NCBI RefSeq assembly: GCF_000020965.1
Contig: NC_011297.1
Span: 1,894,525 to 1,958,524 of the forward strand
Length of the DNA stretch: 64,000 bases
Direction: 5' to 3'
From: Dictyoglomus thermophilum H-6-12
Lineage (GTDB): Bacteria; Dictyoglomota; Dictyoglomia; Dictyoglomales; Dictyoglomaceae
Position numbers and translations under genes: made by a program. The notes beneath the pieces are model-generated. The model did no database searches, had not been told where the DNA came from, and was given only the letters and a program-made list of their open reading frames with translations. Shown piece after piece: positions 1 through 64,000 of the stretch (position 1 is its first letter; the number at the start of each line of letters is the position of its first letter).

Positions 1-1
1 A

Positions 2-184
2 TATGAGGAAATTGCTGAAGCAACCGATGATCCTCTTGCTAAAAAAGTACTTTATGATATTGCCAACGAAGAAAAAGTACACGCAGGAGAATTCTTAAAA
101 TTGCTAAAAGAACTTGATAAGGAAGAGGAAAATTTCTATAAAAAAGGAGAGGAAGAAGTAGAAGAGATGAAAAAAGAACTTTAA
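2..184 (+). CDS. C-terminal fragment of a ferritin-like (rubrerythrin-type) protein
   Basis: Only the last 60 codons are in the window; the gene begins to the left. The visible protein is helical and charged. It contains an E-E-K-V-H segment (NEEKVHAGEF), the ExxH di-iron ligand pattern of ferritin-like and rubrerythrin-type four-helix bundles. It then has a conserved-looking tail (LLKELDKEEENFYKKGEEE) of the kind I associate with small ferritin-like proteins. The likely role is iron binding or peroxide defence in an anaerobe. The first half, with the other iron ligands, cannot be seen, so the family is moderately certain and the exact function is not. It ends 4 bp before the parS site. Confidence 0.6.
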   Translation, partial: YEEIAEATDDPLAKKVLYDIANEEKVHAGEFLKLLKELDKEEENFYKKGEEEVEEMKKEL

Positions 185-188
185 AAAA

Positions 189-204
189 TGTTTCACGTGA
201 AACA
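189..204. promoter_or_regulatory. parS: parS centromere-like site
   Basis: TGTTTCACGTGAAACA is a perfect 16-bp palindrome and fits the bacterial parS consensus (TGTTNCACGTGAAACA) at every position. It lies 15 bp before the parA start, between the ferritin-like gene and parA. ParB should nucleate here, load CTP and spread, and the site may also autoregulate parAB. No second copy was noticed in the window. Confidence 0.93.
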
Positions 205-219
205 CTATAAAGGAGAACT

Positions 220-1014
220 ATGGGGAAAGTAATAAGTATAGCCAATCAAAAAGGTGGCGTAGGAAAAACTACCACAGCAATAAATTTAGGATACTCCTTG
301 GCAGAAAGGGGAATAAGAGTACTTTTAGTAGATGCTGATCCGCAAGGAAACACTACAAGTGGTATCTCAAATCTTAAAAACCAAAAACCCAATCTCTATT
401 CAGCCCTTATTGAAGAAGTTCCTGTAGAGAATGTAATTTACTCGCTAAGAGACGGGAAAAACCCAATAAGAGAAAATTTATTCATAATTCCCTCCAATAT
501 TGATCTTGCTGGAGCAGAAGTAGAATTAGTATCCATGCTTTTCAGAGAATTAAAACTTAAAGAAGTTTTGGATAAAATCAAAGATAATTTTGACATAATT
601 CTCATTGATTCTCCCCCCTCCTTAGGTCTTTTAACGGTCAATTCTTTAGTTGCCTCTAACTATGTTCTTATTCCTTTACAATGCGAATACTATGCCTTAG
701 AGGGAATAAGCCAACTATTAAAAACTATAAACCTAATAAAGAAGAATCTAAATCAGGATTTAGAAATTCTCGGAGTACTCCTTACTATGTATAGCCGTAC
801 TACTCTTGCCCAGCAAGTTATAGAAGAGGCTCAAAAGTACTTTAAAGACAAAGTTTTTAAAACTATTATTCCTAGGAACGTAAGATTAAGTGAAGCCCCA
901 AGTTATTCTCAATCTATCTTTGAATATGCCCCAGATTCTTCAGGAGCAGAAGCTTACAGAGAACTTACAAAAGAGGTGATAGAACGTGTCTTTGAAGAAA
1001 AAGGGGTTAGGTAG
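220..1014 (+). CDS. parA: ParA/Soj chromosome-partitioning ATPase
   Basis: This 264-residue Walker-type ATPase drives chromosome or origin segregation by forming nucleoid-bound dimers that are released by ParB. The deviant Walker A KGGVGKTT is at residues 11-18, the switch segment LVDADPQGN near 36-44, and the Walker B region ILIDSPPSLG near 127-136. There is no N-terminal HTH extension, so this is the short chromosomal (Soj) type rather than a plasmid ParA. The ATG follows AAGGAG at good spacing and lies just after parS. parB overlaps its 3' end, so the two are translationally coupled. Confidence 0.95.
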   Translation: MGKVISIANQKGGVGKTTTAINLGYSLAERGIRVLLVDADPQGNTTSGISNLKNQKPNLYSALIEEVPVENVIYSLRDGKNPIRENLFIIPSNIDLAGAEVELVSMLFRELKLKEVLDKIKDNFDIILIDSPPSLGLLTVNSLVASNYVLIPLQCEYYALEGISQLLKTINLIKKNLNQDLEILGVLLTMYSRTTLAQQVIEEAQKYFKDKVFKTIIPRNVRLSEAPSYSQSIFEYAPDSSGAEAYRELTKEVIERVFEEKGVR

Positions 1015-1804
1015 AGGACTTGAAGCCTTAATAGGAGAAGAGGAAAATCTTATAGAAAAAATACCTATAGAAAAAATAGTCCCCAACCCACAACAACCAA
1101 GAGAAACTCTGAATCCAGAAACTTTACAAGAATTAGTAGAATCAATAAAACAATTAGGCTTACTACAACCTATATTGGTAAGACCTAAAGGCGATTATTA
1201 TGAAATAATAGCTGGAGAAAGAAGATATCATGCTGCTAAAACCGCAGGTCTAAAAGAGATCCCGGTAATTGTCAAGGACATTGATGACCAATCAGCATGG
1301 GATATTGCCCTCACTGAGAATCTACAAAGAGAAGACCTAAACCCAATTGAAAAAGCAAAGGCATTTCAGTACTATATAGAGACCTTCAAAGTAACTCAAG
1401 AAGAACTTGCCCAAAGACTTTCTATAAGTAGATCTGAAATTTCAAACTTTTTAAGACTTCTTCAACTTCCTCCTGAAATACAAGAAGAAGTAAGAAGAGG
1501 CAATCTAACTTATGGACATGCAAGAACACTCCTTAGTGTAGAAGATCCTTATATACAAAAACTTTTAGCCCAAAAGATAATAAAGGAAAAACTATCGGTA
1601 AGAGAGACAGAAGAACTTGTTAAAAGAAGAAAAATTAAAGATGAGATAGACATTCCGGAGATAAGATCTCTTGAAGAAAAAATGGAAAAATATTTAGGAA
1701 CTAAAGTAAAAATCCAACCTAAAAGTCCTACTAAAGGAAGAATAACTATAGAATATAAAAGTTTAGAACAATTAGAAGATATTATCAAAAAGTTCTTAGA
1801 TTAA
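986..1804 (+). CDS. parB: ParB/Spo0J parS-binding CTPase clamp
   Basis: This 272-residue protein binds parS and slides along flanking DNA as a CTP-dependent clamp. The CTP-binding GERR box is at residues 77-80, the ENLQRED box at 111-117, and the HTH (TQEELAQRLSISRSEISNF) at about 137-155, followed by the C-terminal dimerisation domain. The N-terminal LGRGLEALIG segment, used by ParB proteins to stimulate ParA, is intact at residues 8-17. The start is GTG, inside the end of parA (29-bp overlap), and follows GAGGTGAT. Length is normal for the family. Confidence 0.94.
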   Translation: MSLKKKGLGRGLEALIGEEENLIEKIPIEKIVPNPQQPRETLNPETLQELVESIKQLGLLQPILVRPKGDYYEIIAGERRYHAAKTAGLKEIPVIVKDIDDQSAWDIALTENLQREDLNPIEKAKAFQYYIETFKVTQEELAQRLSISRSEISNFLRLLQLPPEIQEEVRRGNLTYGHARTLLSVEDPYIQKLLAQKIIKEKLSVRETEELVKRRKIKDEIDIPEIRSLEEKMEKYLGTKVKIQPKSPTKGRITIEYKSLEQLEDIIKKFLD

Positions 1805-1815
1805 GGGACACAAAG

Positions 1816-3213
1816 ATGAAAGAAATAAATGGAAAATTGATTGAGGTATTGATTCTTGACACATTAAAAGAGATGGTTATTGTATTAGACAAAGAGATGA
1901 ATATTGTCTATGCAAATAAATCAGCTCAATCTTCATTAGATTTAGATTTGGCAGATATAATAGGCAAAAAATGTTATAGACTTTGGCACTTGAGAGATAC
2001 CCCATGCCCCAATTGTCCTGTAATAAAATCCATGGAAACTAAAGAGGTATCAGAAGGAGAAATAACCACTCCTGATGGAAGAGTATGGCGCATAAAATCT
2101 TACCCTCTTAAAAATGAAAGGGACGAGATAATTGGAGCCATAGAAATAACCCAAGAAATTACAGAAGCAAAAATCCTAGAAGCAGAAATCAGGTATCTTA
2201 CTTTTCATGACAAACTTACAGGATTATACAATAGAGCATTTTTCGAAGAAGAATTAAAAAGGCTCGACACTAAAAGGCAACTTCCTATAAGCATTGTAAT
2301 GGGAGATCTAAATGGTCTAAAACTTGTAAATGATGCCTTTGGACACAATGAAGGAGACAAACTCTTAAAGGGAATAGCAGAAGTTTTAAAAAGATCGTGT
2401 AGAAAAGAAGATATAATTGCAAGGTGGGGCGGAGATGAATTTGTCATAATTTTCCCCAAAACCCCAAAGGACGTGGTAGAAAAAATCTGTGAAAGAATAA
2501 AAGAAAACTGCAAAAAATATAATCAAGAAACCGATAAAAATCATCCCATACCTCTTAGTATTGCCCTTGGATATGCTACAAAAGAAAAAGAAGATGAAGA
2601 GATGACAGAGATCCTCCGAAAAGCAGAAGACCGCATGTATAGGAATAAATTAATTGAAGACAAAACCTTTAGAGACTCCATCATTAGATCTCTTAAAAAT
2701 CTTTTATGGGAAAACACCTTTGAAAATGAAGAACATGAAAAGAATATAAAAGATTTAGTGGTAAAAATGTCTGACATTCTTACTCTCTCTGATATAGATC
2801 GAGAAGCTCTAATATTTTTATCCCATTTTCATGATATTGGTGAAATAGCAATTCCAAAGGAAATTATGAAAAAACCTGAAAAACTTACTCCAACCGAATT
2901 TGAAAAAGTAAAAGTTCATCCAGAAACAGGTTATAGAATCGCTATAACCTCTCATGAACTTGCCCCTATTGCAGAATATATTCTTACTCATCATGAATGG
3001 TGGAATGGAGAAGGATATCCGAGAGGGTTAAAAGCCGAAGAAATACCATTAGTATCAAGGATTTTTGCTATAGCAGATGCTTATGAGGTAATGACCTCAG
3101 GAAGACCCTACAAAAAGGCAAAGACAAAAGAAGAAGCTATAGAAGAATTAAGAAAATTTGCAGGTATACAATTTGATCCTAAATTAGTAGAAGTATTCAT
3201 AAATATAATATAA
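1816..3213 (+). CDS. PAS - GGDEF - HD-GYP cyclic-di-nucleotide signalling protein
   Basis: This 465-residue cytoplasmic protein has a PAS domain (about 10-118), a GGDEF diguanylate cyclase domain (about 125-280; RWGGDEF at 203-209) and an HD-GYP phosphodiesterase domain (about 300-460; HD at 339-340, HH at 392-393, GYP at 400-402). Both catalytic signatures look intact, so it could make and break c-di-GMP. The PAS domain has three close cysteines (C53, C64, C67), which could bind metal or sense redox. It starts 11 bp after parB, with only a weak AAGGG site, and may be read through from parAB. No membrane segment is visible. Confidence 0.9.
   Translation: MKEINGKLIEVLILDTLKEMVIVLDKEMNIVYANKSAQSSLDLDLADIIGKKCYRLWHLRDTPCPNCPVIKSMETKEVSEGEITTPDGRVWRIKSYPLKNERDEIIGAIEITQEITEAKILEAEIRYLTFHDKLTGLYNRAFFEEELKRLDTKRQLPISIVMGDLNGLKLVNDAFGHNEGDKLLKGIAEVLKRSCRKEDIIARWGGDEFVIIFPKTPKDVVEKICERIKENCKKYNQETDKNHPIPLSIALGYATKEKEDEEMTEILRKAEDRMYRNKLIEDKTFRDSIIRSLKNLLWENTFENEEHEKNIKDLVVKMSDILTLSDIDREALIFLSHFHDIGEIAIPKEIMKKPEKLTPTEFEKVKVHPETGYRIAITSHELAPIAEYILTHHEWWNGEGYPRGLKAEEIPLVSRIFAIADAYEVMTSGRPYKKAKTKEEAIEELRKFAGIQFDPKLVEVFINII
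3204..3209 (+). promoter_or_regulatory. -10 box for a probably leaderless HAD gene
   Basis: A perfect TATAAT lies inside the last codons of the upstream GGDEF/HD-GYP gene. Exactly eight bases separate it from the ATG of the next gene, and there is no Shine-Dalgarno sequence. Transcription would begin at or within two bases of the ATG. No good -35 was identified. Confidence 0.5.
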
Positions 3214-3217
3214 CCCT

Positions 3218-3859
3218 ATGGAATTAAAAGGTGTAATATTTGATTGGGATGGAACCCTTGTAGATTCATTTTCAGCTTGTATAAAGGCTACAAGGGAAAT
3301 TTTTAATAAATTTGGATTTGACATATCCGAAGAAGAATATAGAGAAAAATTTTCTCCTAACTGGTACGAAATATATAGAAGGCACAATATCCCAGAAAAA
3401 TATTGGAAAGAAATTGACCTACTATGGAAAGACTACTTCGATTATTCCCTTGTAAAATGGAGAGAGGGAGCAATAGAAAACCTAACTTTCTTGAGAGATC
3501 TTAATCTTAAAATAGGGGTAGTTACAGCAAGCACAAAGGAAGACATAAAAAGAGAAAAACCATATCTCCATCCTGAAAAATACATAGATGAATGGATTAC
3601 TTGGGAAGATTCTCAAAAACCAAAGCCCGATCCTTTACCCCTTTTAAAAATATTAAGTAAACTAAAACTTTCCCCTTTAGAGGTAATATATGTAGGAGAT
3701 ACTCCTGAAGATATAGAGATGGGAAAAAGAGTTAGAATCATAACCATTGGAATTTTCTCCCCCTTCACCCCAAAAGAGAAACTTATTCTTTCTAATCCCA
3801 ACTTTCTATTCAATGATCTTTTCGAATTACTAAATTTTTGGAAAGATTTAGTTTTTTAA
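3218..3859 (+). CDS. HAD-superfamily hydrolase, phosphoglycolate phosphatase-like
   Basis: This 213-residue protein carries all four HAD motifs: DWDGT (D9 nucleophile, D11), T103/S105 in VVTAST, the lysine region QKPKPDP (K134/K136), and [10 protein letters not shown] (D161, D165). The helical cap between motifs I and II places it in the Gph/PpaX-like class that cleaves small phosphate esters or pyrophosphate. The substrate cannot be told from sequence. The ATG is preceded by a TATAAT eight bases away and no ribosome site, suggesting a leaderless message separate from the upstream gene. Its 3' end overlaps the convergent icd by 12 bp. Confidence 0.83.
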
Positions 3860-5056
3860 AAGACTTTCTAATCTCTCCTTTATAGCCCTTATAAAATCCT
3901 CGGTGTAATAATATCTATCCACTGGAGGATCTGCTAAAGGTTGCAAATCTTTTGTCATAATTCCACTTTCTATAGTTTTTATGGTTGCCTCTTCTAACTT
4001 ATCGGCAAAATTAACAACTTCAGGTGTATCATCTAACTCTCCTCTTTTCCTTATGCCACCTGTCCAAGCAAAAATTGACGCCGTAGGATTGGTAGAAGTT
4101 TTATTACCTTTTAAATACTCATAGTAATGTCTTCTTACAGTACCATGAGCAGCCTCAAACTCATATTCTCCTTCAGGGGAAACAAGTACTGAGGTCATAA
4201 GTCCAAGACTTCCAAAACCTGCAGCAATCATATCTGACATTACATCACCCTCATAATTCATACAAGCCCAAAGCATACCACCTTCGGATTTCAATATCTG
4301 GGCAACAGCATCATCAATAAGAAAATACCTATAATTTATCCCTGCTTTTTCAAAATCATCTTTTCTTCTTTCTACCTCTTCCTGAAATATTTCTTTAAAA
4401 TATCCATGATAAATCTTGGATATAGTATCCTTAGCAGAGAACCAAAGATCTACCTTCTCAGAAAGAGCATAATTTATACAAGATCTCGCAAAACTCCTTA
4501 TAGATTTTTCCGTATTATGGAGAAGCATAAATACGCCTTTCCCGTCAAAGGAGTGAACTTTAAAATTCTTAACCTCAGAACCACTCCTTAAAACAATCTC
4601 CACCTCTATAGGTTCTTCTACTCTGTATTCAAAAGCATTATATATATCTCCATAAGCATGTCTTCCTATTATAATAGGCCTTTTCCAAGTCTTTACATAA
4701 GGAGGTATATTTTTAACAATAATAGGTTTTCTAAAAACCGTCCCATCCAAATAAGCTCTTATAGTAGCATTGGGACTTTTCCAGGCTTTCTTCAAGTTAT
4801 ACTCCTTTACCCTCTCTTGATCTGGAGTAATAGTGGCACACTTTACTCCCACTTTATATTCCTTTATAGCCTTGGCAGCTTCAAGAGTAACCATATCCGA
4901 GGTAGCATCTCTATTTTGAATACCCAAATCAAAATACTTAATGGGAATGTCTAAATATGGAAAAATAAGTTCTTCTTTAATCCATTTCCACATTACTCTT
5001 GCCATCTCATCTCCATCAAGTTCCACAATAGGATTTTTTACTTTAATTTTTTTCAC
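3848..5056 (-). CDS. icd: NADP-dependent isocitrate dehydrogenase, homodimeric type
   Basis: This 402-residue enzyme converts isocitrate to 2-oxoglutarate and CO2 with NADP. It belongs to the roughly 400-residue clade shared with eukaryotic IDH1, not the E. coli Icd type. Visible features are [12 protein letters not shown] at the N terminus, the substrate loop [12 protein letters not shown], the metal-binding [15 protein letters not shown], and the cofactor loop [13 protein letters not shown], whose arginine and histidine favour NADP. The start is GTG after GGGAGGGAT. It is divergent from the next gene and convergent with the HAD gene. The likely role is supplying 2-oxoglutarate for glutamate synthesis. 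Confidence 0.93.
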
Positions 5057-5094
5057 TTATTATCCCTCCCTCTTATTATTTCCTAACTTTTAAA

Positions 5095-5123
5095 ATAATA
5101 ACCTATCAACACAATTAATACAA
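5095..5123 (-). promoter_or_regulatory. Candidate icd promoter
   Basis: On the minus strand TTGTAT (-35, 5118-5123) and TATTAT (-10, 5095-5100) are separated by 17 bp. Transcription would begin near 5088 and give a leader of about 30 nt containing the GGGAGGG ribosome site. It overlaps the divergent promoter of the neighbouring gene. Confidence 0.45.
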
Positions 5124-5134
5124 CGTATTATAAT
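5106..5134 (+). promoter_or_regulatory. Candidate promoter of the unrecognised 480-residue gene
   Basis: TCAACA (-35, 5106-5111) and a perfect TATAAT (-10, 5129-5134) are 17 bp apart. The predicted transcript starts near 5141, which leaves the ATG at 5143 essentially leaderless and the ATG at 5164 with a short leader containing GAGGGG. It is interleaved with the icd promoter on the other strand. Confidence 0.45.
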
Positions 5135-5163
5135 AATTAAAAATGGTGAGGGGAAATTGGAAT

Positions 5164-6606
5164 ATGTCTTGGTGGCTAAAATATCCCACATTGATATTAT
5201 TAGAAGATATACAGAAAGTGACTAATATAGAGATACCAGAGAATATCAAAGAGATTAAAAATCATATCTTTAATATCCTAAAAGAAGAATTTATTAAAAA
5301 AAGCTGTGAAGTAATTACATGGAAAGAGAACACAGACAAAAAACTAAAAAATAATTATGCAGTAATAATAAATCCAGTATTTTTAGGAAAATTAGATGAG
5401 AAAATTGAAGAAGTATTAAAAAACAACAAAATCTCGGAGAAAAGCAAAGTTTTGAGGGAATATCTTCCTGAAGTAAATCCCCCTTTCGCTATTAGTATTG
5501 GAAGGGAAATATGTAAGAAATTAGGAATATTTCCCGAACTCCACCCTAATTTTATAAATTTAATATTTATTGAGGACAATATAAATTTTCACCTTTTATC
5601 TTCAAAAACAAAAATTCAATTCATAAGATTCCTAATGGCAAAATTAGGAGCCTTCAAGAATATTATTGTTCCCTATAAAAACGGAAATATTGCCCAAAAC
5701 AAAGTTATATTAGGAACATTAGAAGGAGGACATCCATCTTTAGACCTTAAAGAATTAGCAAAAAGGCTTATGGTTTTCGGATCTTGCAAAGAAGTAGGAG
5801 GTTATGAAGAGATAGATTGGGAGATAAAGAAAGAAATATGGCAAAACTCTAAAATTGTAAATAGCATGATAAACCTGGGGAATTTTTTAGGAGAAAAGAA
5901 ATTACTCTCTGAACCTGTAGAGATAAAGGATTTAGTAAAAGATGAAAAACTTCTAAAGCTTATCGTAAGACTTGTAAATTACTCACGTCAAGCAGAAGGA
6001 GCCTTTATAGCTTTTGAACCTGAAATAAAACCCCCTCAAGAGTTTAATCTTATGAATGGTATATTTATAGTTACCTGTTCAGGAAAATATGGTACAGTAA
6101 AAAGCAATCTATCTTACAAAGATTTAGCCCCCATAATTCCTCTCAAAAATGGAAAGGTGGGATTAATTAAAAAAGAAAAAGAAGAAAATCTTGGCCCCTC
6201 TGTGGAGGCAGAAGAATTCACATTACCTTTACTAAATATAAAAACAAAAATTGACCTCTATCCTCCCATAATAGGAGTTGTACACCTACATCGAGGATAT
6301 AAGATAAAACAGTTCTCTACAAAATTTTTCGAAATTCCCATAGATATAAAAGATTATCCTCCGGTAGGATGTGGGGTAGATCTAATGCAAGAAATGAGCA
6401 AATATGCCATGAAAAAGGCAGTAGAACTTTGGGAAGAGAAAAAGAAACTACCTTATTTTGCTTTATTTTATGTGCCTAACCATGGAACGAATATATTTAT
6501 ATTTCCAAAGGACAATCTCAATATTTATGAAGATCCCTTTTACTATTTCAAGGAAGCTATAAATTTGGAAGAGGTCGTTTTCATAGAAGATGTACCTCAA
6601 GTATAA
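5164..6606 (+). CDS. Uncharacterised conserved-looking 480-residue protein
   Basis: I do not recognise this family. It has no signal peptide or membrane segment and looks like a soluble, folded enzyme-sized protein. Notable clusters are GTLEGGHPSLDLKELAKRL, SRQAEGAFIAFEPEIKPP, GVVHLHRGYKIKQF and YPPVGCGVDLMQEMSKYAMK; the His-His-Gly-Tyr and Gly-Cys-Gly segments could be active-site or metal-binding elements. Two starts are possible. The ATG at 5164 has GAGGGG ten bases upstream and is used here. The ATG at 5143 lies eight bases after TATAAT and would add seven residues as a leaderless start. It is a single-gene unit divergent from icd. No function is proposed. Confidence 0.75.
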   Translation: MSWWLKYPTLILLEDIQKVTNIEIPENIKEIKNHIFNILKEEFIKKSCEVITWKENTDKKLKNNYAVIINPVFLGKLDEKIEEVLKNNKISEKSKVLREYLPEVNPPFAISIGREICKKLGIFPELHPNFINLIFIEDNINFHLLSSKTKIQFIRFLMAKLGAFKNIIVPYKNGNIAQNKVILGTLEGGHPSLDLKELAKRLMVFGSCKEVGGYEEIDWEIKKEIWQNSKIVNSMINLGNFLGEKKLLSEPVEIKDLVKDEKLLKLIVRLVNYSRQAEGAFIAFEPEIKPPQEFNLMNGIFIVTCSGKYGTVKSNLSYKDLAPIIPLKNGKVGLIKKEKEENLGPSVEAEEFTLPLLNIKTKIDLYPPIIGVVHLHRGYKIKQFSTKFFEIPIDIKDYPPVGCGVDLMQEMSKYAMKKAVELWEEKKKLPYFALFYVPNHGTNIFIFPKDNLNIYEDPFYYFKEAINLEEVVFIEDVPQV

Positions 6607-6653
6607 CTAAGAGTTTTAGTAATTTTTTGCATAAAGTTATTAAAAAATTTTAA

Positions 6654-6672
6654 TAATTTCAAATTGAAATTA
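6654..6672. promoter_or_regulatory. Perfect palindrome upstream of the importer promoter (operator candidate)
   Basis: TAATTTCAAATTGAAATTA has two perfect 9-bp arms around one central A and ends five bases before the -35 of the binding-protein gene. Position and symmetry suit a transcription factor operator. A second AT-only inverted repeat (TTATTAAAA/TTTTAATAA, 6637-6656) overlaps its left edge and may be a weak end signal for the gene upstream. Confidence 0.4.
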
Positions 6673-6677
6673 CCCCC

Positions 6678-6706
6678 TTTACAAAATTGTTTCCTTATGA
6701 TATTAT
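6678..6706 (+). promoter_or_regulatory. Promoter of the ABC importer operon
   Basis: TTTACA (-35, 6678-6683) and TATTAT (-10, 6701-6706) each match the sigma-70 consensus at five of six positions with an ideal 17-bp spacer. The predicted start is near 6713, giving a leader of about 60 nt that begins almost at the 6719-6736 hairpin and ends with AGGAGGTG before the ATG. Confidence 0.65.
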
Positions 6707-6718
6707 TCTTTACACGAA

Positions 6719-6736
6719 GGACCTGGAGCATGGTCC
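6719..6736 (+). other. 5'-leader hairpin, inverted copy of the 3'-UTR hairpin
   Basis: GGACCTGGAGCATGGTCC can fold with GGACC/GGTCC as stem and an 8-nt loop; an alternative stem CTGGA/TCCAG (6723-6727 with 6734-6738) overlaps it. It should lie within a few bases of the mRNA 5' end. Its reverse complement recurs just after the stop codon (8620-8638) with 11 contiguous plus 5 matching bases. Confidence 0.5.
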
Positions 6737-6771
6737 AGATATAAATTTACCCCAAAACAGGAGGTGTAAAA

Positions 6772-8601
6772 ATGAGGGGTAAAGTTTTAGGGGTATTTTT
6801 AACAGTTTTACTTTTAACTCTCTTACTTGTACCTTCCACATTAGGACAGGTTTCTTTACCACGTAATGAGACCGTTTATACCGTTGGAGCTCTCTGGTCT
6901 GCAACCACTTATAGTTTATATGCACCATCTTCCACCTACGGTACTGAGCACTTCATGTATATGCCACTTTTCATCTACAGCAACATGAAAGATGGATGGC
7001 TTCCAGTACTTGCAGAGTCCTTCACAGCAGTTAACAAGAGAACACTAAGGGTAAAGATTAGAGATATTGCAAAATGGAGCGATGGAACACCAATAACTGC
7101 TGATGATGTAGTATTCACTTTTAATTGCACAAAAGAAGTAGGATTTGGACCTGGTAATGGATGGTGGGACTACATTCAAACCGTAAGAGCAATAGATGAT
7201 AAAACAGTAGAATTCGTAATGAGACCAGATGCTCAAAACTATGCATCCTTCTTAGGTTATGCTTTCACTACAAGGATAGTTCCAAAACATGTATACGAGC
7301 CTCTATTAAAGAAAGGAGTACAAGCAGTAAAGGACTTTCAAAATGATGATCCTGCAAAACAAGTAGTTTCTGGACCATACAAACTCTATTATGCAGATCC
7401 CAACATTGTAGTATATGGAAGAATAGACGATTGGTGGGGCAAAGCAGTATTTGGACTTCCTGTTCCTAAATACATTGCTAACGTAATTTACAGAGATAAC
7501 GCTGTAGCAAATTTAGACTTTGAGAAAGGAAATGCTGACTGGGCAGGGGTATTCATACCAGATGTAAGCTCTCTCTGGACTCAGAAGAAGCTCCCCATTG
7601 GAACCTGGTTCAAGAACAAACCATACTTCATGCCAGAGGGTGTTAATCTCCTCTACATTAGCTATTACAATCCATTACTTAAAGACCCTGCTGTAAGAAA
7701 AGCTATAGCTTATGCAATACCATATAAAGAAATGCTTGATAAGGCATACTTTGGTTATGGTAACCAGGCTCATCCATCAATGGTAATAGATGTGTTCGAA
7801 TCATACAAAGAATACATCGATCAAGCCTACGCAAAATATGTATGGGGTTCACCCGATGGAAAACCAAAGACTGATCTTAAGAAAGCAAACGAGATACTGG
7901 ATAAGGCTGGATACAAGAGAGGAAAAGATGGTATAAGAATAAGCCCAGATGGTAAGAGAATGGGTACCTTCACCATACAAGTTCCAAGTGGTTGGACTGA
8001 CTGGATGATGATGTGTGAAATGATGGCAGCAAACATGAGAGCAATCGGACTCGATGTCAAGACAGAATTCCCAGACTACTCTGTATGGTGGACCAGATGG
8101 ACTCAAGGAACCTTTGATTTCATCCTTGGATGGTCTGCAGGTCCTGGATTTGATCATCCATGGAACGTATACAGATTAGTATTAGACCCAGCCCTTTACA
8201 AACCATTTGGTCAAGATCAATATGGTAACTTTGAAAGATATAATAATCCAGAAGTTGGTAAGATCTTAGATAAGATTGCAGCAACTCTTGATCCAAAGGT
8301 AAAGAAGACACTATTCTATCAATTACAAAGAATAATCTACAGAGATCTACCAGCAATTCCACTCTTCTATGGTGCTCACTGGTACGAGTACAACGAGACT
8401 GTATGGACTGGATGGCCCAATGAGAGCAGACCATGGTGGTTCCCAGCTGCTCCTTGGAGCAACATGGCACTTCCTGTGCTCTTTGGTATAGCACCAAAAG
8501 GACAAACACCTAAAGTGCCAACTTGGGTAGAGTTAAAAGCAAAGGGTGGGCTCCTTATACCAACAAACGACGTTCTCAACGCATTAGCAAAAGCAAAATA
8601 G
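6772..8601 (+). CDS. ABC importer extracellular solute-binding protein, family 5
   Basis: This 609-residue lipid-independent secreted protein has an N-terminal signal peptide (hydrophobic 8-25, cleavage probably after LGQ or nearby). The mature part is of the DppA/OppA family: WSDGTPITADDVVFTFN is the SBP_bac_5 signature. The family binds oligopeptides, but in Thermotoga and relatives also cello-, manno- and xylo-oligosaccharides. The GH3 beta-glucosidase closing this operon favours beta-linked glucose oligosaccharides here. The mature protein is rich in Trp and Tyr, suiting sugar stacking. It has its own promoter, a strong AGGAGGTG site and a GC-rich terminator after it, so it should be made in excess over the permeases. 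Confidence 0.88.
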   Translation: MRGKVLGVFLTVLLLTLLLVPSTLGQVSLPRNETVYTVGALWSATTYSLYAPSSTYGTEHFMYMPLFIYSNMKDGWLPVLAESFTAVNKRTLRVKIRDIAKWSDGTPITADDVVFTFNCTKEVGFGPGNGWWDYIQTVRAIDDKTVEFVMRPDAQNYASFLGYAFTTRIVPKHVYEPLLKKGVQAVKDFQNDDPAKQVVSGPYKLYYADPNIVVYGRIDDWWGKAVFGLPVPKYIANVIYRDNAVANLDFEKGNADWAGVFIPDVSSLWTQKKLPIGTWFKNKPYFMPEGVNLLYISYYNPLLKDPAVRKAIAYAIPYKEMLDKAYFGYGNQAHPSMVIDVFESYKEYIDQAYAKYVWGSPDGKPKTDLKKANEILDKAGYKRGKDGIRISPDGKRMGTFTIQVPSGWTDWMMMCEMMAANMRAIGLDVKTEFPDYSVWWTRWTQGTFDFILGWSAGPGFDHPWNVYRLVLDPALYKPFGQDQYGNFERYNNPEVGKILDKIAATLDPKVKKTLFYQLQRIIYRDLPAIPLFYGAHWYEYNETVWTGWPNESRPWWFPAAPWSNMALPVLFGIAPKGQTPKVPTWVELKAKGGLLIPTNDVLNALAKAK

Positions 8602-8619
8602 TCTTAGGAAGATTTTAAT

Positions 8620-8638
8620 GGACCATGCTCTAAGGTCC
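8620..8638 (+). other. 3'-UTR hairpin, inverted copy of the 5'-leader hairpin
   Basis: GGACCATGCTCTAAGGTCC folds locally as GGACC/GGTCC. It is also the near-exact reverse complement of 6719-6736 (GAGCATGGTCC pairs along 11 bases, GGACC along 5). It sits 18 nt after the binding-protein stop codon and 21 nt before the terminator. Confidence 0.5.
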
Positions 8639-8659
8639 TAATGTAAAGCCAGAAATATA

Positions 8660-8690
8660 AACCCCCCGGGCTTTCCGGGGGGTTATTTAG
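8660..8690 (+). terminator. Attenuating terminator between binding protein and permeases
   Basis: CCCCCCGG (8662-8669), loop GCTTT, CCGGGGGG (8675-8682), extended by two A-T pairs, is followed by TTATTTAGTTA. It is exceptionally GC-rich for this DNA. Lying inside the operon, it should end most transcripts after the binding-protein gene and let a fraction continue. Confidence 0.85.
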
Positions 8691-8731
8691 TTAGGAAATT
8701 TAAAGGAATGCAAAAGGAGGCTTAAGAGTAA

Positions 8732-9763
8732 ATGCCAAAAACAGCCATGAAACCCTTCCTAAAGTACATAGGTCGAAGACTCTTCTTCCTAATTCTCACC
8801 TATTTTGTAGCAATCACTATAATATTCATACTACCAAGAGCTATTCCAGGAAATCCATTAGCAGTTCTTCTCCAACGTATAGCAGTACAGGGAGCAAGCA
8901 ATCCAGAAACTATATCCAACGTACAAAAAACCATGATGGAAGAATTTGGGTTTAATAAACCTCTTCATGTTCAATACTTAAGTTTTTTAGGACGTCTTTT
9001 CAGAGGAGATCTCGGAACATCTATTCACTACTATCCAAAAAAATGTATCGATGTTTTAGCTCCCTTTATTCCATGGACTTTATTCTTGCTGATACCTGCA
9101 ACCCTAACTGCCTGGATTATTGGAAACACCCTTGGAGCAGTAGCTGGAAATAGGAGAGGGACATGGATTGATAATATAGTATTAAACTCTTCTCTCGTAA
9201 TTAGCCAAATCCCCTATTATTGGTTAGGAATGCTTCTCATTTATTTATTCGCTGTGAAATTAAATATTTTTCCCAACCAAGGTGGATACTCTCAAGGACT
9301 AATTCCAAGTTTTTCCCTTACTTTTATTCTTGATGTACTTTATCATTACATTCTTCCATTCCTCTCCATAGTAATTGCTGCTATAGGAGGCTGGGCTATT
9401 GGAACAAGACTCCTGGTTATATATGAATTAGATGCAGACTACACTGTTTTTGCTGTAAATTTAGGTATGAGAGACCGTACTGTTTTCAAATATGTATTTA
9501 GAAATATATTGTTACCCCAGATTACTGGTTTAGCCCTTAACTTAGGTTCTGCCCTGGGTGGTGCCCTAATAACGGAGCTTATTTTTAACTATCCTGGAAC
9601 AGGATACATTCTTTTTAGAGCCTTAAGTACCCTTGATTATCCATTAATTCAAGCTATTTTTGTCATCTTAATTGTGGCTATATATTTAGCCAATTTTATT
9701 GTTGATTTTGTATATGCCATTGTGGATCCAAGAATAAGATTAGGACAAGGAGAGGGAAGCTAA
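8732..9763 (+). CDS. ABC importer permease, DppB-like
   Basis: This 343-residue inner-membrane permease has about six hydrophobic segments. It starts with the DppB/OppB-type N-terminal helix (YIGRRLFFLILTYFVAITII). The cytoplasmic EAA-type loop that docks on the ATPases is near NLGMRDRTVFKYVFRNILLP. It forms the channel with the next permease. The ATG follows AAAGGAGG at 11 bases; the first codons (MPKTAMKPF) might be skipped for the next ATG at 8747. It is separated from the binding-protein gene by the terminator and from the next gene by one base. Confidence 0.9.
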   Translation: MPKTAMKPFLKYIGRRLFFLILTYFVAITIIFILPRAIPGNPLAVLLQRIAVQGASNPETISNVQKTMMEEFGFNKPLHVQYLSFLGRLFRGDLGTSIHYYPKKCIDVLAPFIPWTLFLLIPATLTAWIIGNTLGAVAGNRRGTWIDNIVLNSSLVISQIPYYWLGMLLIYLFAVKLNIFPNQGGYSQGLIPSFSLTFILDVLYHYILPFLSIVIAAIGGWAIGTRLLVIYELDADYTVFAVNLGMRDRTVFKYVFRNILLPQITGLALNLGSALGGALITELIFNYPGTGYILFRALSTLDYPLIQAIFVILIVAIYLANFIVDFVYAIVDPRIRLGQGEGS

Positions 9764-9764
9764 A

Positions 9765-10607
9765 ATGTGGAAAGAAATGATAAGACCATTATTTAAAAGC
9801 CCCAAATTTATAGTAGGCATAACCATTTTCTTATTAATTGTTTTAATGGCTATATTAGGTCCTATTGTTTATCCCAAGGATCCTAATTCCTTTGCAGGAA
9901 TGCCAGAACAACCTCCAAGCAAACAGTATCCATTAGGAACCGATACCTATGGAGGAGATCTATTAGCAAAAGTTCTAAATGGCACAAGGTCATCTCTATA
10001 TATAGGATTTTTAGTTGCAATTATCTCTATGAGTATAGGACTTCTTGTGGGAACCTTTTCTGCTATAAAAGGTGGGGTTGTTGATGACCTTTTGATGGGA
10101 CTTACTAATATAGTTCTAACAATACCAAGTATTCTTCTTGCTATACTTATTGCTAGTTATCTAAAAGTAAGAAGTTTAGAAGTTATCGCAATAATATTAG
10201 GAATACTTTCCTGGCCATGGTTTGCAAGGGCTATACGTGCTCAACTCATGAGCTTAATAAACCGAGAGTATGTATATCTCTCCAGACTTGCAGGATATGG
10301 AGACTTTAGAATTGCTATAGAAGACCTAATCCCTGCAATTGCAACATATACCTTCATGGCCTTTATCCTCTTTATTAACGGTGGTATATTAGGAGAGGCA
10401 GGATTAAGTCTTATTGGATTAGGACCTACAAAAGGCGTAACCTTAGGAGTAGTTCTTCAGTGGGCAGTGTTGATGGAAGCAATAAGAAGAGGACTTTGGT
10501 GGTGGTTTATTCCCCCTGGCGTCATTATAGTTGCCCTCACTTCTTCTCTATTAATAATCACTACAGCAATGGACGAAGTATTCAATCCAAAGTTAAGAGA
10601 GAGGTGA
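9765..10607 (+). CDS. ABC importer permease, DppC-like
   Basis: This 280-residue membrane protein is the second permease. It has the DppC/OppC N-terminal helix, the family motif KQYPLGTDTYGGDLLAKVL after it, and an EAA-loop near LAGYGDFRIAIEDLIPAIATY. The C-terminal segment GLSLIGLGPTKGVTLGVVL matches the usual family pattern. It starts one base after the stop of the DppB-like gene, with an AGGAGAGG site inside the end of that gene, so the two are translationally coupled. Confidence 0.9.
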   Translation: MWKEMIRPLFKSPKFIVGITIFLLIVLMAILGPIVYPKDPNSFAGMPEQPPSKQYPLGTDTYGGDLLAKVLNGTRSSLYIGFLVAIISMSIGLLVGTFSAIKGGVVDDLLMGLTNIVLTIPSILLAILIASYLKVRSLEVIAIILGILSWPWFARAIRAQLMSLINREYVYLSRLAGYGDFRIAIEDLIPAIATYTFMAFILFINGGILGEAGLSLIGLGPTKGVTLGVVLQWAVLMEAIRRGLWWWFIPPGVIIVALTSSLLIITTAMDEVFNPKLRER

Positions 10608-10612
10608 TAAAA

Positions 10613-11608
10613 ATGAAAGGAACTTTGATAATTAGCTTAGATAACGTAAAAGCTTACTATGCAAGAGGAGATGCTTATGTAAAAGCAGTAGATGGAGTTA
10701 CCCTAAATGTATACAAGGGGGAAGTAGTGGGTATTGTAGGAGAAAGCGGATCAGGAAAGTCAACTCTTTCCAACGTGATGATAATGAATATTAAAAAACC
10801 CCTAACTTTTATTGATGGAAAGGTAACTTTGAACGTAGGAGCAGACTTTTTAGAATTAAATAAAATGCCAAGACAAGAACTCCAAAAAATTATTTGGGGA
10901 AGAGAAACCTCTATAGTCCCTCAATCTGCTATGAATGCCCTCATGCCTACTAAAAAGATAAGAGACTTTATATCGGATTTAGTTAAAGACCACTTCGAAA
11001 GAGCTCTAAATGAGGAAGAAATAATAGAAAGAGCAAAACAAAGATTTACTGATGTAGGAATAAGCCCTAATGACATATATAGATATCCTTTTGAACTTTC
11101 GGGAGGAATGAGACAAAGAGCTGTAATAGCCATCGCAACTCTTCTAAATCCAAGGCTTCTTATATGTGATGAGCCTACATCTGCTTTAGATGTAGCAAAT
11201 CAAAAGTTAGTATTAAAAACCTTGGAACAACTTAGAAGAAGAGAAATTGTCGAATCCATTGTCTTTATAACCCACGATATCGCTACAGTAAGACAAATTG
11301 CAACCAGAATGGTGGTTATGTATGCTGGAAAAATAGTCGAAGTTAGCCCCGTAGAAGATATTATTAAAGAACCATTACATCCTTATTCAAAAGGTCTACT
11401 ACTTTCAGTAGTGACCCCTGAGCCTGAGATTAAAAAACGTGGAATATCATACATCCCAGGAACTCCTCCTGACCTTGCTAATCCTCCCGTAGGATGCAGA
11501 TTCCACACAAGATGTCCTTACAAGATGCCTATCTGTGAAGAACAAGAACCTCCCCTTAAGAAGGTAGATACCAATAGAGAAGTAGCATGTTTTCTATTTA
11601 ATAAATGA
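10613..11608 (+). CDS. ABC importer ATPase, DppD/OppD-like
   Basis: This 331-residue ATPase powers the importer. Walker A is [11 protein letters not shown], the ABC signature is ELSGGMRQRAVIA, and Walker B is LLICDEPTSALD. The C-terminal oligopeptide-type extension carries a cysteine cluster (GCRFHTRCPYKMPIC, then a further Cys near the end) that in OppD/DppD-like proteins binds an iron-sulphur cluster. The open frame runs upstream into the permease gene, but the true start is the ATG at 10613, five bases after that gene's stop, with GAGAGGTGA in front. Confidence 0.9.
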   Translation: MKGTLIISLDNVKAYYARGDAYVKAVDGVTLNVYKGEVVGIVGESGSGKSTLSNVMIMNIKKPLTFIDGKVTLNVGADFLELNKMPRQELQKIIWGRETSIVPQSAMNALMPTKKIRDFISDLVKDHFERALNEEEIIERAKQRFTDVGISPNDIYRYPFELSGGMRQRAVIAIATLLNPRLLICDEPTSALDVANQKLVLKTLEQLRRREIVESIVFITHDIATVRQIATRMVVMYAGKIVEVSPVEDIIKEPLHPYSKGLLLSVVTPEPEIKKRGISYIPGTPPDLANPPVGCRFHTRCPYKMPICEEQEPPLKKVDTNREVACFLFNK

Positions 11609-11619
11609 GGTGAGAGAAG

Positions 11620-12444
11620 ATGGCACTGTTAGAAGTTAAAAATTTAAACAAAATATATGAGGTTGGCTTATTCGTAAGAAGACAGGTTCATGCTGTAAAA
11701 AATGTAAATTTCTCTGTAGAAAGAGGAGAAATAATTTCCCTTGTGGGAGAAAGTGGCTCTGGAAAAACAACCACCGCAAAAATGATATTAAGAATTGAAA
11801 AACCAACATCAGGGGATATCATTGTAGAAGGCATAAATGTATGGAAAGACATAAAAACAGTGGAAGATAAGAAAAATTACTACAGAAAAGTGCACGCAGT
11901 ATTCCAAGATCCCTTTGCAAGTTATAACCAATTTTACCCCATTGATAGAATATTACATCAAGCTCTAAGACTTATAGATGTAGATCCCCAAAATCCAAAA
12001 TCAAAAGAATTAATAGAAGAGGCATTAAGGCATGTAGGATTAGAGCCTAAAAATATTCTTGGAAAGTATCCTCACCAGCTTTCTGGAGGAGAAAAACAAA
12101 GAATAATGATCGCAAGATGCTGGTTATTAAAACCATCTCTTGTTATAGCAGACGAACCTGTATCTATGATCGATGCATCAACCCGTGGTGGTATAATCAA
12201 ACTCTTTGAAAATCTAAGAGATGAAGCAGGAACATCAGTCATATTTATTACCCATGATATGGGACTTGCTTATTATATTTCAAATCGAATATTCATAATG
12301 TATAAAGGAGAAATAGTAGAAACAGGAACACCTGATGAAATAATTTCTAATCCAAAGCATGATTACACTAAGAATCTTATTGGAAGTATACCGACTCTAT
12401 ATAAAAAGTGGGAAGATATAGGAGAACTTGAAACTCGAGTATAA
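11620..12444 (+). CDS. ABC importer ATPase, DppF/OppF-like
   Basis: This 274-residue partner ATPase has Walker [13 protein letters not shown], signature [14 protein letters not shown] and Walker [15 protein letters not shown]. The Q-loop is in [14 protein letters not shown], and the DPFASYNP-like text is characteristic of OppF-type subunits. It lacks the long cysteine-containing tail of its partner. The ATG follows GAGGTGAGAGAAG, eleven bases after the upstream gene. A terminator follows at once. Confidence 0.9.
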
Positions 12445-12461
12445 AATTCCTTATAGAATAG

Positions 12462-12496
12462 AAAGGGGAGAGCAAACAAATTTCTCTCCCCTTTTT
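12462..12496 (+). terminator. Intrinsic terminator after the ABC importer genes
   Basis: GGGGAGAG (12465-12472) pairs with CTCTCCCC (12484-12491), extended by A-T pairs and followed by TTTTT. It precedes the GH3 ribosome-binding site, so beta-glucosidase expression depends on read-through or on an unrecognised promoter. Confidence 0.85.
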
Positions 12497-12526
12497 ATTA
12501 GAATTATTAGTCAAGGAGGTAAACAA

Positions 12527-14776
12527 ATGGAGAAGGATATTAAAAAGCTTATATCTCAAATGACTCTTGAAGAAAAAGCAAGTCTCTGCTCTGGACTTGA
12601 CTTTTGGCATACAAAACCCATTGAAAGGCTTGGCATACCATCCATAAGAATGTCGGATGGTCCCCATGGACTTAGAAAAGAAGAAACTATGTTCAGCAAA
12701 ACAGTACCTGCAACATGTTTCCCTACTGCAGTGACAATAGCTGCTTCTTGGGATAAGTTGCTTGCTGAAAAGATGGGAAAAGCCATAGGTGAAGAGTGTC
12801 AGGCTGAGAATGTACAGATACTACTTGGTCCTGGAATAAATATGAAAAGATCCCCTCTATGTGGAAGAAATTTTGAATATTACTCTGAAGACCCAATACT
12901 TGCAGGAGAGCTTGCAGCCCACTTTATAAAAGGAGTACAAAGTCAAGGAGTAGGAACCTCTCTTAAACACTTTGCTGCCAACAATCAAGAACACCGAAGA
13001 CTTACTGTTGACGCTATAATTGATGAAAGAACATTAAGAGAAATCTATCTCACTGCTTTTGAAAAGGCAGTAAAAGAAGCAAAGCCCTGGACCGTAATGT
13101 GCTCTTACAATAAAGTAAATGGGACTTATGCCTCAGAGAATGAATTTCTCCTTACAAAAGTGCTAAGAGAGGAGTGGGGATTTGAGGGATTTGTAGTATC
13201 CGATTGGGGAGCAGTAAACGATAGAGTAAAAGGACTTGCTGCAGGACTTGATCTTCAAATGCCCTACGATGGCGGAAATGGAGATAAAAAGATTATAGAG
13301 GCAGTCAAAAGTGGTAAACTTCCTGAGGAAGTCTTGGACAGAGCAGTAGAAAGAATCCTTAAAATAGTGTTTAAAGCAATAGAGAATAAAAAAGAAAATG
13401 CCACATATGATAAAGAGGCTCATCACAAACTTGCAAGAGAGATAGCAAGAGAATGTTTTGTACTTCTTAAGAACGAAAATAATATCCTTCCTTTAAAGAA
13501 AGAGGGAAAGATAGCCTTAATAGGTGCCTTTGCTAAGAAACCTCAAATACAAGGAGGAGGAAGCGCTCATGTAAATCCTACCAGGGTAGACGATGCAGTA
13601 GAGGAAATAAAGAAACTTGTGGGAGATAAAGTAGAAATTCTTTATGCAGATGGATACCATATAGAAAAGGATGATGTAGATGAAAAACTTATAGAAGAAG
13701 CAAAAGAGATTGCCAAAAAAGCAGATGTAGTAGTAATTTTTGCAGGACTCCCTGAGAGATATGAATCGGAGGGATTTGATAGACCTCATATGAAGATGCC
13801 TGAAAGCCATAATAGATTAATAGAGGAAGTTGCAAAAGTAAATAGCAATCTTGTAGTTGTACTAAGTAATGGAGCTCCTATAGAGATGCCATGGGTGGAT
13901 AAACCAAAAGCAATCCTCGAAACCTACAGAGGAGGACAAGCTTGGGGAGGAGCAGTAGCTGATGTACTCTTCGGAGTAGTAAACCCCTCTGGTAAACTTC
14001 CAGAAAGTTTTCCTAAGAAATTGAGTGATAATCCTTCTTACTTATTCTTCCCAGGAGAAGACGATAGATCAGAGTATAGAGAGGGTATATTTATAGGATA
14101 CAGATACTATGATAAGAAAGAGATGGAAGTATTATTCCCCTTTGGCTATGGTCTTTCATACACTACTTTTGAATATTCTGATTTAAAACTTGATAAGAAA
14201 GAGATGAAAGATGATGAAGTACTCAAAGTTAGTGTAAAGGTGAAAAATACAGGAAAAGTAAAAGGGAAAGAGATAGTACAACTTTACGTAAGAGATGTAA
14301 AAAGTAATTATATAAGGCCTGAAAAAGAACTAAAAGGATTTGAGAAAGTAGAACTCGAGCCAGGAGAAGAAAAAGAAGTGGTATTTTATCTTGATAAGAG
14401 AGCCTTTGCCTTTTACAACATAGACATAAAAGATTGGTATGTGGAAGACGGAGAGTTTGAAATACTAATTGGAAAATCATCAAGAGACATTGTATTAAAA
14501 GATAAAGTATTCGTAAAATCTACCACAAAGATAAAAAGACATTACCATATTAATTCAACCATCGGGGACATCATGAGCGATCCAGAGGCATCTGCCAAGT
14601 TTAAGCACATATTAGAGCAATTTGCAAGTGCTTTCCCTGCCTTCTCTTCTGAAGAAGCAATTATGAATTTTGCAGAAATGATGAAATACATGCCATTAAG
14701 AAATCTCATTCATTTTGGACAAGGGAAATTTACAGAAGAAATGTTAGAAAACCTATTAAAAGAAATAAATAGCTAA
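12527..14776 (+). CDS. Family 3 glycoside hydrolase, beta-glucosidase
   Basis: This 749-residue cytoplasmic enzyme (no signal peptide) has the GH3 N-terminal barrel, the alpha/beta sandwich and a fibronectin-III-like domain (about 560-680). The nucleophile is D226 in GFVVSDWGA. Other GH3 hallmarks are [11 protein letters not shown] (113-123) and KHFAANNQE (147-155). The acid/base glutamate is probably in ESEGFDR (413-419). A helical tail of about 75 residues follows the FnIII domain. The long open frame starts upstream, but AAGGAGGT six bases before ATG 12527 fixes the start. It would hydrolyse oligosaccharides brought in by the preceding importer. Confidence 0.92.
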
Positions 14777-14806
14777 AAATAACCTATTAAGATAGAAATT
14801 GATATA

Positions 14807-14844
14807 ATAAGGAGGAGCCTTTTGGTCTCCTCCTTATTTTTTTA
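14807..14844 (+). terminator. Intrinsic terminator after the beta-glucosidase gene
   Basis: ATAAGGAGGAG pairs with CTCCTCCTTAT around a CCTTTTGGT loop, followed by TTTTTTT. It closes the importer and GH3 operon. Confidence 0.9.
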
Positions 14845-14869
14845 GATTTAAAAATAGGGGGTAATTAAA

Positions 14870-15277
14870 ATGCAAGTTAAGGGAAGACCTGCAACTGTTT
14901 GGTTATCTCTCCCATCAGATCTTCTTGTAGGAGAAAGCACTTTAGAGGTAGAAGGAGACCTTCTTATAGAGAGAAGAAAAGTATTTTTTGAGGAAAGAAA
15001 AACCTATCTTCTTATTAAAGAAATAGAAGGGGTAGAAATAACCCAGAAGGGAGACAAGATATTTTCCTTTCTCTTCATGGCCTTTGTAGTAGGAAGACTA
15101 TACATTCTATCTTTAATTTCTCTCTTAATATATCTCTTATGGAGGCCTACTTTTCTTATAATTCATGGTAAGAATTTGCAAATTGGAATCTCCATTCCCA
15201 GTAAAGATCTTAAACCCTACGAAGAATTTGCAGAATTTTTATTAGAAAAGAGGAGGGGGATAAATTATGAAAGATAA
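14870..15277 (+). CDS. Small membrane protein of unknown function
   Basis: This 135-residue protein has a hydrophobic hairpin at about 67-90 flanked by short beta-rich stretches on both sides. The overall form (LPSDLLVGESTLEVEGDLLI, then KEIEGVEI) resembles a bacterial PH-like domain interrupted by membrane segments, but I would not assign a family. It starts with ATG after TAGGGGGT. Its last codons overlap the start of the DUF362 gene by 11 bp, so the two are probably co-translated. Confidence 0.65.
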   Translation: MQVKGRPATVWLSLPSDLLVGESTLEVEGDLLIERRKVFFEERKTYLLIKEIEGVEITQKGDKIFSFLFMAFVVGRLYILSLISLLIYLLWRPTFLIIHGKNLQIGISIPSKDLKPYEEFAEFLLEKRRGINYER

Positions 15278-16316
15278 GAAAACATATCTTACCCTTGGTT
15301 TAGGTGCTCTTTTTCTAATTTCTCAAAGTTTATCAAAAGGACAGGATATCTTAAAAGAAAATTCCTTATTTAAAATCTCTGAAAAAAATAGGGTTTACAT
15401 TGCCAAAAACAACATTGAACTAATAAATCAAGAAAAAAGAATCCCCGAAGTTGTAGATGTAGGAGTTGCTAAAGAAGAGAATATACGTAAATCAGTGAGA
15501 AAAGCAGTGGAACTTTGTGGAGGAATGAGCTTTATAAAGCCTGGAGATACTGTGTTGATCAAACCAAATGTTAATTCCAATGATCCCTATCCAGGCACTA
15601 CAAACCCAGAAGTTTTAGCAGAAGTGATTGAAATGGTAAAAGAAAAAGGAGCGAAAAGAATAATTGTTGCAGACTCCTCAGGAATTCCCTGGCCCAATAC
15701 TCTAAAAAACATGGAAACTACAGGGATATTGGCAGTTGCCAAAAAAGCAGGCATAGAAGTCTACTCTTTAGATAACATGGAATGGATTTGGGTAAAACCA
15801 GAAGGCTTAAAATATTGGAGCAGAGGCTTCAGAATACCAAAGCTTGTAAAAGAAGTAGATCATATCATAAATGTGGCAGTAGTAAAGACCCATTCTATAG
15901 CTGACTTCACAATGTCTTTGAAAAATTTTGTAGGATTCATTCACAGAGAGGATAGAATACTAATGCATAGCTCAAGATATCTAAAAGAGATGATTGGAGA
16001 ATTAAATACCGCCTTTAGTCCCTCTTTAAACATACTTGATGCCTCAAAGGTTTTTGTAAGAGGAGGACCTGCAAAGGGAGAGGAAAGAGAGGTAGGAATG
16101 ATTATAGCCTCTACTGATAGAATTGCCTGCGATATTACTGGCTTATCTTTATTAAAACTCCTTGGTACTACTCCAGAGATCCAAAATAAAAACATGTGGG
16201 AACATCCTCAGATAAAGAGAGCAATAGAACTTGGTGTAGGTATAAATAATCCTGAATTAATCAACCTAAAAACTTCTAATGTAGACAGGGAAAAACTAAT
16301 ACTAAGAATAAAATGA
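15267..16316 (+). CDS. Membrane-anchored DUF362 protein
   Basis: This 349-residue protein has an N-terminal hydrophobic segment (about 7-24) that looks like a signal anchor, then a DUF362 domain. Family marks are FIKPGDTVLIKPNVN, TNPEVLAEVIEMVKEKGAK, ADSSG, and VVKTHSIADFTMSLKNFVGF. DUF362 proteins often carry a ferredoxin domain; none is present here, and the function of the family is poorly known. It overlaps the preceding small membrane-protein gene, with a GAGGAGGGGG site. The pair may form one envelope-associated module. Confidence 0.8.
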   Translation: MKDKKTYLTLGLGALFLISQSLSKGQDILKENSLFKISEKNRVYIAKNNIELINQEKRIPEVVDVGVAKEENIRKSVRKAVELCGGMSFIKPGDTVLIKPNVNSNDPYPGTTNPEVLAEVIEMVKEKGAKRIIVADSSGIPWPNTLKNMETTGILAVAKKAGIEVYSLDNMEWIWVKPEGLKYWSRGFRIPKLVKEVDHIINVAVVKTHSIADFTMSLKNFVGFIHREDRILMHSSRYLKEMIGELNTAFSPSLNILDASKVFVRGGPAKGEEREVGMIIASTDRIACDITGLSLLKLLGTTPEIQNKNMWEHPQIKRAIELGVGINNPELINLKTSNVDREKLILRIK

Positions 16317-16322
16317 AGTTTA

Positions 16323-16331
16323 TGCTATAAT
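16323..16331 (+). promoter_or_regulatory. Extended -10 promoter of the GH20 gene
   Basis: TGCTATAAT is a perfect extended -10 element (TGn-TATAAT) just after the DUF362 stop codon. There is no good -35, which extended -10 promoters tolerate. The predicted transcript starts near 16338, giving a leader of about 36 nt with GAAAGGGG. Confidence 0.6.
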
Positions 16332-16373
16332 AAGTAAACAAAGATTACTATTTGAAAGGGGTTAAAGAAAAAG

Positions 16374-18089
16374 ATGAATAAGATATTCATAGTGCCAGAG
16401 CCTAAAAGATTAGAGTTTAAAGGAAGATGGTTTGAATTTAAAGGCTTTGAAAATTTCCCAGAATTCTTAAGTCAAGAGTTTAAAGTTCCCAAGGGGAATT
16501 TAAGAATAAAAAAGATTGAAAAAGAAGGAAATGGTATAGAAATAAAAGAAAACGAGATATTAATATGGGGAGATGAAAATGTAGCCTATGCAACCCTTAT
16601 TCAACTTTTAACGCAAAACCCCAATAAACTTCCAGAAGCAATAATAGAAGAAGAATTCTCTTTTAAATTCCGTGGCTACCATTTGGACATTGCACGAGGA
16701 GGAGTTCCTCATTTAAAGGAATTCAAGAGAATTTTAAGATGGTTATTCCTCCTCAAGTATAATTACTTTGCTATTTACTTTGAAGATCTCTTTCCGTGGG
16801 AAAAATATCCAGAGATTGGAGCCTTAAGAGGAAGACTTACAAGGGAGGAATTAAAAGAAATAATAAGCTATGCCCAAAAATTAAATATAGAGGTGTTTCC
16901 TTCTCTTGAGCTCTGTGGCCACATGGAAAATATTTTAGTGCTTCCTAATTTTATGAAGTTTAGTGAGTGGCATAGACCCGAAGAAGGATGTATAGACCTC
17001 TCTAATGAAGAAGCAAAGAATTTTACCTATGATCTTTTAGAAGAGGTAATAAATTTCTTCCCTTCAAAGTACATTCATATAGGTGGAGATGAAACCTGGG
17101 CTCTTGGAAGAGGACGAAGTCTTGATAAAGATGGAGTATTTAAAGGGCCAGAGCTTTTTGAGATGCACCATAGAAATCTAATCTACAAAGTAAAAGAAAA
17201 GGGAAAAATCCCCATGGTATGGGGAGATATGTTAACAGGCATGTATTTAAGAGAGGAAGAAAAAGAAAGATGGAAGATTGTGCTTGAAAGTGACATATGG
17301 GATGAAACCATAATAGCTAATTGGGATTATACTCACCTTCCTCAAGAACATTTCCTAAACAAGATAAATATGTTTGGTAAAAGAAAAGAAAGGGAGATTG
17401 CTTGTCCAGGGCTTTCCAATTGGAACAGATTCTATCCTAATTTTGATGTTGCTCTGGCCAATATCACAAACTTTCTAATTCCTGCCAAAAAGGAAAAACT
17501 TATTGGTTTTCTTCTTACTTCTTGGGGAGATGATGGGGCAGAATGCCTATACTCCTTCTTAGATCCACTCATATTGGCCACCATGGAAATAGCAGAGGGA
17601 AATAAAGATTGGGAAGAAAAATGGATCTCTTTAAGAGGTGAGAGTAGAGAGATTCTTGAAGTAAGAAAAACCTTAGGCCAAAACGACATAGCAGAAACCA
17701 TTAAACATGTATTCTTAGGAGATCAGATGTATAGACATGCTACCGAACTATTAAAGGATAGAGAAAGAAAACCCACTGGAGATTTCTGGGCAGATTATTA
17801 CCTGGAAATGACCAATCTTCTTTCCAATAAAGAAAAACTCAAAAAGAAATATGAAGAAGTTTTTGAGACCATTTCTCAGGCAAATCTACCTGAAGATTTG
17901 GCACTTATAAGAGATATGTTAAAGATTTCCATTGATAGAATTAATGGAAGATTAAAATTCTCAGAATTTGCCAGTTTTGGCAACAAATATGCTGAATTAT
18001 GGCTCTCCGAAAGGAAAAAAGAAAATTTAGAGAAAGTAATAACCAAAGTCTATGGAGCAGGAGGAAGAGCAGATTTAGAAATCTATTAA
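16374..18089 (+). CDS. Family 20 glycoside hydrolase, beta-N-acetylhexosaminidase-like
   Basis: This 571-residue protein has a GH20b-like N-terminal domain (about 1-90) and a catalytic barrel. The GH20 hallmark HIGGDETW supplies the catalytic pair D239-E240; RGYHLDIARGGVP (100-112) opens the barrel. The enzyme should release terminal N-acetylhexosamine by substrate-assisted catalysis. No signal peptide is present, so it works on imported oligosaccharides or recycled wall fragments. The C-terminal third is helical. It converges on nagA, which acts later on the phosphorylated product. Confidence 0.87.
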   Translation: MNKIFIVPEPKRLEFKGRWFEFKGFENFPEFLSQEFKVPKGNLRIKKIEKEGNGIEIKENEILIWGDENVAYATLIQLLTQNPNKLPEAIIEEEFSFKFRGYHLDIARGGVPHLKEFKRILRWLFLLKYNYFAIYFEDLFPWEKYPEIGALRGRLTREELKEIISYAQKLNIEVFPSLELCGHMENILVLPNFMKFSEWHRPEEGCIDLSNEEAKNFTYDLLEEVINFFPSKYIHIGGDETWALGRGRSLDKDGVFKGPELFEMHHRNLIYKVKEKGKIPMVWGDMLTGMYLREEEKERWKIVLESDIWDETIIANWDYTHLPQEHFLNKINMFGKRKEREIACPGLSNWNRFYPNFDVALANITNFLIPAKKEKLIGFLLTSWGDDGAECLYSFLDPLILATMEIAEGNKDWEEKWISLRGESREILEVRKTLGQNDIAETIKHVFLGDQMYRHATELLKDRERKPTGDFWADYYLEMTNLLSNKEKLKKKYEEVFETISQANLPEDLALIRDMLKISIDRINGRLKFSEFASFGNKYAELWLSERKKENLEKVITKVYGAGGRADLEIY

Positions 18090-18090
18090 A

Positions 18091-19233
18091 TTACGAGGGG
18101 AAGACTTTCTTCCCCTTTACCATGGTCATTTTTATGTTTAAATTTTCATCAAAAACATTAATATCTGCATCTTTACCTATATCTATACTTCCTTTTCTAT
18201 CTTCTATGCCAAGAAGTTTTGCAGGAGCATAGGAAGCCATAAAAACTGCATCTACAATGTCCATCCCTGTCATACTCATCATATTTTTTATAGCCCTATC
18301 CATAGTGAGAGTACTACCTGCAAGAGAGCCAGACTCAAGAACCGCTCTTCCATTTTTAACTATTACCTTCTGGCCTGAGAGCTTGTACTCTCCATCATCA
18401 AGTCCTGTAGCCATCATAGCATCAGTAACAAGTAAAATTTTTTCCTTAGATTTTAATTTAGTTACCATCTTTAGGATTACATCAGATAAATGATAACCAT
18501 CAACGATGACCTCTACACTTACATCATTAACAAGGGCATATCCCACAATTCCAGGATCCCTATGATGAAGAGGCCTCATACCATTAAAAAGGTGAGTAAT
18601 ATGGGAAAGTCCATTTAAAACTGCCTCCCTCATCACATCATACGATGCATCGGTATGTCCTGCAGAGATAATTACATTTCTTTCCTTAAGATATCTTATT
18701 ACTTTAAATTCTTTATCTTTTTCTGGGGCAATAGTCATTAACTTTAAATAAGGGGAATATAATTCCTCTAAAACCTCAATATTAGGCTCTAAAATATGCT
18801 CTTCAGGTTGAGCACCCTTGTACTTAGGATTTAAAAAAGGACCCTCTAAATGCATCCCCAAAACTCTTGCACCAGCTTTTTGGTTTTCTATATATCTTTC
18901 CAATTTTTTAACAGCCAACTTCATACTTGTTAGGGGGCCTGTTACTATAGTAGGTAAGAAACCAGTAACTCCTTTTGAAGCCAAAAAAGTTGTTATCTTT
19001 TCTATATCGGAGTAATCACAATCTAAAAAATCCTCTCCAACAGCTCCATGAATGTGGACATCAATAAATCCTGGAGAAATATAAAAATTACTAAAATCAT
19101 AATCTACTTTATCTATACTACTTTCCCTTTTTTCTCCTATATGTACTATCCTACCATTCTCAATCTTTAAGAATCCATTCTCTAAAATTCTATCTTTTAA
19201 TATTACTTTTCCCAAAATAACAATACTACTCAT
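18091..19233 (-). CDS. nagA: N-acetylglucosamine-6-phosphate deacetylase
   Basis: This 380-residue amidohydrolase removes the acetyl group from GlcNAc-6-phosphate to give glucosamine-6-phosphate. Metal and catalytic motifs are H60/H62 in DVHIHG, E130 in MHLEGPFLNPKYKGAQ, the ISAGHTDA histidine, the SHITHLFNGM histidine, and the aspartate in LVTDAMMATG. It starts with ATG immediately after the stop of the SIS gene, with GAGGTT in that gene's end. No nagB is in the window, and the SIS protein upstream is an open candidate for a linked step. Confidence 0.93.
   Translation of the reverse strand: MSSIVILGKVILKDRILENGFLKIENGRIVHIGEKRESSIDKVDYDFSNFYISPGFIDVHIHGAVGEDFLDCDYSDIEKITTFLASKGVTGFLPTIVTGPLTSMKLAVKKLERYIENQKAGARVLGMHLEGPFLNPKYKGAQPEEHILEPNIEVLEELYSPYLKLMTIAPEKDKEFKVIRYLKERNVIISAGHTDASYDVMREAVLNGLSHITHLFNGMRPLHHRDPGIVGYALVNDVSVEVIVDGYHLSDVILKMVTKLKSKEKILLVTDAMMATGLDDGEYKLSGQKVIVKNGRAVLESGSLAGSTLTMDRAIKNMMSMTGMDIVDAVFMASYAPAKLLGIEDRKGSIDIGKDADINVFDENLNIKMTMVKGKKVFPS
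18097..18115. terminator. Shared bidirectional hairpin at the GH20/nagA convergence
   Basis: GGGGAAGA-CTT-TCTTCCCC is a perfect 8-bp stem with TTT following on the plus strand. It lies inside the last codons of nagA, so the GH20 terminator is encoded within nagA's reading frame. On the minus strand the U-tract is poor. Confidence 0.55.
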
Positions 19234-19956
19234 TTAGAAACCTCTAACCCTTTCTCTATAAACCTCTATCAACTTTTCATTTATCTCCTGATTCTTACTA
19301 CTAATAGGAACTCTAAAGACAGGAGGAATAATACCTATATTTTCAATTTTATAAATCACTTCAGTAAAAATATCATTGATCACTAAAAGAGGAATTAAAA
19401 CTCCTAAAGGACCCACCTTTATATCTCTATTCTCTTCTAAGGCCAAGAGGAGCTCATCGGAAGGACCAGGCACCAAAATAGCAAGATCGACAAGATCTTT
19501 TAAATTCTTTTTAGATGAATGTTTTGAAGTTTTTGCTGAATTTTCTTTATTAATAATCCCTATAGTAAAGATGCCTTTTTTCTTTAACTCAAGGCATACA
19601 TCAATAGCAACAAGATCTCTGCCACTATATGAGGCTATATAAAAAATATCATTCTCCTTTACATTAATATTAGCAATTAAGCTTTTACCGTATCCTTCAT
19701 TCTTTTCAAGATAATTAGCCCTGTAAATACTCTCAGAATATAGCGTACTTAAATCTAAAAGAGGATTTATACAAGCCAGAGCACCAGGCTTAAAAAATAG
19801 TTCCATAGGGATAACATTATAATGACCATAACCTAAAATATGTATTATTCCTCCATTTTTAATAGCTTCAACGGTTTTATCGACTGCTTTTTGAAAATTG
19901 TTACTCTCCTTATCTAATTCCTCTAAAAGACTAATTAAAGATTTTAGATACCTCAT
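19234..19956 (-). CDS. SIS-domain sugar-phosphate-binding protein
   Basis: This 240-residue single-SIS-domain protein resembles the UPF0309 type. The SIS core begins near GGIIHILGYGHYNVIPMELFF; IASYSGRDLVAIDVCLELKKKG is the phosphosugar-binding Ser/Gly loop and following helix. It may be an isomerase, deaminase or sensor for an amino-sugar phosphate. Its fixed position directly upstream of nagA argues for a GlcNAc-6-P or related substrate. A TATAAT five bases before the ATG could provide an internal, nearly leaderless start; the only ribosome-site candidate is a weak GGTG. Confidence 0.78.
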   Translation of the reverse strand: MRYLKSLISLLEELDKESNNFQKAVDKTVEAIKNGGIIHILGYGHYNVIPMELFFKPGALACINPLLDLSTLYSESIYRANYLEKNEGYGKSLIANINVKENDIFYIASYSGRDLVAIDVCLELKKKGIFTIGIINKENSAKTSKHSSKKNLKDLVDLAILVPGPSDELLLALEENRDIKVGPLGVLIPLLVINDIFTEVIYKIENIGIIPPVFRVPISSKNQEINEKLIEVYRERVRGF

Positions 19957-19962
19957 AACTTA

Positions 19963-21612
19963 TTATAACACCATTTGGTCAAGTAAATTAATTAATCTTT
20001 TCCTTTGCAACTTGTTATCAAGGTAATAAATAGAAAGAATTAAAGGCGTCTTTTTAAGTTGATAATATTTTAAAAACTTTTCAGGAAAGTAATTAGATTC
20101 AGGTTCCATTTCCCATTTTAAATTGTATCTTACATAATTTCTTACAAAGACATCTATAAGATTTCTATCTTTCTCCTCTAACTCAAGGTACCTTTTTATA
20201 AAATCTACTCTCCTTTTTTCAGAAATCACATTAATAAATTTAAGAACTAAGCATTTTCTTGCCTCTATTATTGGATCTACTCTGAAAATTCTATTTAAAA
20301 ATTCCATAAGGTATAAATCCTCATCTACTATCCTCAAAAAGCCTTCAAAATCTCTTTCCATAATTTTTACCAAACTCCCGATATCATTGTCTCTTTTAAA
20401 ATAATCCCTATTAATAAGACTCATATAAGTTGAGACCACGCCAATTATCCTTTCTCCAGTAGAGAGTTTAATAAATTTATCTCTATTTTTCCCAAAATAT
20501 TCTTTCCTTATCTTCTCTTTGAAAAATTCATTAACTATAGGAAAGGGAGCTTCAAATAAATCAATATTCTCTCTATATTTTTCCATAATTTTTCTTATAG
20601 TATTTCCCTTTATCTTTAATGTTCGACCTCTAAGCAAGTTTGAAAGATTTGTCTTCGTAATTTTCAACTCCTCTGAAAGTGTGCTTAAGTTCTTACCTTG
20701 AAAAAGCTTTTTTAGGTAATTTCTTACTTCATCAGTATTTTCATAAACATCTATGTTTAAATTTATTTTTCTAACATCAAAAAATTCTTTAAGCGTCTTA
20801 TAGTGCTCCTTTGTTCCCCAACCTTTCCCTTCAGGAAGTTTCCCATAAAGAGTAACCACCATATCTCTCATATTAAAAACATCTTCTCTTTTTAACTTCC
20901 TTTGAATATGAAAAAGGGTATCAACAACAAAAAAACCACTTTCTATGTTTTCTCGAAAGTATCCCAAATAGTATAAGGCACCTTCTGCAAGCTTTAGAGC
21001 AAATAAGGGATGTCTATCCCTTAAACACCATGCAGAATTGTTTAAAGAGTATATCAAGCCTGTGGGATGAGGTATATCTCTTGCTATCTTAATGCTTTGG
21101 AAATAATATTTTATCGCCTTCGATAAATTTCCCCGCTTATTCTCTTCGTTAGCTTTATTAAAAAGCATAAATAGATAAGTAGTCTTGTCCTCCACATAAT
21201 CTCTGCTCCATAATCTTACCTTTGATACACCACTATAAGAAATGTTACTTATAGAATAACTCCAAAGAGTAGGTGCAATAATTCTTCTTGCGAGAAGGGG
21301 TATTTTAAAAAAGTTCTTTCTTAACTCATCAAAAATCTTATCTGCAGACTCATCTTTTACAAGCTTTGATAAGTATAAAAGCTCTGCTTGCAATAAATAG
21401 AATAGAGTTAAATTATCCTCTGCCTTTTTCAGAGATTTCTTTATAATTTCTAAACTTTTATTCCATTCTCCTCTCCACTTATATTTCTGAGCAACAAAAT
21501 AATGATGCCAATCCTCTGGCAATTTCTCCTCTAAAACAAGGTTTAAAAAAGGCTTTGAAAAATTGCCATATTTAAATAAAATATAAGCAATAATAGGCAC
21601 TTTTTTATACAT
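19963..21612 (-). CDS. TPR-like protein with a central helix-turn-helix, putative regulator
   Basis: This 549-residue protein does not match a family I know. The N-terminal half consists of helical pairs resembling tetratricopeptide repeats (about 36-70, 145-180, 185-220). A segment at about 308-345 (LSTLSEELKITKTNLSNLLRG) has the pattern of an XRE-type helix-turn-helix, and the rest is helical. It heads an operon with the SIS gene and nagA (6-bp gap) and is divergent from a short secreted-peptide gene. Peptide-responsive regulators of the RRNPP group also combine TPRs with an HTH, but there the HTH is N-terminal, so the comparison is only suggestive. The ATG has no ribosome site. Confidence 0.65.
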   Translation of the reverse strand: MYKKVPIIAYILFKYGNFSKPFLNLVLEEKLPEDWHHYFVAQKYKWRGEWNKSLEIIKKSLKKAEDNLTLFYLLQAELLYLSKLVKDESADKIFDELRKNFFKIPLLARRIIAPTLWSYSISNISYSGVSKVRLWSRDYVEDKTTYLFMLFNKANEENKRGNLSKAIKYYFQSIKIARDIPHPTGLIYSLNNSAWCLRDRHPLFALKLAEGALYYLGYFRENIESGFFVVDTLFHIQRKLKREDVFNMRDMVVTLYGKLPEGKGWGTKEHYKTLKEFFDVRKINLNIDVYENTDEVRNYLKKLFQGKNLSTLSEELKITKTNLSNLLRGRTLKIKGNTIRKIMEKYRENIDLFEAPFPIVNEFFKEKIRKEYFGKNRDKFIKLSTGERIIGVVSTYMSLINRDYFKRDNDIGSLVKIMERDFEGFLRIVDEDLYLMEFLNRIFRVDPIIEARKCLVLKFINVISEKRRVDFIKRYLELEEKDRNLIDVFVRNYVRYNLKWEMEPESNYFPEKFLKYYQLKKTPLILSIYYLDNKLQRKRLINLLDQMVL

Positions 21613-21623
21613 AGTATAAATTT

Positions 21624-21632
21624 ATTATATCA
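21624..21632 (-). promoter_or_regulatory. Extended -10 promoter of the TPR/HTH gene
   Basis: On the minus strand TGATATAAT is a perfect extended -10 whose hexamer ends 11 bases before the ATG at 21612. The transcript would have only about five untranslated bases, so the gene is effectively leaderless. Confidence 0.5.
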
Positions 21633-21659
21633 GAAATCATTGTAAAAATCTTATAATCT

Positions 21660-21700
21660 GAGTTTCCCATTAAAAAGTTTTTTAAACTATCGAGAAACTC
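21660..21700. repeat. Nested inverted repeats in the divergent control region
   Basis: GAGTTTC (21660-21666) and GAAACTC (21694-21700) form an outer pair. AGTTT/AAACT (21676-21680 and 21684-21688) form an inner pair with nearly the same centre. They lie between the TPR/HTH promoter and the peptide promoter, where an autoregulator could bind. Confidence 0.4.
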
Positions 21701-21722
21701 TCAAAATAAAAGTTTTTACGGA

Positions 21723-21750
21723 TGGACATAATTTGATTATCAAATAAAAT
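21723..21750 (+). promoter_or_regulatory. Promoter of the secreted-peptide gene with a palindromic operator candidate
   Basis: TGGACA (-35, 21723-21728) and TAAAAT (-10, 21745-21750) each match consensus at five of six positions with a 16-bp spacer. The spacer is occupied by ATTTGATTATCAAAT (21731-21745), a perfect 7+1+7 palindrome. A protein bound there would block polymerase. The predicted leader is about 39 nt. Confidence 0.5.
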
Positions 21751-21795
21751 CCCTTATCCTTAAAGACAAGAATCCTAAAAGGGAGGTATATAAAA

Positions 21796-21936
21796 ATGAA
21801 AAAGATAATTGCAATTATTATAATAGTTGTTCTAACTTTATTGAACGCTGTGTTAGCAGATGAAGTTATAATTGCAAATCAAACTTGTATTTCCAAACCA
21901 CCAGTAGAAATTGTAGTAGAGACATCCTCCAAATAA
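21796..21936 (+). CDS. Short secreted peptide precursor, 46 residues
   Basis: This small gene has a strong GGGAGG site nine bases before its ATG, its own promoter and a strong terminator, so it looks like a genuine monocistronic unit. The product begins with two lysines and a long isoleucine/valine-rich hydrophobic stretch, with a likely signal-peptidase site after AVLA at residue 21. The predicted mature peptide is 25 residues, starts DEVIIANQTC, and contains one cysteine (position 31 of the precursor) and a Pro-Pro pair. It could be a signalling peptide, a toxin-like peptide or a small envelope protein. I know no homologue. Confidence 0.6.
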   Translation: MKKIIAIIIIVVLTLLNAVLADEVIIANQTCISKPPVEIVVETSSK

Positions 21937-21945
21937 GCTGAGGGG

Positions 21946-21987
21946 GGAGGGGGGCCCGTTAAGGGTTTCCCTCCTTTTTTTATTTTT
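21946..21987 (+). terminator. Terminator of the peptide gene with an unusual G-run
   Basis: GGAGGG (21946-21951) pairs with CCCTCC (21969-21974), enclosing a small CCC/GGG hairpin, and is followed by TTTTTTTATTTTT. The 5' side contains GGGGGGAGGGGGG (21942-21954), striking in such AT-rich DNA. Confidence 0.75.
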
Positions 21988-22025
21988 ATGAAAATTTTCA
22001 TCATGCAAAAATTTAAAAATCTGAG

Positions 22026-22031
22026 TAAAAT
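22026..22031 (+). promoter_or_regulatory. -10 box for the receptor/HD-GYP gene, probably leaderless
   Basis: TAAAAT matches the -10 consensus at five positions and lies eight bases before the ATG at 22040. No Shine-Dalgarno sequence precedes that ATG. No convincing -35 was found. Confidence 0.4.
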
Positions 22032-22039
22032 AAAAATAA

Positions 22040-24352
22040 ATGAAGAAATTATTTTCAATAATTTTAATAATAATTATAATTACCTCTCTATCCTTAGGTG
22101 AAGAGAATAATACCCTTATCTTAGCCGGAGATTTTAATTTACCACCTATAGAGTATTTGGATTCACAAGGCGTTCCTAAGGGTTTTGCAGTAGATATTGT
22201 TAATGAACTTTCCAAAAAAATAAACAAAAAAATAGAAGTAAAACTTGTACCCTGGAATGATGCAGTAGAGCTCTTAAATACAGGTAGAGTAGATGGCATA
22301 GAGTTTATGAGAGTTACCGAGGAAAGAAAAAAGAGATACGACTTTATAACCTATTTAGAAAGTTTTAGTGTGATTGTTGTACCTGTTAACTCTACCATAC
22401 ATAACTTTATGGACTTGAAGGAAAGAAAAGTAGGAGTATTTAATCTTGATGTAGCTCAACTCTTCCTTAGAGATATTACTCAAACCATTTCTTACAAATC
22501 TTCCTACGAGGTACTTTTAGGAGTACTAAGAGGAGAGGCAGATGCTGGAGTTATCAATTATTATACAGCTAAATGGCTTATTACCCAGAATAATTGGAAC
22601 GATAAATTGAAAATTCTTCCTGACAAATTATTTACAAACTACGCTGGAATTGCCCTTCCTAAAGGAAGCCCTTACTTTTTAATCCTTAAAAAAGGAATAG
22701 ATGAAATAATAAAATCCCCCCAATATATATATCTTTTACAAAAATGGTTTGGTGAAGAAGTACTCTTAAGGCTTGAAATAAAAAAGAAAGAAAGCCAAAC
22801 CCAATGGCTTTTAACTCTCCTTTCAATACTACTTTTTATATCTCTTGTAATTTTCCTTAGCAGAAGGTACTTAAAAAAAGAAGTAGAGAGACAAACTTTT
22901 GAGATAAGGAAACTTCTTGAAGAAAACAAGAAAAAATATGAAGAGTTGAGAATAGGATATAACTTTTTAAAGGAAATCTCTACAAAAAATATACAAGAAT
23001 TGGAAAAAACCTTCTATGAGGAATTAAATAGACTTTTTCCTGAAAATAACATAAGACTATTAAAAAGAATAAACAGTGAATTTATAAATCTATATCCAAA
23101 ACAAGATCAGCTAAAAATAAAAATGGAAGATTTAGAGATAGACAAATCCCAAAAAGTATATATAGACATAGAAAACAAAATTCAATATGTAATCTGTTAT
23201 GAAAAAGAAATACCTGAGGGACTATTTGATCTTCTTATAGAGGAATTCAAACATGTTATTGAAAAAACAACCCTAATAGAAAAATTAGAAAAAGAAAAGG
23301 AAGTTTCAGAGCTTATTGATCTTTTTTCAGAAAAAACAGAAAAAGTAACCCCACTTGGGAGCATCCTGAAAAGAGTTCTAAATATATTAGATGCGGATGC
23401 AGGTTCCATAATGGGATATGATGAGGATGATAATGTACTAAGGATTGTTGCAAGTTTTGGTCTCCCCCAAGAAGTAGTAGAAAATACTGTATTAAGAATG
23501 GGGGAGGGTATAGCTGGTTGGGTGGCTCAACATAGAGAACCTTTAATCTTAGAAGATGTTTATAAGGACAAAAGATTTGTTATAATTGAACCTCGTTTTA
23601 ATATAAAATCTTCTATATGTTATCCCTTAATTTATAACAACAAATTAGTAGGAGTTTTAAACATAAATAGCTTAAAAGATTTTAAAAAATTCGATAAAAA
23701 TGATTTAGCAATGGTAGAAAAAATAGCTTCTGTTATTGCCTACTTACTTTACAAAGAGGAATTAGAACAGAGAATACATAGATTAAACAAAGAATCATTA
23801 ATTGTACTTGTAGAGATGATTGATGCAAGAGACCCCTATACAGGAGGACACTCAAGAGAAGTAAGAAACATAGCAGTAGACTTTGGTAAATATATAGGTC
23901 TAAAAGAGGAAGAGTTAAAAATCTTAGAATATGCGGGATATCTACATGATATTGGAAAAATAAAAGTTCCTGATTATATTTTAAAAAAGCCAGGAAAACT
24001 CTCGGATGAAGAGTTTATGATAATGAAAATGCATCCCGTATGGGGTGAAGAAATACTTAAGAATGTCTCTGCTTTTAGAGAAATTGGAAAATTAATAAGA
24101 TACCATCATGAAAGATGGGATGGAAGAGGATATCCTGATGGACTCTCTGGAGAAGAAATACCTTTTTATTCAAGAATTCTTACCCTTGCAGACAGTTTTC
24201 AAGCAATGACCGCATATAGACCGTACAAAAAGAGATTAGCTATCGAAGAGGCAATTGAAGAAATAAAAAAATGTAAAGGCTCCCAATTTGATCCAAACCT
24301 TTCGGATTACTTTATAGAGATGATTATAAAAAGTAAAGTAAAAATTACTTAG
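22040..24352 (+). CDS. Periplasmic-binding, GAF and HD-GYP sensor protein
   Basis: This 770-residue transmembrane receptor has a signal sequence (1-19), a family-3 solute-binding domain outside the cytoplasmic membrane (about 24-243), a membrane helix (about 256-274), a coiled region, a GAF domain (about 435-570) and an HD-GYP phosphodiesterase domain (about 590-765). The HD-GYP residues are intact: H603, H635-D636, HH 688-689, and GYP 696-698. It should couple an extracellular small ligand, such as an amino acid or peptide, to breakdown of c-di-GMP. The gene follows the secreted-peptide gene by about 100 bp and overlaps the convergent COG2403 gene by 8 bp. The start has no ribosome site and a -10 box eight bases upstream. 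Confidence 0.87.
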   Translation: MKKLFSIILIIIIITSLSLGEENNTLILAGDFNLPPIEYLDSQGVPKGFAVDIVNELSKKINKKIEVKLVPWNDAVELLNTGRVDGIEFMRVTEERKKRYDFITYLESFSVIVVPVNSTIHNFMDLKERKVGVFNLDVAQLFLRDITQTISYKSSYEVLLGVLRGEADAGVINYYTAKWLITQNNWNDKLKILPDKLFTNYAGIALPKGSPYFLILKKGIDEIIKSPQYIYLLQKWFGEEVLLRLEIKKKESQTQWLLTLLSILLFISLVIFLSRRYLKKEVERQTFEIRKLLEENKKKYEELRIGYNFLKEISTKNIQELEKTFYEELNRLFPENNIRLLKRINSEFINLYPKQDQLKIKMEDLEIDKSQKVYIDIENKIQYVICYEKEIPEGLFDLLIEEFKHVIEKTTLIEKLEKEKEVSELIDLFSEKTEKVTPLGSILKRVLNILDADAGSIMGYDEDDNVLRIVASFGLPQEVVENTVLRMGEGIAGWVAQHREPLILEDVYKDKRFVIIEPRFNIKSSICYPLIYNNKLVGVLNINSLKDFKKFDKNDLAMVEKIASVIAYLLYKEELEQRIHRLNKESLIVLVEMIDARDPYTGGHSREVRNIAVDFGKYIGLKEEELKILEYAGYLHDIGKIKVPDYILKKPGKLSDEEFMIMKMHPVWGEEILKNVSAFREIGKLIRYHHERWDGRGYPDGLSGEEIPFYSRILTLADSFQAMTAYRPYKKRLAIEEAIEEIKKCKGSQFDPNLSDYFIEMIIKSKVKIT

Positions 24353-25664
24353 TTCTTTCCTTTACCCAACTCTCAATTAGCTTTTCTAAGGCTCTTTCTT
24401 CATAATCCTCATATTCATAAAATACCCTTATAACTTTTTTTCTAATCTCAATCACCCTTCTCAAATCAACAGGAGTACCAATTATCACATACTCACAATC
24501 AGATCTATCAATAGTCTCCTCAAGCTCCCTAAGTTGCTCTTTATTATAACCAAGAGCAGGAAGCACCTCCTTTAGATGCGAATACTTCTCATAAGCCTCC
24601 TTAATGCTACCCACAGCATATTCCCTTGGATCCACTATTATTGCTCCTCTCTCTTTTGCAAAGAGATAACCTGCTCCAAAGGGCATCTCTCCATGAGTGA
24701 CGGTAGGCCCATCTTCCACCACAAGTACTCTCTTGTTTTTTATGTCTTCTTCTTTTTCTGCCTTAATAGGTGATTTAGCATATACTATTTTACATTTCTT
24801 ATTTTTCTTCCTTATATTCTCCACCACTTCTTCAATCTTCTCCTTTGGAGCAGTATCAACCTTATTCACCACAACAATATCTGCAAGGATTAAATTGACC
24901 TCTCCAGGATAATAGGAGATTTCATGCCCAGCTCTGTAAGGATCTACAACAGTAATATAAAGATTAGGCTTATAAAAAGGAAAATCATTATTGCCTCCAT
25001 CCCATACAATCACATCAGCCTCTTTTTCAGCTTCCTTTAATATCTCTTCATAATCCACACCTGCATAAACCACCGCCCCTTGCCTTAAATGAGGCTCATA
25101 TTCCTCTCTCTCCTCAATGGTACATTCATAAGTATCAAGATCTTCCATCTTCTCAAATCTTTGAATCTTCTGTCTTAAAAGATCTCCATAGGGCATAGGA
25201 TGTCTAACAACCACCGTTTTAAGACCCATTCCTCTCAATAATCTCACCACATACCTTGTGGTTTGACTCTTTCCAGAACCTGTCCTCACTGCACATATGG
25301 CAATCACAGGTTTCGTACTTTCAAGCATAGTCTCTATACCTAATAATTTGAAGTCAGCTCCTAAAGAAAGTATCATACTTGCTTTCTGCATCACATAATT
25401 ATAGGAAACATCACTATAGGAAAAGATTACTTCATCCACTTTGTATTCTTCAATTAATTCTGAAAGCCTATCTTCAGAAAATATAGGTATTCCATTAGGA
25501 TAAAGGTCTCCCGCAAGTTCTTTAGGATAAACCCTATTCTCAATACCAGGAATTTGAGTAGCAGTAAAAGCAACCACCTCATAGTTAGGGTTATGCTTAA
25601 ATAATACATTGAAATTATGAAAATCCCTACCTCCAGCCCCCATAATAATTACTCTTTTTCTCAT
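24345..25664 (-). CDS. COG2403-type P-loop protein (cyclic 2,3-diphosphoglycerate synthetase-like)
   Basis: This 439-residue cytoplasmic protein has an N-terminal Rossmann-like part (MGAGGRDFHNFNVLF), a P-loop RTGSGKSQTTRYV at about 127-139, and a GTPase-like VVNKVDTA base-recognition motif. This layout matches the predicted GTPases of COG2403, often annotated as cyclic 2,3-diphosphoglycerate synthetase; that activity is proven only in a few archaea and is doubtful here. It overlaps the upstream racemase gene by four bases (ATGA), and AAGGAGGTAG precedes the start. The operon suggests a step in amino-acid metabolism instead. Confidence 0.75.
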   Translation of the reverse strand: MRKRVIIMGAGGRDFHNFNVLFKHNPNYEVVAFTATQIPGIENRVYPKELAGDLYPNGIPIFSEDRLSELIEEYKVDEVIFSYSDVSYNYVMQKASMILSLGADFKLLGIETMLESTKPVIAICAVRTGSGKSQTTRYVVRLLRGMGLKTVVVRHPMPYGDLLRQKIQRFEKMEDLDTYECTIEEREEYEPHLRQGAVVYAGVDYEEILKEAEKEADVIVWDGGNNDFPFYKPNLYITVVDPYRAGHEISYYPGEVNLILADIVVVNKVDTAPKEKIEEVVENIRKKNKKCKIVYAKSPIKAEKEEDIKNKRVLVVEDGPTVTHGEMPFGAGYLFAKERGAIIVDPREYAVGSIKEAYEKYSHLKEVLPALGYNKEQLRELEETIDRSDCEYVIIGTPVDLRRVIEIRKKVIRVFYEYEDYEERALEKLIESWVKERTK

Positions 25665-26749
25665 AGATCTACCTCCTTGTAGATCTTTTTCACAAAAGGA
25701 GAAGTAAAAGCCTGCAGTAGAGCAGAATAATTCAAAGAAAAGCTTATGCTATCCCCCACTTTCAAATCATCTCTCTCAGAAATATCTACAACAGTATAAT
25801 CTGAAGTAGCCCCTAAGACTTCCACCCCTAAAATTTCTGGTTTTATGCCCTCAGGATCTATATCTTGTCTTCCAAAATTAAGAATAGCTCTTTTTCTTAC
25901 ACCCCTTGCCTTAAAGGATGGTTTATGCCCAAAGGCATCCTCCCCAATAACTCCCCAGGGGACAGAAGGCTTCTCTTTTACCTCCAAAATCTCTCCTATA
26001 AACCTAAAAGTATCAGTTCTTGCTCCAGGAATAACTTTTCTATATGCTGTTTCTCTCCCTAACATAATTCCTTCGCCAATTCTTAAATGATTTACTCCCA
26101 AAGGTATCTTCCCCTTAAAAAGGAGAGGAATAGTGCTAGAATTTCCTCCAGAAACAATAGCAAAAGAGATATTAAACTTCCTTTTCAAATCATCAACAAT
26201 TTCTATAAAATCCATATACTTTTCTTCGGTAGGAATAACACCTCCAAAACAAGTAAAGTTAGTTCCGACCCCAAAAAGTTCAAGATTCTTCATTTTCAAA
26301 ACTTCCCTAACAACAAAATAAAGTTCTTCTCTATTCCATATACCCTCTCTTATATCTCCCATCTCTACCATAATTACTACTCTATGCTTCTTTTTAAGTT
26401 TTTCGCCAGCCTCATTCAAAGCCCTAAGAGTTGATAACTCTGAGTTTAGAGAAATATCTGCATACTTTATTTCCTCCTCTACCTGAGAAAGACAAGGAAG
26501 TCTTATAAGGGTAAAATTAGTATTTAAATTACTTTCCTTCATTCTCTTTATACTCTCAATTCTTGAATCAGAGATTCCAAATACTCCAGCCTCAACAAGA
26601 ACCTCTGCAATCTTTGGATCTCCAAGAGATACCTTCGTGACCCCATCAATTAAAATTCCATAATCTCTCCCTTTTTCTACTATTATCTTTGCATTATGAT
26701 AGATTGCAGGAAGATTTATCTCTAAATAAGGAGAACATATATTATCCAT
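25661..26749 (-). CDS. PLP-dependent amino-acid racemase, ornithine racemase-like
   Basis: This 362-residue alanine-racemase-fold protein matches the COG3457 group, which includes clostridial ornithine racemase. YLEINLPAIYHNAKII opens the barrel, and the PLP lysine is K39 in GVTKVSLGDP. Later GVGTNFTCFGG and VSGGNSSTIPLL are family-specific segments near the phosphate pocket. Possible roles are D-ornithine or D-lysine supply for peptidoglycan, or ornithine catabolism. The substrate is not readable from the sequence. The ATG follows GGAGGTAATTT, three bases after the EamA transporter gene. Confidence 0.82.
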   Translation of the reverse strand: MDNICSPYLEINLPAIYHNAKIIVEKGRDYGILIDGVTKVSLGDPKIAEVLVEAGVFGISDSRIESIKRMKESNLNTNFTLIRLPCLSQVEEEIKYADISLNSELSTLRALNEAGEKLKKKHRVVIMVEMGDIREGIWNREELYFVVREVLKMKNLELFGVGTNFTCFGGVIPTEEKYMDFIEIVDDLKRKFNISFAIVSGGNSSTIPLLFKGKIPLGVNHLRIGEGIMLGRETAYRKVIPGARTDTFRFIGEILEVKEKPSVPWGVIGEDAFGHKPSFKARGVRKRAILNFGRQDIDPEGIKPEILGVEVLGATSDYTVVDISERDDLKVGDSISFSLNYSALLQAFTSPFVKKIYKEVDL

Positions 26750-26752
26750 AAA

Positions 26753-27610
26753 TTACCTCCAATTAAGAATCCATGCCCCTAATATCATAACTAAAACCCC
26801 AATAGTCCTCTCTTTTATACTCTCCCTAAAAATACTCTTGGCAAGAATTAACGTTATTATCATACTCAACATGGAAAGAGGCTCCGCAATACTAACATCT
26901 ATACTCCTAAAGGCAATAAGAAGAAATAAATAAGAATAAGCATTAATAGCTCCAGCAATAATGACAAGAAAGGTTTTCTCCCTTAAAATCCTAATAACCT
27001 CTTTTAACTCCTTCCTAAAAAGAATATAAAAAAATTGATAAATACTTATAACAAGGTAAAGGAAAAAACAATAAAATAAAGGATCAACCTTCCCCACTAC
27101 AAAACCATCAATGGTTCTTCCTATAGCTATAAGGAAAGAACTTCCCAGCATATAAAGAGTCTCTTTTCTCTCAAAAAGTGCTTTAAGAGATCTAAGTAGA
27201 TTTTCTTGTTTATTAAGAAAAGAAGCTCCATAAACTAAAAGGAAAAGTCCCAAAACCTTTTGAAAAGTAAAAGGCTCACCAAGAAATAATGTTGTTAAAA
27301 TAAGAAGAAAGAAAACATTAAAATTATAAAGAGGACCTACTAAAGATGCTTCTCCTATAGATAATGATTTAACATAGAGTACAAAGGATATGGAATAAAT
27401 AAATCCACTTAAGATTCCAAATTTCAGCCTTGCAAAGTCTATAGAAATATTTTTGTTAAAAGCAAAGGGAAGGAGAAATAAAGTAGCTATAAAGAAAAAG
27501 AGAAAGGATGTAGCTATGCTATCGCTCTTATCTCCTACCTTTTTTACCACAATCTTTTCGTACCCAAGAAGTATAATTCTACCAAGCAAAAATAAATAAG
27601 CTATAATCAT
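26753..27610 (-). CDS. EamA/DMT-family transporter
   Basis: This 285-residue membrane protein has about ten hydrophobic helices and the duplicated EamA architecture. The first half ends near FLGEPFTFQKVLGLFLLVYGA and the second near ERTIGVLVMILGAWILNW, the usual end of each repeat. It is likely a metabolite exporter or importer for the amino acid handled by the downstream racemase. It is the first gene of this minus-strand operon. A TAAAAT lies seven bases before the ATG with no ribosome site, so the mRNA is probably leaderless. Confidence 0.83.
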   Translation of the reverse strand: MIIAYLFLLGRIILLGYEKIVVKKVGDKSDSIATSFLFFFIATLFLLPFAFNKNISIDFARLKFGILSGFIYSISFVLYVKSLSIGEASLVGPLYNFNVFFLLILTTLFLGEPFTFQKVLGLFLLVYGASFLNKQENLLRSLKALFERKETLYMLGSSFLIAIGRTIDGFVVGKVDPLFYCFFLYLVISIYQFFYILFRKELKEVIRILREKTFLVIIAGAINAYSYLFLLIAFRSIDVSIAEPLSMLSMIITLILAKSIFRESIKERTIGVLVMILGAWILNWR

Positions 27611-27617
27611 AGAAATT

Positions 27618-27642
27618 ATTTTATCACAAAAAATTGTATAAT
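27618..27642. promoter_or_regulatory. Divergent -10 boxes of two leaderless genes
   Basis: On the minus strand TGA-TAAAAT (hexamer 27618-27623) ends seven bases before the EamA ATG. On the plus strand TATAAT (27637-27642) ends six bases before the ATG at 27649. Only 38 bp separate the two genes, so their -35 regions must overlap the opposite transcription unit. Confidence 0.6.
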
Positions 27643-27648
27643 TTAGGT

Positions 27649-29166
27649 ATGAAAAAGATAATTTTGTTAATTTTTATACTAATATTCTTAACTTCTATAT
27701 CCTATCCCCAGGAACCAAGCTTTAATATTTCCTTAGGAATAAACTCAGAATGGAAATTAGAAAGATTTTCACCTCTTTTCATAGAAATCTACAACCCTGG
27801 AAATCGCCTAACTTTAAAGATAGAAGTCATATATAATCAAGGACTTAGATATGCAGGATACTGTGAAACTATATATCAAGAAAATGTTGAGATTCCTCCT
27901 CTTGCAACAAAAAAAATTGAATTTCTAATTCCTCCCATAGATTTCAGATATCCTCTAAGAGTAAGAATATGGCATAACAATAAGTTACTAAGGGAGGAAA
28001 AAATTGAAATATCCTTTGAAAAAATAGTTCTTCCTCTCATTCTCATTCTTGGGAAAAACATCCCTCAACTACCCATTTCCCAAAAAGCAAGGATCTTAAG
28101 AATATATGATGAAAGACTTCTTCCCTTAAACTACAAAGCCTATGATACCTACGATCTGGTATTAATTGACAAAGACTTTTGGAAAACGCTACCACAAAAT
28201 TTAAAAAATTCTATAACCATGTATAAAATTCTCACAGGAAGAGTATATTTTATGGACGAAATCAAAAAAATCTCCTTAGAATTATTAAAAATACCACCTG
28301 TAAGCATAACTATTCCCCACAATACAATTCTTTACAATCCTGACATTAGCCTTCTTCAAGGACAAAAATTCCTATACCCCGATAGATTTACTATTGTAAT
28401 AGCATTATTTGTCTATTTCCTATTCCTGTTTGTATGGAAAAGATACCTCCTAAGAAAAAGATTCTCCTTTATTATTTTCTCTATATTTATTCTTCTCTCC
28501 TCTGTTTTTGGATTTCAAATAAAAAATTACTTTGAAAAAGACGCCCTCGCAATTTCTGAAAAATCTATTATATATCTTGATCCAGAAACCTTTGTTGCAG
28601 AAAACTACTTTAACCTATCCATCTTCTCTCCCTTTAAAAGAAACCTTTCCTTTAATTACTCTCCCAATATTTTTCTCCTTTACAATGCCTACTATCAACC
28701 CCAAAAAGGGAAAATATCCCTCATCATCGATCGAAAAGAAAATAATGGCAAGATCACCATCGAGAGAAACAGAGTTTATTTTTTGGAAGGGCTTTCTTTT
28801 CACTTTTTACCTATAAATATAGAATTTAGAGAACTTTCCGACCGATTTATTCTTAATATTGAAAATGATGCAAACTTTGATCTAAAAGATTTGATATTAA
28901 AATCGGGAAATGCAGAAAACTACATAGGAAGTATTATGAGGGGAGAAAGGAAAAGCATAGTAGTATGGAAGAGTGGACTCAAAGAGCCTTCTCTTCTTAA
29001 CGAAATTCTCAAAAATTATCGCTTTAAAACCCCTTTGATTTCCCAAAAGAAAATTCTTCTTTGGGGAAGAATAAAGGAACCTATAAATCATTTTAACTTT
29101 GAATATATAAAAGTGGATATCTACAGAGACAATATCTTAATAATACCCTTGGAGGAGAAAGAATGA
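27649..29166 (+). CDS. Secreted/membrane protein heading the MoxR-vWA operon, unknown function
   Basis: This 505-residue protein has an N-terminal signal peptide (hydrophobic 3-18, cleavage near SYPQ), a beta-rich extracytoplasmic domain, one or two membrane helices (about 245-285), and a second extracytoplasmic beta-rich half. I do not recognise a family. The open frame extends to a TTG at 27634, but that lies upstream of the -10 box; the ATG at 27649 follows TATAAT by six bases and is the plausible leaderless start. The next gene overlaps its end by four bases, tying it to the cluster. Confidence 0.7.
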   Translation: MKKIILLIFILIFLTSISYPQEPSFNISLGINSEWKLERFSPLFIEIYNPGNRLTLKIEVIYNQGLRYAGYCETIYQENVEIPPLATKKIEFLIPPIDFRYPLRVRIWHNNKLLREEKIEISFEKIVLPLILILGKNIPQLPISQKARILRIYDERLLPLNYKAYDTYDLVLIDKDFWKTLPQNLKNSITMYKILTGRVYFMDEIKKISLELLKIPPVSITIPHNTILYNPDISLLQGQKFLYPDRFTIVIALFVYFLFLFVWKRYLLRKRFSFIIFSIFILLSSVFGFQIKNYFEKDALAISEKSIIYLDPETFVAENYFNLSIFSPFKRNLSFNYSPNIFLLYNAYYQPQKGKISLIIDRKENNGKITIERNRVYFLEGLSFHFLPINIEFRELSDRFILNIENDANFDLKDLILKSGNAENYIGSIMRGERKSIVVWKSGLKEPSLLNEILKNYRFKTPLISQKKILLWGRIKEPINHFNFEYIKVDIYRDNILIIPLEEKE

Positions 29167-29903
29167 GATTTTGGTGGCTAACAGAGTTTAAATTTAAAAT
29201 CAATGATAGAAAATACATGAAGACAGAATTCACTTATTTTTTTATCCTTCTTCTTTTAACCCTTATTTTATGGCCATCAAAAACCTTAGATGTGAATAAA
29301 TACTATATACCTGACCTATTCCTTATTTTTTCTCTATCCCATTTTTTCTTCATAACCTATCTTTCGTCTTTAATTTCTTCGGGGAATCTTCTTGCAGAAA
29401 AAGAATTTAAAACACTAAGCCTCGTAAGATATTCGGATTTCTCCATTGTAAACATTCTTTTAGGAAGATTTTTATCTACCCTTTTATATATTCTTTATCT
29501 TTTCATAATCCTTTTCCCTTTTAATCTTATAATAAGCTTTACAGGAAGTACTAATAAGATCCTTATTCTCTATCTACTGATATTAATAGATTCTATACCT
29601 TTAATTGGTCTTGGCCTCTTATGGTCTACCCTTATAAACCCTGCCTTAAACTGGTTTTCTCATTGGATCTCCTATTTAGCCTTTATAATAATTCCCTTTA
29701 TCTTTCCCTCAACCTTTTTCTTTTTTCCTCTAAACAATATTCTCTGGTTGGTAGGAGCAGAAAATGTTCTCTATGTAAGTGTAAACTTTAATCCATCTAA
29801 GCATCTACCTGTAATTATTTTGTTCTATTTACTTATTTTTTTAATATCTATACTAATAGCCCAAAAAAGATTAAAATATTATAGAGGAGAGAAAAACAAA
29901 TGA
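29163..29903 (+). CDS. ABC-2-like membrane permease without an ATPase neighbour
   Basis: This 246-residue protein has about six membrane helices. After the first helix pair it carries NLLAEKEFKTLSLVRYSDF, similar to the E-x-E-x-x-T-L segment of ABC-2 permeases. In related MoxR clusters an ABC ATPase often accompanies such a gene; none is present here, so it either uses a distant ATPase or has another role. ATG overlaps the upstream stop, with GGAGGAGAAAG in front. Confidence 0.65.
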   Translation: MRFWWLTEFKFKINDRKYMKTEFTYFFILLLLTLILWPSKTLDVNKYYIPDLFLIFSLSHFFFITYLSSLISSGNLLAEKEFKTLSLVRYSDFSIVNILLGRFLSTLLYILYLFIILFPFNLIISFTGSTNKILILYLLILIDSIPLIGLGLLWSTLINPALNWFSHWISYLAFIIIPFIFPSTFFFFPLNNILWLVGAENVLYVSVNFNPSKHLPVIILFYLLIFLISILIAQKRLKYYRGEKNK

Positions 29904-31172
29904 CATTTTTTCGGTAACATAGAAAGACTTATTAAGAAAGCAAATCTATACTATCTTATTGAGGGCTTATTGGTATCCACTTTTTTTACCTTAAATCTTT
30001 TTCTTCTATTAAATCTTTTCTCACTAAGGGTTAGCTTTGCTGTATATTCTATACTTTATATTCTCACTTTTTATCTCTACATACGACTAAAGAAAAAGCC
30101 CGACCATTATAAGATAATTTTTAGAGCTGACAGACACTACTCTTTAGAAGAAAGACTAATCACTTTTTGGGAGTACAAAGATTTTAATGATTCTTATGGC
30201 CTTATAAATAAATTAAAAGAAGAACTTGAAGAAAAACTTTCTAAAATTGATCTTTCTAAAGCTTATAAATTCAAACCATCAAAACTTTTAAAAGGTTTAT
30301 TATTATTCTTTGTAATTCTTCTCATATTCAATCTTGTATACTCCTTTCCAAAGGACATATCAAAAGTCATAAACCTTGCTCACGAGAAAAATAAAGAGCA
30401 AAATCAAAATCTTCAAAAAATAGTAAATAATAAAGGTAAAATGCTTGAAAATGATCTTCTAAATGAAAAATTACAAAAAGAGAAAGCCTCCGAAGATGAA
30501 TTCTATAAAGAGAAAATAGGCGATCTTCAAAAGCCTAAATCTTTGGAAGAATTTTTATCCCAATATAATTTTGATAAAAACACTTTAAAAAACGAAAAGA
30601 TTAAAACTGCCTCTTCTAATAAAACTCAGGAAGAAAAAGAAAACTCTGAAAATAAAAATAAAGAAGAAAAAGGAAAAGAAAATAAAGAAGCTTCCATAGA
30701 TAGTAGTAATCTTCCTTCGTTGGCGGGCAAAAACCAAGCTTCCTTAGCCCAATCTCCTAAAAGTTCAGGAGCTGAAAGAGAAGGAGAAGAAAACTTGCCC
30801 AAAGAAGATTCCAATCTCTCTCAAAATTCACCCCAGGAAAGAATGTTACAGAATCCTATTCCTGGCGAAGGATTACCCGAAAAGACAAAACAAACAGGAT
30901 CTCTACCTGGTACTGAAGAAAGAGAAACAAAACTTGGAGAAACAGAAAGTCAAAGAAAGGTATTTTCAGGAGAAAAAATATATGTTCCACCCTCTCTTTC
31001 GGAAAAAGAAGGTAAAAACTATCTATTTCAAGCCCCTACTTTGGAGGGTAGAAGAAAAACCTCAGGAGGTAATATTAGCTTGAATCCCTCCTATGAAAGA
31101 GAGGATCCAACTGCATCAAGAATTCTTCCTAAAGAGTTTCAAGAAATATTAAAACTATACTTTTCTCAATAA
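29900..31172 (+). CDS. Membrane-anchored coiled-coil protein with an apparent one-base frameshift at its start
   Basis: The expected start is the ATG at 29900, overlapping the upstream TGA (ATGA) with GAGGAGA in front. Read as is, it gives MTFFR and then stop. A run of six T (29906-29911) follows the third base of codon 2; with five T the frame reads MTFFGNIERLIKKANLYYLIEG and joins the long frame exactly. Without a shift the first usual start is TTG at 29970 (400 residues), with poor ribosome signals. The product has two N-terminal membrane segments and another near 100-125, then a long low-complexity Lys/Glu/Asn/Ser region, ending with a conserved-looking tail (SRILPKEFQEILKLYF). Its role in the cluster is unknown. 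Confidence 0.65.
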
Positions 31173-31187
31173 AGGAGGTCGTTTCAC

Positions 31188-32165
31188 TTGGCTTTATCTC
31201 TTCAAGACTTTACCGATGTGGTAGGAAGGATAAAAAATGAGATCAGTAAAGTAATAGTAGGATACAGTGAGATTATTGATTTTACTATCATAGCTCTCCT
31301 TTCAGGAGGGCATGTACTCCTTGAAGGTGTGCCTGGAATTGGAAAAACTTTGCTTGTTAAGACATTAAGTGAGATTTTAAATCTAAAGTTTTCTCGAATC
31401 CAATTTACTCCTGACTTGATGCCTGCCGATATTACAGGAACAAACATAATTATGGAAGATGAAAATGGAAGAAAACATTTTAAATTTCAAGAAGGCCCTA
31501 TCTTTGCCAATATCATCCTTGCAGACGAAATAAACCGAGCTACCCCTAAAACCCAATCTGCCCTTTTAGAAGCCATGCAGGAAGGTAGTGTAACTTCAGG
31601 AGGAAACATCTACCTACTACCTAAGCCCTTCTTTGTCATGGCAACCCAAAACCCTATTGAGATGGAAGGAACATATCCTCTTCCTGAGGCTCAACTTGAC
31701 AGATTTTTCTTCAAACTAATTCTCACTCCTCCAGGAGAGGAAGAACTTCTTGAAATTATAGAAAGAACCACAAATGTTGAGATGCCAAAAGTAGAAAAGA
31801 TTGCAGATGGAACTACGATCGAAGCCTTAAAACAATTAGTAAGAAGTGTACCTATTTCAAAAGCAGTAAAAGAATATGCTGTAAGAATCGTACTTGCCAC
31901 CCATCCTGAAAACAAATATGCCACAGGAAAAGTAAAGAAATATGTGAGATATGGATCAAGCCCAAGAGGTGCCCAAGCACTAATATTAGGAGCAAAAGCT
32001 CTCTCATTATTAAATAATAGAGCCAACGTAAGCATTAAGGATATACAGAAGGTGGCAATTCCTGCCCTAAGACACAGAATTATCCTAAGTTTTGAAGGAG
32101 AAGCAGAGGGCATAACCCCTGATGAGATAATTCAGAATATTCTGGAGGAGATAAAAGAAGATTAA
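31188..32165 (+). CDS. MoxR-family AAA+ ATPase
   Basis: This 325-residue AAA+ protein has Walker A GVPGIGKTLLVK, Walker B IILADEINRATPKTQSALLEAMQE, sensor 1 at MATQNPIEMEGTYPLPEAQLDRF and the arginine-finger and lid segments that follow, as in MoxR/RavA-type chaperone ATPases. These proteins remodel or activate von Willebrand A partners, three of which are encoded directly downstream. The start is TTG, nine bases after AAAGGAGG. It ends one base into the DUF58 gene. Confidence 0.92.
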   Translation: MALSLQDFTDVVGRIKNEISKVIVGYSEIIDFTIIALLSGGHVLLEGVPGIGKTLLVKTLSEILNLKFSRIQFTPDLMPADITGTNIIMEDENGRKHFKFQEGPIFANIILADEINRATPKTQSALLEAMQEGSVTSGGNIYLLPKPFFVMATQNPIEMEGTYPLPEAQLDRFFFKLILTPPGEEELLEIIERTTNVEMPKVEKIADGTTIEALKQLVRSVPISKAVKEYAVRIVLATHPENKYATGKVKKYVRYGSSPRGAQALILGAKALSLLNNRANVSIKDIQKVAIPALRHRIILSFEGEAEGITPDEIIQNILEEIKED

Positions 32166-33037
32166 TGGAAAAATTAGATATTGAGTTTTTAGAAAAACTT
32201 GAAAAGTTAAGACTTGCCGTAAAGAGGCTAAGATTTAAGAGTAGCCTCGGAGAAAGAAAAAGCCCCAAAATGGGGCGAGGAACAGAATTTTCTGACTATA
32301 GATCTTACCAAATTGGAGACGAATTAAGATATTTAGACTGGAACATATATGCCAGATTTGAAAAATTTCTTGTAAAACTTTTTGAAGAAGAGGAGGATGT
32401 AGAGGTACATATTCTTCTTGATGCTTCTTCCTCTATGGATTTTGGAAATCCTTCAAAATTCTTCTATGGTAAAAAACTTGCCTTAGCCTTCGCATACCTT
32501 AGTCTTTCCTCTTGGGAAAAAACTACCTTTTCCTATTTTCAAAACAAAACCAAAGAGATCATTCCGTTAGAGAGAAAAAAGGAGAATATATATAAACTTT
32601 TAAATCTTTTAAATGAGATAAAGCCAGAAGGTATTACTAACATAAATGAAACAGTTAAAAAATATGCTTCATCTTTAAGAAGGAAAGGTATTTTAATTCT
32701 TATCTCAGACTTCCTCTCCTCAGACTTTAAAGAAGGAATAATATACGCAAGATATAAAAAACTACCTGTATATATTGCCCATATAATATGTGAAGAAGAG
32801 ATTTCTCCCTTCTATTCAGGAAACCTAACCCTTGTGGATAGCGAAACAGGAGAAAAAATAGATCTCTTTCTTGATGACGATATGAAAATAAAGTATCAGA
32901 AAACATTAGAGAAATTCCTAAACGAGATAGAATACTTCACCATGCTTTACAATGTAGAATACTTAAGAAGCATAACTACTATTCCTATAGAAGATCTTAT
33001 TCTAAAATATCTAAGAGTAGGTGGTTGGATTAAATGA
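32165..33037 (+). CDS. DUF58 protein with von Willebrand A-like domain
   Basis: This 290-residue cytoplasmic protein has the DUF58 signature GRGTEFSDYRSYQIGDELRY and RYLDWNIYAR, followed by a vWA-like domain with a metal-site motif LLDASSSMDF. DUF58 proteins occur next to MoxR ATPases throughout bacteria and are presumed to be their clients or adaptors. It starts with ATG at the last base of moxR's stop. The next gene overlaps it by four bases. Confidence 0.9.
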   Translation: MEKLDIEFLEKLEKLRLAVKRLRFKSSLGERKSPKMGRGTEFSDYRSYQIGDELRYLDWNIYARFEKFLVKLFEEEEDVEVHILLDASSSMDFGNPSKFFYGKKLALAFAYLSLSSWEKTTFSYFQNKTKEIIPLERKKENIYKLLNLLNEIKPEGITNINETVKKYASSLRRKGILILISDFLSSDFKEGIIYARYKKLPVYIAHIICEEEISPFYSGNLTLVDSETGEKIDLFLDDDMKIKYQKTLEKFLNEIEYFTMLYNVEYLRSITTIPIEDLILKYLRVGGWIK

Positions 33038-34719
33038 ACCTTAAATTCTTAAATCCCTTTTTCTTACCATTGTTGTCCTTAGAAATACTAATAATAATCC
33101 TATACCTTATAAAGCCTAAAAGATTAAGATTAAAAGTTCCAAGTCTTCTTTTATGGGAAAGACTCTTAAAAGAGGAACCTATAGGAAGATGGTTTAAAAA
33201 ACTTCCTAAAAACTTAATTCTTCTCCTTCAAATCTTAACTGTCATGTTTATAATTCTATTCCTCTCAAAACCTGTTCTTAGTTTTGAAGGAATAGCAGGA
33301 AGGCCTGTTATCTTTGTATTAGACTCTTCCGCAAGTATGACCGCAAAAGATATCTCTCCATCCCGCTTTGAAAGGGCAAAAACAGAAATTATAAACTTTT
33401 CTAAAAAAATTCATAATAAAGCCTCTCTCATTATAGTCAAGGATAAACCTCAGCTTTTAATCTCTTCGGGAAAAAATACTGAGATTGAAAAAGTCTTAAA
33501 AGATGAAAAACCCTTTTTAGGAGAAGGAAACCTAAATTATGCTATAAGTTATGTAGAAAACCTCTTTCCTAAAGAATCTTGCGATATACATATATTTACT
33601 GATGGTACAGAAAAATTAGATATTCCTAAAAATTCTCAAAACAATTATTTTATCCATATAATTGGGAAGGGAGGAAAAAACTTAGCAATTCTTGATGGTA
33701 GGGTATTTCAAAAAAATGAAGAGGTCTCTCAAATATTTTTAAAAATTGGGAACTTTAGCAATAATTCAGAAGAAATTCCCATAACTGTAAAGAACGATGG
33801 CAAAAATCTTTTTAGAACCAAAATACATTTACAGCAAAAAGAGATAAAAACTTTAACCTTTGAGACTCCAATATTGAAAGGAAAAATAGAAGCCTCTATA
33901 GATATGAAGGATGACCTTCCAGAAGACAATATTGCCTATTTTTATGTACCAGATTTTTCTCCAAAGATATTAATTATAACCATGGGAAATCCATTTTTAG
34001 AAAAGGCTGTAAGAGCTATACCTGGAGCTAAGGTAGAGATAAGAAGAGACATTGTGAAGATGGATTTTAAAAATTATGATTTCTTTATCTTTGATGGCCT
34101 AATACCCTACCTGAAAATTCCAGGAAAATTTCTCTTTATAGGAGCTTATCCTGGTATGGATCCTAATAAAATAGAAAAGGTAGGAAAGGTAAAAATACTC
34201 TCCTGGGAAGACCACCCTATTTTAAGATTTGTACAGCTTTATGGAACTCAAATAGATAATGCCTATGTATTCAAAGACGAAAAATTAAAAACTATCATCT
34301 ATTCTACAAAAGGACCTGTAGGTTATTACTTAAAAGAAGAAAACATGGAGGGGGTTATACTTTCCTTTGATCTTCTTTCCACATCATGGATATATCACGA
34401 CTCTTTCCCACTTTTCATATACAATTTAATAAAATATATGCTATCTTACGATCCTCAAAGACAAGTACAAGAAAATTTAAACTTTACAGGATTCTATGAA
34501 GATCCACAAGATAAGAGAGTCTACGCAATAAATTTATTCTCTGAAAAAGAATCTAAAATAGAACCCCAAATAGGATCTCAAGAAGTCATCTCTTCTAAGG
34601 AGAAACCAAAAGAAAAATCTTACATTAGTCTTGATCTATCCTACATTTTTCTATTTTTAGCTCTGATAGCCATATTTTTTGAAATGCTTCTTTACATGGG
34701 AGGAAGGATTTATACATGA
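33034..34719 (+). CDS. BatA-like membrane protein with a von Willebrand A domain
   Basis: This 561-residue protein opens with the aerotolerance-regulator N-terminal segment (FLNPFFLPLLSLEILIIILYL and VPSLLLWERLLKEEP), a second membrane helix (about 56-76), then a vWA domain with MIDAS motif VLDSSASM. Further beta-rich regions and a C-terminal membrane helix follow. The vWA domain should face the cytoplasm or periplasm beside MoxR clients. It overlaps both neighbours by ATGA, indicating strict co-translation. It is larger than classical BatA. Confidence 0.85.
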   Translation: MNLKFLNPFFLPLLSLEILIIILYLIKPKRLRLKVPSLLLWERLLKEEPIGRWFKKLPKNLILLLQILTVMFIILFLSKPVLSFEGIAGRPVIFVLDSSASMTAKDISPSRFERAKTEIINFSKKIHNKASLIIVKDKPQLLISSGKNTEIEKVLKDEKPFLGEGNLNYAISYVENLFPKESCDIHIFTDGTEKLDIPKNSQNNYFIHIIGKGGKNLAILDGRVFQKNEEVSQIFLKIGNFSNNSEEIPITVKNDGKNLFRTKIHLQQKEIKTLTFETPILKGKIEASIDMKDDLPEDNIAYFYVPDFSPKILIITMGNPFLEKAVRAIPGAKVEIRRDIVKMDFKNYDFFIFDGLIPYLKIPGKFLFIGAYPGMDPNKIEKVGKVKILSWEDHPILRFVQLYGTQIDNAYVFKDEKLKTIIYSTKGPVGYYLKEENMEGVILSFDLLSTSWIYHDSFPLFIYNLIKYMLSYDPQRQVQENLNFTGFYEDPQDKRVYAINLFSEKESKIEPQIGSQEVISSKEKPKEKSYISLDLSYIFLFLALIAIFFEMLLYMGGRIYT

Positions 34720-37388
34720 TAAGCTTTGAAAAACCGTTATTTCTAATCTTAATACCCATAATATACTTCCTTATTAAGAGATATAAGAAAAAGGCAGTTT
34801 TAAGATCTATAGAGATATTACTTATTTTACTCTCCCTTTCTGGGATGAAGTTACTGTCTTATTCAGATAGAGTAAATACCTTCTTTTTACTTGATCAATC
34901 CGCAAGTATTCCTTCCTGGGAAAAAGAGAGAGCTATAAGTTTTATAAAAGAATCTCTCAACAATAAAAAGATTTATGATAGAGTAGGGCTTATATCCTTT
35001 GCAGGAGATGTAAACGTAGAACAAGATTTGTCAGAAAACCTTGACCTTTCAAACATCTCTGGTATTAAAAATCCATATTTTACTAATATAGAAGAGGCTT
35101 TGAACCGAACACTTCTCCTTAAACCCCAACAAAAACCAGCAAGAATAATTATCTTCAGTGATTTACAAGAAAATGTAGGAAGAGTATTAAACTTGGAAGA
35201 AAGAATAAAAAAAGAAAAAATTCAAATAGACGTATTTCCCTTAAATACCTCCTTTCATAAAGAGATAGCCATTGAAAAAATCCAAAACTCCGATATAGGA
35301 CATTTAGGACAAGAATTTCCTGTGAGTATAAGAATAAGAAGCTATGGTATAAAAGAGGCAAAATTGAAGATAAATTTTGATGGTACATCTCAAACCCATG
35401 ATTTAAAAAACCTTCAAGAAGATAATATCATCTCTCTATCTCTTAAATCCCAAAATACAGGATTAAAAGAGATAGAAGCAGAAATATATTCTCCTGAAGA
35501 TACTTATAGAGATAACAATGTAACCTCCTCTTACATATACATCCAAGGGAAACCTAAAGTTTTATACCTCATAGGGAGAGATTTTAATCCAACTTTTGCC
35601 AAATCTCTTGCGGTACAAGGTTGGGATGTGGTCTTTGATTCCAAACCATATCCTCAAATTCTAAATCTAAATTCCTACCAAGCGGTAATTATGGACAATA
35701 TTCCCCAAGAAGATCTATCCATTGATAAAATGGAAATCCTTAAAAATTTTGTAACTGAAAAAGGAGGTACTCTGTTAGTATTAGGAGGAGATAAAAGCTT
35801 CTCTGCAGGAAATTATCAAGGAACTCCTTTAGAGGAAATCTTACCTGTAACATTAAGACCAGAACAAATACTTAAAAAGAGCAATGTTGCTATAGTAATA
35901 GTCCTTGATGCCTCTGGAAGCATGGGAAGTTATTCTGGAGGAGACATGAAAATGGAGCTTGCAAAGGAATCTGCTCAACTTGTCCTTGATCTTCTGGAAG
36001 AAAAGGACTACTTTGGACTCATTGCCTTTGATCATTCCTATCAATGGATTGTCCCATTACAACCTCTTACTAATAAAGAAGAGACTGCAAGTTTAATATC
36101 CAAAATATCTCCTGGAGGAGGTACTGCCTTATATCCACCTTTAAAATCTGCCGGAGAAGCTTTAATTAAAGCTCCTATTAAAAGCAAACATATCATCGCA
36201 ATTACCGATGGACAAACCGAAGGTGGCGATTTCTATAATTTGGTAAAATACTTAGCAAAGTATAAAATTACTGTATCTACCATAGGTATAGGAGAAGATG
36301 CTAATATACCCCTCTTAAAAGATATAGCTAATTGGGGAAATGGCAGATTTTATCATACATGGAATATAAGGAATCTTCCTCAACTTTTACTCTCAGAAAC
36401 AAAAGCTTTATTGAGATCTAATATAGTAGAAAAAAATTTTGTACCTAAGTCTTCTACAGAAGAAAAAATAGAGGTTCCTCCATTAAAGGGATATGTTCTC
36501 ACATCTCCACGATACCCTTATCCCACCATACTTTCTTCTCCAGAAGGGGATCCTATACTTGCAAGGGGACAGTTTGGTCTTGGACAAGTAATAGCCTTCA
36601 CCTCTGCATTAAAAGGTTACTGGGGAGATGAGTGGCTAAAATGGAATAAATTAGGAAAATTTTTCAGTGAAATGTTGAGAGAAACAATACCCCACCAAGT
36701 ACCTGAAATAAAAGTTTCCATAAGAGAAGAAGAAGGAAAAGGAATTATAAATGTAATTTATGCTGATAAAGAAGGAAATTATATAAATTTTGCCAATTTA
36801 AAATACACCCTTATTGATGTACAAGGAAAAGAGCTAAAAGGAAGCCTTTACCAAAAGTCTTCAGGAACCTATGAGGCTGTATTCCCTATAGAAAAACTTG
36901 GAAAATATCAGATCACTATTAAAGATAATGATAAGGTTCTTGCTAAAGTGCCATGGTTCTTTGGAAGTTCACAGGAATTCATACCTAAAACCTTCAATAA
37001 AGAATTGGCCCAAAAAATCACTTCTTTATCCTTAGGGAAAATTATATCCTCTCCTTCTGATGTTTTTAGGAGAATGCCTTACCAGGATGCAGATAAAAAA
37101 GACCTTTCTCCATTTCTTTTAATAATTTGTATAATACTTTTCTTTATAGAACTCATATTAAGAAGATGGAGAGAAATTCAAGAAATAATATTAAATCTTC
37201 TTGGAAGGATAAAGATAGCAGAAGATCAGGAATGGTATAAAAAAATAGAAAGCAAAATGATAGAAGAGTTTAACAAAAAACCTACTCCTTCTATGCTTGA
37301 AACTGTAACCCTCGAACTTCGAGCAAGAATGTTTATAGCACATCTTAAAGAAGAAGAAAGAAAAAGAAAAGAAAAAGAGAAAAAATAA
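34716..37388 (+). CDS. Large membrane protein with two von Willebrand A domains and a glutamine-amidotransferase-like region
   Basis: This 890-residue protein has N-terminal membrane helices, a first vWA domain with FLLDQSASI, a beta-rich region, a GATase1-like stretch (about 310-385, QAVIMDNIPQEDL and GGTLLVLGGDKSFSAGNY), a second vWA domain with the complete MIDAS LDASGSMGSY, and a C-terminal membrane helix and charged tail. The GATase-like part lacks an obvious catalytic cysteine, so it is probably structural. The order matches the largest proteins of MoxR/vWA clusters. It overlaps the BatA-like gene by four bases and ends the operon. Confidence 0.85.
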   Translation: MISFEKPLFLILIPIIYFLIKRYKKKAVLRSIEILLILLSLSGMKLLSYSDRVNTFFLLDQSASIPSWEKERAISFIKESLNNKKIYDRVGLISFAGDVNVEQDLSENLDLSNISGIKNPYFTNIEEALNRTLLLKPQQKPARIIIFSDLQENVGRVLNLEERIKKEKIQIDVFPLNTSFHKEIAIEKIQNSDIGHLGQEFPVSIRIRSYGIKEAKLKINFDGTSQTHDLKNLQEDNIISLSLKSQNTGLKEIEAEIYSPEDTYRDNNVTSSYIYIQGKPKVLYLIGRDFNPTFAKSLAVQGWDVVFDSKPYPQILNLNSYQAVIMDNIPQEDLSIDKMEILKNFVTEKGGTLLVLGGDKSFSAGNYQGTPLEEILPVTLRPEQILKKSNVAIVIVLDASGSMGSYSGGDMKMELAKESAQLVLDLLEEKDYFGLIAFDHSYQWIVPLQPLTNKEETASLISKISPGGGTALYPPLKSAGEALIKAPIKSKHIIAITDGQTEGGDFYNLVKYLAKYKITVSTIGIGEDANIPLLKDIANWGNGRFYHTWNIRNLPQLLLSETKALLRSNIVEKNFVPKSSTEEKIEVPPLKGYVLTSPRYPYPTILSSPEGDPILARGQFGLGQVIAFTSALKGYWGDEWLKWNKLGKFFSEMLRETIPHQVPEIKVSIREEEGKGIINVIYADKEGNYINFANLKYTLIDVQGKELKGSLYQKSSGTYEAVFPIEKLGKYQITIKDNDKVLAKVPWFFGSSQEFIPKTFNKELAQKITSLSLGKIISSPSDVFRRMPYQDADKKDLSPFLLIICIILFFIELILRRWREIQEIILNLLGRIKIAEDQEWYKKIESKMIEEFNKKPTPSMLETVTLELRARMFIAHLKEEERKRKEKEKK

Positions 37389-37418
37389 AAAGAGCTAGGA
37401 GGTTGTCCCTCCCAGCTC
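37378..37418 (-). terminator. Terminator of xynB, shared with the vWA operon
   Basis: GAGCT and GGAGG (37392-37402) pair with CCTCC and AGCTC (37408-37418) around TTGTC. Read on the minus strand the hairpin is followed by TTTTTATTTTTT, a good U-tract that lies in the last codons of the vWA gene. On the plus strand the hairpin has no U-run. Confidence 0.8.
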
Positions 37419-37434
37419 CTAAACTTCCCCCTCC

Positions 37435-38517
37435 TTACTGTATCAACAGATAATCTGCATAAACATCCCATGTACCATTATCAGCAGTAACTACAATTTC
37501 CACTGTATGAGAACCTGCACTCACGTATACATTGTCTATAGGAGCCTCCCAAGGATATGTTCCCTGATAATAGAACGTACCTACTGTCCTCCCATCTATT
37601 CGTAAATCAACTCGAGCTAAATTATTGTTATTTCCACATCCTCTTAACCTGAAATTATAGTTACGACTTGCTGGAAAGTTTACTGTAGCTCTTGCACTAT
37701 CTCCATTTGCATAAAGAGCTATACCATTAAATGGACTTGTAATTCTCGATACATAGGGCCCACTTAATGACATGTTTTCACATTCTATTCTAGTAGTTGT
37801 TGTACTACCACTACTGCCACCACTACTTCCACTACTGCTACTTTGAGAAAAAGTATTTTGTGTTATATTAGCCGAACCACTGCTTTGATATCCTTCAACA
37901 CAAAGAGTAATTTGATCAATAGTACCAAGGTTTAAACCTCTATTTGCCCATGCCCTAAAGTGATCTGTTACAGTGACTGTTCCACTTGTTCTCTTAGATG
38001 TCCTTACACTCCAATATTGATCAAAAGTAGCTGTACCGACAATAGATGGCTGATTTACACGGGTAGTTCTGTAAATGTCATAGGTACCACCGTCGATAGT
38101 AACCTGTCCAAGAGAGGTTGCACCTGGTGGACGCCAATTACCCCAACTCTCTACAATATAAAACTCTACTAAGGGATTAGTAGACCAACCGTAGATACAT
38201 AAGTAGGAGTTACCATTAGGATTATATGTGGCTGAGTAGGTGATTCTAATAGTGCCTAATGACTGCCAGTTTTGGTTATACTTCTTACCCGTTCTGAATA
38301 ATGCATTGTTTATATTGCTCCACTGACAGCTAAATCTTCCTTGTGTGTATACAGTCATGGTTGTATTCCCTGAATCTTTCCATAGTTCATAGTAGTAGCC
38401 ATCAAAAGTACCGCTTGCATTACTTGTTAGTGTTATAGACGTTTGAGCATGAACTTGTGTATATACTGCGACAAGTAGTACGACTAAGAGCAACTTACTA
38501 AGTTTTTTAAGAAACAT
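37435..38517 (-). CDS. xynB: Secreted family 11 endo-1,4-beta-xylanase with a C-terminal carbohydrate-binding domain
   Basis: This 360-residue secreted enzyme cleaves internal xylan bonds. The signal peptide ends near VHA-QT (residue 24). The GH11 jelly-roll domain (about 25-220) has the nucleophile E118 in [12 protein letters not shown] and the acid/base E208 in [10 protein letters not shown] Ser/Gly/Thr linker (about 222-242) leads to a C-terminal domain (243-360) resembling the calcium-dependent CBM36 type. The protein agrees with my memory of Dictyoglomus thermophilum XynB. The ATG at 38517 has GGGGTG six bases upstream; the longer frame's GTG (38526) is part of that site. Codon and base use look less AT-rich than its neighbours, in line with transfer. 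Confidence 0.95.
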
Positions 38518-38546
38518 TTTACGCACCCCACTTTACTTTAATTTTC

Positions 38547-38575
38547 CCCTTAACGGCTACGTAGCCTCCTCGGGG
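38547..38575 (-). other. Hairpin in the xynB leader
   Basis: In the mRNA sense CCCC (38572-38575) faces GGGG (38547-38550), enclosing GGCTACGTAGCC (38555-38566), a perfect 12-bp palindrome that can fold as GGCU-ACGU-AGCC. It lies about 30 nt before the start codon and could affect initiation or mRNA stability. Confidence 0.45.
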
Positions 38576-38581
38576 TCGTTC

Positions 38582-38613
38582 TTAAAATCGTTTTTATTTT
38601 AAAATCGTTTTTA
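38582..38613 (-). repeat. Tandem 15-bp repeats in the xynB leader
   Basis: In the mRNA sense TAAAAACGATTTTAA occurs twice, 17 bp apart, each a near-palindrome with UAAAA/UUUUA arms around ACGA. A third AACGA follows at the same spacing. They are downstream of the predicted start (about +20 to +51), so they could be tandem operators or paired RNA hairpins. Confidence 0.55.
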
Positions 38614-38639
38614 CAAACCTTTAAATAATTTTAATAAAA

Positions 38640-38667
38640 ATTATATGAAAGAAAAAAACTTTGTCAA
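38640..38667 (-). promoter_or_regulatory. xynB promoter
   Basis: On the minus strand a perfect TTGACA (38662-38667) and a perfect TATAAT (38640-38645) are 16 bp apart. The start should be near 38633, giving a leader of about 116 nt, the longest apparent leader in the window. Confidence 0.75.
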
Positions 38668-38791
38668 TATCCAATGAAAAAATTACATAATGAAATTAAT
38701 ATTGAGAAAAACAAGATTTAAGAAAAACACATTTAAAAAATGAAACTATTTATATTTTTCATAAAACTATTTTAGGATTTTTACACAAAAG

Positions 38792-38820
38792 TAGACAAAC
38801 TTTATTTTTTGTATTAAAAT
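38792..38820 (+). promoter_or_regulatory. Promoter of the ABC exporter gene
   Basis: TAGACA (38792-38797) and TAAAAT (38815-38820) each match consensus at five of six positions with a 17-bp spacer. The rest of the xynB-exporter gap (38668-38791) is AT-rich and shows no gene. Confidence 0.55.
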
Positions 38821-38852
38821 AGTTTGATAGCTAATTATTGGAGGTGTTAATT

Positions 38853-40613
38853 TTGCGCTATCTTTTGAAACTTATTAAAATAGCGAAACCTTACTGGGGA
38901 TATTTAATAATATCTGCCATAAGTCTTCTTATATTAACAGGCTTAAACCTTATTGGTCCATGGCTTATAAGAAGCCTTATAGGAATTATTACAAATATTA
39001 GCCAATATCCCAATGCAAGGGTAGATATAATAAGAATATCCCTCATCCTTGTTTTATCTTATATTTTAGGCATAATCTTTCAATTTTTAAGAAATTATTT
39101 TTCTCATTACGCAGCATGGCATCTTGTAGCAGATGTAAGAATGATGGTTTACGATAAACTACAAAACTTATCTTATAGATACTTTGTAGATAAACAAACA
39201 GGACAGCTTATGTCAAGAGTAGTAAATGATACAGCAAATCTTGAAATGCTAATTGCCCATGCAGTTCCAGATCTAATAAGTAATTTACTAATACTTATAG
39301 GCATTGCTGTAATACTTTTCATAATAAATCCCATATTAGCAGCTCTTTCTCTCATCCCAATTCCTTTTCTACTTCTTAGTAGTACTGTATTTGCTAAAAA
39401 AATTATGCCCATATTTCGTAAAGCTCAAAAAGCTCTTGCAGATCTTAATGCAGACCTTCAAGATAATCTTTCTGGTATAAGAGAAATACAACTTTTTAAC
39501 AAACAAGAAAAAGAATACAAAAAGATAAAGGAAAAAGTATATAACCAAATACACGCACTCCTTTCTGCCTTAAAACTTAGTGCCATATTCCATCCCACTG
39601 TTGGATTTTTAAGTTCTTTAGGAAATTTAATTGTGGTTTCCGTAGGTGGAATAATGGCCCTTTCCGGCAAGATTCAGGTTCAGGATATTGTAGGATTCTT
39701 ACTTTATCTTGGTATGTTCTATCAACCTATAAATGCCCTTGCCCAAATTCTTGAAAATGTTCAGCAAGCTCTTGCAGGAGCAGAAAGAGTCTTTGAAGTT
39801 TTAGAGACAGAGCCAGAGATAAAGGAGAAAGAAAATGCCACTGAGCTCAAAAACGTAAAAGGCAAAATTACCTTTGAAAACGTTACTTTTTCTTATAACC
39901 CCGGAGTACCCGTATTAAAAAATATCTCCTTTGAGATAAACCCTGGAGAAATGGTAGCCTTTGTTGGTCCTACAGGTGTAGGAAAAACCACCATAATGTA
40001 TTTGATAAACAGATTCTTTGATCCTGATTCTGGAAGGATAAAAATCGATGACATAGACATTAGAGACGTAACCCTAAAATCTCTTCACGAGAATATAAGT
40101 ATGGTGCTTCAGGATGTATTTCTATTTAATGGTACCATTTTTGAAAATATAGCCTATGGCAAAGAAAATGCAACCCTTGAGGAAGTAATAGAAGCTGCCA
40201 AAATAGCTCACGCCCACGAATTTATAGAGAGACTTCCTAAGGGTTACTTCACAGAAATAGGAGAAAGAGGAATAAAACTTTCTGGAGGACAAAAACAGCG
40301 ACTGGCTATTGCAAGAGCGGTTTTAAAAAATGCTCCTATACTTATTCTTGATGAAGCCACATCATCAGTAGATACAGAGACTGAGAGTGAGATTCAAAAG
40401 GCTATAAATAACTTAGCTGGGACAAGAACTATTCTAATTATTGCCCATAGACTTTCTACTGTAAAAAGGGCAGACAAAATCATAGTGCTGAAGGATGGAG
40501 AAATTGTTGAAATAGGAACCCACGAAGAGCTTATGAAAAGAAAAGGTCTTTACTACAAACTTTGCTCTGTGCAATTTGCTGAAGATAAAATGGCAGAAAT
40601 CGTTAGAAGCTAA
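38853..40613 (+). CDS. ABC exporter half-transporter (MsbA/LmrA-like)
   Basis: This 586-residue protein has an N-terminal six-helix membrane domain (about 1-310) and a C-terminal nucleotide-binding domain. Walker A is GPTGVGKTTI, the signature is LSGGQKQRLAIARA, Walker B is ILILDEATSSVD, and the H-loop is IAHRLST. It should form a homodimer, or a heterodimer with a distant partner, exporting lipids, drugs or peptides. The start is TTG at 38853, six bases after GGAGGTG; the longer frame's TTG at 38838 lies before that site. It stands alone, divergent from xynB, and overlaps the convergent TrmO-FmdE gene by four bases. Confidence 0.9.
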   Translation: MRYLLKLIKIAKPYWGYLIISAISLLILTGLNLIGPWLIRSLIGIITNISQYPNARVDIIRISLILVLSYILGIIFQFLRNYFSHYAAWHLVADVRMMVYDKLQNLSYRYFVDKQTGQLMSRVVNDTANLEMLIAHAVPDLISNLLILIGIAVILFIINPILAALSLIPIPFLLLSSTVFAKKIMPIFRKAQKALADLNADLQDNLSGIREIQLFNKQEKEYKKIKEKVYNQIHALLSALKLSAIFHPTVGFLSSLGNLIVVSVGGIMALSGKIQVQDIVGFLLYLGMFYQPINALAQILENVQQALAGAERVFEVLETEPEIKEKENATELKNVKGKITFENVTFSYNPGVPVLKNISFEINPGEMVAFVGPTGVGKTTIMYLINRFFDPDSGRIKIDDIDIRDVTLKSLHENISMVLQDVFLFNGTIFENIAYGKENATLEEVIEAAKIAHAHEFIERLPKGYFTEIGERGIKLSGGQKQRLAIARAVLKNAPILILDEATSSVDTETESEIQKAINNLAGTRTILIIAHRLSTVKRADKIIVLKDGEIVEIGTHEELMKRKGLYYKLCSVQFAEDKMAEIVRS

Positions 40614-41545
40614 TCCTTTTCAAAACAATCTATGCAAACAATTTTACCATCTTTAATCCTCATACTTCTTTCTGAAGCCTTTTCTCCACAAATCTCACAC
40701 TTCAAAGAAGGATATATCCTCGCTTTTTTAGGAATATCATCTTTTGGTGGTTGAAAATCAAAGATATCTTCTACATTCATCCTCAAAAGCTCCTCGGTCC
40801 ATTCCTCTCTGTTTTCTTTCCTAGGAAGATCCTTCAATACTATTCTTACTCCCTCTCCTGTGTCTCTCCTAAAAAAAGTAAAAGCCTGCTTTCCTCGATC
40901 TTTAAAAATCAAGTTTCCCTTTCCAAAAGTACAACCTAAAATGTATTGTATAGCATCTACTCCACAAGCATTATTCTCTGTAATACAAACCACTTCTTCA
41001 TCCTCAGAAAAAGTAAGCTTAAGCTTCAAAACTGCCGCCTCGGCAGCCCTATATCCTATGGCAAGTCCTGGACAAGAATGTCCATGAAAAGATACACATT
41101 CATCCCATAGTGCAGAATTAAAAACTATTCTCTTTCTCGGTCTTTTTATAGCATCAATATCATAAGAATACACCTTTATATCAATAAGAGGACTCTTATC
41201 AAGAGCATCAAGGCCCAACACATAAATCTTATTTTCTTCTATTTTTCTTATCTCTCCAATAGAAAAAGCAATAGGATTAGGTCTTGAAGGAGACCTTGTG
41301 GAAAAAACCCCTTTTTCCTCAGGACCCCATGGGGTTATAGTCTTTAGCTTATCCCTATCTGCCCTATCAAACCAGTAGAGGACTATTATATGTTTTACAT
41401 TTTCCAAACCTTGCATTGCATCTTTATATTCTTCAAAAACCTCTATAACAGACTCTTTTAATTCTTTAGCCCATCTACCTTGAAAGGGAGCCTCATCTTT
41501 AGTCTTATATGGACTGTGAATAACTCCAATAGGTCTAAGCTCCAT
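40610..41545 (-). CDS. TrmO (TsaA) - FmdE fusion protein
   Basis: This 311-residue protein joins two families. Residues 1-135 are a TsaA/TrmO domain (LRPIGVIHSPYKTKDEAPFQ, GVFSTRSPSRPNPIAFS), which in E. coli TrmO uses SAM to methylate t6A37 in tRNA. Residues about 150-270 are an FmdE domain (FHGHSCPGLAIGYRAAEAA, ITENNACGVDAIQY), named from formylmethanofuran dehydrogenase subunit E. A C-terminal zinc ribbon (CEICGEK..., CIDC) follows. FmdE-domain proteins are linked to molybdenum or tungsten chemistry, but the role is uncertain. It follows the aldo/keto reductase by 20 bp with a GGGGG site. The fusion implies a methyl-transfer reaction that may not involve tRNA. Confidence 0.88.
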   Translation of the reverse strand: MELRPIGVIHSPYKTKDEAPFQGRWAKELKESVIEVFEEYKDAMQGLENVKHIIVLYWFDRADRDKLKTITPWGPEEKGVFSTRSPSRPNPIAFSIGEIRKIEENKIYVLGLDALDKSPLIDIKVYSYDIDAIKRPRKRIVFNSALWDECVSFHGHSCPGLAIGYRAAEAAVLKLKLTFSEDEEVVCITENNACGVDAIQYILGCTFGKGNLIFKDRGKQAFTFFRRDTGEGVRIVLKDLPRKENREEWTEELLRMNVEDIFDFQPPKDDIPKKARIYPSLKCEICGEKASERSMRIKDGKIVCIDCFEKD

Positions 41546-41565
41546 ATAAAACCCCCTTCTCCCAA

Positions 41566-42438
<873 letters not shown>

Positions 42439-42513
42439 CTAATCTTATTAACTCCTTTTTTGAATATCTTACTCCTTAGACTTAGCTCCAAGGCAATAGC
42501 AAATACATTTATC

Positions 42514-43278
42514 TTAGGAATATACTGTTAGCGGTACTACTATAGGGATATCGTTTATTTTATTAATAACTACTTTTACTTCATAAACTTCTTCAATAAT
42601 ATTTTCATTTATTACATCCATTGTCCCCTGAGCATATATTGTGTTATCCTTCAAAAAGATAAACTTATCACAGAATCTCAAGGCTAAATTTATATCATGA
42701 AGCACCACAAGAGCGGAAATATTTTTATTTTTTACATAATCTCTTATAATTTGCAGTACTTCAATTTGATTCTTTAAGTCTAAATTATTGGTAGGCTCAT
42801 CAAGAAGTAAGATTCGAGGTTCTTGAGCTAAAGCTCTCCCTATTATCACCTTTTGAAGTTCTCCTCCTGATATTTCACTAACGCTTCTTAAAGCAATCTT
42901 TTCAAGTTTCAACTCCCCAATAATCCCTTCTACTATCTGAAGATCTTTCTCTGTAGCATCCCACTCAATATGAGGCCTTCTTCCTAAAAGAATCACATCG
43001 AATACTGTAAGATTAGAATAATCATATTTTTGGGCTACATATCCAACAAGCTTTGCAATTTCCTTTCTTTTTATACTTCTTATATCCTTTTTATTTAAAT
43101 AAATGACTCCCTTTTGAGGAGAGAGAATTCTATTAATACATTTTATAAGCGTAGATTTTCCTGCCCCATTATTTCCAAGAATACCTACCATTTCTCCTTC
43201 CTTTATAGAGAAGGTTATATCTTTTAAAACAGGTATACTTCTATAGCTGAAAAAAATTCCTTGAATTTCGAGAATCAT
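42514..43278 (-). CDS. FecE/BtuD-type ABC ATPase for metal-chelate uptake
   Basis: This 254-residue ATPase has Walker A GNNGAGKST, signature SGGELQKVIIGRA and Walker B RILLLDEPTNNLD, with the histidine VLHDINLALR. It powers the importer encoded by the two upstream genes. The ATG overlaps the permease stop by four bases with AGGAG in front. It is the last gene of the operon; no terminator was recognised in the 87 bp before the next gene. Confidence 0.9.
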   Translation of the reverse strand: MILEIQGIFFSYRSIPVLKDITFSIKEGEMVGILGNNGAGKSTLIKCINRILSPQKGVIYLNKKDIRSIKRKEIAKLVGYVAQKYDYSNLTVFDVILLGRRPHIEWDATEKDLQIVEGIIGELKLEKIALRSVSEISGGELQKVIIGRALAQEPRILLLDEPTNNLDLKNQIEVLQIIRDYVKNKNISALVVLHDINLALRFCDKFIFLKDNTIYAQGTMDVINENIIEEVYEVKVVINKINDIPIVVPLTVYS

Positions 43279-44297
43279 CTCCTAAACCTCACAGATAGAA
43301 GATAAAGAAAGAAAGGAGCACCAAGCAGAGAAGTAATAGCTCCTACAGGAAGTACTATAGGAGAGATTATGGTTCTTGCTAAAGTATCAGCTAAGAGTAA
43401 AAGCAAGCCTCCGAAAAGAGCAGAGGCAGGGATAAGAAATCTATAATCATTCCCCACAAATCTTCTCACAATATGAGGTGAAATAAGTCCCACAAAACCT
43501 ATAACCCCAACTCCAGCGGTTATTACTGCAGAAATTAGAGAGGTTACAAGCATAGAGACAATTCTTTCTCTCTCCACGTTAACTCCAAGACTTTTTGCAG
43601 TCTCGGCCCCACTTTCTAATGCATTATAATCCCATCTTTTTAAAAGAAAATAGAAAATACCTAAAACTACTACAACAAATATTATCCTTATCTCTCTTAA
43701 CGAAACTCTTCCTATATCTCCAAAGGTCCAAAAAACAACCGTAGCAATCTTGAGTTCATCGGCAAAATATTGAATAATAGTGGTTAAAGCCGAAAAAAGT
43801 GAGGAAAGAGAAACTCCAGTAAGAATCATAGCTTCCGGTGTTACCTTGAATTTTGAAGAAATAAGAATGATTAATAAAGTAGTCATCATAGCACCTAAGA
43901 AGGCAAAAAGAGAAGTTAAATAAGGAAGGGTTTGCCTAAACAATACAACAGATAAAGTTACTCCTAAAGCTGCCCCTTGAGAGATACCTAAGGTAAAGGG
44001 AGAGGCCATAGGATTCCTCAAAACACTCTGAGATATACATCCCGCCACTCCAAGGCCAACACCTGCCAAAATAGCTCCAATTACCCTTGGAATCCTTATC
44101 TGCCATACAATCAGACTTAATCTATCATCGCCCTTTCCAATAAGAAGTTTAACAAAATCCAATAAATTAACTCCTGAAGACCCTATATTTAAAGCAACGA
44201 TAGAAAAAACTATTATGAGAAAAATCAATAAAAAGATAAACAAGAACTTTTTTGCTGTATATTCTTTATACTTTTTTATAGTAATTCCCTGTTCCAT
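43275..44297 (-). CDS. FecCD/BtuC-type permease for metal-chelate uptake
   Basis: This 340-residue permease has about ten membrane helices. Family marks are RIPRVIGAILAGVGLGVAG near the N terminus, NPMASPFTLGISQGAALG after it, and GLISPHIVRRFVGNDYRFLIP in the ATPase-docking region. The open frame starts with TTG (44312), but the ATG at 44297, four bases after the binding-protein stop and preceded by GAAGAG, is more plausible. Substrates of the family are cobalamin, iron-siderophores and haem. Confidence 0.9.
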   Translation of the reverse strand: MEQGITIKKYKEYTAKKFLFIFLLIFLIIVFSIVALNIGSSGVNLLDFVKLLIGKGDDRLSLIVWQIRIPRVIGAILAGVGLGVAGCISQSVLRNPMASPFTLGISQGAALGVTLSVVLFRQTLPYLTSLFAFLGAMMTTLLIILISSKFKVTPEAMILTGVSLSSLFSALTTIIQYFADELKIATVVFWTFGDIGRVSLREIRIIFVVVVLGIFYFLLKRWDYNALESGAETAKSLGVNVERERIVSMLVTSLISAVITAGVGVIGFVGLISPHIVRRFVGNDYRFLIPASALFGGLLLLLADTLARTIISPIVLPVGAITSLLGAPFFLYLLSVRFRR

Positions 44298-44301
44298 GAT
44301 T

Positions 44302-45408
44302 TCACTCTTCAAGATTTACTTCTTTAAGATTTCCATAAGTTTTTACAAATTCTGGATAAATTTTCTTGCCTCTTTCTCCAAAGAAGAAGGTATAAATTTC
44401 TTGTGCTTTATTTTCTATGTCCAAATCTTTAAATTTATCAGGATAAACTACCTTTGCCACCCAAAACATATCTAATATAGCAGTATCAACATTGGTATTA
44501 TAATTGTTATATGGATATATCCCATATATACTTCTATTCCTATAAGCTTTTAGAGCTTTATAAAAATTAGGATTTTTCTTAAAATCATCCCTAACAAGGT
44601 TGAGATTTCCAAGATCAACAAAGATTATATCAGGATCCCAAACCAATAACATCTCCTTCTCTATAAATATACTTCCCTTTTTACCAAGAGAATCTGCCAC
44701 ATTCTTTATGTAAAGAGGAGTAAAAATGGGAAAATATCCCTGAGTACTCTCTATACCCCTTGCTCCTTTGAACCCCAAGGCTCCAACATAGACGGAGGGC
44801 TTATTCTTATCTTGAATATATCTTGTCTTCAAAGCAAAGGAATTTCTTACGTTTTTAATATAAGTTATAATAGCAGAGGCTCTTGCCTCCTTGTTCAGTA
44901 CCTTTCCAATAATTTCTAAAGACTTAAAAAGATCCTCATCAAAAGTCCCAAGAGTTCCGTAATTCAAGACCACTACAGGAACTTTTGTCCTTTCATACAA
45001 CTTATCTGCTCCACTTTTATCAAGAAGCTGAATAACAAAAATCACATCAGGATTTACCGAGATTAATTTCTCAGGATCAGGTAAAGTGTCAGGACCTCCT
45101 TGCCCAATTATAGGGAGCTTCTCTATAATATCGAAAAATGCCATATTATAAGTCCTTCCAACAGTGTATCTTTTCTCAATATTTTCTACCCCTACAATTT
45201 TATTAAACTGATCTATATAACTCACAATCCTTAAAGCTCCAGGGCCAATAGCTACAACTCTTTTTACTGGCAGATTGATCTCTACTTTCCTACCCGCAAG
45301 ATCCACTATAGTAACACTCTTTTTTGACTGAGAAAAGGAAAAGGAGGAAACAAGAATTAAAAACAGTAATAATAAGATAAATCTAAGAACAAACACATTC
45401 CTTTTCAT
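44302..45408 (-). CDS. FecB/BtuF-type metal-chelate-binding protein
   Basis: This 368-residue secreted protein has a signal peptide (hydrophobic 8-22, cleavage near FSFSQ) and a periplasmic_binding_2 domain starting VTIVDLAGRKVEINLPVKRVVAIGPGALR. There is no lipobox cysteine. The open frame starts at GTG 45435, but GAGGTG eleven bases before the ATG at 45408 supports the shorter start. No cobalamin riboswitch is present upstream, so iron, molybdate or another complex is as likely as corrinoid. It heads the three-gene operon. Confidence 0.85.
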   Translation of the reverse strand: MKRNVFVLRFILLLLFLILVSSFSFSQSKKSVTIVDLAGRKVEINLPVKRVVAIGPGALRIVSYIDQFNKIVGVENIEKRYTVGRTYNMAFFDIIEKLPIIGQGGPDTLPDPEKLISVNPDVIFVIQLLDKSGADKLYERTKVPVVVLNYGTLGTFDEDLFKSLEIIGKVLNKEARASAIITYIKNVRNSFALKTRYIQDKNKPSVYVGALGFKGARGIESTQGYFPIFTPLYIKNVADSLGKKGSIFIEKEMLLVWDPDIIFVDLGNLNLVRDDFKKNPNFYKALKAYRNRSIYGIYPYNNYNTNVDTAILDMFWVAKVVYPDKFKDLDIENKAQEIYTFFFGERGKKIYPEFVKTYGNLKEVNLEE

Positions 45409-45446
45409 AACTATCTTTTCACCTCTTAGTATCACTTTTTTAAAAA

Positions 45447-45452
45447 ATTATA
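45447..45452 (-). promoter_or_regulatory. -10 box for the metal-chelate importer operon
   Basis: A perfect TATAAT on the minus strand gives a start near 45440 and a leader of about 30 nt with GAGGTG. A good -35 was not identified. On the plus strand a second TATAAT (45485-45490) may serve the divergent response regulator gene. Confidence 0.45.
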
Positions 45453-45535
45453 ACACAAAAAGAAAAAGTTAAAAAGATTTGTGGTATAATAATTCCAAAG
45501 GTTTAGAAATTAAATGTGTATAAAAATAATACAAA

Positions 45536-46459
45536 ATGCAACTCTCCGAAAATGACAAAGACATAATAATAGTAGAAGACTCTCCTACTCAGGCAGAATA
45601 TTTAAGAAAGATCTTGCAAGACCATAATCTTTCCTCTCTTGTAGCTCTTTCTGGAGAAGAGGCTTTAGAGCTTTTAAAAAATAAAACTCCTAAATTAATA
45701 ATATCTGATATAATAATGCCTGGAATTGACGGGTTTGAACTTTGTAAAATCGTAAAAAGTAATGAAAAATGGAAAGATATAATCATATTATTAGTTACCA
45801 CTTTATCTCATCCTCAAGATATAGTAAAAGCTTTAGAAGTTGGCGCTGATGGTTTTGTAACAAAACCTTTTGATTCCAAATATCTTATAGCTACAATTCA
45901 ATATCTCATCTCTCATAGAGAGTTGAAAAAACTTGGTTATACAGAAACAACTTTAGAAGTAAATATTATGGGAAAGAATTATACTCTCAGATCGACCCAA
46001 ATTCAAATATTAAACTTATTACTACTTTCCTATGAAAAAGCTATTGAGAATATGGAAGAAATTCGGAAATTAAAACAGGAAATTGAAAGATTAAATAAAG
46101 AACTAAAAAAATTATATGAGAAAGACAAAGAGTACGATTTTCTAATCGAGGGAATTCCTATACCTATTATCATAATAAGAGACGTAAAGGGAGAGATTAT
46201 AGGAGCAAATTCATCCGCTTTATCTTTATTTAACATGAAAAGAGAGGAGATTGTTAATAAAAATATTTTTGAAATATTAAAAACTACGACTTTCAATACC
46301 ACCCAACTTAGAGAAACTCTTACACCCTCAAAAGAGAAAAGAAAGACTAAAATTAGCGCAATTCTGCCCTCGGGAGAATCTGCAGAGCTTGAAATTATAA
46401 CTACCCCAATCTTTTATCAAGGATCCCCTGCTTTCCAACTTACTATAGTGAAAATTTAA
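45536..46459 (+). CDS. Response regulator with a PAS output domain
   Basis: This 307-residue protein has a CheY-like receiver (about 8-125: DIIIVEDSPTQAEYL, phosphoacceptor Asp in IISDIIMPG, Lys in FVTKPFD), a helical coiled linker, and a PAS domain (about 205-305). No DNA-binding or enzymatic output is present, so it probably acts through protein contacts. It converges with an HD-GYP gene, overlapping it by 17 bp. The ATG has no ribosome site; AATAAT lies five bases before it, and a TATAAT 45 bases before. Confidence 0.85.
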   Translation: MQLSENDKDIIIVEDSPTQAEYLRKILQDHNLSSLVALSGEEALELLKNKTPKLIISDIIMPGIDGFELCKIVKSNEKWKDIIILLVTTLSHPQDIVKALEVGADGFVTKPFDSKYLIATIQYLISHRELKKLGYTETTLEVNIMGKNYTLRSTQIQILNLLLLSYEKAIENMEEIRKLKQEIERLNKELKKLYEKDKEYDFLIEGIPIPIIIIRDVKGEIIGANSSALSLFNMKREEIVNKNIFEILKTTTFNTTQLRETLTPSKEKRKTKISAILPSGESAELEIITTPIFYQGSPAFQLTIVKI

Positions 46460-47807
46460 ATCCCTTCTCTCTAAAAAGTCTTACACAAATATCAACTATA
46501 TTAGGATCGTATCTTATTCCCTTATTCATTTCTATCTCCTCTAAAGCCTTCTCAATTCCAAGAGGAGGCCTATAAGGTCTATGAGACGACATTGCTTCAA
46601 CCACATCTGCTACAGCTACAATCTTAGAAGAAAGGCTTATCTCCCCATTTTTTAATCCCTCAGGATACCCTGACCCATCGAGTCTTTCATGATGTTGAAG
46701 TACAGCATGAAGCACTTCTGAAGGAAAATCTATATTTTTAAGCATGTTATACCCTATCAATGGATGAGTCCTCACTATCTCCATTTCAATATTGTTTAGT
46801 TTCCCTGGCTTATTTAAGATTTCTCCTGGAACTGCAATCTTTCCAATATCATGAAGCAGAGCCCCTATCCTAATAGCATCAACCTTATCCTTAGGCAATC
46901 CCAACTCTATCGCAATAGCCTGAGAAAGTTCTGCAACCCTCTTTTGATGATAAGAAGTGTAAGAATCTTTATACTCCATTATTGAGGAAAGAGCATTAAT
47001 CACTTGATTATACAAAGAAGTAATCTTATTAAGACTTTTCCTTAAATCCGCTTCCAATTCTCTTTCCTTAGTCTTATCAAGAACATATATCAAAACCCTT
47101 TCTTTTCCAATAGGATAAATATAAGTATTTATAAATCTTATCTTCCCAGTAGGATCAATAACTTCAATCTCAAAATTTAGATTTAAATCCCCCTTGTAAA
47201 CCTTTATAAGCGTATCCTTAAGAATGTTTAAACTTTCTTCTGTAAAAAAATTAAATATATTCTCTTTAAAATTATTAAAATTAAATCCTTCATAAGTGTA
47301 AGTTTTCAAGAAACTCTCATTTATGCGAGTAACTTTTATTTTTTCTATAATCTCATAAATAACCTCAGGATAAATCTCAAAATATCTATTAATCTCGTCT
47401 CCTGCAATCTTCTTTAAGGTTCTAAAATAATTAAATAGATCTGAAAGATCTACCTCAACTATAGGAAATGGGCTTTGAGATATAAAAGAAGAGTAATTTT
47501 CATAAATATAGGTTAAAAAGAATCCATCATAAACAGCTACCACTCTAAAATCATAATCTGAAAAGGGTAAAACCCTTACAAATACCTTTATTTTTTCTCC
47601 ATTCTTCTTTGTTAAATAGGTTTCATAACCCCAATCTAACTTCCTCCAAGAGCTAAAATCCTCAAAGATTTCATATATATATTTATTTTTAATTTCTTCT
47701 CCTTTATATCCTGACTTCAGCTCAAAATTTAGATCGCACTCCAAGATTAATCCCTGAGAGTTTATAATAAAAATACCACCATTTAGATTTTCAAAAAATT
47801 CTCTCAT
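46443..47807 (-). CDS. PAS - PAS - HD-GYP phosphodiesterase
   Basis: This 454-residue cytoplasmic protein has two PAS domains (about 1-95 and 140-250) and a C-terminal HD-GYP domain (about 270-450). HD is in GALLHDIGKIAVP, the later HxHH pattern in LQHHERLDGSGYPEGL includes an intact GYP, and Y-H-Q-K-R in front supplies the first histidine. It should hydrolyse c-di-GMP or a related dinucleotide under PAS control. The leader of about 31 nt has only weak AAGAGA. It shares a 70-bp divergent region with the first barrel gene. Confidence 0.88.
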   Translation of the reverse strand: MREFFENLNGGIFIINSQGLILECDLNFELKSGYKGEEIKNKYIYEIFEDFSSWRKLDWGYETYLTKKNGEKIKVFVRVLPFSDYDFRVVAVYDGFFLTYIYENYSSFISQSPFPIVEVDLSDLFNYFRTLKKIAGDEINRYFEIYPEVIYEIIEKIKVTRINESFLKTYTYEGFNFNNFKENIFNFFTEESLNILKDTLIKVYKGDLNLNFEIEVIDPTGKIRFINTYIYPIGKERVLIYVLDKTKERELEADLRKSLNKITSLYNQVINALSSIMEYKDSYTSYHQKRVAELSQAIAIELGLPKDKVDAIRIGALLHDIGKIAVPGEILNKPGKLNNIEMEIVRTHPLIGYNMLKNIDFPSEVLHAVLQHHERLDGSGYPEGLKNGEISLSSKIVAVADVVEAMSSHRPYRPPLGIEKALEEIEMNKGIRYDPNIVDICVRLFREKGFKFSL

Positions 47808-47845
47808 AATATTAATTCTCTTAAAGTTTCCTTTTTCCTGAAGAA

Positions 47846-47870
47846 ATTATATCATAAATTAATATATAAT
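47846..47870. promoter_or_regulatory. Divergent promoters for the HD-GYP gene and first beta-barrel gene
   Basis: On the minus strand TGA-TATAAT (47846-47854) is a perfect extended -10 for the HD-GYP gene. On the plus strand TATAAT (47865-47870) ends seven bases before the barrel gene ATG, implying a leaderless transcript. Confidence 0.55.
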
Positions 47871-47877
47871 ATTTTCT

Positions 47878-50292
47878 ATGAGAAAGAAAAAATTTTTAAT
47901 AACAATATTTTTTATACTAATATCGTTGTCATCTCTTACTTTTGCTCAAAGCATGAGTTTCAGTGGAAACATTTATATAAATTCATATTACGCATACTTT
48001 ATAGGAGATCCTTCTCTTAGCTATCTTTCTTCAGATATACAAGAAGGAATATATTTTCAACAGAATTCCCACTTTTCTATAAGTTATATTTCAAAAAGTT
48101 TATCTTTAAACTTTGAATATAAATCTCAGCCCAAGGAAAAAGTAGAATCTTCCATAAAAATTGGCGATTTTTATGGAAATTTCAGCAATGAACTCTATAA
48201 AAGTATTTCTCCTCTCACCCTTTACAATAAAGTCCTAAATGGTATTTATGGAATATATGAGAAAGAAAAATTAAAGGTCGATCTAATATTTGCCAAAATT
48301 GAGGGAAGAAAAAAGACAGTAAAACTTAACGGAAACAATACTGAAGGTCCCTATTTTATTGGAGATTTCTTTTTAATCCCTTATAAAGAAAAAGTTTACT
48401 TAAATGGTAATCTCTTAAAAAGAGAGGAAGACTATATTATAGATTACACCTATGGAATAATTTATTTTAATTTTATAATATCTTCTCAAGATGAAATATT
48501 AGTAGAGTATGAGATCTCAGGAACAACTGAAATTTACAATATATTAGGTATAGGCATAGGCTACTCTCCATTTAAATTAAGCTATATCTCCTTACAAAGC
48601 ACATCTACAAATATAAGAAGAAGCTTTATAGAAGGATCTCTTACTATAAAAAGAGATGAAAATAATTTTATAGAATTAAGAAATTCTTATGCTTTTCTTG
48701 GAAATAATTATTCTGGCTATGCTAACTATTTGAGATTATCCTTAAAAGGAAATATATTGAATGCCAACCTTGAAATTATAAATTCTACAGAAAGCTATCC
48801 CTACATACCAGAAATACTTGGAAATCTCAACCTTACTCCTGGAGATCAAAAGTTAAATTTTAATTTAAATTTAAACCCATTAAGTTCTATTAATTATAAT
48901 TTTTTATACAACACAAGTAAGGATAATATAAAATGGTCTCATAATATAAATATTAAGCTCACTTCCTCTCAATTTTCTCTCTCCTACCGAAGGGAAAATG
49001 ACAAAGAAATTCAAGGCTTTAATTTTACATACACCCCCCTAAACCTATGTGGCTTAATTCAAAAAATCAATACTTCCTCTTTTATTAAAGAGACCTATAC
49101 TTTCTCTGTCTCTCCCCAAATTGGAAACTTTAATTCCTCTTTTCACTTCTCACAAAATAATCAATTAATAGATTCCTCTTATCTAAAAGAACAAGTAGTA
49201 GGAGGAAGTATAACTTTAATAGGAAAAATCTTTGACTTTTCCATAGGTGGAAAATACAAAATAGAAGAAAATTTAGATCCTCAAACTCCTATTCCAGTCT
49301 CTCAAAATTTTATCACCGATGGTGAAACTTATATGTTTGAACTTCAATACACTCCTCTTCAAGACTCTATAAGCTTGTATATAAATAACATATACGTTAA
49401 AAACAATGAAACTTTTACCTACTATCTCCCAGACCATACAACCAAAACTTACACAGTAAATTATTACCTTTACAACAACACTGTCTTTGTATTTTTCATT
49501 GATGAAGAAGGAGAAAATCCTCCTCCAGCAGGCCTTAACATAACTATAAATTATCAGACTCTTCTTCCTCAGAAGATTTTTTTACAAAATATCTTCTCAA
49601 AGATAAGAGTAAAATACCTTAACTTGAACACATTATTAACTCTTCAGAAAAATAACGATAATAATCTCATATACCACAACATATCTTTATATACCTATGG
49701 AATGCCTGTAAAAAATCTCTGGCTAAGCCTCACAGCAAATAAAGATATAGAAATAAAAAGAGGAAATCTAACCTTAAATAGTAATTACTATCTCAAACCT
49801 TCTTCTTTAAATTTCAATCTTTATTATAACGAGAATGAAAATATAGAAACCTTATCTTTAAAGACTAATCTAAATCTTTCTATAACTCCTTACAACCTTA
49901 TTCTCTATTGCGAATACTATCAAAATCTCTATTATGAAAACTTCTACAAAAATATTTCCTTATCCTTGGAATTAAAAAGATCATTTTCTTTTGGAGATCT
50001 TAAGGCAAAAATCATTAAGAGCAAAAAAGAAGCCTCTTACTCACTACCTCCTTATAAAAAGGACACTCAAAGCCTATCTATATCAAGAGCAATCAATGAA
50101 TATCTAAGTAGTGAAATATCCCTATCCTATGAATGCTATAGCAATAATGCAGAAAACTACACAATAACTCTATCTATAATTCCTATAAAAACTTTGCCAA
50201 ATTCACTGTTTTTTATAAGATATTCGCAAAATAAAAAAGATACAACTTTGCACATCTTGCAACTTGGAGGAAATATATCCTTAGATTTTTAA
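47878..50292 (+). CDS. Predicted outer-membrane beta-barrel protein, copy 1
   Basis: This 804-residue secreted protein has a signal peptide (hydrophobic 5-22, cleavage near TFAQ). The mature part is almost free of long hydrophobic helices and instead alternates polar and Tyr/Leu/Ile/Phe residues in short strands, as outer-membrane barrels do. It ends GGNISLDF, a C-terminal phenylalanine of the barrel-assembly type. One segment (VYLNGNLLKREEDYIIDY) matches the YLNG..L....DY.IDY pattern seen in SprA-like surface proteins, and a later block contains YLPDHTTKTYTVNYYLYN. It is paralogous to the next gene along its whole length. The function is unknown. Confidence 0.75.
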   Translation: MRKKKFLITIFFILISLSSLTFAQSMSFSGNIYINSYYAYFIGDPSLSYLSSDIQEGIYFQQNSHFSISYISKSLSLNFEYKSQPKEKVESSIKIGDFYGNFSNELYKSISPLTLYNKVLNGIYGIYEKEKLKVDLIFAKIEGRKKTVKLNGNNTEGPYFIGDFFLIPYKEKVYLNGNLLKREEDYIIDYTYGIIYFNFIISSQDEILVEYEISGTTEIYNILGIGIGYSPFKLSYISLQSTSTNIRRSFIEGSLTIKRDENNFIELRNSYAFLGNNYSGYANYLRLSLKGNILNANLEIINSTESYPYIPEILGNLNLTPGDQKLNFNLNLNPLSSINYNFLYNTSKDNIKWSHNINIKLTSSQFSLSYRRENDKEIQGFNFTYTPLNLCGLIQKINTSSFIKETYTFSVSPQIGNFNSSFHFSQNNQLIDSSYLKEQVVGGSITLIGKIFDFSIGGKYKIEENLDPQTPIPVSQNFITDGETYMFELQYTPLQDSISLYINNIYVKNNETFTYYLPDHTTKTYTVNYYLYNNTVFVFFIDEEGENPPPAGLNITINYQTLLPQKIFLQNIFSKIRVKYLNLNTLLTLQKNNDNNLIYHNISLYTYGMPVKNLWLSLTANKDIEIKRGNLTLNSNYYLKPSSLNFNLYYNENENIETLSLKTNLNLSITPYNLILYCEYYQNLYYENFYKNISLSLELKRSFSFGDLKAKIIKSKKEASYSLPPYKKDTQSLSISRAINEYLSSEISLSYECYSNNAENYTITLSIIPIKTLPNSLFFIRYSQNKKDTTLHILQLGGNISLDF

Positions 50293-50326
50293 CCTTATCC
50301 AAATTACAAAAATAAAAAATTTTATG

Positions 50327-50332
50327 TATAAT
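50327..50332 (+). promoter_or_regulatory. -10 box for the second barrel gene, leaderless
   Basis: A perfect TATAAT ends seven bases before the ATG, with no ribosome site, the same arrangement as the first copy. Each barrel gene therefore has its own promoter in the 47-bp gap. Confidence 0.5.
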
Positions 50333-50339
50333 TTTTACT

Positions 50340-52778
50340 ATGAAAAACGTTTTTCTAATAATATTTATAATCATATCACTCATTTCCCCCTCCTTCTCTC
50401 AGAGTCTCAATGTAAATGGAAATATTTACACAAATACGTATTTCTCCATATTTTCAGGAGATTCGTATCTTTTATCTCTTACTACCGATATCCTTAAAGG
50501 AATATATATTTATCAAAACTCTCAATTTTTCTTAAATTACCACATCCCCAAGTTTACTCTTGATTTTTCTTACATATCTCATCCTATAGATACTATGGAG
50601 TTATTTTTAAATTTATCGGAATTTAAGATTAAATTTAGTAACATCATAGACCTAACCCTTTCTCCTCTTTCTCTATATAATAAAAGGGTTAATGGAGTTT
50701 ACACATCATACAGCAATAATCTTTTCTCACTACAAAGCCTAATTTCTAAAATAGAAGGTGCTAAAAAATATAAAAAATTTTACGGAGACAATACTCCTGG
50801 ACCTTACTTTCTTCAAGATACATCTATCACCCCTCTTAGTGAAAGAATATATTTAAATGGAAACCTTCTACAAAGAGACTTCGATTACACTATAGATTAT
50901 AGACAAGGAATATTATTATTTAACTTTGTAATCACACCGAATGATCTAATAGTTATAGAATATGAATCCTCTAACATAAGTGAAATTTACAATCTTTCGG
51001 GAATATCTATAGGGATGAGCTTTCTAAACTTATCTTACCTCAACATAGAAAATCCAAGCAATAATACCAAAAATAATTTTTTAGAAGTAGGCATAAATAT
51101 TGAAAAAGATGAAAATAACTTGATAAATATTAGAAGATCTTTTTCTTTTAATAATTGGGAATATTTAGGACACGCAGATTATTTAAAATTGGCGTTAAGT
51201 AAAGATTTTCTAATAACTTCTTTTGAATACTTATATGCAGATAAAGATTATTCCTATAAGCCTGAGATTTTAGGAAATAATAATCTTGTACCAGGCTCAA
51301 AATATACCTATTTAAATCTAAATCTATTCCCTTTTTCACCTTTAAGTTATTCTTTTAATTTAGAGCGGAAAAATAACACTGAAACAGAATATTCAAAACA
51401 AAATCATAATCTTATATTAGATACCAATAATCTCAAAACAAAATTATCCTATAGTTACAAAAATCAAAAAGAAGAAATTGAAATAACCTATACATATAAC
51501 CCTCTATCCTTAAATGGTATGTACAAAAAAAATATTACAACCCAGTCTATAAGTGAGACTTACAGTATTTCTCTCTCCCCAATAGCAGAATTTTTAAACC
51601 CATACTTTATATTACAGTCTAGCACTCAAAATTATTATGACAAATCTTATCTTAAAGACCTTTCTTACACCATAGGAATAAATATAAGGGCTAAAAATTT
51701 TGAATGCAATATAGGAGAAAGCTTTAATAAAAAAGAAAACTTATCCTCTAAAGAATATATCTATTTAGCTCAGATCTATATGACTGATGGATTAAACTAT
51801 TCTTTTTATTTTTCATACACTACCCTCGATATAAGCTCCGTAAGTGTCTATATTAATAACATCCCTATTCAAAACGACAGTACCTTCACCTATCTTCTCC
51901 CTGATGGTACCTCCAAAACCTACAGAGTAAATTTATATATCTACGAAAATAGAGTAGATATTTTCTTCCTTGATAATGAAGGTATACATCCTCCTCCTCC
52001 AGACCTTTCCATAACCGTATACTATCCAATAGCCATTCCTCAAGAAAGCTACCTTTTAAGTCAAAATTTACAGTTAAAATTTATAAATCCTAAAAGAAGT
52101 TTTTCTATATCTTTGCAGAGAATCGAAAAAGATCTCAACTATGAACATATTATAAATTTATCGACTCAAGGTACAATCTTTGAAAACGCTTGGTTAGATC
52201 TGGCAAATATTTATAAATTTTATGAAAAGAATAACCGATTCTCATTTAAATTTGTGTATTCTTTCACCCCTTCCTACTTATATTTAGACCTCAACATAAA
52301 TAGTTTTCCCTATGCAAAAACAATAACTTCTAAATTTAATCCAGTATTGATTTGGGGAGAAAACTTCCTAAACCTTTCCTTCGAATATTTTGAAAATACA
52401 TACTACGATATATACTTTAGGTTCCTCTCTCTCATCCTAGAAGTTAAAAAGAAGATTTCCCAAAAAGAACTAAAACTTCGACTTCATAAAACATGGAGAG
52501 AATATACCCCATCAACTAACCTTGGTACTTATTTATTAAATTCCGAGTCTATAAACCTTTCGGAGGATCTTCAGAGAGGAAAATATGAGTTCTCTTTAGT
52601 CCATGAAAGATATAATACTGGTTTAGATAAATATTTAATAACTATCAATTATATACCTAAAAATCTTTCTCAGAAATTTTTGTATAATTATTTCTATTTA
52701 AAAGGAATATATCATAGTTTAGCTCTAAATCATTCTTTTATTCTCCAAATAGGAAGTAATATTTCTGTGAGTTTTTAA
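50340..52778 (+). CDS. Predicted outer-membrane beta-barrel protein, copy 2
   Basis: This 812-residue paralogue of the upstream gene has the same plan: signal peptide (cleavage near SFSQ), strand-rich mature part, and C-terminal phenylalanine (GSNISVSF). The shared signature is IYLNGNLLQRDFDYTIDY, and the second shared block includes YLLPDGTSKTYRVNLYIYE and HPPPPDLSITVYYP. The two copies have diverged considerably, so the duplication is old. It would sit in the outer envelope and could be a porin-like, adhesive or surface-assembly protein. Nothing in the operon context specifies which. Confidence 0.75.
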   Translation: MKNVFLIIFIIISLISPSFSQSLNVNGNIYTNTYFSIFSGDSYLLSLTTDILKGIYIYQNSQFFLNYHIPKFTLDFSYISHPIDTMELFLNLSEFKIKFSNIIDLTLSPLSLYNKRVNGVYTSYSNNLFSLQSLISKIEGAKKYKKFYGDNTPGPYFLQDTSITPLSERIYLNGNLLQRDFDYTIDYRQGILLFNFVITPNDLIVIEYESSNISEIYNLSGISIGMSFLNLSYLNIENPSNNTKNNFLEVGINIEKDENNLINIRRSFSFNNWEYLGHADYLKLALSKDFLITSFEYLYADKDYSYKPEILGNNNLVPGSKYTYLNLNLFPFSPLSYSFNLERKNNTETEYSKQNHNLILDTNNLKTKLSYSYKNQKEEIEITYTYNPLSLNGMYKKNITTQSISETYSISLSPIAEFLNPYFILQSSTQNYYDKSYLKDLSYTIGINIRAKNFECNIGESFNKKENLSSKEYIYLAQIYMTDGLNYSFYFSYTTLDISSVSVYINNIPIQNDSTFTYLLPDGTSKTYRVNLYIYENRVDIFFLDNEGIHPPPPDLSITVYYPIAIPQESYLLSQNLQLKFINPKRSFSISLQRIEKDLNYEHIINLSTQGTIFENAWLDLANIYKFYEKNNRFSFKFVYSFTPSYLYLDLNINSFPYAKTITSKFNPVLIWGENFLNLSFEYFENTYYDIYFRFLSLILEVKKKISQKELKLRLHKTWREYTPSTNLGTYLLNSESINLSEDLQRGKYEFSLVHERYNTGLDKYLITINYIPKNLSQKFLYNYFYLKGIYHSLALNHSFILQIGSNISVSF

Positions 52779-52791
52779 AATAGACATAAAT

Positions 52792-52820
52792 TTGACATAC
52801 TCCTATTTAAGTAGTATTAT
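52792..52820 (+). promoter_or_regulatory. metG promoter
   Basis: A perfect TTGACA (52792-52797) and TATTAT (52815-52820) are separated by 17 bp. The leader is short (about 33 nt) and contains AAAGGAGCG. No T-box element is present. Confidence 0.7.
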
Positions 52821-52859
52821 TATCAAGGAATTTTAGTGTATGAAAGGAGCGAATAACTT

Positions 52860-54746
52860 GTGAGGAACAAATTCTACATTACAACTCCCATATATTACTC
52901 AAACTCTGAACCCCACATAGGTACTGTTTACACCACTATAGTTGCGGATACCTTTGCTCGTTTCTATAGACTTAAAGATTATGATGTATTCTTCCTCACA
53001 GGCCTTGATGAACACGGGCAAAAATTAGCAAGAACAGCTCAAGAAAAAGGTTATATGCCTCAAGAATATGTAGACATGATGGCACAGAAATTTTTAGAAA
53101 CTTGGAAAAAAATTGGCATAACCAATGATGACTTTATAAGAACTACTCAAAAAAGACATGAAGAGGTGGTACAAAAAGTCTTTCAAAAATTATACGATGA
53201 AGGATATCTATATAAGGGAAGCTATGCGGGTTGGTACTGTACTCCATGTGAAACTTTTTGGCAAAAGGAAGACCTTCATGATGGAAATTGCCCATCCTGT
53301 GGAAGACCTGTAGAATGGCTCGAAGAAGAAACTTATTATTTTAAGCTTTCTGCCTTTGCAGAGCCACTATTGAAATATATCGAAGAGCATCCCGAATTTG
53401 TATACCCTGAAACAAGAAGAAATGAGGTTATAAGCTTCATAAAAAGCGGTTTAAAAGATATAAGTGCCACAAGAACCACTGTAAAATGGGGTGTTCCCGT
53501 TCCCTTTGATCCAAAGCATACCGTATATGTATGGTTTGATGCTTTAGTAAACTATATAAGTGCCTTAGGATATTTAACCAATGACGACACAAAATTCAAA
53601 AGATATTGGCCTGCAGATATTCATCTCATAGGAAAAGACATACTTAGATTCCACGCAATTATATGGCCTGCTATACTTATGGCTTTAAACATTCCACTGC
53701 CCAAGACAGTGCTTGCCCACGGATTCTGGACTATAAAAGGTGGTAAGATATCTAAATCAAAAGGGAATAGAGTGGATCCTCATGAATTGATAAACCTTTA
53801 TGGAGTAGACGCTCTTAGGTATTTCCTACTGAGAGAAGTACCCTTAGGACTTGATGGAGAGTACAGCGATGAGGCCTTCCATAGAAGATATCACTCTGAT
53901 CTTGCCAACGATTTAGGAAACTTAGTAAACAGAGTTCTTACAGTAGCCGAAAAATACACTGAAGGAAAAGTACCAGAGCCAAAAGAATTTAAAGAAGAAG
54001 ATACTTACTTACTTCAAAAGGGTGAAGATGTGGCTAATAAAGTAGAAGAGGCAATGGCAAATTTCAATCCTGCCAATGCTTTAACACAAATATGGGAAGT
54101 AATTCAAGAAGCAAACAGATACATAGATCAGCAAGCCCCTTGGAATTTAGCTTCTTCTGGTGATAACGACAGACTAAATACGGTTATCTATACCTTATTA
54201 GAGACCTTACGAAAAATTTCTATAATGCTTTATGCCTTTATACCTAACACTGCAGAAGAAATCCAGAGACAGTTAGGATACAAAGATGTACAATTTGCAT
54301 GGGACCTAATTAAAGATGTTAAAATACCTGTAGGACAAAAATTAAATAAAGGTAAAATTTTATTCCCAAGAGTAGAAAGAAAGGAAGAAAAAGAGGTAGC
54401 TGAAGAGAAAAAAGAAGAACCTAAAATAACTATTGAAGAATTTAAGAAAATAGACTTAAGAATAGCAAGAGTTATTTCTGCAAGAAAGGTAGAAAATAGT
54501 GACAAACTATTACTTCTTGAGATTGATCTTGGAGACGAAAAGAGGCAAATTGTGGCTGGAATAGCAGAATACTATAAACCAGAAGAACTTATAGGTAAAG
54601 AAATAGTTGTCGTTTATAATTTACAACCTGCTAAAATAAGAGGCTATGAATCTCAAGGAATGCTTCTTGCTGCAAAAGATAACAAAGGAAGACTTGCTAT
54701 TTTAACTCCTGAAAAAGAGGTAGATCCAGGATCGAAGGTGAGCTAA
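52860..54746 (+). CDS. metG: Methionyl-tRNA synthetase
   Basis: This 628-residue class I enzyme charges tRNA-Met. Visible are PHIGT (HIGH, 18-22), the zinc segment with two CxxC knuckles (CTPC and CPSC), KISKSKGN (KMSKS) and the anticodon-binding helical domain. A C-terminal OB-fold tRNA-binding domain (about 530-628, IEEFKKIDLRIARVISARKV) is fused, as in many bacterial MetRS. The start is GTG, preceded by AAAGGAGCG. It abuts dnaX (no spacer), so the metG promoter probably drives dnaX, ebfC and recR as well. Confidence 0.96.
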   Translation: MRNKFYITTPIYYSNSEPHIGTVYTTIVADTFARFYRLKDYDVFFLTGLDEHGQKLARTAQEKGYMPQEYVDMMAQKFLETWKKIGITNDDFIRTTQKRHEEVVQKVFQKLYDEGYLYKGSYAGWYCTPCETFWQKEDLHDGNCPSCGRPVEWLEEETYYFKLSAFAEPLLKYIEEHPEFVYPETRRNEVISFIKSGLKDISATRTTVKWGVPVPFDPKHTVYVWFDALVNYISALGYLTNDDTKFKRYWPADIHLIGKDILRFHAIIWPAILMALNIPLPKTVLAHGFWTIKGGKISKSKGNRVDPHELINLYGVDALRYFLLREVPLGLDGEYSDEAFHRRYHSDLANDLGNLVNRVLTVAEKYTEGKVPEPKEFKEEDTYLLQKGEDVANKVEEAMANFNPANALTQIWEVIQEANRYIDQQAPWNLASSGDNDRLNTVIYTLLETLRKISIMLYAFIPNTAEEIQRQLGYKDVQFAWDLIKDVKIPVGQKLNKGKILFPRVERKEEKEVAEEKKEEPKITIEEFKKIDLRIARVISARKVENSDKLLLLEIDLGDEKRQIVAGIAEYYKPEELIGKEIVVVYNLQPAKIRGYESQGMLLAAKDNKGRLAILTPEKEVDPGSKVS

Positions 54747-56312
54747 ATGCCTATAGCCCTTTATAGAAAATGGAGACCACAAACCTTTGAGGAAGTTGTA
54801 GGGCAGGAACACATAGTAATTACCCTACAAAACAGCCTGAGATACAACCATATTGGCCACGCGTATCTTTTCGCAGGACCAAGAGGTACAGGAAAAACTA
54901 CTATTGCAAGAATCCTTGCAAAAGCATTAAATTGTGTTCAAGGGCCTACCCCAACTCCGTGCCTAAAATGTGAGTCCTGTGTTGAGATTGCAGAAGGAAG
55001 AAGTATAGATGTGATTGAAATAGACGCTGCCTCAAACAGAGGAATAGACGAGATAAGAGATATTAGAGAGAAAGCAAGACTCCTTCCTGTAAGAGATAGA
55101 TATAAAGTTTACATTATAGATGAAGTCCATATGCTAACCAACGAGGCCTTTAATGCCCTCCTAAAAATTCTTGAAGAGCCTCCAGAGCATGTAGTATTTA
55201 TCATGGCAACTACAGAACCTCAAAAGGTTCCTTTAACCATTTTATCAAGATGCCAAAGATTTGATTTTAGAAGACTTACAAGGGATGAAGTAATAAAACA
55301 ACTAGCAAAAATTGCAGAAAAAGAAGGAGCAAAAATATCCGAAGGTGCTTTAAGACTTATAGCCATACAATCCCAAGGCTCTATGAGAGATGCTATAAGC
55401 CTTTTAGAGCAACTGTTAGTCTATTCTGATCAGGAAATTACCGAAGAACTTGCCAGAAATCTTCTTGGCCTTCCTACTTATGAATTTACCTACAACTTTG
55501 CAAAAGCTCTTGGTGAATATAACATCCTTGAAGGATATAGCCTGCTTCAGCAAATCTTTCAAATGGGGAAAAACCCTCAGCAATTTGCAAAGGAGCTACT
55601 ACAACACTTCAGAAACTTACTTCTATTAAAAGCTGATGAAAGAATAGGAAATCTTCTATCTCTAACCCAAGAAGAATTTGAAGAACTAATGCAAGAAACA
55701 AAATTATATACGATAAAAAGGCTTCAGGATATTATTGACCAACTTCTTATCCTTGAAAATAGGCTTAGAGACCTTACCAATGCACCTCTTGTTATGGAAA
55801 TGATTCTCTTACCATTATTTATGAAAGAAGAAACTGCTGAAACTCAGCCAATCAGTCAGCCTTTAACTCAAGCAGTCTCTTCTTCACCTAAAGGCGAAGA
55901 AAAAACAGAAGAAAAGGATAAAAAAGAGGAAATTGTCACAGGAAAACCTAATATAGACGAGATTATTGACAAATGGCCCCAACTTCTTGCAAAGATTAAA
56001 AGAAGAAAAATCTCCTTAGAAGCCATGTTGAGAGAAGCAAGAATTATAGAAATAGATCAGGACGGTAAATTGATCCTTGGACTTCCTAAAAACTTCTCTT
56101 TTCTTAAAGAAAGGCTTGAGGAAAGGCCTAATAGACTATTAATTGAAGAAGAATTTAAAAAAGTATATGGTTTCCCTATACAAGTAAAATTTATAACTAT
56201 TGAGGATAATCCAACCTTAGGTAATCCTGAAAAAGAAAATCCTAAAAAAGAAGAGAAGACATTATCCACTGATGACGTCAAAAATATGTTTAAGGGTAAA
56301 TTAATAGAATAG
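54747..56312 (+). CDS. dnaX: DNA polymerase III gamma/tau subunit
   Basis: This 521-residue clamp-loader ATPase has Walker A GPRGTGKTT (44-52), four zinc cysteines (C63, C72, C75, C78), Walker B and DEVHMLTNEAFNALLKILEEPP, and the SRC box in LSRCQRFDFRR. Domain III ends near residue 360, then a charged tau-type tail. No poly-A stretch of nine or a strong AAAAAAG hairpin was noticed, so production of a separate gamma form by frameshift is not evident. GAAGGTGAG at the end of metG is the ribosome site. Confidence 0.94.
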   Translation: MPIALYRKWRPQTFEEVVGQEHIVITLQNSLRYNHIGHAYLFAGPRGTGKTTIARILAKALNCVQGPTPTPCLKCESCVEIAEGRSIDVIEIDAASNRGIDEIRDIREKARLLPVRDRYKVYIIDEVHMLTNEAFNALLKILEEPPEHVVFIMATTEPQKVPLTILSRCQRFDFRRLTRDEVIKQLAKIAEKEGAKISEGALRLIAIQSQGSMRDAISLLEQLLVYSDQEITEELARNLLGLPTYEFTYNFAKALGEYNILEGYSLLQQIFQMGKNPQQFAKELLQHFRNLLLLKADERIGNLLSLTQEEFEELMQETKLYTIKRLQDIIDQLLILENRLRDLTNAPLVMEMILLPLFMKEETAETQPISQPLTQAVSSSPKGEEKTEEKDKKEEIVTGKPNIDEIIDKWPQLLAKIKRRKISLEAMLREARIIEIDQDGKLILGLPKNFSFLKERLEERPNRLLIEEEFKKVYGFPIQVKFITIEDNPTLGNPEKENPKKEEKTLSTDDVKNMFKGKLIE

Positions 56313-56322
56313 GAGGGATAGA

Positions 56323-56637
56323 GTGAAAAATCCATTTGAGGCAATGAAACAACTTAAAAAACTTCAGGAAAAAATGGCAAAAATAGAGGAAGAATTAGAA
56401 CAAACTTTAGTAGAAGGTACTGCAGGAGGGGGAGTAGTAAAAATAATAATGAATGCTAAAGAAGAGATAAAGGAGGTAAAAATAGACCCTGAGGTGGTAA
56501 ATAAGGATGAAGTAGATATATTAGAGGACCTTATTGCAGCTGCATTAAGAGACGCCCTTACAAAAGCAAAAGAAAAATCAGCAGAAAAGATGGGAAGTCT
56601 CGCCGATGGACTTCCTTTACCACCTGGGCTCTTTTAG
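56323..56637 (+). CDS. ebfC: YbaB/EbfC nucleoid-associated protein
   Basis: This 104-residue DNA-binding protein has the family pattern: N-terminal helix MKQLKKLQEKMAKIEEEL, GTAGGGVVKIIMNAKEEIKEVKI in the sheet, and the DLIAAALRDALTKAKEK helix. The start is GTG after AGGAGGGAT. It lies between dnaX and recR in the widespread dnaX-ebfC-recR order. Confidence 0.93.
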   Translation: MKNPFEAMKQLKKLQEKMAKIEEELEQTLVEGTAGGGVVKIIMNAKEEIKEVKIDPEVVNKDEVDILEDLIAAALRDALTKAKEKSAEKMGSLADGLPLPPGLF

Positions 56638-56640
56638 TAA

Positions 56641-57243
56641 ATGGCAGAAAAAAGCATTTTTGAAAAGCTCATTGACGAGCTAACAAAGATCCCTGGAATT
56701 GGGCCTAAATCAGCCCAAAGAATTGCTTTTTACCTCTTAAAACAGCCACAGGAAAGTGTGGAAAGCCTTGCAAACACCATTTTAAAAGTAAAAAAAGAGA
56801 TAAAACACTGTTCCATATGTTTTAACATTACTGAAAAAGACCCCTGTGAAATCTGTTCAAACCCAGAAAGAGATAAAACAACCATATGTGTAGTAGCAGA
56901 ACCTAAAGATCTGTGGGCTATAGAAAAGACCTCTAAATTTAATGGGGTTTACCATGTCCTTGGAGGACTTATATCTCCATTAGATGGCGTATTTCCTGAA
57001 GATCTAAGAATAAAAGAGCTCATAGAGAGAGTTAAAAAAGGAGAGATAAAAGAAGTTATTCTTGCCACCGACTCTACCCCAGAAGGAGAAGCAACAGCCA
57101 TGTATATTGCAAGGCTTCTTATGGAATATCCTGTAAAAGTCACTAGACTTGCTCACGGACTTCCTGCAGGTACAGAACTTGATTTTGCCGATGAGATAAC
57201 CCTCATTCATGCATTGGAAGGAAGAAAGGAATTAATATTATAA
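56641..57243 (+). CDS. recR: Recombination mediator RecR
   Basis: This 200-residue protein assists RecA loading with RecFO. It has an N-terminal helix-hairpin-helix (LTKIPGIGPKSAQRIAFYLL), the four-cysteine zinc finger (CSICFNITEKDPCEIC), and a Toprim domain (TICVVAEPKDLWAIEKT, ATDSTPEGEATAMYI). The C-terminal segment RLAHGLPAGTELDFADEITLIHAL is typical. It starts three bases after ebfC. It is followed by 25 bp and the por genes, so the two operons might be joined. Confidence 0.95.
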   Translation: MAEKSIFEKLIDELTKIPGIGPKSAQRIAFYLLKQPQESVESLANTILKVKKEIKHCSICFNITEKDPCEICSNPERDKTTICVVAEPKDLWAIEKTSKFNGVYHVLGGLISPLDGVFPEDLRIKELIERVKKGEIKEVILATDSTPEGEATAMYIARLLMEYPVKVTRLAHGLPAGTELDFADEITLIHALEGRKELIL

Positions 57244-57268
57244 TAAGTATAAAGAAGGAGGTTATAGT

Positions 57269-57841
57269 ATGAAAGATATGCTAGAAATTCGATGGCATGC
57301 AAGGGCAGGGCAAGGAGCAAAAACAGCTTCTTATCTCCTTGCTGAAACAGCCATGGAGGCTGGAAAATATATCCAAGCATTCCCAGAGTACGGTCCAGAA
57401 AGAACAGGAGCACCCATGAAAGCATACACAAGAATAAGTGACAAGCCTATAAGAATTCATAGCCAGATATACAACCCTGATGTGGTAGTAGTTCTCGACA
57501 AGACCCTTATCGGAAAAGTCAACGTATTAGAGGGGCTTCCATCTGACGGAATAATCATTGTAAACACCACTCAGCCTCCCGAAGAAATAAGAGAACAGCT
57601 TGGAATCTCTGACCGAAAAATTTACACTGTAGATGCTACTGGTATAGCCTTAGAGACTATTGGAAGACCTATACCAAATACTCCTATGCTTGGAGCCTTA
57701 ATTCGTGTAGTTCCAATAATAAGCTTAGATGAAGTTCTCAATCAGTTTAGAAAGAAATTTGAAGGAAGGTTTAAACCCGAAGTAATAGAGGGTAACCTTC
57801 AAGCAATAAAAAGAGCTTACGAGGAGGTAAAGGGAGAATGA
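57269..57841 (+). CDS. porG: Pyruvate:ferredoxin oxidoreductase gamma subunit
   Basis: This 190-residue subunit of the heterotetrameric oxidoreductase has the gamma-domain fold with WHARAGQGAKTASYLLAE at the N terminus and FPEYGPERTGAPMKAYTRIS next. The four-gene order gamma-delta-alpha-beta equals that of Thermotoga. The complex oxidises pyruvate with CoA to acetyl-CoA and CO2, reducing ferredoxin. ATG follows AAGGAGGTT. Confidence 0.93.
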   Translation: MKDMLEIRWHARAGQGAKTASYLLAETAMEAGKYIQAFPEYGPERTGAPMKAYTRISDKPIRIHSQIYNPDVVVVLDKTLIGKVNVLEGLPSDGIIIVNTTQPPEEIREQLGISDRKIYTVDATGIALETIGRPIPNTPMLGALIRVVPIISLDEVLNQFRKKFEGRFKPEVIEGNLQAIKRAYEEVKGE

Positions 57842-58116
57842 AATTACCAGGATGGAAAGAATTAGTAAATATAGGTCCTATTGTACCTGCACAAACTTCT
57901 AAAGAGTATAAAACGGGTGATTGGAGAACCTTCAGACCTGAAATTGATTATAGCAAGTGCACTACATGTCTGTTTTGCTGGCTCTTCTGCCCCGATTCTG
58001 CAGTAAAATTTGACGGACAAAAAGTCTACATTGATTATGATTACTGCAAAGGTTGTGGTGTTTGTGCAGCTGAATGTCCTGTCAAAGCAATAACTATGAA
58101 AGAAGAAGAAAAATAA
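57838..58116 (+). CDS. porD: Pyruvate:ferredoxin oxidoreductase delta subunit (ferredoxin)
   Basis: This 92-residue ferredoxin-like subunit carries two [4Fe-4S] sites: CTTCLFCWLFCPDSAV and CKGCGVCAAECPVKAI. It receives electrons from the TPP site and passes them to external ferredoxin. It overlaps porG by four bases (ATGA) with GAGGTAAAGGG ahead. Length is normal for four-subunit enzymes. Confidence 0.95.
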   Translation: MKLPGWKELVNIGPIVPAQTSKEYKTGDWRTFRPEIDYSKCTTCLFCWLFCPDSAVKFDGQKVYIDYDYCKGCGVCAAECPVKAITMKEEEK

Positions 58117-58131
58117 AGGAGGGAAGAGGAA

Positions 58132-59319
58132 ATGAAAACTCAAATTAAAAGAATTGCTATAGAAGGTAATGAGGCAGCAGCATTAGCCTTTAAGCAAGTA
58201 AATCCTGATGTAGTTGCTGCCTATCCTATAACACCTTCTACTGAGGTAGTTCAGAAATTCTCTGAATATGTAGCCAATGGAGAGGTAGATACAGAATTTG
58301 TACCCGTAGAGAGTGAACACAGCGCCATGAGTGCATGTATTGGTGCTGCTGCCGCAGGAGCAAGAGTAATGACTGCTACAGCCTCCCAAGGACTTGCTTT
58401 AATGTGGGAGATGCTTTATATTGCATCAGCCCTCAGACTCCCTATCGTTATGTCCGTATCAAACAGAGCTTTATCTGCTCCAATAAATATTCATGGAGAT
58501 CATAGCGATGCTATGGGAGCAAGAGATTCTGGCTGGATACAAATCTTTTCTGAAAATGTGCAAGAAATATATGATAATATCTTTCAAGCAGTAAAAATTG
58601 CAGAACATCCCGATGTAAGACTTCCTGTAATGGTAGGATACGATGGATTCATCACAAGCCATTCAGAAGAGATGATAGAAATACTCGAAGACGATGTAGT
58701 AAGAAATTTCATAGGCAAATATAAACCAAAATACACCTTGCTCGATGTAGATAATCCTATAGCCGTTGGTCCCCTCGCTCTAACCGATTCCTATTTTGAG
58801 TTCAAAGTAGCACAGGCTTATGCCCTTGAAAATTCTCTTCCAATTATAAAACAGGTAGGCAAGGAATACGGTGATCTTACAGGAAGATATTATGATGTAA
58901 TAGAAAGATACAGAACTGAAGGAGCAGAATATATCATAGTTGCTATGAGCTCTACAGTGGGGACCGCAAGAGAAGTGGTCGATACCCTAAGAGAAAAGGG
59001 ACTTCCTGTGGGACTTCTTAAGATTAGAGTATTTAGACCATTCCCTACCGAGGATATTATAAATGCTCTTAAAGATGCAAAAGTAATAGGAATCCTTGAC
59101 AGAAGCATGGTACCTGGATCCTTCGGCGGACCACTCTATCACGAAATTACCTCTGCCTTCTATCATTACGAAAAAAGGCCTATCGCTCAAGCATATGTGT
59201 ATGGCCTTGGAGGTAGAGATATCACTACTCAACATATAGAAAAAGTATTTGAAGAGCTCATAGATATAGGTAAGAAAGGAAAGCCAAATCCTCTTACCTA
59301 TATCGGAGTAAGAGAATAG
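58132..59319 (+). CDS. porA: Pyruvate:ferredoxin oxidoreductase alpha subunit
   Basis: This 395-residue subunit contains the pyrimidine-binding half of the TPP domain. VAAYPITPSTEVVQKFSEY and ESEHSAMSACIGAAAAGARV are conserved in pyruvate enzymes, as is ATASQGLALMWEMLY. The C-terminal half is the transketolase-C-like CoA-proximal domain (VGLLKIRVFRPFPTEDI). The text fits pyruvate better than branched-chain 2-oxoacid enzymes. ATG follows GGAGGGAAGAGGAA. Confidence 0.94.
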   Translation: MKTQIKRIAIEGNEAAALAFKQVNPDVVAAYPITPSTEVVQKFSEYVANGEVDTEFVPVESEHSAMSACIGAAAAGARVMTATASQGLALMWEMLYIASALRLPIVMSVSNRALSAPINIHGDHSDAMGARDSGWIQIFSENVQEIYDNIFQAVKIAEHPDVRLPVMVGYDGFITSHSEEMIEILEDDVVRNFIGKYKPKYTLLDVDNPIAVGPLALTDSYFEFKVAQAYALENSLPIIKQVGKEYGDLTGRYYDVIERYRTEGAEYIIVAMSSTVGTAREVVDTLREKGLPVGLLKIRVFRPFPTEDIINALKDAKVIGILDRSMVPGSFGGPLYHEITSAFYHYEKRPIAQAYVYGLGGRDITTQHIEKVFEELIDIGKKGKPNPLTYIGVRE

Positions 59320-59331
59320 GAGGTGCTAAAA

Positions 59332-60267
59332 ATGGCAATTAATTTAAGGGAAATAGCCTTAAAAGAGGAAAAATTAGTTAGTGGACATAGATTGTGTGCA
59401 GGTTGTGGAGCAAGCATCATCGTAAGAATGGTCCTTAACGCTATAGACGAACCCGTAGTAGTAGCTAATGCCACCGGATGCCTTGAAGTTGCCACAACCA
59501 TATTCCCCTTTAATGCATGGAATGTACCATGGATACATTCTGCCTTTGAGAATGCAGCAGCAACTATAGCAGGAGTAGAGGCAGCATACAAAGCCTTAAA
59601 GAGAAAAGGAGAAATAGATAGGGAAATAAGGTTTATAAGCTTCGCCGGAGATGGTGGAACATACGACATTGGACTTCAGGCTCTCTCTGGAGCAATAGAG
59701 AGAGGACATAGAGCAGTATTTATCTGCTACAATAACGAAGCATATATGAACACAGGAATCCAAAGATCAGGAGCAACCCCAAGAGGTGCTTTCACTACTA
59801 CATCTCCTGCAGGAAAAGCAATTCCTGGAAAACCTCAGAAAAGAAAGAACTTAACAGAAATGATGGTGGCAAATGGAGCAAAATATGTGGCTCAAGCATC
59901 ACCAAGTCACTGGAGAGATTTAATGGAGAAGGTAAAAAAGGCGGTAAACACCGATGGACCCGCCTTTTTAAATATATACTCCACATGTCCAAGAGGATGG
60001 AGAACTCCCGATAATTCTGCCATAAGTATTGCAAGACTTGCAGTAGAAACCGGTGTATGGCCTCTCTACGAAGTAGAGAATGGAAAATACAAGATAAATT
60101 ACAAACCGCCAAAAGGATTTAAACCTGTCGAGGAGTTCTTAAAAGTACAAGGAAGATTTGCACACCTCCTCAAACCAGAAAATGCTCATATATTAGAAGA
60201 ATTCAAAAAAGATATAGAAGAAGAATGGAAAAGACTCCTCAGTATGGAAGAAGCTACAAATAAATAA
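59332..60267 (+). CDS. porB: Pyruvate:ferredoxin oxidoreductase beta subunit
   Basis: This 311-residue subunit binds TPP diphosphate through Mg: SFAGDGGTYDIGLQALSGAIERGH is the GDG-N motif region, and YNNEAYMNTGIQRSGATP follows. The [4Fe-4S] ligands include CAGCGA near the N terminus and a C-terminal Cys in STCPRGW. The longer frame begins with a GTG that is part of the ribosome site; AGGAGGTG six bases before ATG 59332 fixes the start. It ends the operon at a GC-rich hairpin. Confidence 0.94.
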   Translation: MAINLREIALKEEKLVSGHRLCAGCGASIIVRMVLNAIDEPVVVANATGCLEVATTIFPFNAWNVPWIHSAFENAAATIAGVEAAYKALKRKGEIDREIRFISFAGDGGTYDIGLQALSGAIERGHRAVFICYNNEAYMNTGIQRSGATPRGAFTTTSPAGKAIPGKPQKRKNLTEMMVANGAKYVAQASPSHWRDLMEKVKKAVNTDGPAFLNIYSTCPRGWRTPDNSAISIARLAVETGVWPLYEVENGKYKINYKPPKGFKPVEEFLKVQGRFAHLLKPENAHILEEFKKDIEEEWKRLLSMEEATNK

Positions 60268-60285
60268 ATATCATGAAACCAAAAA

Positions 60286-60308
60286 GGCTCCCCCTTCACG
60301 GGGGAGCC
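60286..60308 (+). terminator. Terminator hairpin after the por operon
   Basis: GGCTCCCCC (60286-60294) and GGGGGAGCC (60300-60308) form a 9-bp stem with a TTCAC loop. The downstream U-tract is weak (ATCCATTTT). The stem falls inside the longest open frame of the endonuclease gene, which argues that the frame's first 16 codons are untranslated. Confidence 0.75.
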
Positions 60309-60320
60309 ATCCATTTTAAA

Positions 60321-61136
60321 ATGACTAAGAACAGTTATAAACTTGGTGTTCATCTTTTCAGAGGTGGAAGATCAGTATTAGAAGATATAAAATTACTTCG
60401 AATAAATACTGCTCAACTTTTTTCAGGAAATCCAAGAAGCTATAAACCTACCAATGAGAAACTTCCAATCTTTCCCTTTAATTCTGTTTTTATCCATGCT
60501 CCTTATGTAGTAAACATAGCATCTCCCGATGAAAAAGTCTTTAATCTCTCTATCAAAAAAGTCATAGAAGAATTAAGACTTGCAGAAGAATTAGACTGGG
60601 AAGGACTAATAATACATCCTGGAAGTAGTAAAAAGATGGGAAAAGAGGTAGCTAAAAAGAACTTTTTCAAAGCCCTTGAAAAAATTTTAGAAGAAGATAT
60701 AAGAGCTAAACTCATAGTTGAAAACAGCGCAGGAGAAGGTGACGGTTGGGGTTCAACCTTAGAAGACTTTTACTCCATATATGAAGAATTCCCAGTAGTA
60801 TATTTTTGTATTGATACTTGTCACCTCTTTGCAGCAGGGTACAACTTGAAGAATCCGAGGGTATGCCAATCAATCTTTCATTCTTTCTTTGAAAAGATTC
60901 CCATGGAAAAATTAGTGCTGATTCACGTAAATGATTCTCACTTTCCTTTAGGATCCCATAGAGATCAACATGCTCACATAGGAAAGGGGGCTATTGGGAT
61001 AGGAGGATTTAAAAATCTTTTAAGTATCCCAGAAATAAGAAAAATTCCTCTTATCCTCGAAACCCCCAAAGACACTCCAATGGCAGACCTCTATAATTTA
61101 CATACCATAAGAAAGATCTTAGAAAATTCCGATTAA
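60321..61136 (+). CDS. nfo: Endonuclease IV (AP endonuclease)
   Basis: This 271-residue zinc TIM-barrel enzyme cleaves DNA 5' to abasic sites. Metal-ligand segments include [71 protein letters not shown] and PLILETPKD. An upstream in-frame ATG at 60273 would translate the terminator hairpin, so ATG 60321 is preferred; it lacks a ribosome site. The catalytic core is complete, so length is normal. It overlaps the convergent esterase gene by four bases. Confidence 0.9.
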
Positions 61137-62119
61137 TCTTTTAGATTTCTCTTTGCAAACTTCATCTTTTCATAAGTATGGAAAGTACCGCCACCCTCGT
61201 GTCCATTGAAAGGATAAACTTTTATCTCCTTTTCTCCTCCATAATAGTTATATGCAGCAAAGACCGTTGAGGGTGGACATATATTGTCCATAAGAGCCAC
61301 TGAAAATAGTGCTTTTGCCTTTGCTCTTACAGCAAAATTTACCCCATCAAAATAAGATAAGGTTTTAAAAACCTTATCCACATGATCCCTATGAGTCTTA
61401 AGATATTGCACTATTTCTTGGTATGGATATCCATCCGTTATCTCTACTGCTCTTCTATAATGGCATAAAAAGGGTACATCAGGCATTGCAATCTTAATAT
61501 CTATACCTACATAAGGGGCAAGTCCTGCAACTGCTATGGTAATACCTCCCCCTTGACTTCCTCCTGTTATTCCAATTCTCTCTCTATCCACATCAGGAAA
61601 AGCCATAAGGGTCTCCACAGCCCTTACCGCATCAGTAAATACTCTCCTGTAATAATACTTCTTAGGATGGAGAATACCCCTTGTCATAAATCCAGAGTAC
61701 TGAGGATCGAAAGGTTCATCATCATAGTCAGGAGTATTACCAGGGCTCCAAGAACTCCCTTGTCCTCTTGTATCCATTATAAGATGAATAAATCCCATAT
61801 TTGCCCATAAAAGAAAATCATAAGCAAAACTTCTTCCCCCACCATATCCTATATACTCCACTATACCCGGCAGTTTTCCCGATCTATTTTTAGGAGCTAT
61901 TAACCATCCCTTTATTCTTTGTCCTTTATATCCTGAAAAGGTTACATCATAGGTATCCACAAGCTCAAGGCCAAAATCTACCTTCTCAAAAATAGGATTC
62001 AAAGGATATTTTTTAGACTCTTCCAAAGTCTCCTTCCAAAAACTATCAAAATCCTCAGGCTCCTCTCTTTCAGGCAGATACTTCCAAAGTTCCGATAAAG
62101 GTAAATCAAAAAAAGCCAT
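61133..62119 (-). CDS. Acetyl xylan esterase / cephalosporin-C deacetylase, CE7 family
   Basis: This 328-residue alpha/beta hydrolase removes acetyl groups from xylo-oligosaccharides. The catalytic triad is S188 in GGSQGG, D278 in ALMDNICPP and H307 in NGHEGGG. The CE7 family motif RGQGSS is at 118-123. No signal peptide is present, so it acts on imported acetylated oligosaccharides, complementing the secreted xylanase in this window. Similarity to Thermotoga maritima TM0077 is from memory. The start is the ATG after AAAGGGGGTTGT. Confidence 0.92.
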
Positions 62120-62140
62120 AATACAACCCCCTTTCCAATG

Positions 62141-62842
62141 TTATAATTTGCTTAAAAACTTATTAAGATTTTCAAAACTACCTATAATGTATAGAATATC
62201 GCCCTTTTGTATTCTTTCAGAAGGAGAAATATTGCTAATTAAATCTGAGCCTCTCTGAATAGCAATTATAGATAATCCATAATTTTTACGAAGATCAAGT
62301 TCTTGTATTGTCTTACCAACAATCGCTTCTGGAGGTTCTAACTCAAAGATCTTAGTATTTGCATAAAATTCCATATAATCTATAACGTTTGGAACTACTA
62401 GTCTCTGAGCAATCCTTACCCCCATATCTCTTTCTGGATACACCACAAGATCTACACCTATTTTATCAAGAATCTTCTCATGAGGCTCACTTATAGCTCT
62501 TGCAATAACAAATTTTACTCCAAGTTCTTTAACTAACAGTGAGGTAAGTACACTCGCCTCTATATCATGAGCAATGGAAACTATAACTACATCTACATTT
62601 TGTACGCCAGCTTCTCTTAATGCATTTATATTTGTAGAATCCAAAACTTTAGCATAAGAAACATAATCTTTAATTTCTTCTACTTTATTCTCATCCTTAT
62701 CAATGGCAATCACTGAAAACCCCATTCTCTCAAGAGTAACAGCTACTGAAGCCCCAAACCTACCAAGACCTATTACTGCAAAACTGTTTAATCTTGACTT
62801 ATCAAGGCCAGCTCTTTTTAACCTATAAGATAAAGATTTCAT
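62141..62842 (-). CDS. TrkA/KtrA potassium-uptake regulatory subunit
   Basis: This 233-residue cytoplasmic protein has a RCK-N (TrkA-N) Rossmann domain with VIGLGRFGASVAVTLERMG and the acidic AIDKDENKV nucleotide loop, and a C-terminal TrkA-C (RCK-C) domain beginning near ELEPPEAIVGKTIQEL. It gates the membrane subunit encoded directly upstream (three-base gap) in response to nucleotides. Its extra N-terminal 18 residues are basic. The single RCK-N/RCK-C unit is the KtrA type rather than the double TrkA of E. coli. Confidence 0.92.
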   Translation of the reverse strand: MKSLSYRLKRAGLDKSRLNSFAVIGLGRFGASVAVTLERMGFSVIAIDKDENKVEEIKDYVSYAKVLDSTNINALREAGVQNVDVVIVSIAHDIEASVLTSLLVKELGVKFVIARAISEPHEKILDKIGVDLVVYPERDMGVRIAQRLVVPNVIDYMEFYANTKIFELEPPEAIVGKTIQELDLRKNYGLSIIAIQRGSDLISNISPSERIQKGDILYIIGSFENLNKFLSKL

Positions 62843-62845
62843 AAA

Positions 62846-64000
62846 TTAACCTATACTCACCTCCTCAGAAGGATACTCAATTTGTGATCTCTTAGAGAAA
62901 GGTATTAGAACCGCCATACCCGCAGTAACGGTACCAACCCTTCCTAAAAACATAGTCAAAATAATAACAATTCTTGCAAAAGGGGAAAGATAAGGAGTAA
63001 TTCCTGTAGAAAGTCCTACAGTACCAAAGGCAGATACTACCTCAAAAAGTATATTTAAGGGTGGAAAGGGCTCAGTAATAAGAAGCAAAAACCAACTAAC
63101 AACTACCAAAGTTAATGAAAGCAGAAATACTGTATATGCTCTTTTTACATTTTCCCAAGGTATAGCTCTGTCCTTAAAACGTACACTTTTTCTCTCAAGA
63201 ATAACAGCAGTAACACTTAACCACAAAACAAGAAAGGTTACTGTTTTTATTCCTCCTCCAGTACCTCCAGGAGAAGCTCCAATAAACATTAAAACTATGA
63301 GAAAAAGCAATGTAGAAGGGTTCATTTTACCAATATTCAAGGTATTAAAACCAGCTGTCCTAGGAGTTACAGCCTGAAAATAGGAACCTAAAAGTTTGCC
63401 CCATAGATTTAGAGGCCTTAATGTATTTGGGTTATTATATTCAAGTACAAAAATTATGAGAGTACCAATTACAATTAGAAATAAAGTAGTAAGTAGAGCC
63501 ATCTTAGTGTGTAAAGAAAGATGCATTCTTATGCCTCTAATTTTCTGAATTATATCATGTATAACAATAAATCCTATTCCTCCAACTATAATAAGAGTCG
63601 TAATAGTAAAAACAAGATGAGCATTAGAAACGTATTCAGTGAAGCTCTTAAAACCGCCTATTAAGTCAAAACCAGCATTACAAAAAGCAGAAACAGAATG
63701 AAAAACAGCAAATTTTATACTCTTCAGAAGAGGATAATTTTTAATAAAAACAAAAAACAAAGAAAAGGCCCCTATAGTCTCAAAAACAAAAACAGTTATC
63801 AAGACATTTCTCAAAAAAGAAACAATACCTCTTAAAGAGGTAGCATTTAAAGAATATTGCAAAATTAGTCTTTCTCTAAGTTGAATTCTTCTATTTAAAA
63901 GAAGCATCATTCCTGTAGCAATTACAGCATAACTTAAGCCACCAATCTGTATAAGAAGAAGAATTACTAAATGCCCAAAATCAGACCAATAAGTACCTGT
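62846..64000 (-). CDS. TrkH/KtrB potassium-channel subunit, N-terminal part outside the window
   Basis: At least 385 residues are visible; the frame stays open to the window edge, so the 5' end is missing. The protein has many membrane helices and repeated K+ filter loops: HSVSAFCNAGFDLIGGF, AVTPRTAGFNTLNIG, and AFGTVGLSTGITP are the filter segments, and IQIGGLSYAVIATGM is the helix before the first visible repeat. It forms the K+ (or Na+/K+) uptake pore controlled by the downstream RCK protein. The internal ATG at 63910 is not the start. Confidence 0.9.
   Translation of the reverse strand, partial: TGTYWSDFGHLVILLLIQIGGLSYAVIATGMMLLLNRRIQLRERLILQYSLNATSLRGIVSFLRNVLITVFVFETIGAFSLFFVFIKNYPLLKSIKFAVFHSVSAFCNAGFDLIGGFKSFTEYVSNAHLVFTITTLIIVGGIGFIVIHDIIQKIRGIRMHLSLHTKMALLTTLFLIVIGTLIIFVLEYNNPNTLRPLNLWGKLLGSYFQAVTPRTAGFNTLNIGKMNPSTLLFLIVLMFIGASPGGTGGGIKTVTFLVLWLSVTAVILERKSVRFKDRAIPWENVKRAYTVFLLSLTLVVVSWFLLLITEPFPPLNILFEVVSAFGTVGLSTGITPYLSPFARIVIILTMFLGRVGTVTAGMAVLIPFSKRSQIEYPSEEVSIG

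Follow-up and report, generated by a model that had tools for sequence, protein, structure and literature searches.

The locus and its predicted transcript

The operon studied here lies in a 64,000-nt stretch of DNA (the window) from Dictyoglomus thermophilum, whose genome is a single contig of 1.96 Mb. Its first gene, for a solute-binding protein of the SBP_bac_5 family, precedes two genes for permeases, two for ABC ATPases, and one for a GH3 glycosidase, a gene order that indicates an Opp-type transporter, plausibly with oligosaccharides as substrate. The features of the first part of the operon are listed in Table 1; the start of transcription and the level of expression are predictions. 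A search of the whole window against Rfam gave no family at gathering score.

Table 1. Features around the binding-protein gene (positions in the window)
Feature	Position	Strand	Remarks
Promoter, TTTACA-17-TATTAT	6678..6706	+	Predicted; conserved in alignment of relatives
5' arm of long-range duplex	6718..6737	+	5' end of predicted transcript
Shine-Dalgarno of binding-protein gene	6759..6764	+	From sequence; not in duplex
Solute-binding protein gene (SBP_bac_5)	6772..8601	+	609 aa; first cistron
Shine-Dalgarno-like AGGAA of mini-ORF	8606..8610	+	AGGAG/AGGAA in G001 and G003
Mini-ORF, ATG GAC CAT GCT CTA AGG TCC TAA	8618..8641	+	MDHALRS*; 7 codons
3' arm of long-range duplex	8619..8639	+	A8632 bulged
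Intrinsic terminator/attenuator	8660..8684	+	-21.6 kcal/mol; between binding-protein and permease genes
Permease gene (BPD_transp_1)	8732..9763	+	Second cistron

Upstream of the operon, positions 5143–6606 encode a 487-residue protein without a Pfam match, and a related frame also precedes the operon in three relatives (G001, G002, and G003). Orthologs of the binding protein occur, at 42–52% identity, in MAGs of Thermoproteota and Bathyarchaeota (L078–L090), which points to possible transfer between thermophilic bacteria and archaea.

Two complementary arms flank the binding-protein gene

The original prediction placed mutually complementary elements at the 5' end of the transcript and past the stop codon of the binding-protein gene. 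Both were located, the 5' element (GGACCTGGAGCATGGTCC) at 6719–6736, about 5–6 nt into the transcript predicted from the promoter, and the 3' element (GGACCATGCTCTAAGGTCC) at 8620–8638, between the stop codon and the terminator. In six Dictyoglomaceae genomes, the promoter end and the 5' element are 10–13 bp apart. The complementarity, first described as 11 plus 5 bases, is longer: A6718–A6737 and T8619–T8639 form 20 pairs, including one G·U pair, with one bulged A and a separation between the arms of ~1.9 kb. The 5' arm is untranslated, ending 34 nt 5' of the first start codon and ~21 nt 5' of the Shine-Dalgarno sequence of the binding-protein gene.

The genome was covered by pattern searches and by selected stretches. 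The pattern GGACC-N6–11-GGTCC has two sites in the 1.96-Mb genome, which are these two elements (the reversed control pattern has 10), and this search gave no further pairs near other binding-protein genes. When a 22-nt leader probe was scored against the + strand of the window, the best site was the 3' element, at -37.9 kcal/mol, compared with -27.9 kcal/mol for the runner-up and a background mean of -11.0 (SD 3.4). Compared with shuffled sequences, the duplex between 5' leader and 3' flank had a z-score of -7.5, the most extreme among 146 genes, which were taken from the window and from 17 further stretches that carry ABC operons (runner-up, -4.8). An ungapped background scan of the window gave scores of at most 45 on the + strand, versus 51–52 for the duplexes of G005 and G003.

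Several candidates were discarded. An outer extension of the arms in the window (CTTTACA/TGTAAAG) is attributed to chance: G001 does not have it, and it probably precedes the start of the transcript. The elements do not appear to be dispersed repeats or to mark a regulon: the hairpin pattern has no further copies, and every other CCATGCTCTAA site that was checked falls within coding sequence or on its opposite strand, away from gene starts. Paralogous binding-protein operons in the same genomes have no comparable duplex, and the moderate z-scores seen there reflect G-rich Shine-Dalgarno sequences meeting C-rich terminator arms. Most binding-protein genes in both complete Dictyoglomus genomes (L149–L165) carry a strong terminator directly 3', before the next gene, and an unusually G-rich Shine-Dalgarno sequence 5' (AGGGGG, GGGGGAGG) that is complementary to the C-rich arm of the terminator; this form, reminiscent of icaR (discussed later), is probably an effect of composition. 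A separate sequence, CCATACTCTTA, occurs three times in G001:C1:110496-110936 with an exact spacing of 215 bp, apparently as a tandem repeat.

The original prediction also had each element folding locally. Hairpins of this kind are indeed predicted at 37 °C, with -7.8 and -6.3 kcal/mol. The sister genus, however, lacks their GGACC/GGTCC stems and has weak local folds or none, and at 75 °C, near the growth temperature of these organisms, the hairpins are predicted to melt. At that temperature, the local folds have 0 to -3 kcal/mol, versus -16.6 to -20.9 kcal/mol for the duplex between the arms. In predicted folds of whole transcripts (~2 kb) from five genomes, the long-range helix has a probability near 1 at both 37 and 75 °C, in calculations that ignore ribosomes on the first cistron (1.8 kb) and underprice very long loops.

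The two arms covary in related genomes

Orthologs were fetched from the same genus (97, 89, and 92%) and from a sister genus (62–66%). The arms, given as 5'/3', are GGACCTGGAGCATGGTCC/GGGCCATGCTCTAAGGTCC in G001 and GGGGACCAAGAGCGTGGTCC/GGACCACGCTCTTGGTCTCT in G003; in the sister genus, they are AAGGGTTTAGTGCATGGTCCC/GGGACCATGCACTAAATCCTT in G004 and AAGGATTTAGTGTATGGTCCC/GGGACCATACACTAAATCCTT in both G005 and G006, where the complementarity is perfect over 21 nt. The 5' arm of G004 was predicted from the 3' arm and was then found on another contig with the matching base change. For G002, the contig ends before the 3' arm, which is predicted to be similar to GGACCATGCTCTAAGGTCC, and a candidate on contig C213 was rejected as a coding coincidence.

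A further example comes from G041 (the unclassified MAG SKW194), placed by the protein tree beside the sister genus with an SH-aLRT of 84. Its first locus has the 3' side alone (ATGAAAGGCTATGCACTAAGACCC). A search of this genome with the complement of the permease start led to G041:C58:932-944, a match with two mismatches in the leader of the binding-protein ortholog, ~55 nt upstream of its start and on a different contig from the 3' side. The resulting arms, GAGGAGGGCTTAGTGCATAGagCC/GGCTATGCACTAAGaCCCTTCCTC, have a perfect 12-nt core that is extended on both sides. With 32 such sites on both strands of 2.1 Mb, the chance expectation for a leader of ~100 nt is ~0.001. An earlier pattern match in this genome, L166, turned out to be the 3' arm read on the opposite strand. 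Where the two halves of the ortholog (contigs C58 and C155) overlap, they differ at several amino acids, which suggests that the MAG is misassembled or mixes strains.

Both sides of the duplex can be read in seven genomes, which represent only a few independent lineages and contain six distinct duplexes (G000, G001, G003, G004, G005/G006, and G041). In a fixed register of 21 positions, all 120 readable cells pair, without a mismatch, although this register was set manually and its gaps were put at bulges (one in G000/G001 and several positions in G041), which favors the complete pairing. Sliding the register by 1–4 positions leaves 20–46% of the cells paired. Eleven pair positions have changed on both sides, four on one side, and six are invariant, and the double changes fall on several branches: in G003 alone, in G005/G006, in G041 alone, and between the genera. 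The six cells that deviate from Watson–Crick pairing are all G·U on the mRNA strand and would be A·C on the opposite strand, which points to RNA of that sense and not to a DNA site. The duplexes within species have energies of -38 to -46 kcal/mol and were not beaten by 1000 shuffles each (G001 was tied), whereas most combinations of arms across genera are far weaker. The orientation of the arms is identical in all genomes.

Since both ends change together across seven genomes, the mRNA appears to fold back on itself, and we consider it highly probable from these comparisons, few as the sequences are, that leader and 3' arm pair in the same mRNA. By the predicted folds, the duplex would also form in the cell. 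The proposed circularizing duplex gains strong support: in the six relatives, the arms differ in sequence and stay complementary, and wherever both sides can be read, neither element was kept without the other. Among 34 more distant orthologs with readable flanks and 32–61% identity (Thermotogota, Archaea, Bacillota, and others), no duplex stood clearly above the level of shuffled sequences; one marginal 14-mer was seen (L096).

The 3' arm covers a translation start

In G004–G006, the permease gene begins with the 3' arm, which starts 1 nt past the AUG (ATG AGG GAC CAT ACA CTA AAT CCT, encoding MRDHTLNPF...) and has AGGAGG upstream, and in G041 the arm likewise falls on the permease start (MKGYALRPF...). 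The paired stretch corresponds to approximately codons 2–8 of the permease in the sister genus and G041, where the intergenic space is short and contains no terminator. In Dictyoglomus, the paired start belongs to the mini-ORF, which is kept as MGHALRS* in G001 and MDHALGL* in G003 and which ends 15–18 nt from the terminator stem, whereas the permease starts 70–87 nt past the beginning of this stem. Relative to an AUG with a Shine-Dalgarno sequence, the duplex begins at a nearly constant +2 to +5. The mini-ORF matches the N-terminus of the sister-genus permease, M(R)DHALNPF, a likeness suggesting that the terminator and second start may have been inserted into, or lost from, the ancestral arrangement.

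Large excess of binding protein over permease from one operon is usually ascribed to terminators, stem-loops, or differential decay. The Thermotogota orthologs show the order stop codon, terminator, permease, without the duplex. The outgroup thus has the terminator only, the sister genus and G041 have the duplex only, and Dictyoglomus has both; from this distribution, duplex and terminator would seem to serve the same end, namely to keep permease below binding protein.

Possible roles of the duplex

In the mechanism that we propose, the 5' end of the mRNA (about nt 5–25 of the message) would be a cis-encoded antisense segment. With the binding-protein gene transcribed, the leader would pair with 20–21 nt at or just past the AUG of the next ORF, and initiation at this start would be blocked by the helix. 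The Shine-Dalgarno sequence of the binding-protein gene, ~21 nt outside the helix, would remain free, allowing normal translation of the first cistron. For the sister genus and G041, the simplest reading is that pairing of the first codons blocks 30S initiation at the first permease gene and so reduces the ratio of permease to binding protein. In Dictyoglomus, the start affected would be that of the mini-ORF directly before the attenuating terminator, and no direct influence on translation of the permease is apparent, because the paired start is not that of the permease. Here two readings remain: the duplex may control translation of the mini-ORF, linked somehow to the attenuator, or the same helix, which would also bring together the 5' and 3' ends of the terminated binding-protein message, may seal these ends. 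The stop codon of the mini-ORF is probably too far from the terminator stem for a stopped ribosome to disturb it. Judging from arm placement and covariation, we regard it as somewhat probable that the leader acts as a clamp on the start that follows the binding-protein gene and so holds permease output below that of the binding protein. We infer formation of the duplex in cells and repression of the downstream start, as well as the purpose of the duplex, be it stoichiometry, sealing of the message, or both. A broader version, in which the operon controls itself by a 5' terminus that is antisense in cis to the second start and sets the stoichiometry, while the leaders of plentiful terminated binding-protein messages also act in trans to silence the permease starts of other copies and the Dictyoglomus mini-ORF relays to the attenuator, is speculative and would be rather unlikely to hold as a whole.

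The original prediction saw the pairing as a way to stabilize a highly expressed mRNA. This stands as one possible role and not the only one, because the 3' element is a translation-initiation region, a feature that the prediction had missed. Genes for both RNase III and RNase J are present, so that cleavage or protection of ends are possible consequences of the duplex. If the helix served primarily to seal the ends of the binding-protein mRNA against RNase J-type decay that depends on the 5' end, the start codon would be incidental; the position of the 5' arm ~5 nt from the predicted transcript start, the Dictyoglomus 3' arm just before the terminator, and the persistence of the pairing in Dictyoglomus, where the permease starts outside it, all agree with such a role. 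However, the 3' arm in the sister genus and G041 lies inside the permease start and not at a 3' end, other binding-protein genes in the same genomes lack such a duplex, and the fixed register with AUG and Shine-Dalgarno would go unexplained, so this account seems to us unlikely, if still worth considering. Less probable again is a site at which RNase III would cut the binding-protein message off from the remainder of the operon, comparable to the stems flanking rRNA. A duplex of 20–21 bp is long enough for this enzyme, and the 5'–3' pairing of icaR is cut by RNase III (PMC3868564), but a cut would take away the start region of the sister-genus permease, and in Dictyoglomus the messages are already parted by the terminator.

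Readings at the level of DNA fare worse. The arms had alternatively been taken for two copies of one palindromic protein-binding site, and a pair of operators for one transcription factor, possibly with DNA looping, would suit the operator-like position of the 5' arm right after the promoter and the GGACC...GGTCC half-sites in each Dictyoglomus arm. Yet the sister genus loses this symmetry (the G005/G006 3' arm, GGGACCATACACTAAATCCTT, has no GGACC/GGTCC dyad) and keeps the 21-nt reverse complementarity, the differences between arms are compatible with G·U on the mRNA strand only, which DNA recognition would not need, and the genome contains no further copies; we therefore disfavor this explanation strongly. 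An invertible segment, with the arms as inverted recombination sites around the binding-protein gene, is scarcely credible: two genomes do have perfect 21-bp inverted repeats around the gene, and recombination could homogenize the arms, but a single orientation is found in all genomes, the arms differ by bulges or G·U-compatible bases in five of the six distinct duplexes, and the sites overlap start codon and leader in a fixed register.

Comparison with known systems

With complementary and covarying arms, the duplex has the hallmarks of a long-range intramolecular mRNA duplex in general. In the icaR mRNA of Staphylococcus aureus, a 7-nt segment of the 3' UTR, UCCCCUG, covers the Shine-Dalgarno sequence of its own gene (PMC3868564). 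There too, the two end regions of a bacterial mRNA pair with a whole gene between them, an initiation region is targeted, and the duplex can be a substrate for RNase III. Here, in contrast, a leader arm of 20–21 nt is complementary to the initial codons of the frame that follows; the Shine-Dalgarno sequence of the first gene is free, and no 3' segment lies on it.

As described in PMC11339067, the Min Jou long-distance interaction of the RNA phage MS2 involves 7 nt at a distance of ~300 nt: the start region of a downstream gene is shut off by pairing with a segment further upstream in the same polycistronic RNA. The downstream initiation region is paired in our case as well, over 20–21 nt and a distance of ~1.9 kb. 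In that account, the upstream arm of MS2 lies in the translated coat gene and is opened by ribosomes, whereas the arm described here lies in an untranslated leader and so should stay closed while the first gene is translated. In hok mRNA of plasmid R1, as described in PMC3868564, the two ends of one mRNA also pair, the 3' end repressing the message's own initiation so that the full-length form is silenced and a 3'-truncated form is active; the 5' end studied here is instead aimed at a downstream start.

The window, most other Dictyoglomus binding-protein genes examined, and the Thermotogota orthologs have an attenuating terminator after the gene for the binding protein. Such terminators act on transcription, and the duplex is an additional feature that occurs without a terminator in the sister genus and G041. 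A literature search, incomplete in coverage, gave no match for a leader antisense to the next start in an operon. What is new compared with the systems above is the location in the leader together with a target in the downstream cistron, the longer helix, and a first Shine-Dalgarno sequence that is left free. The covariation reveals a leader-encoded antisense to the next start that is predicted to stay paired at ~75 °C, a temperature at which short hairpins should come apart; it offers a target with two arms and suggests that other operons be scanned for leader segments antisense to internal start codons.
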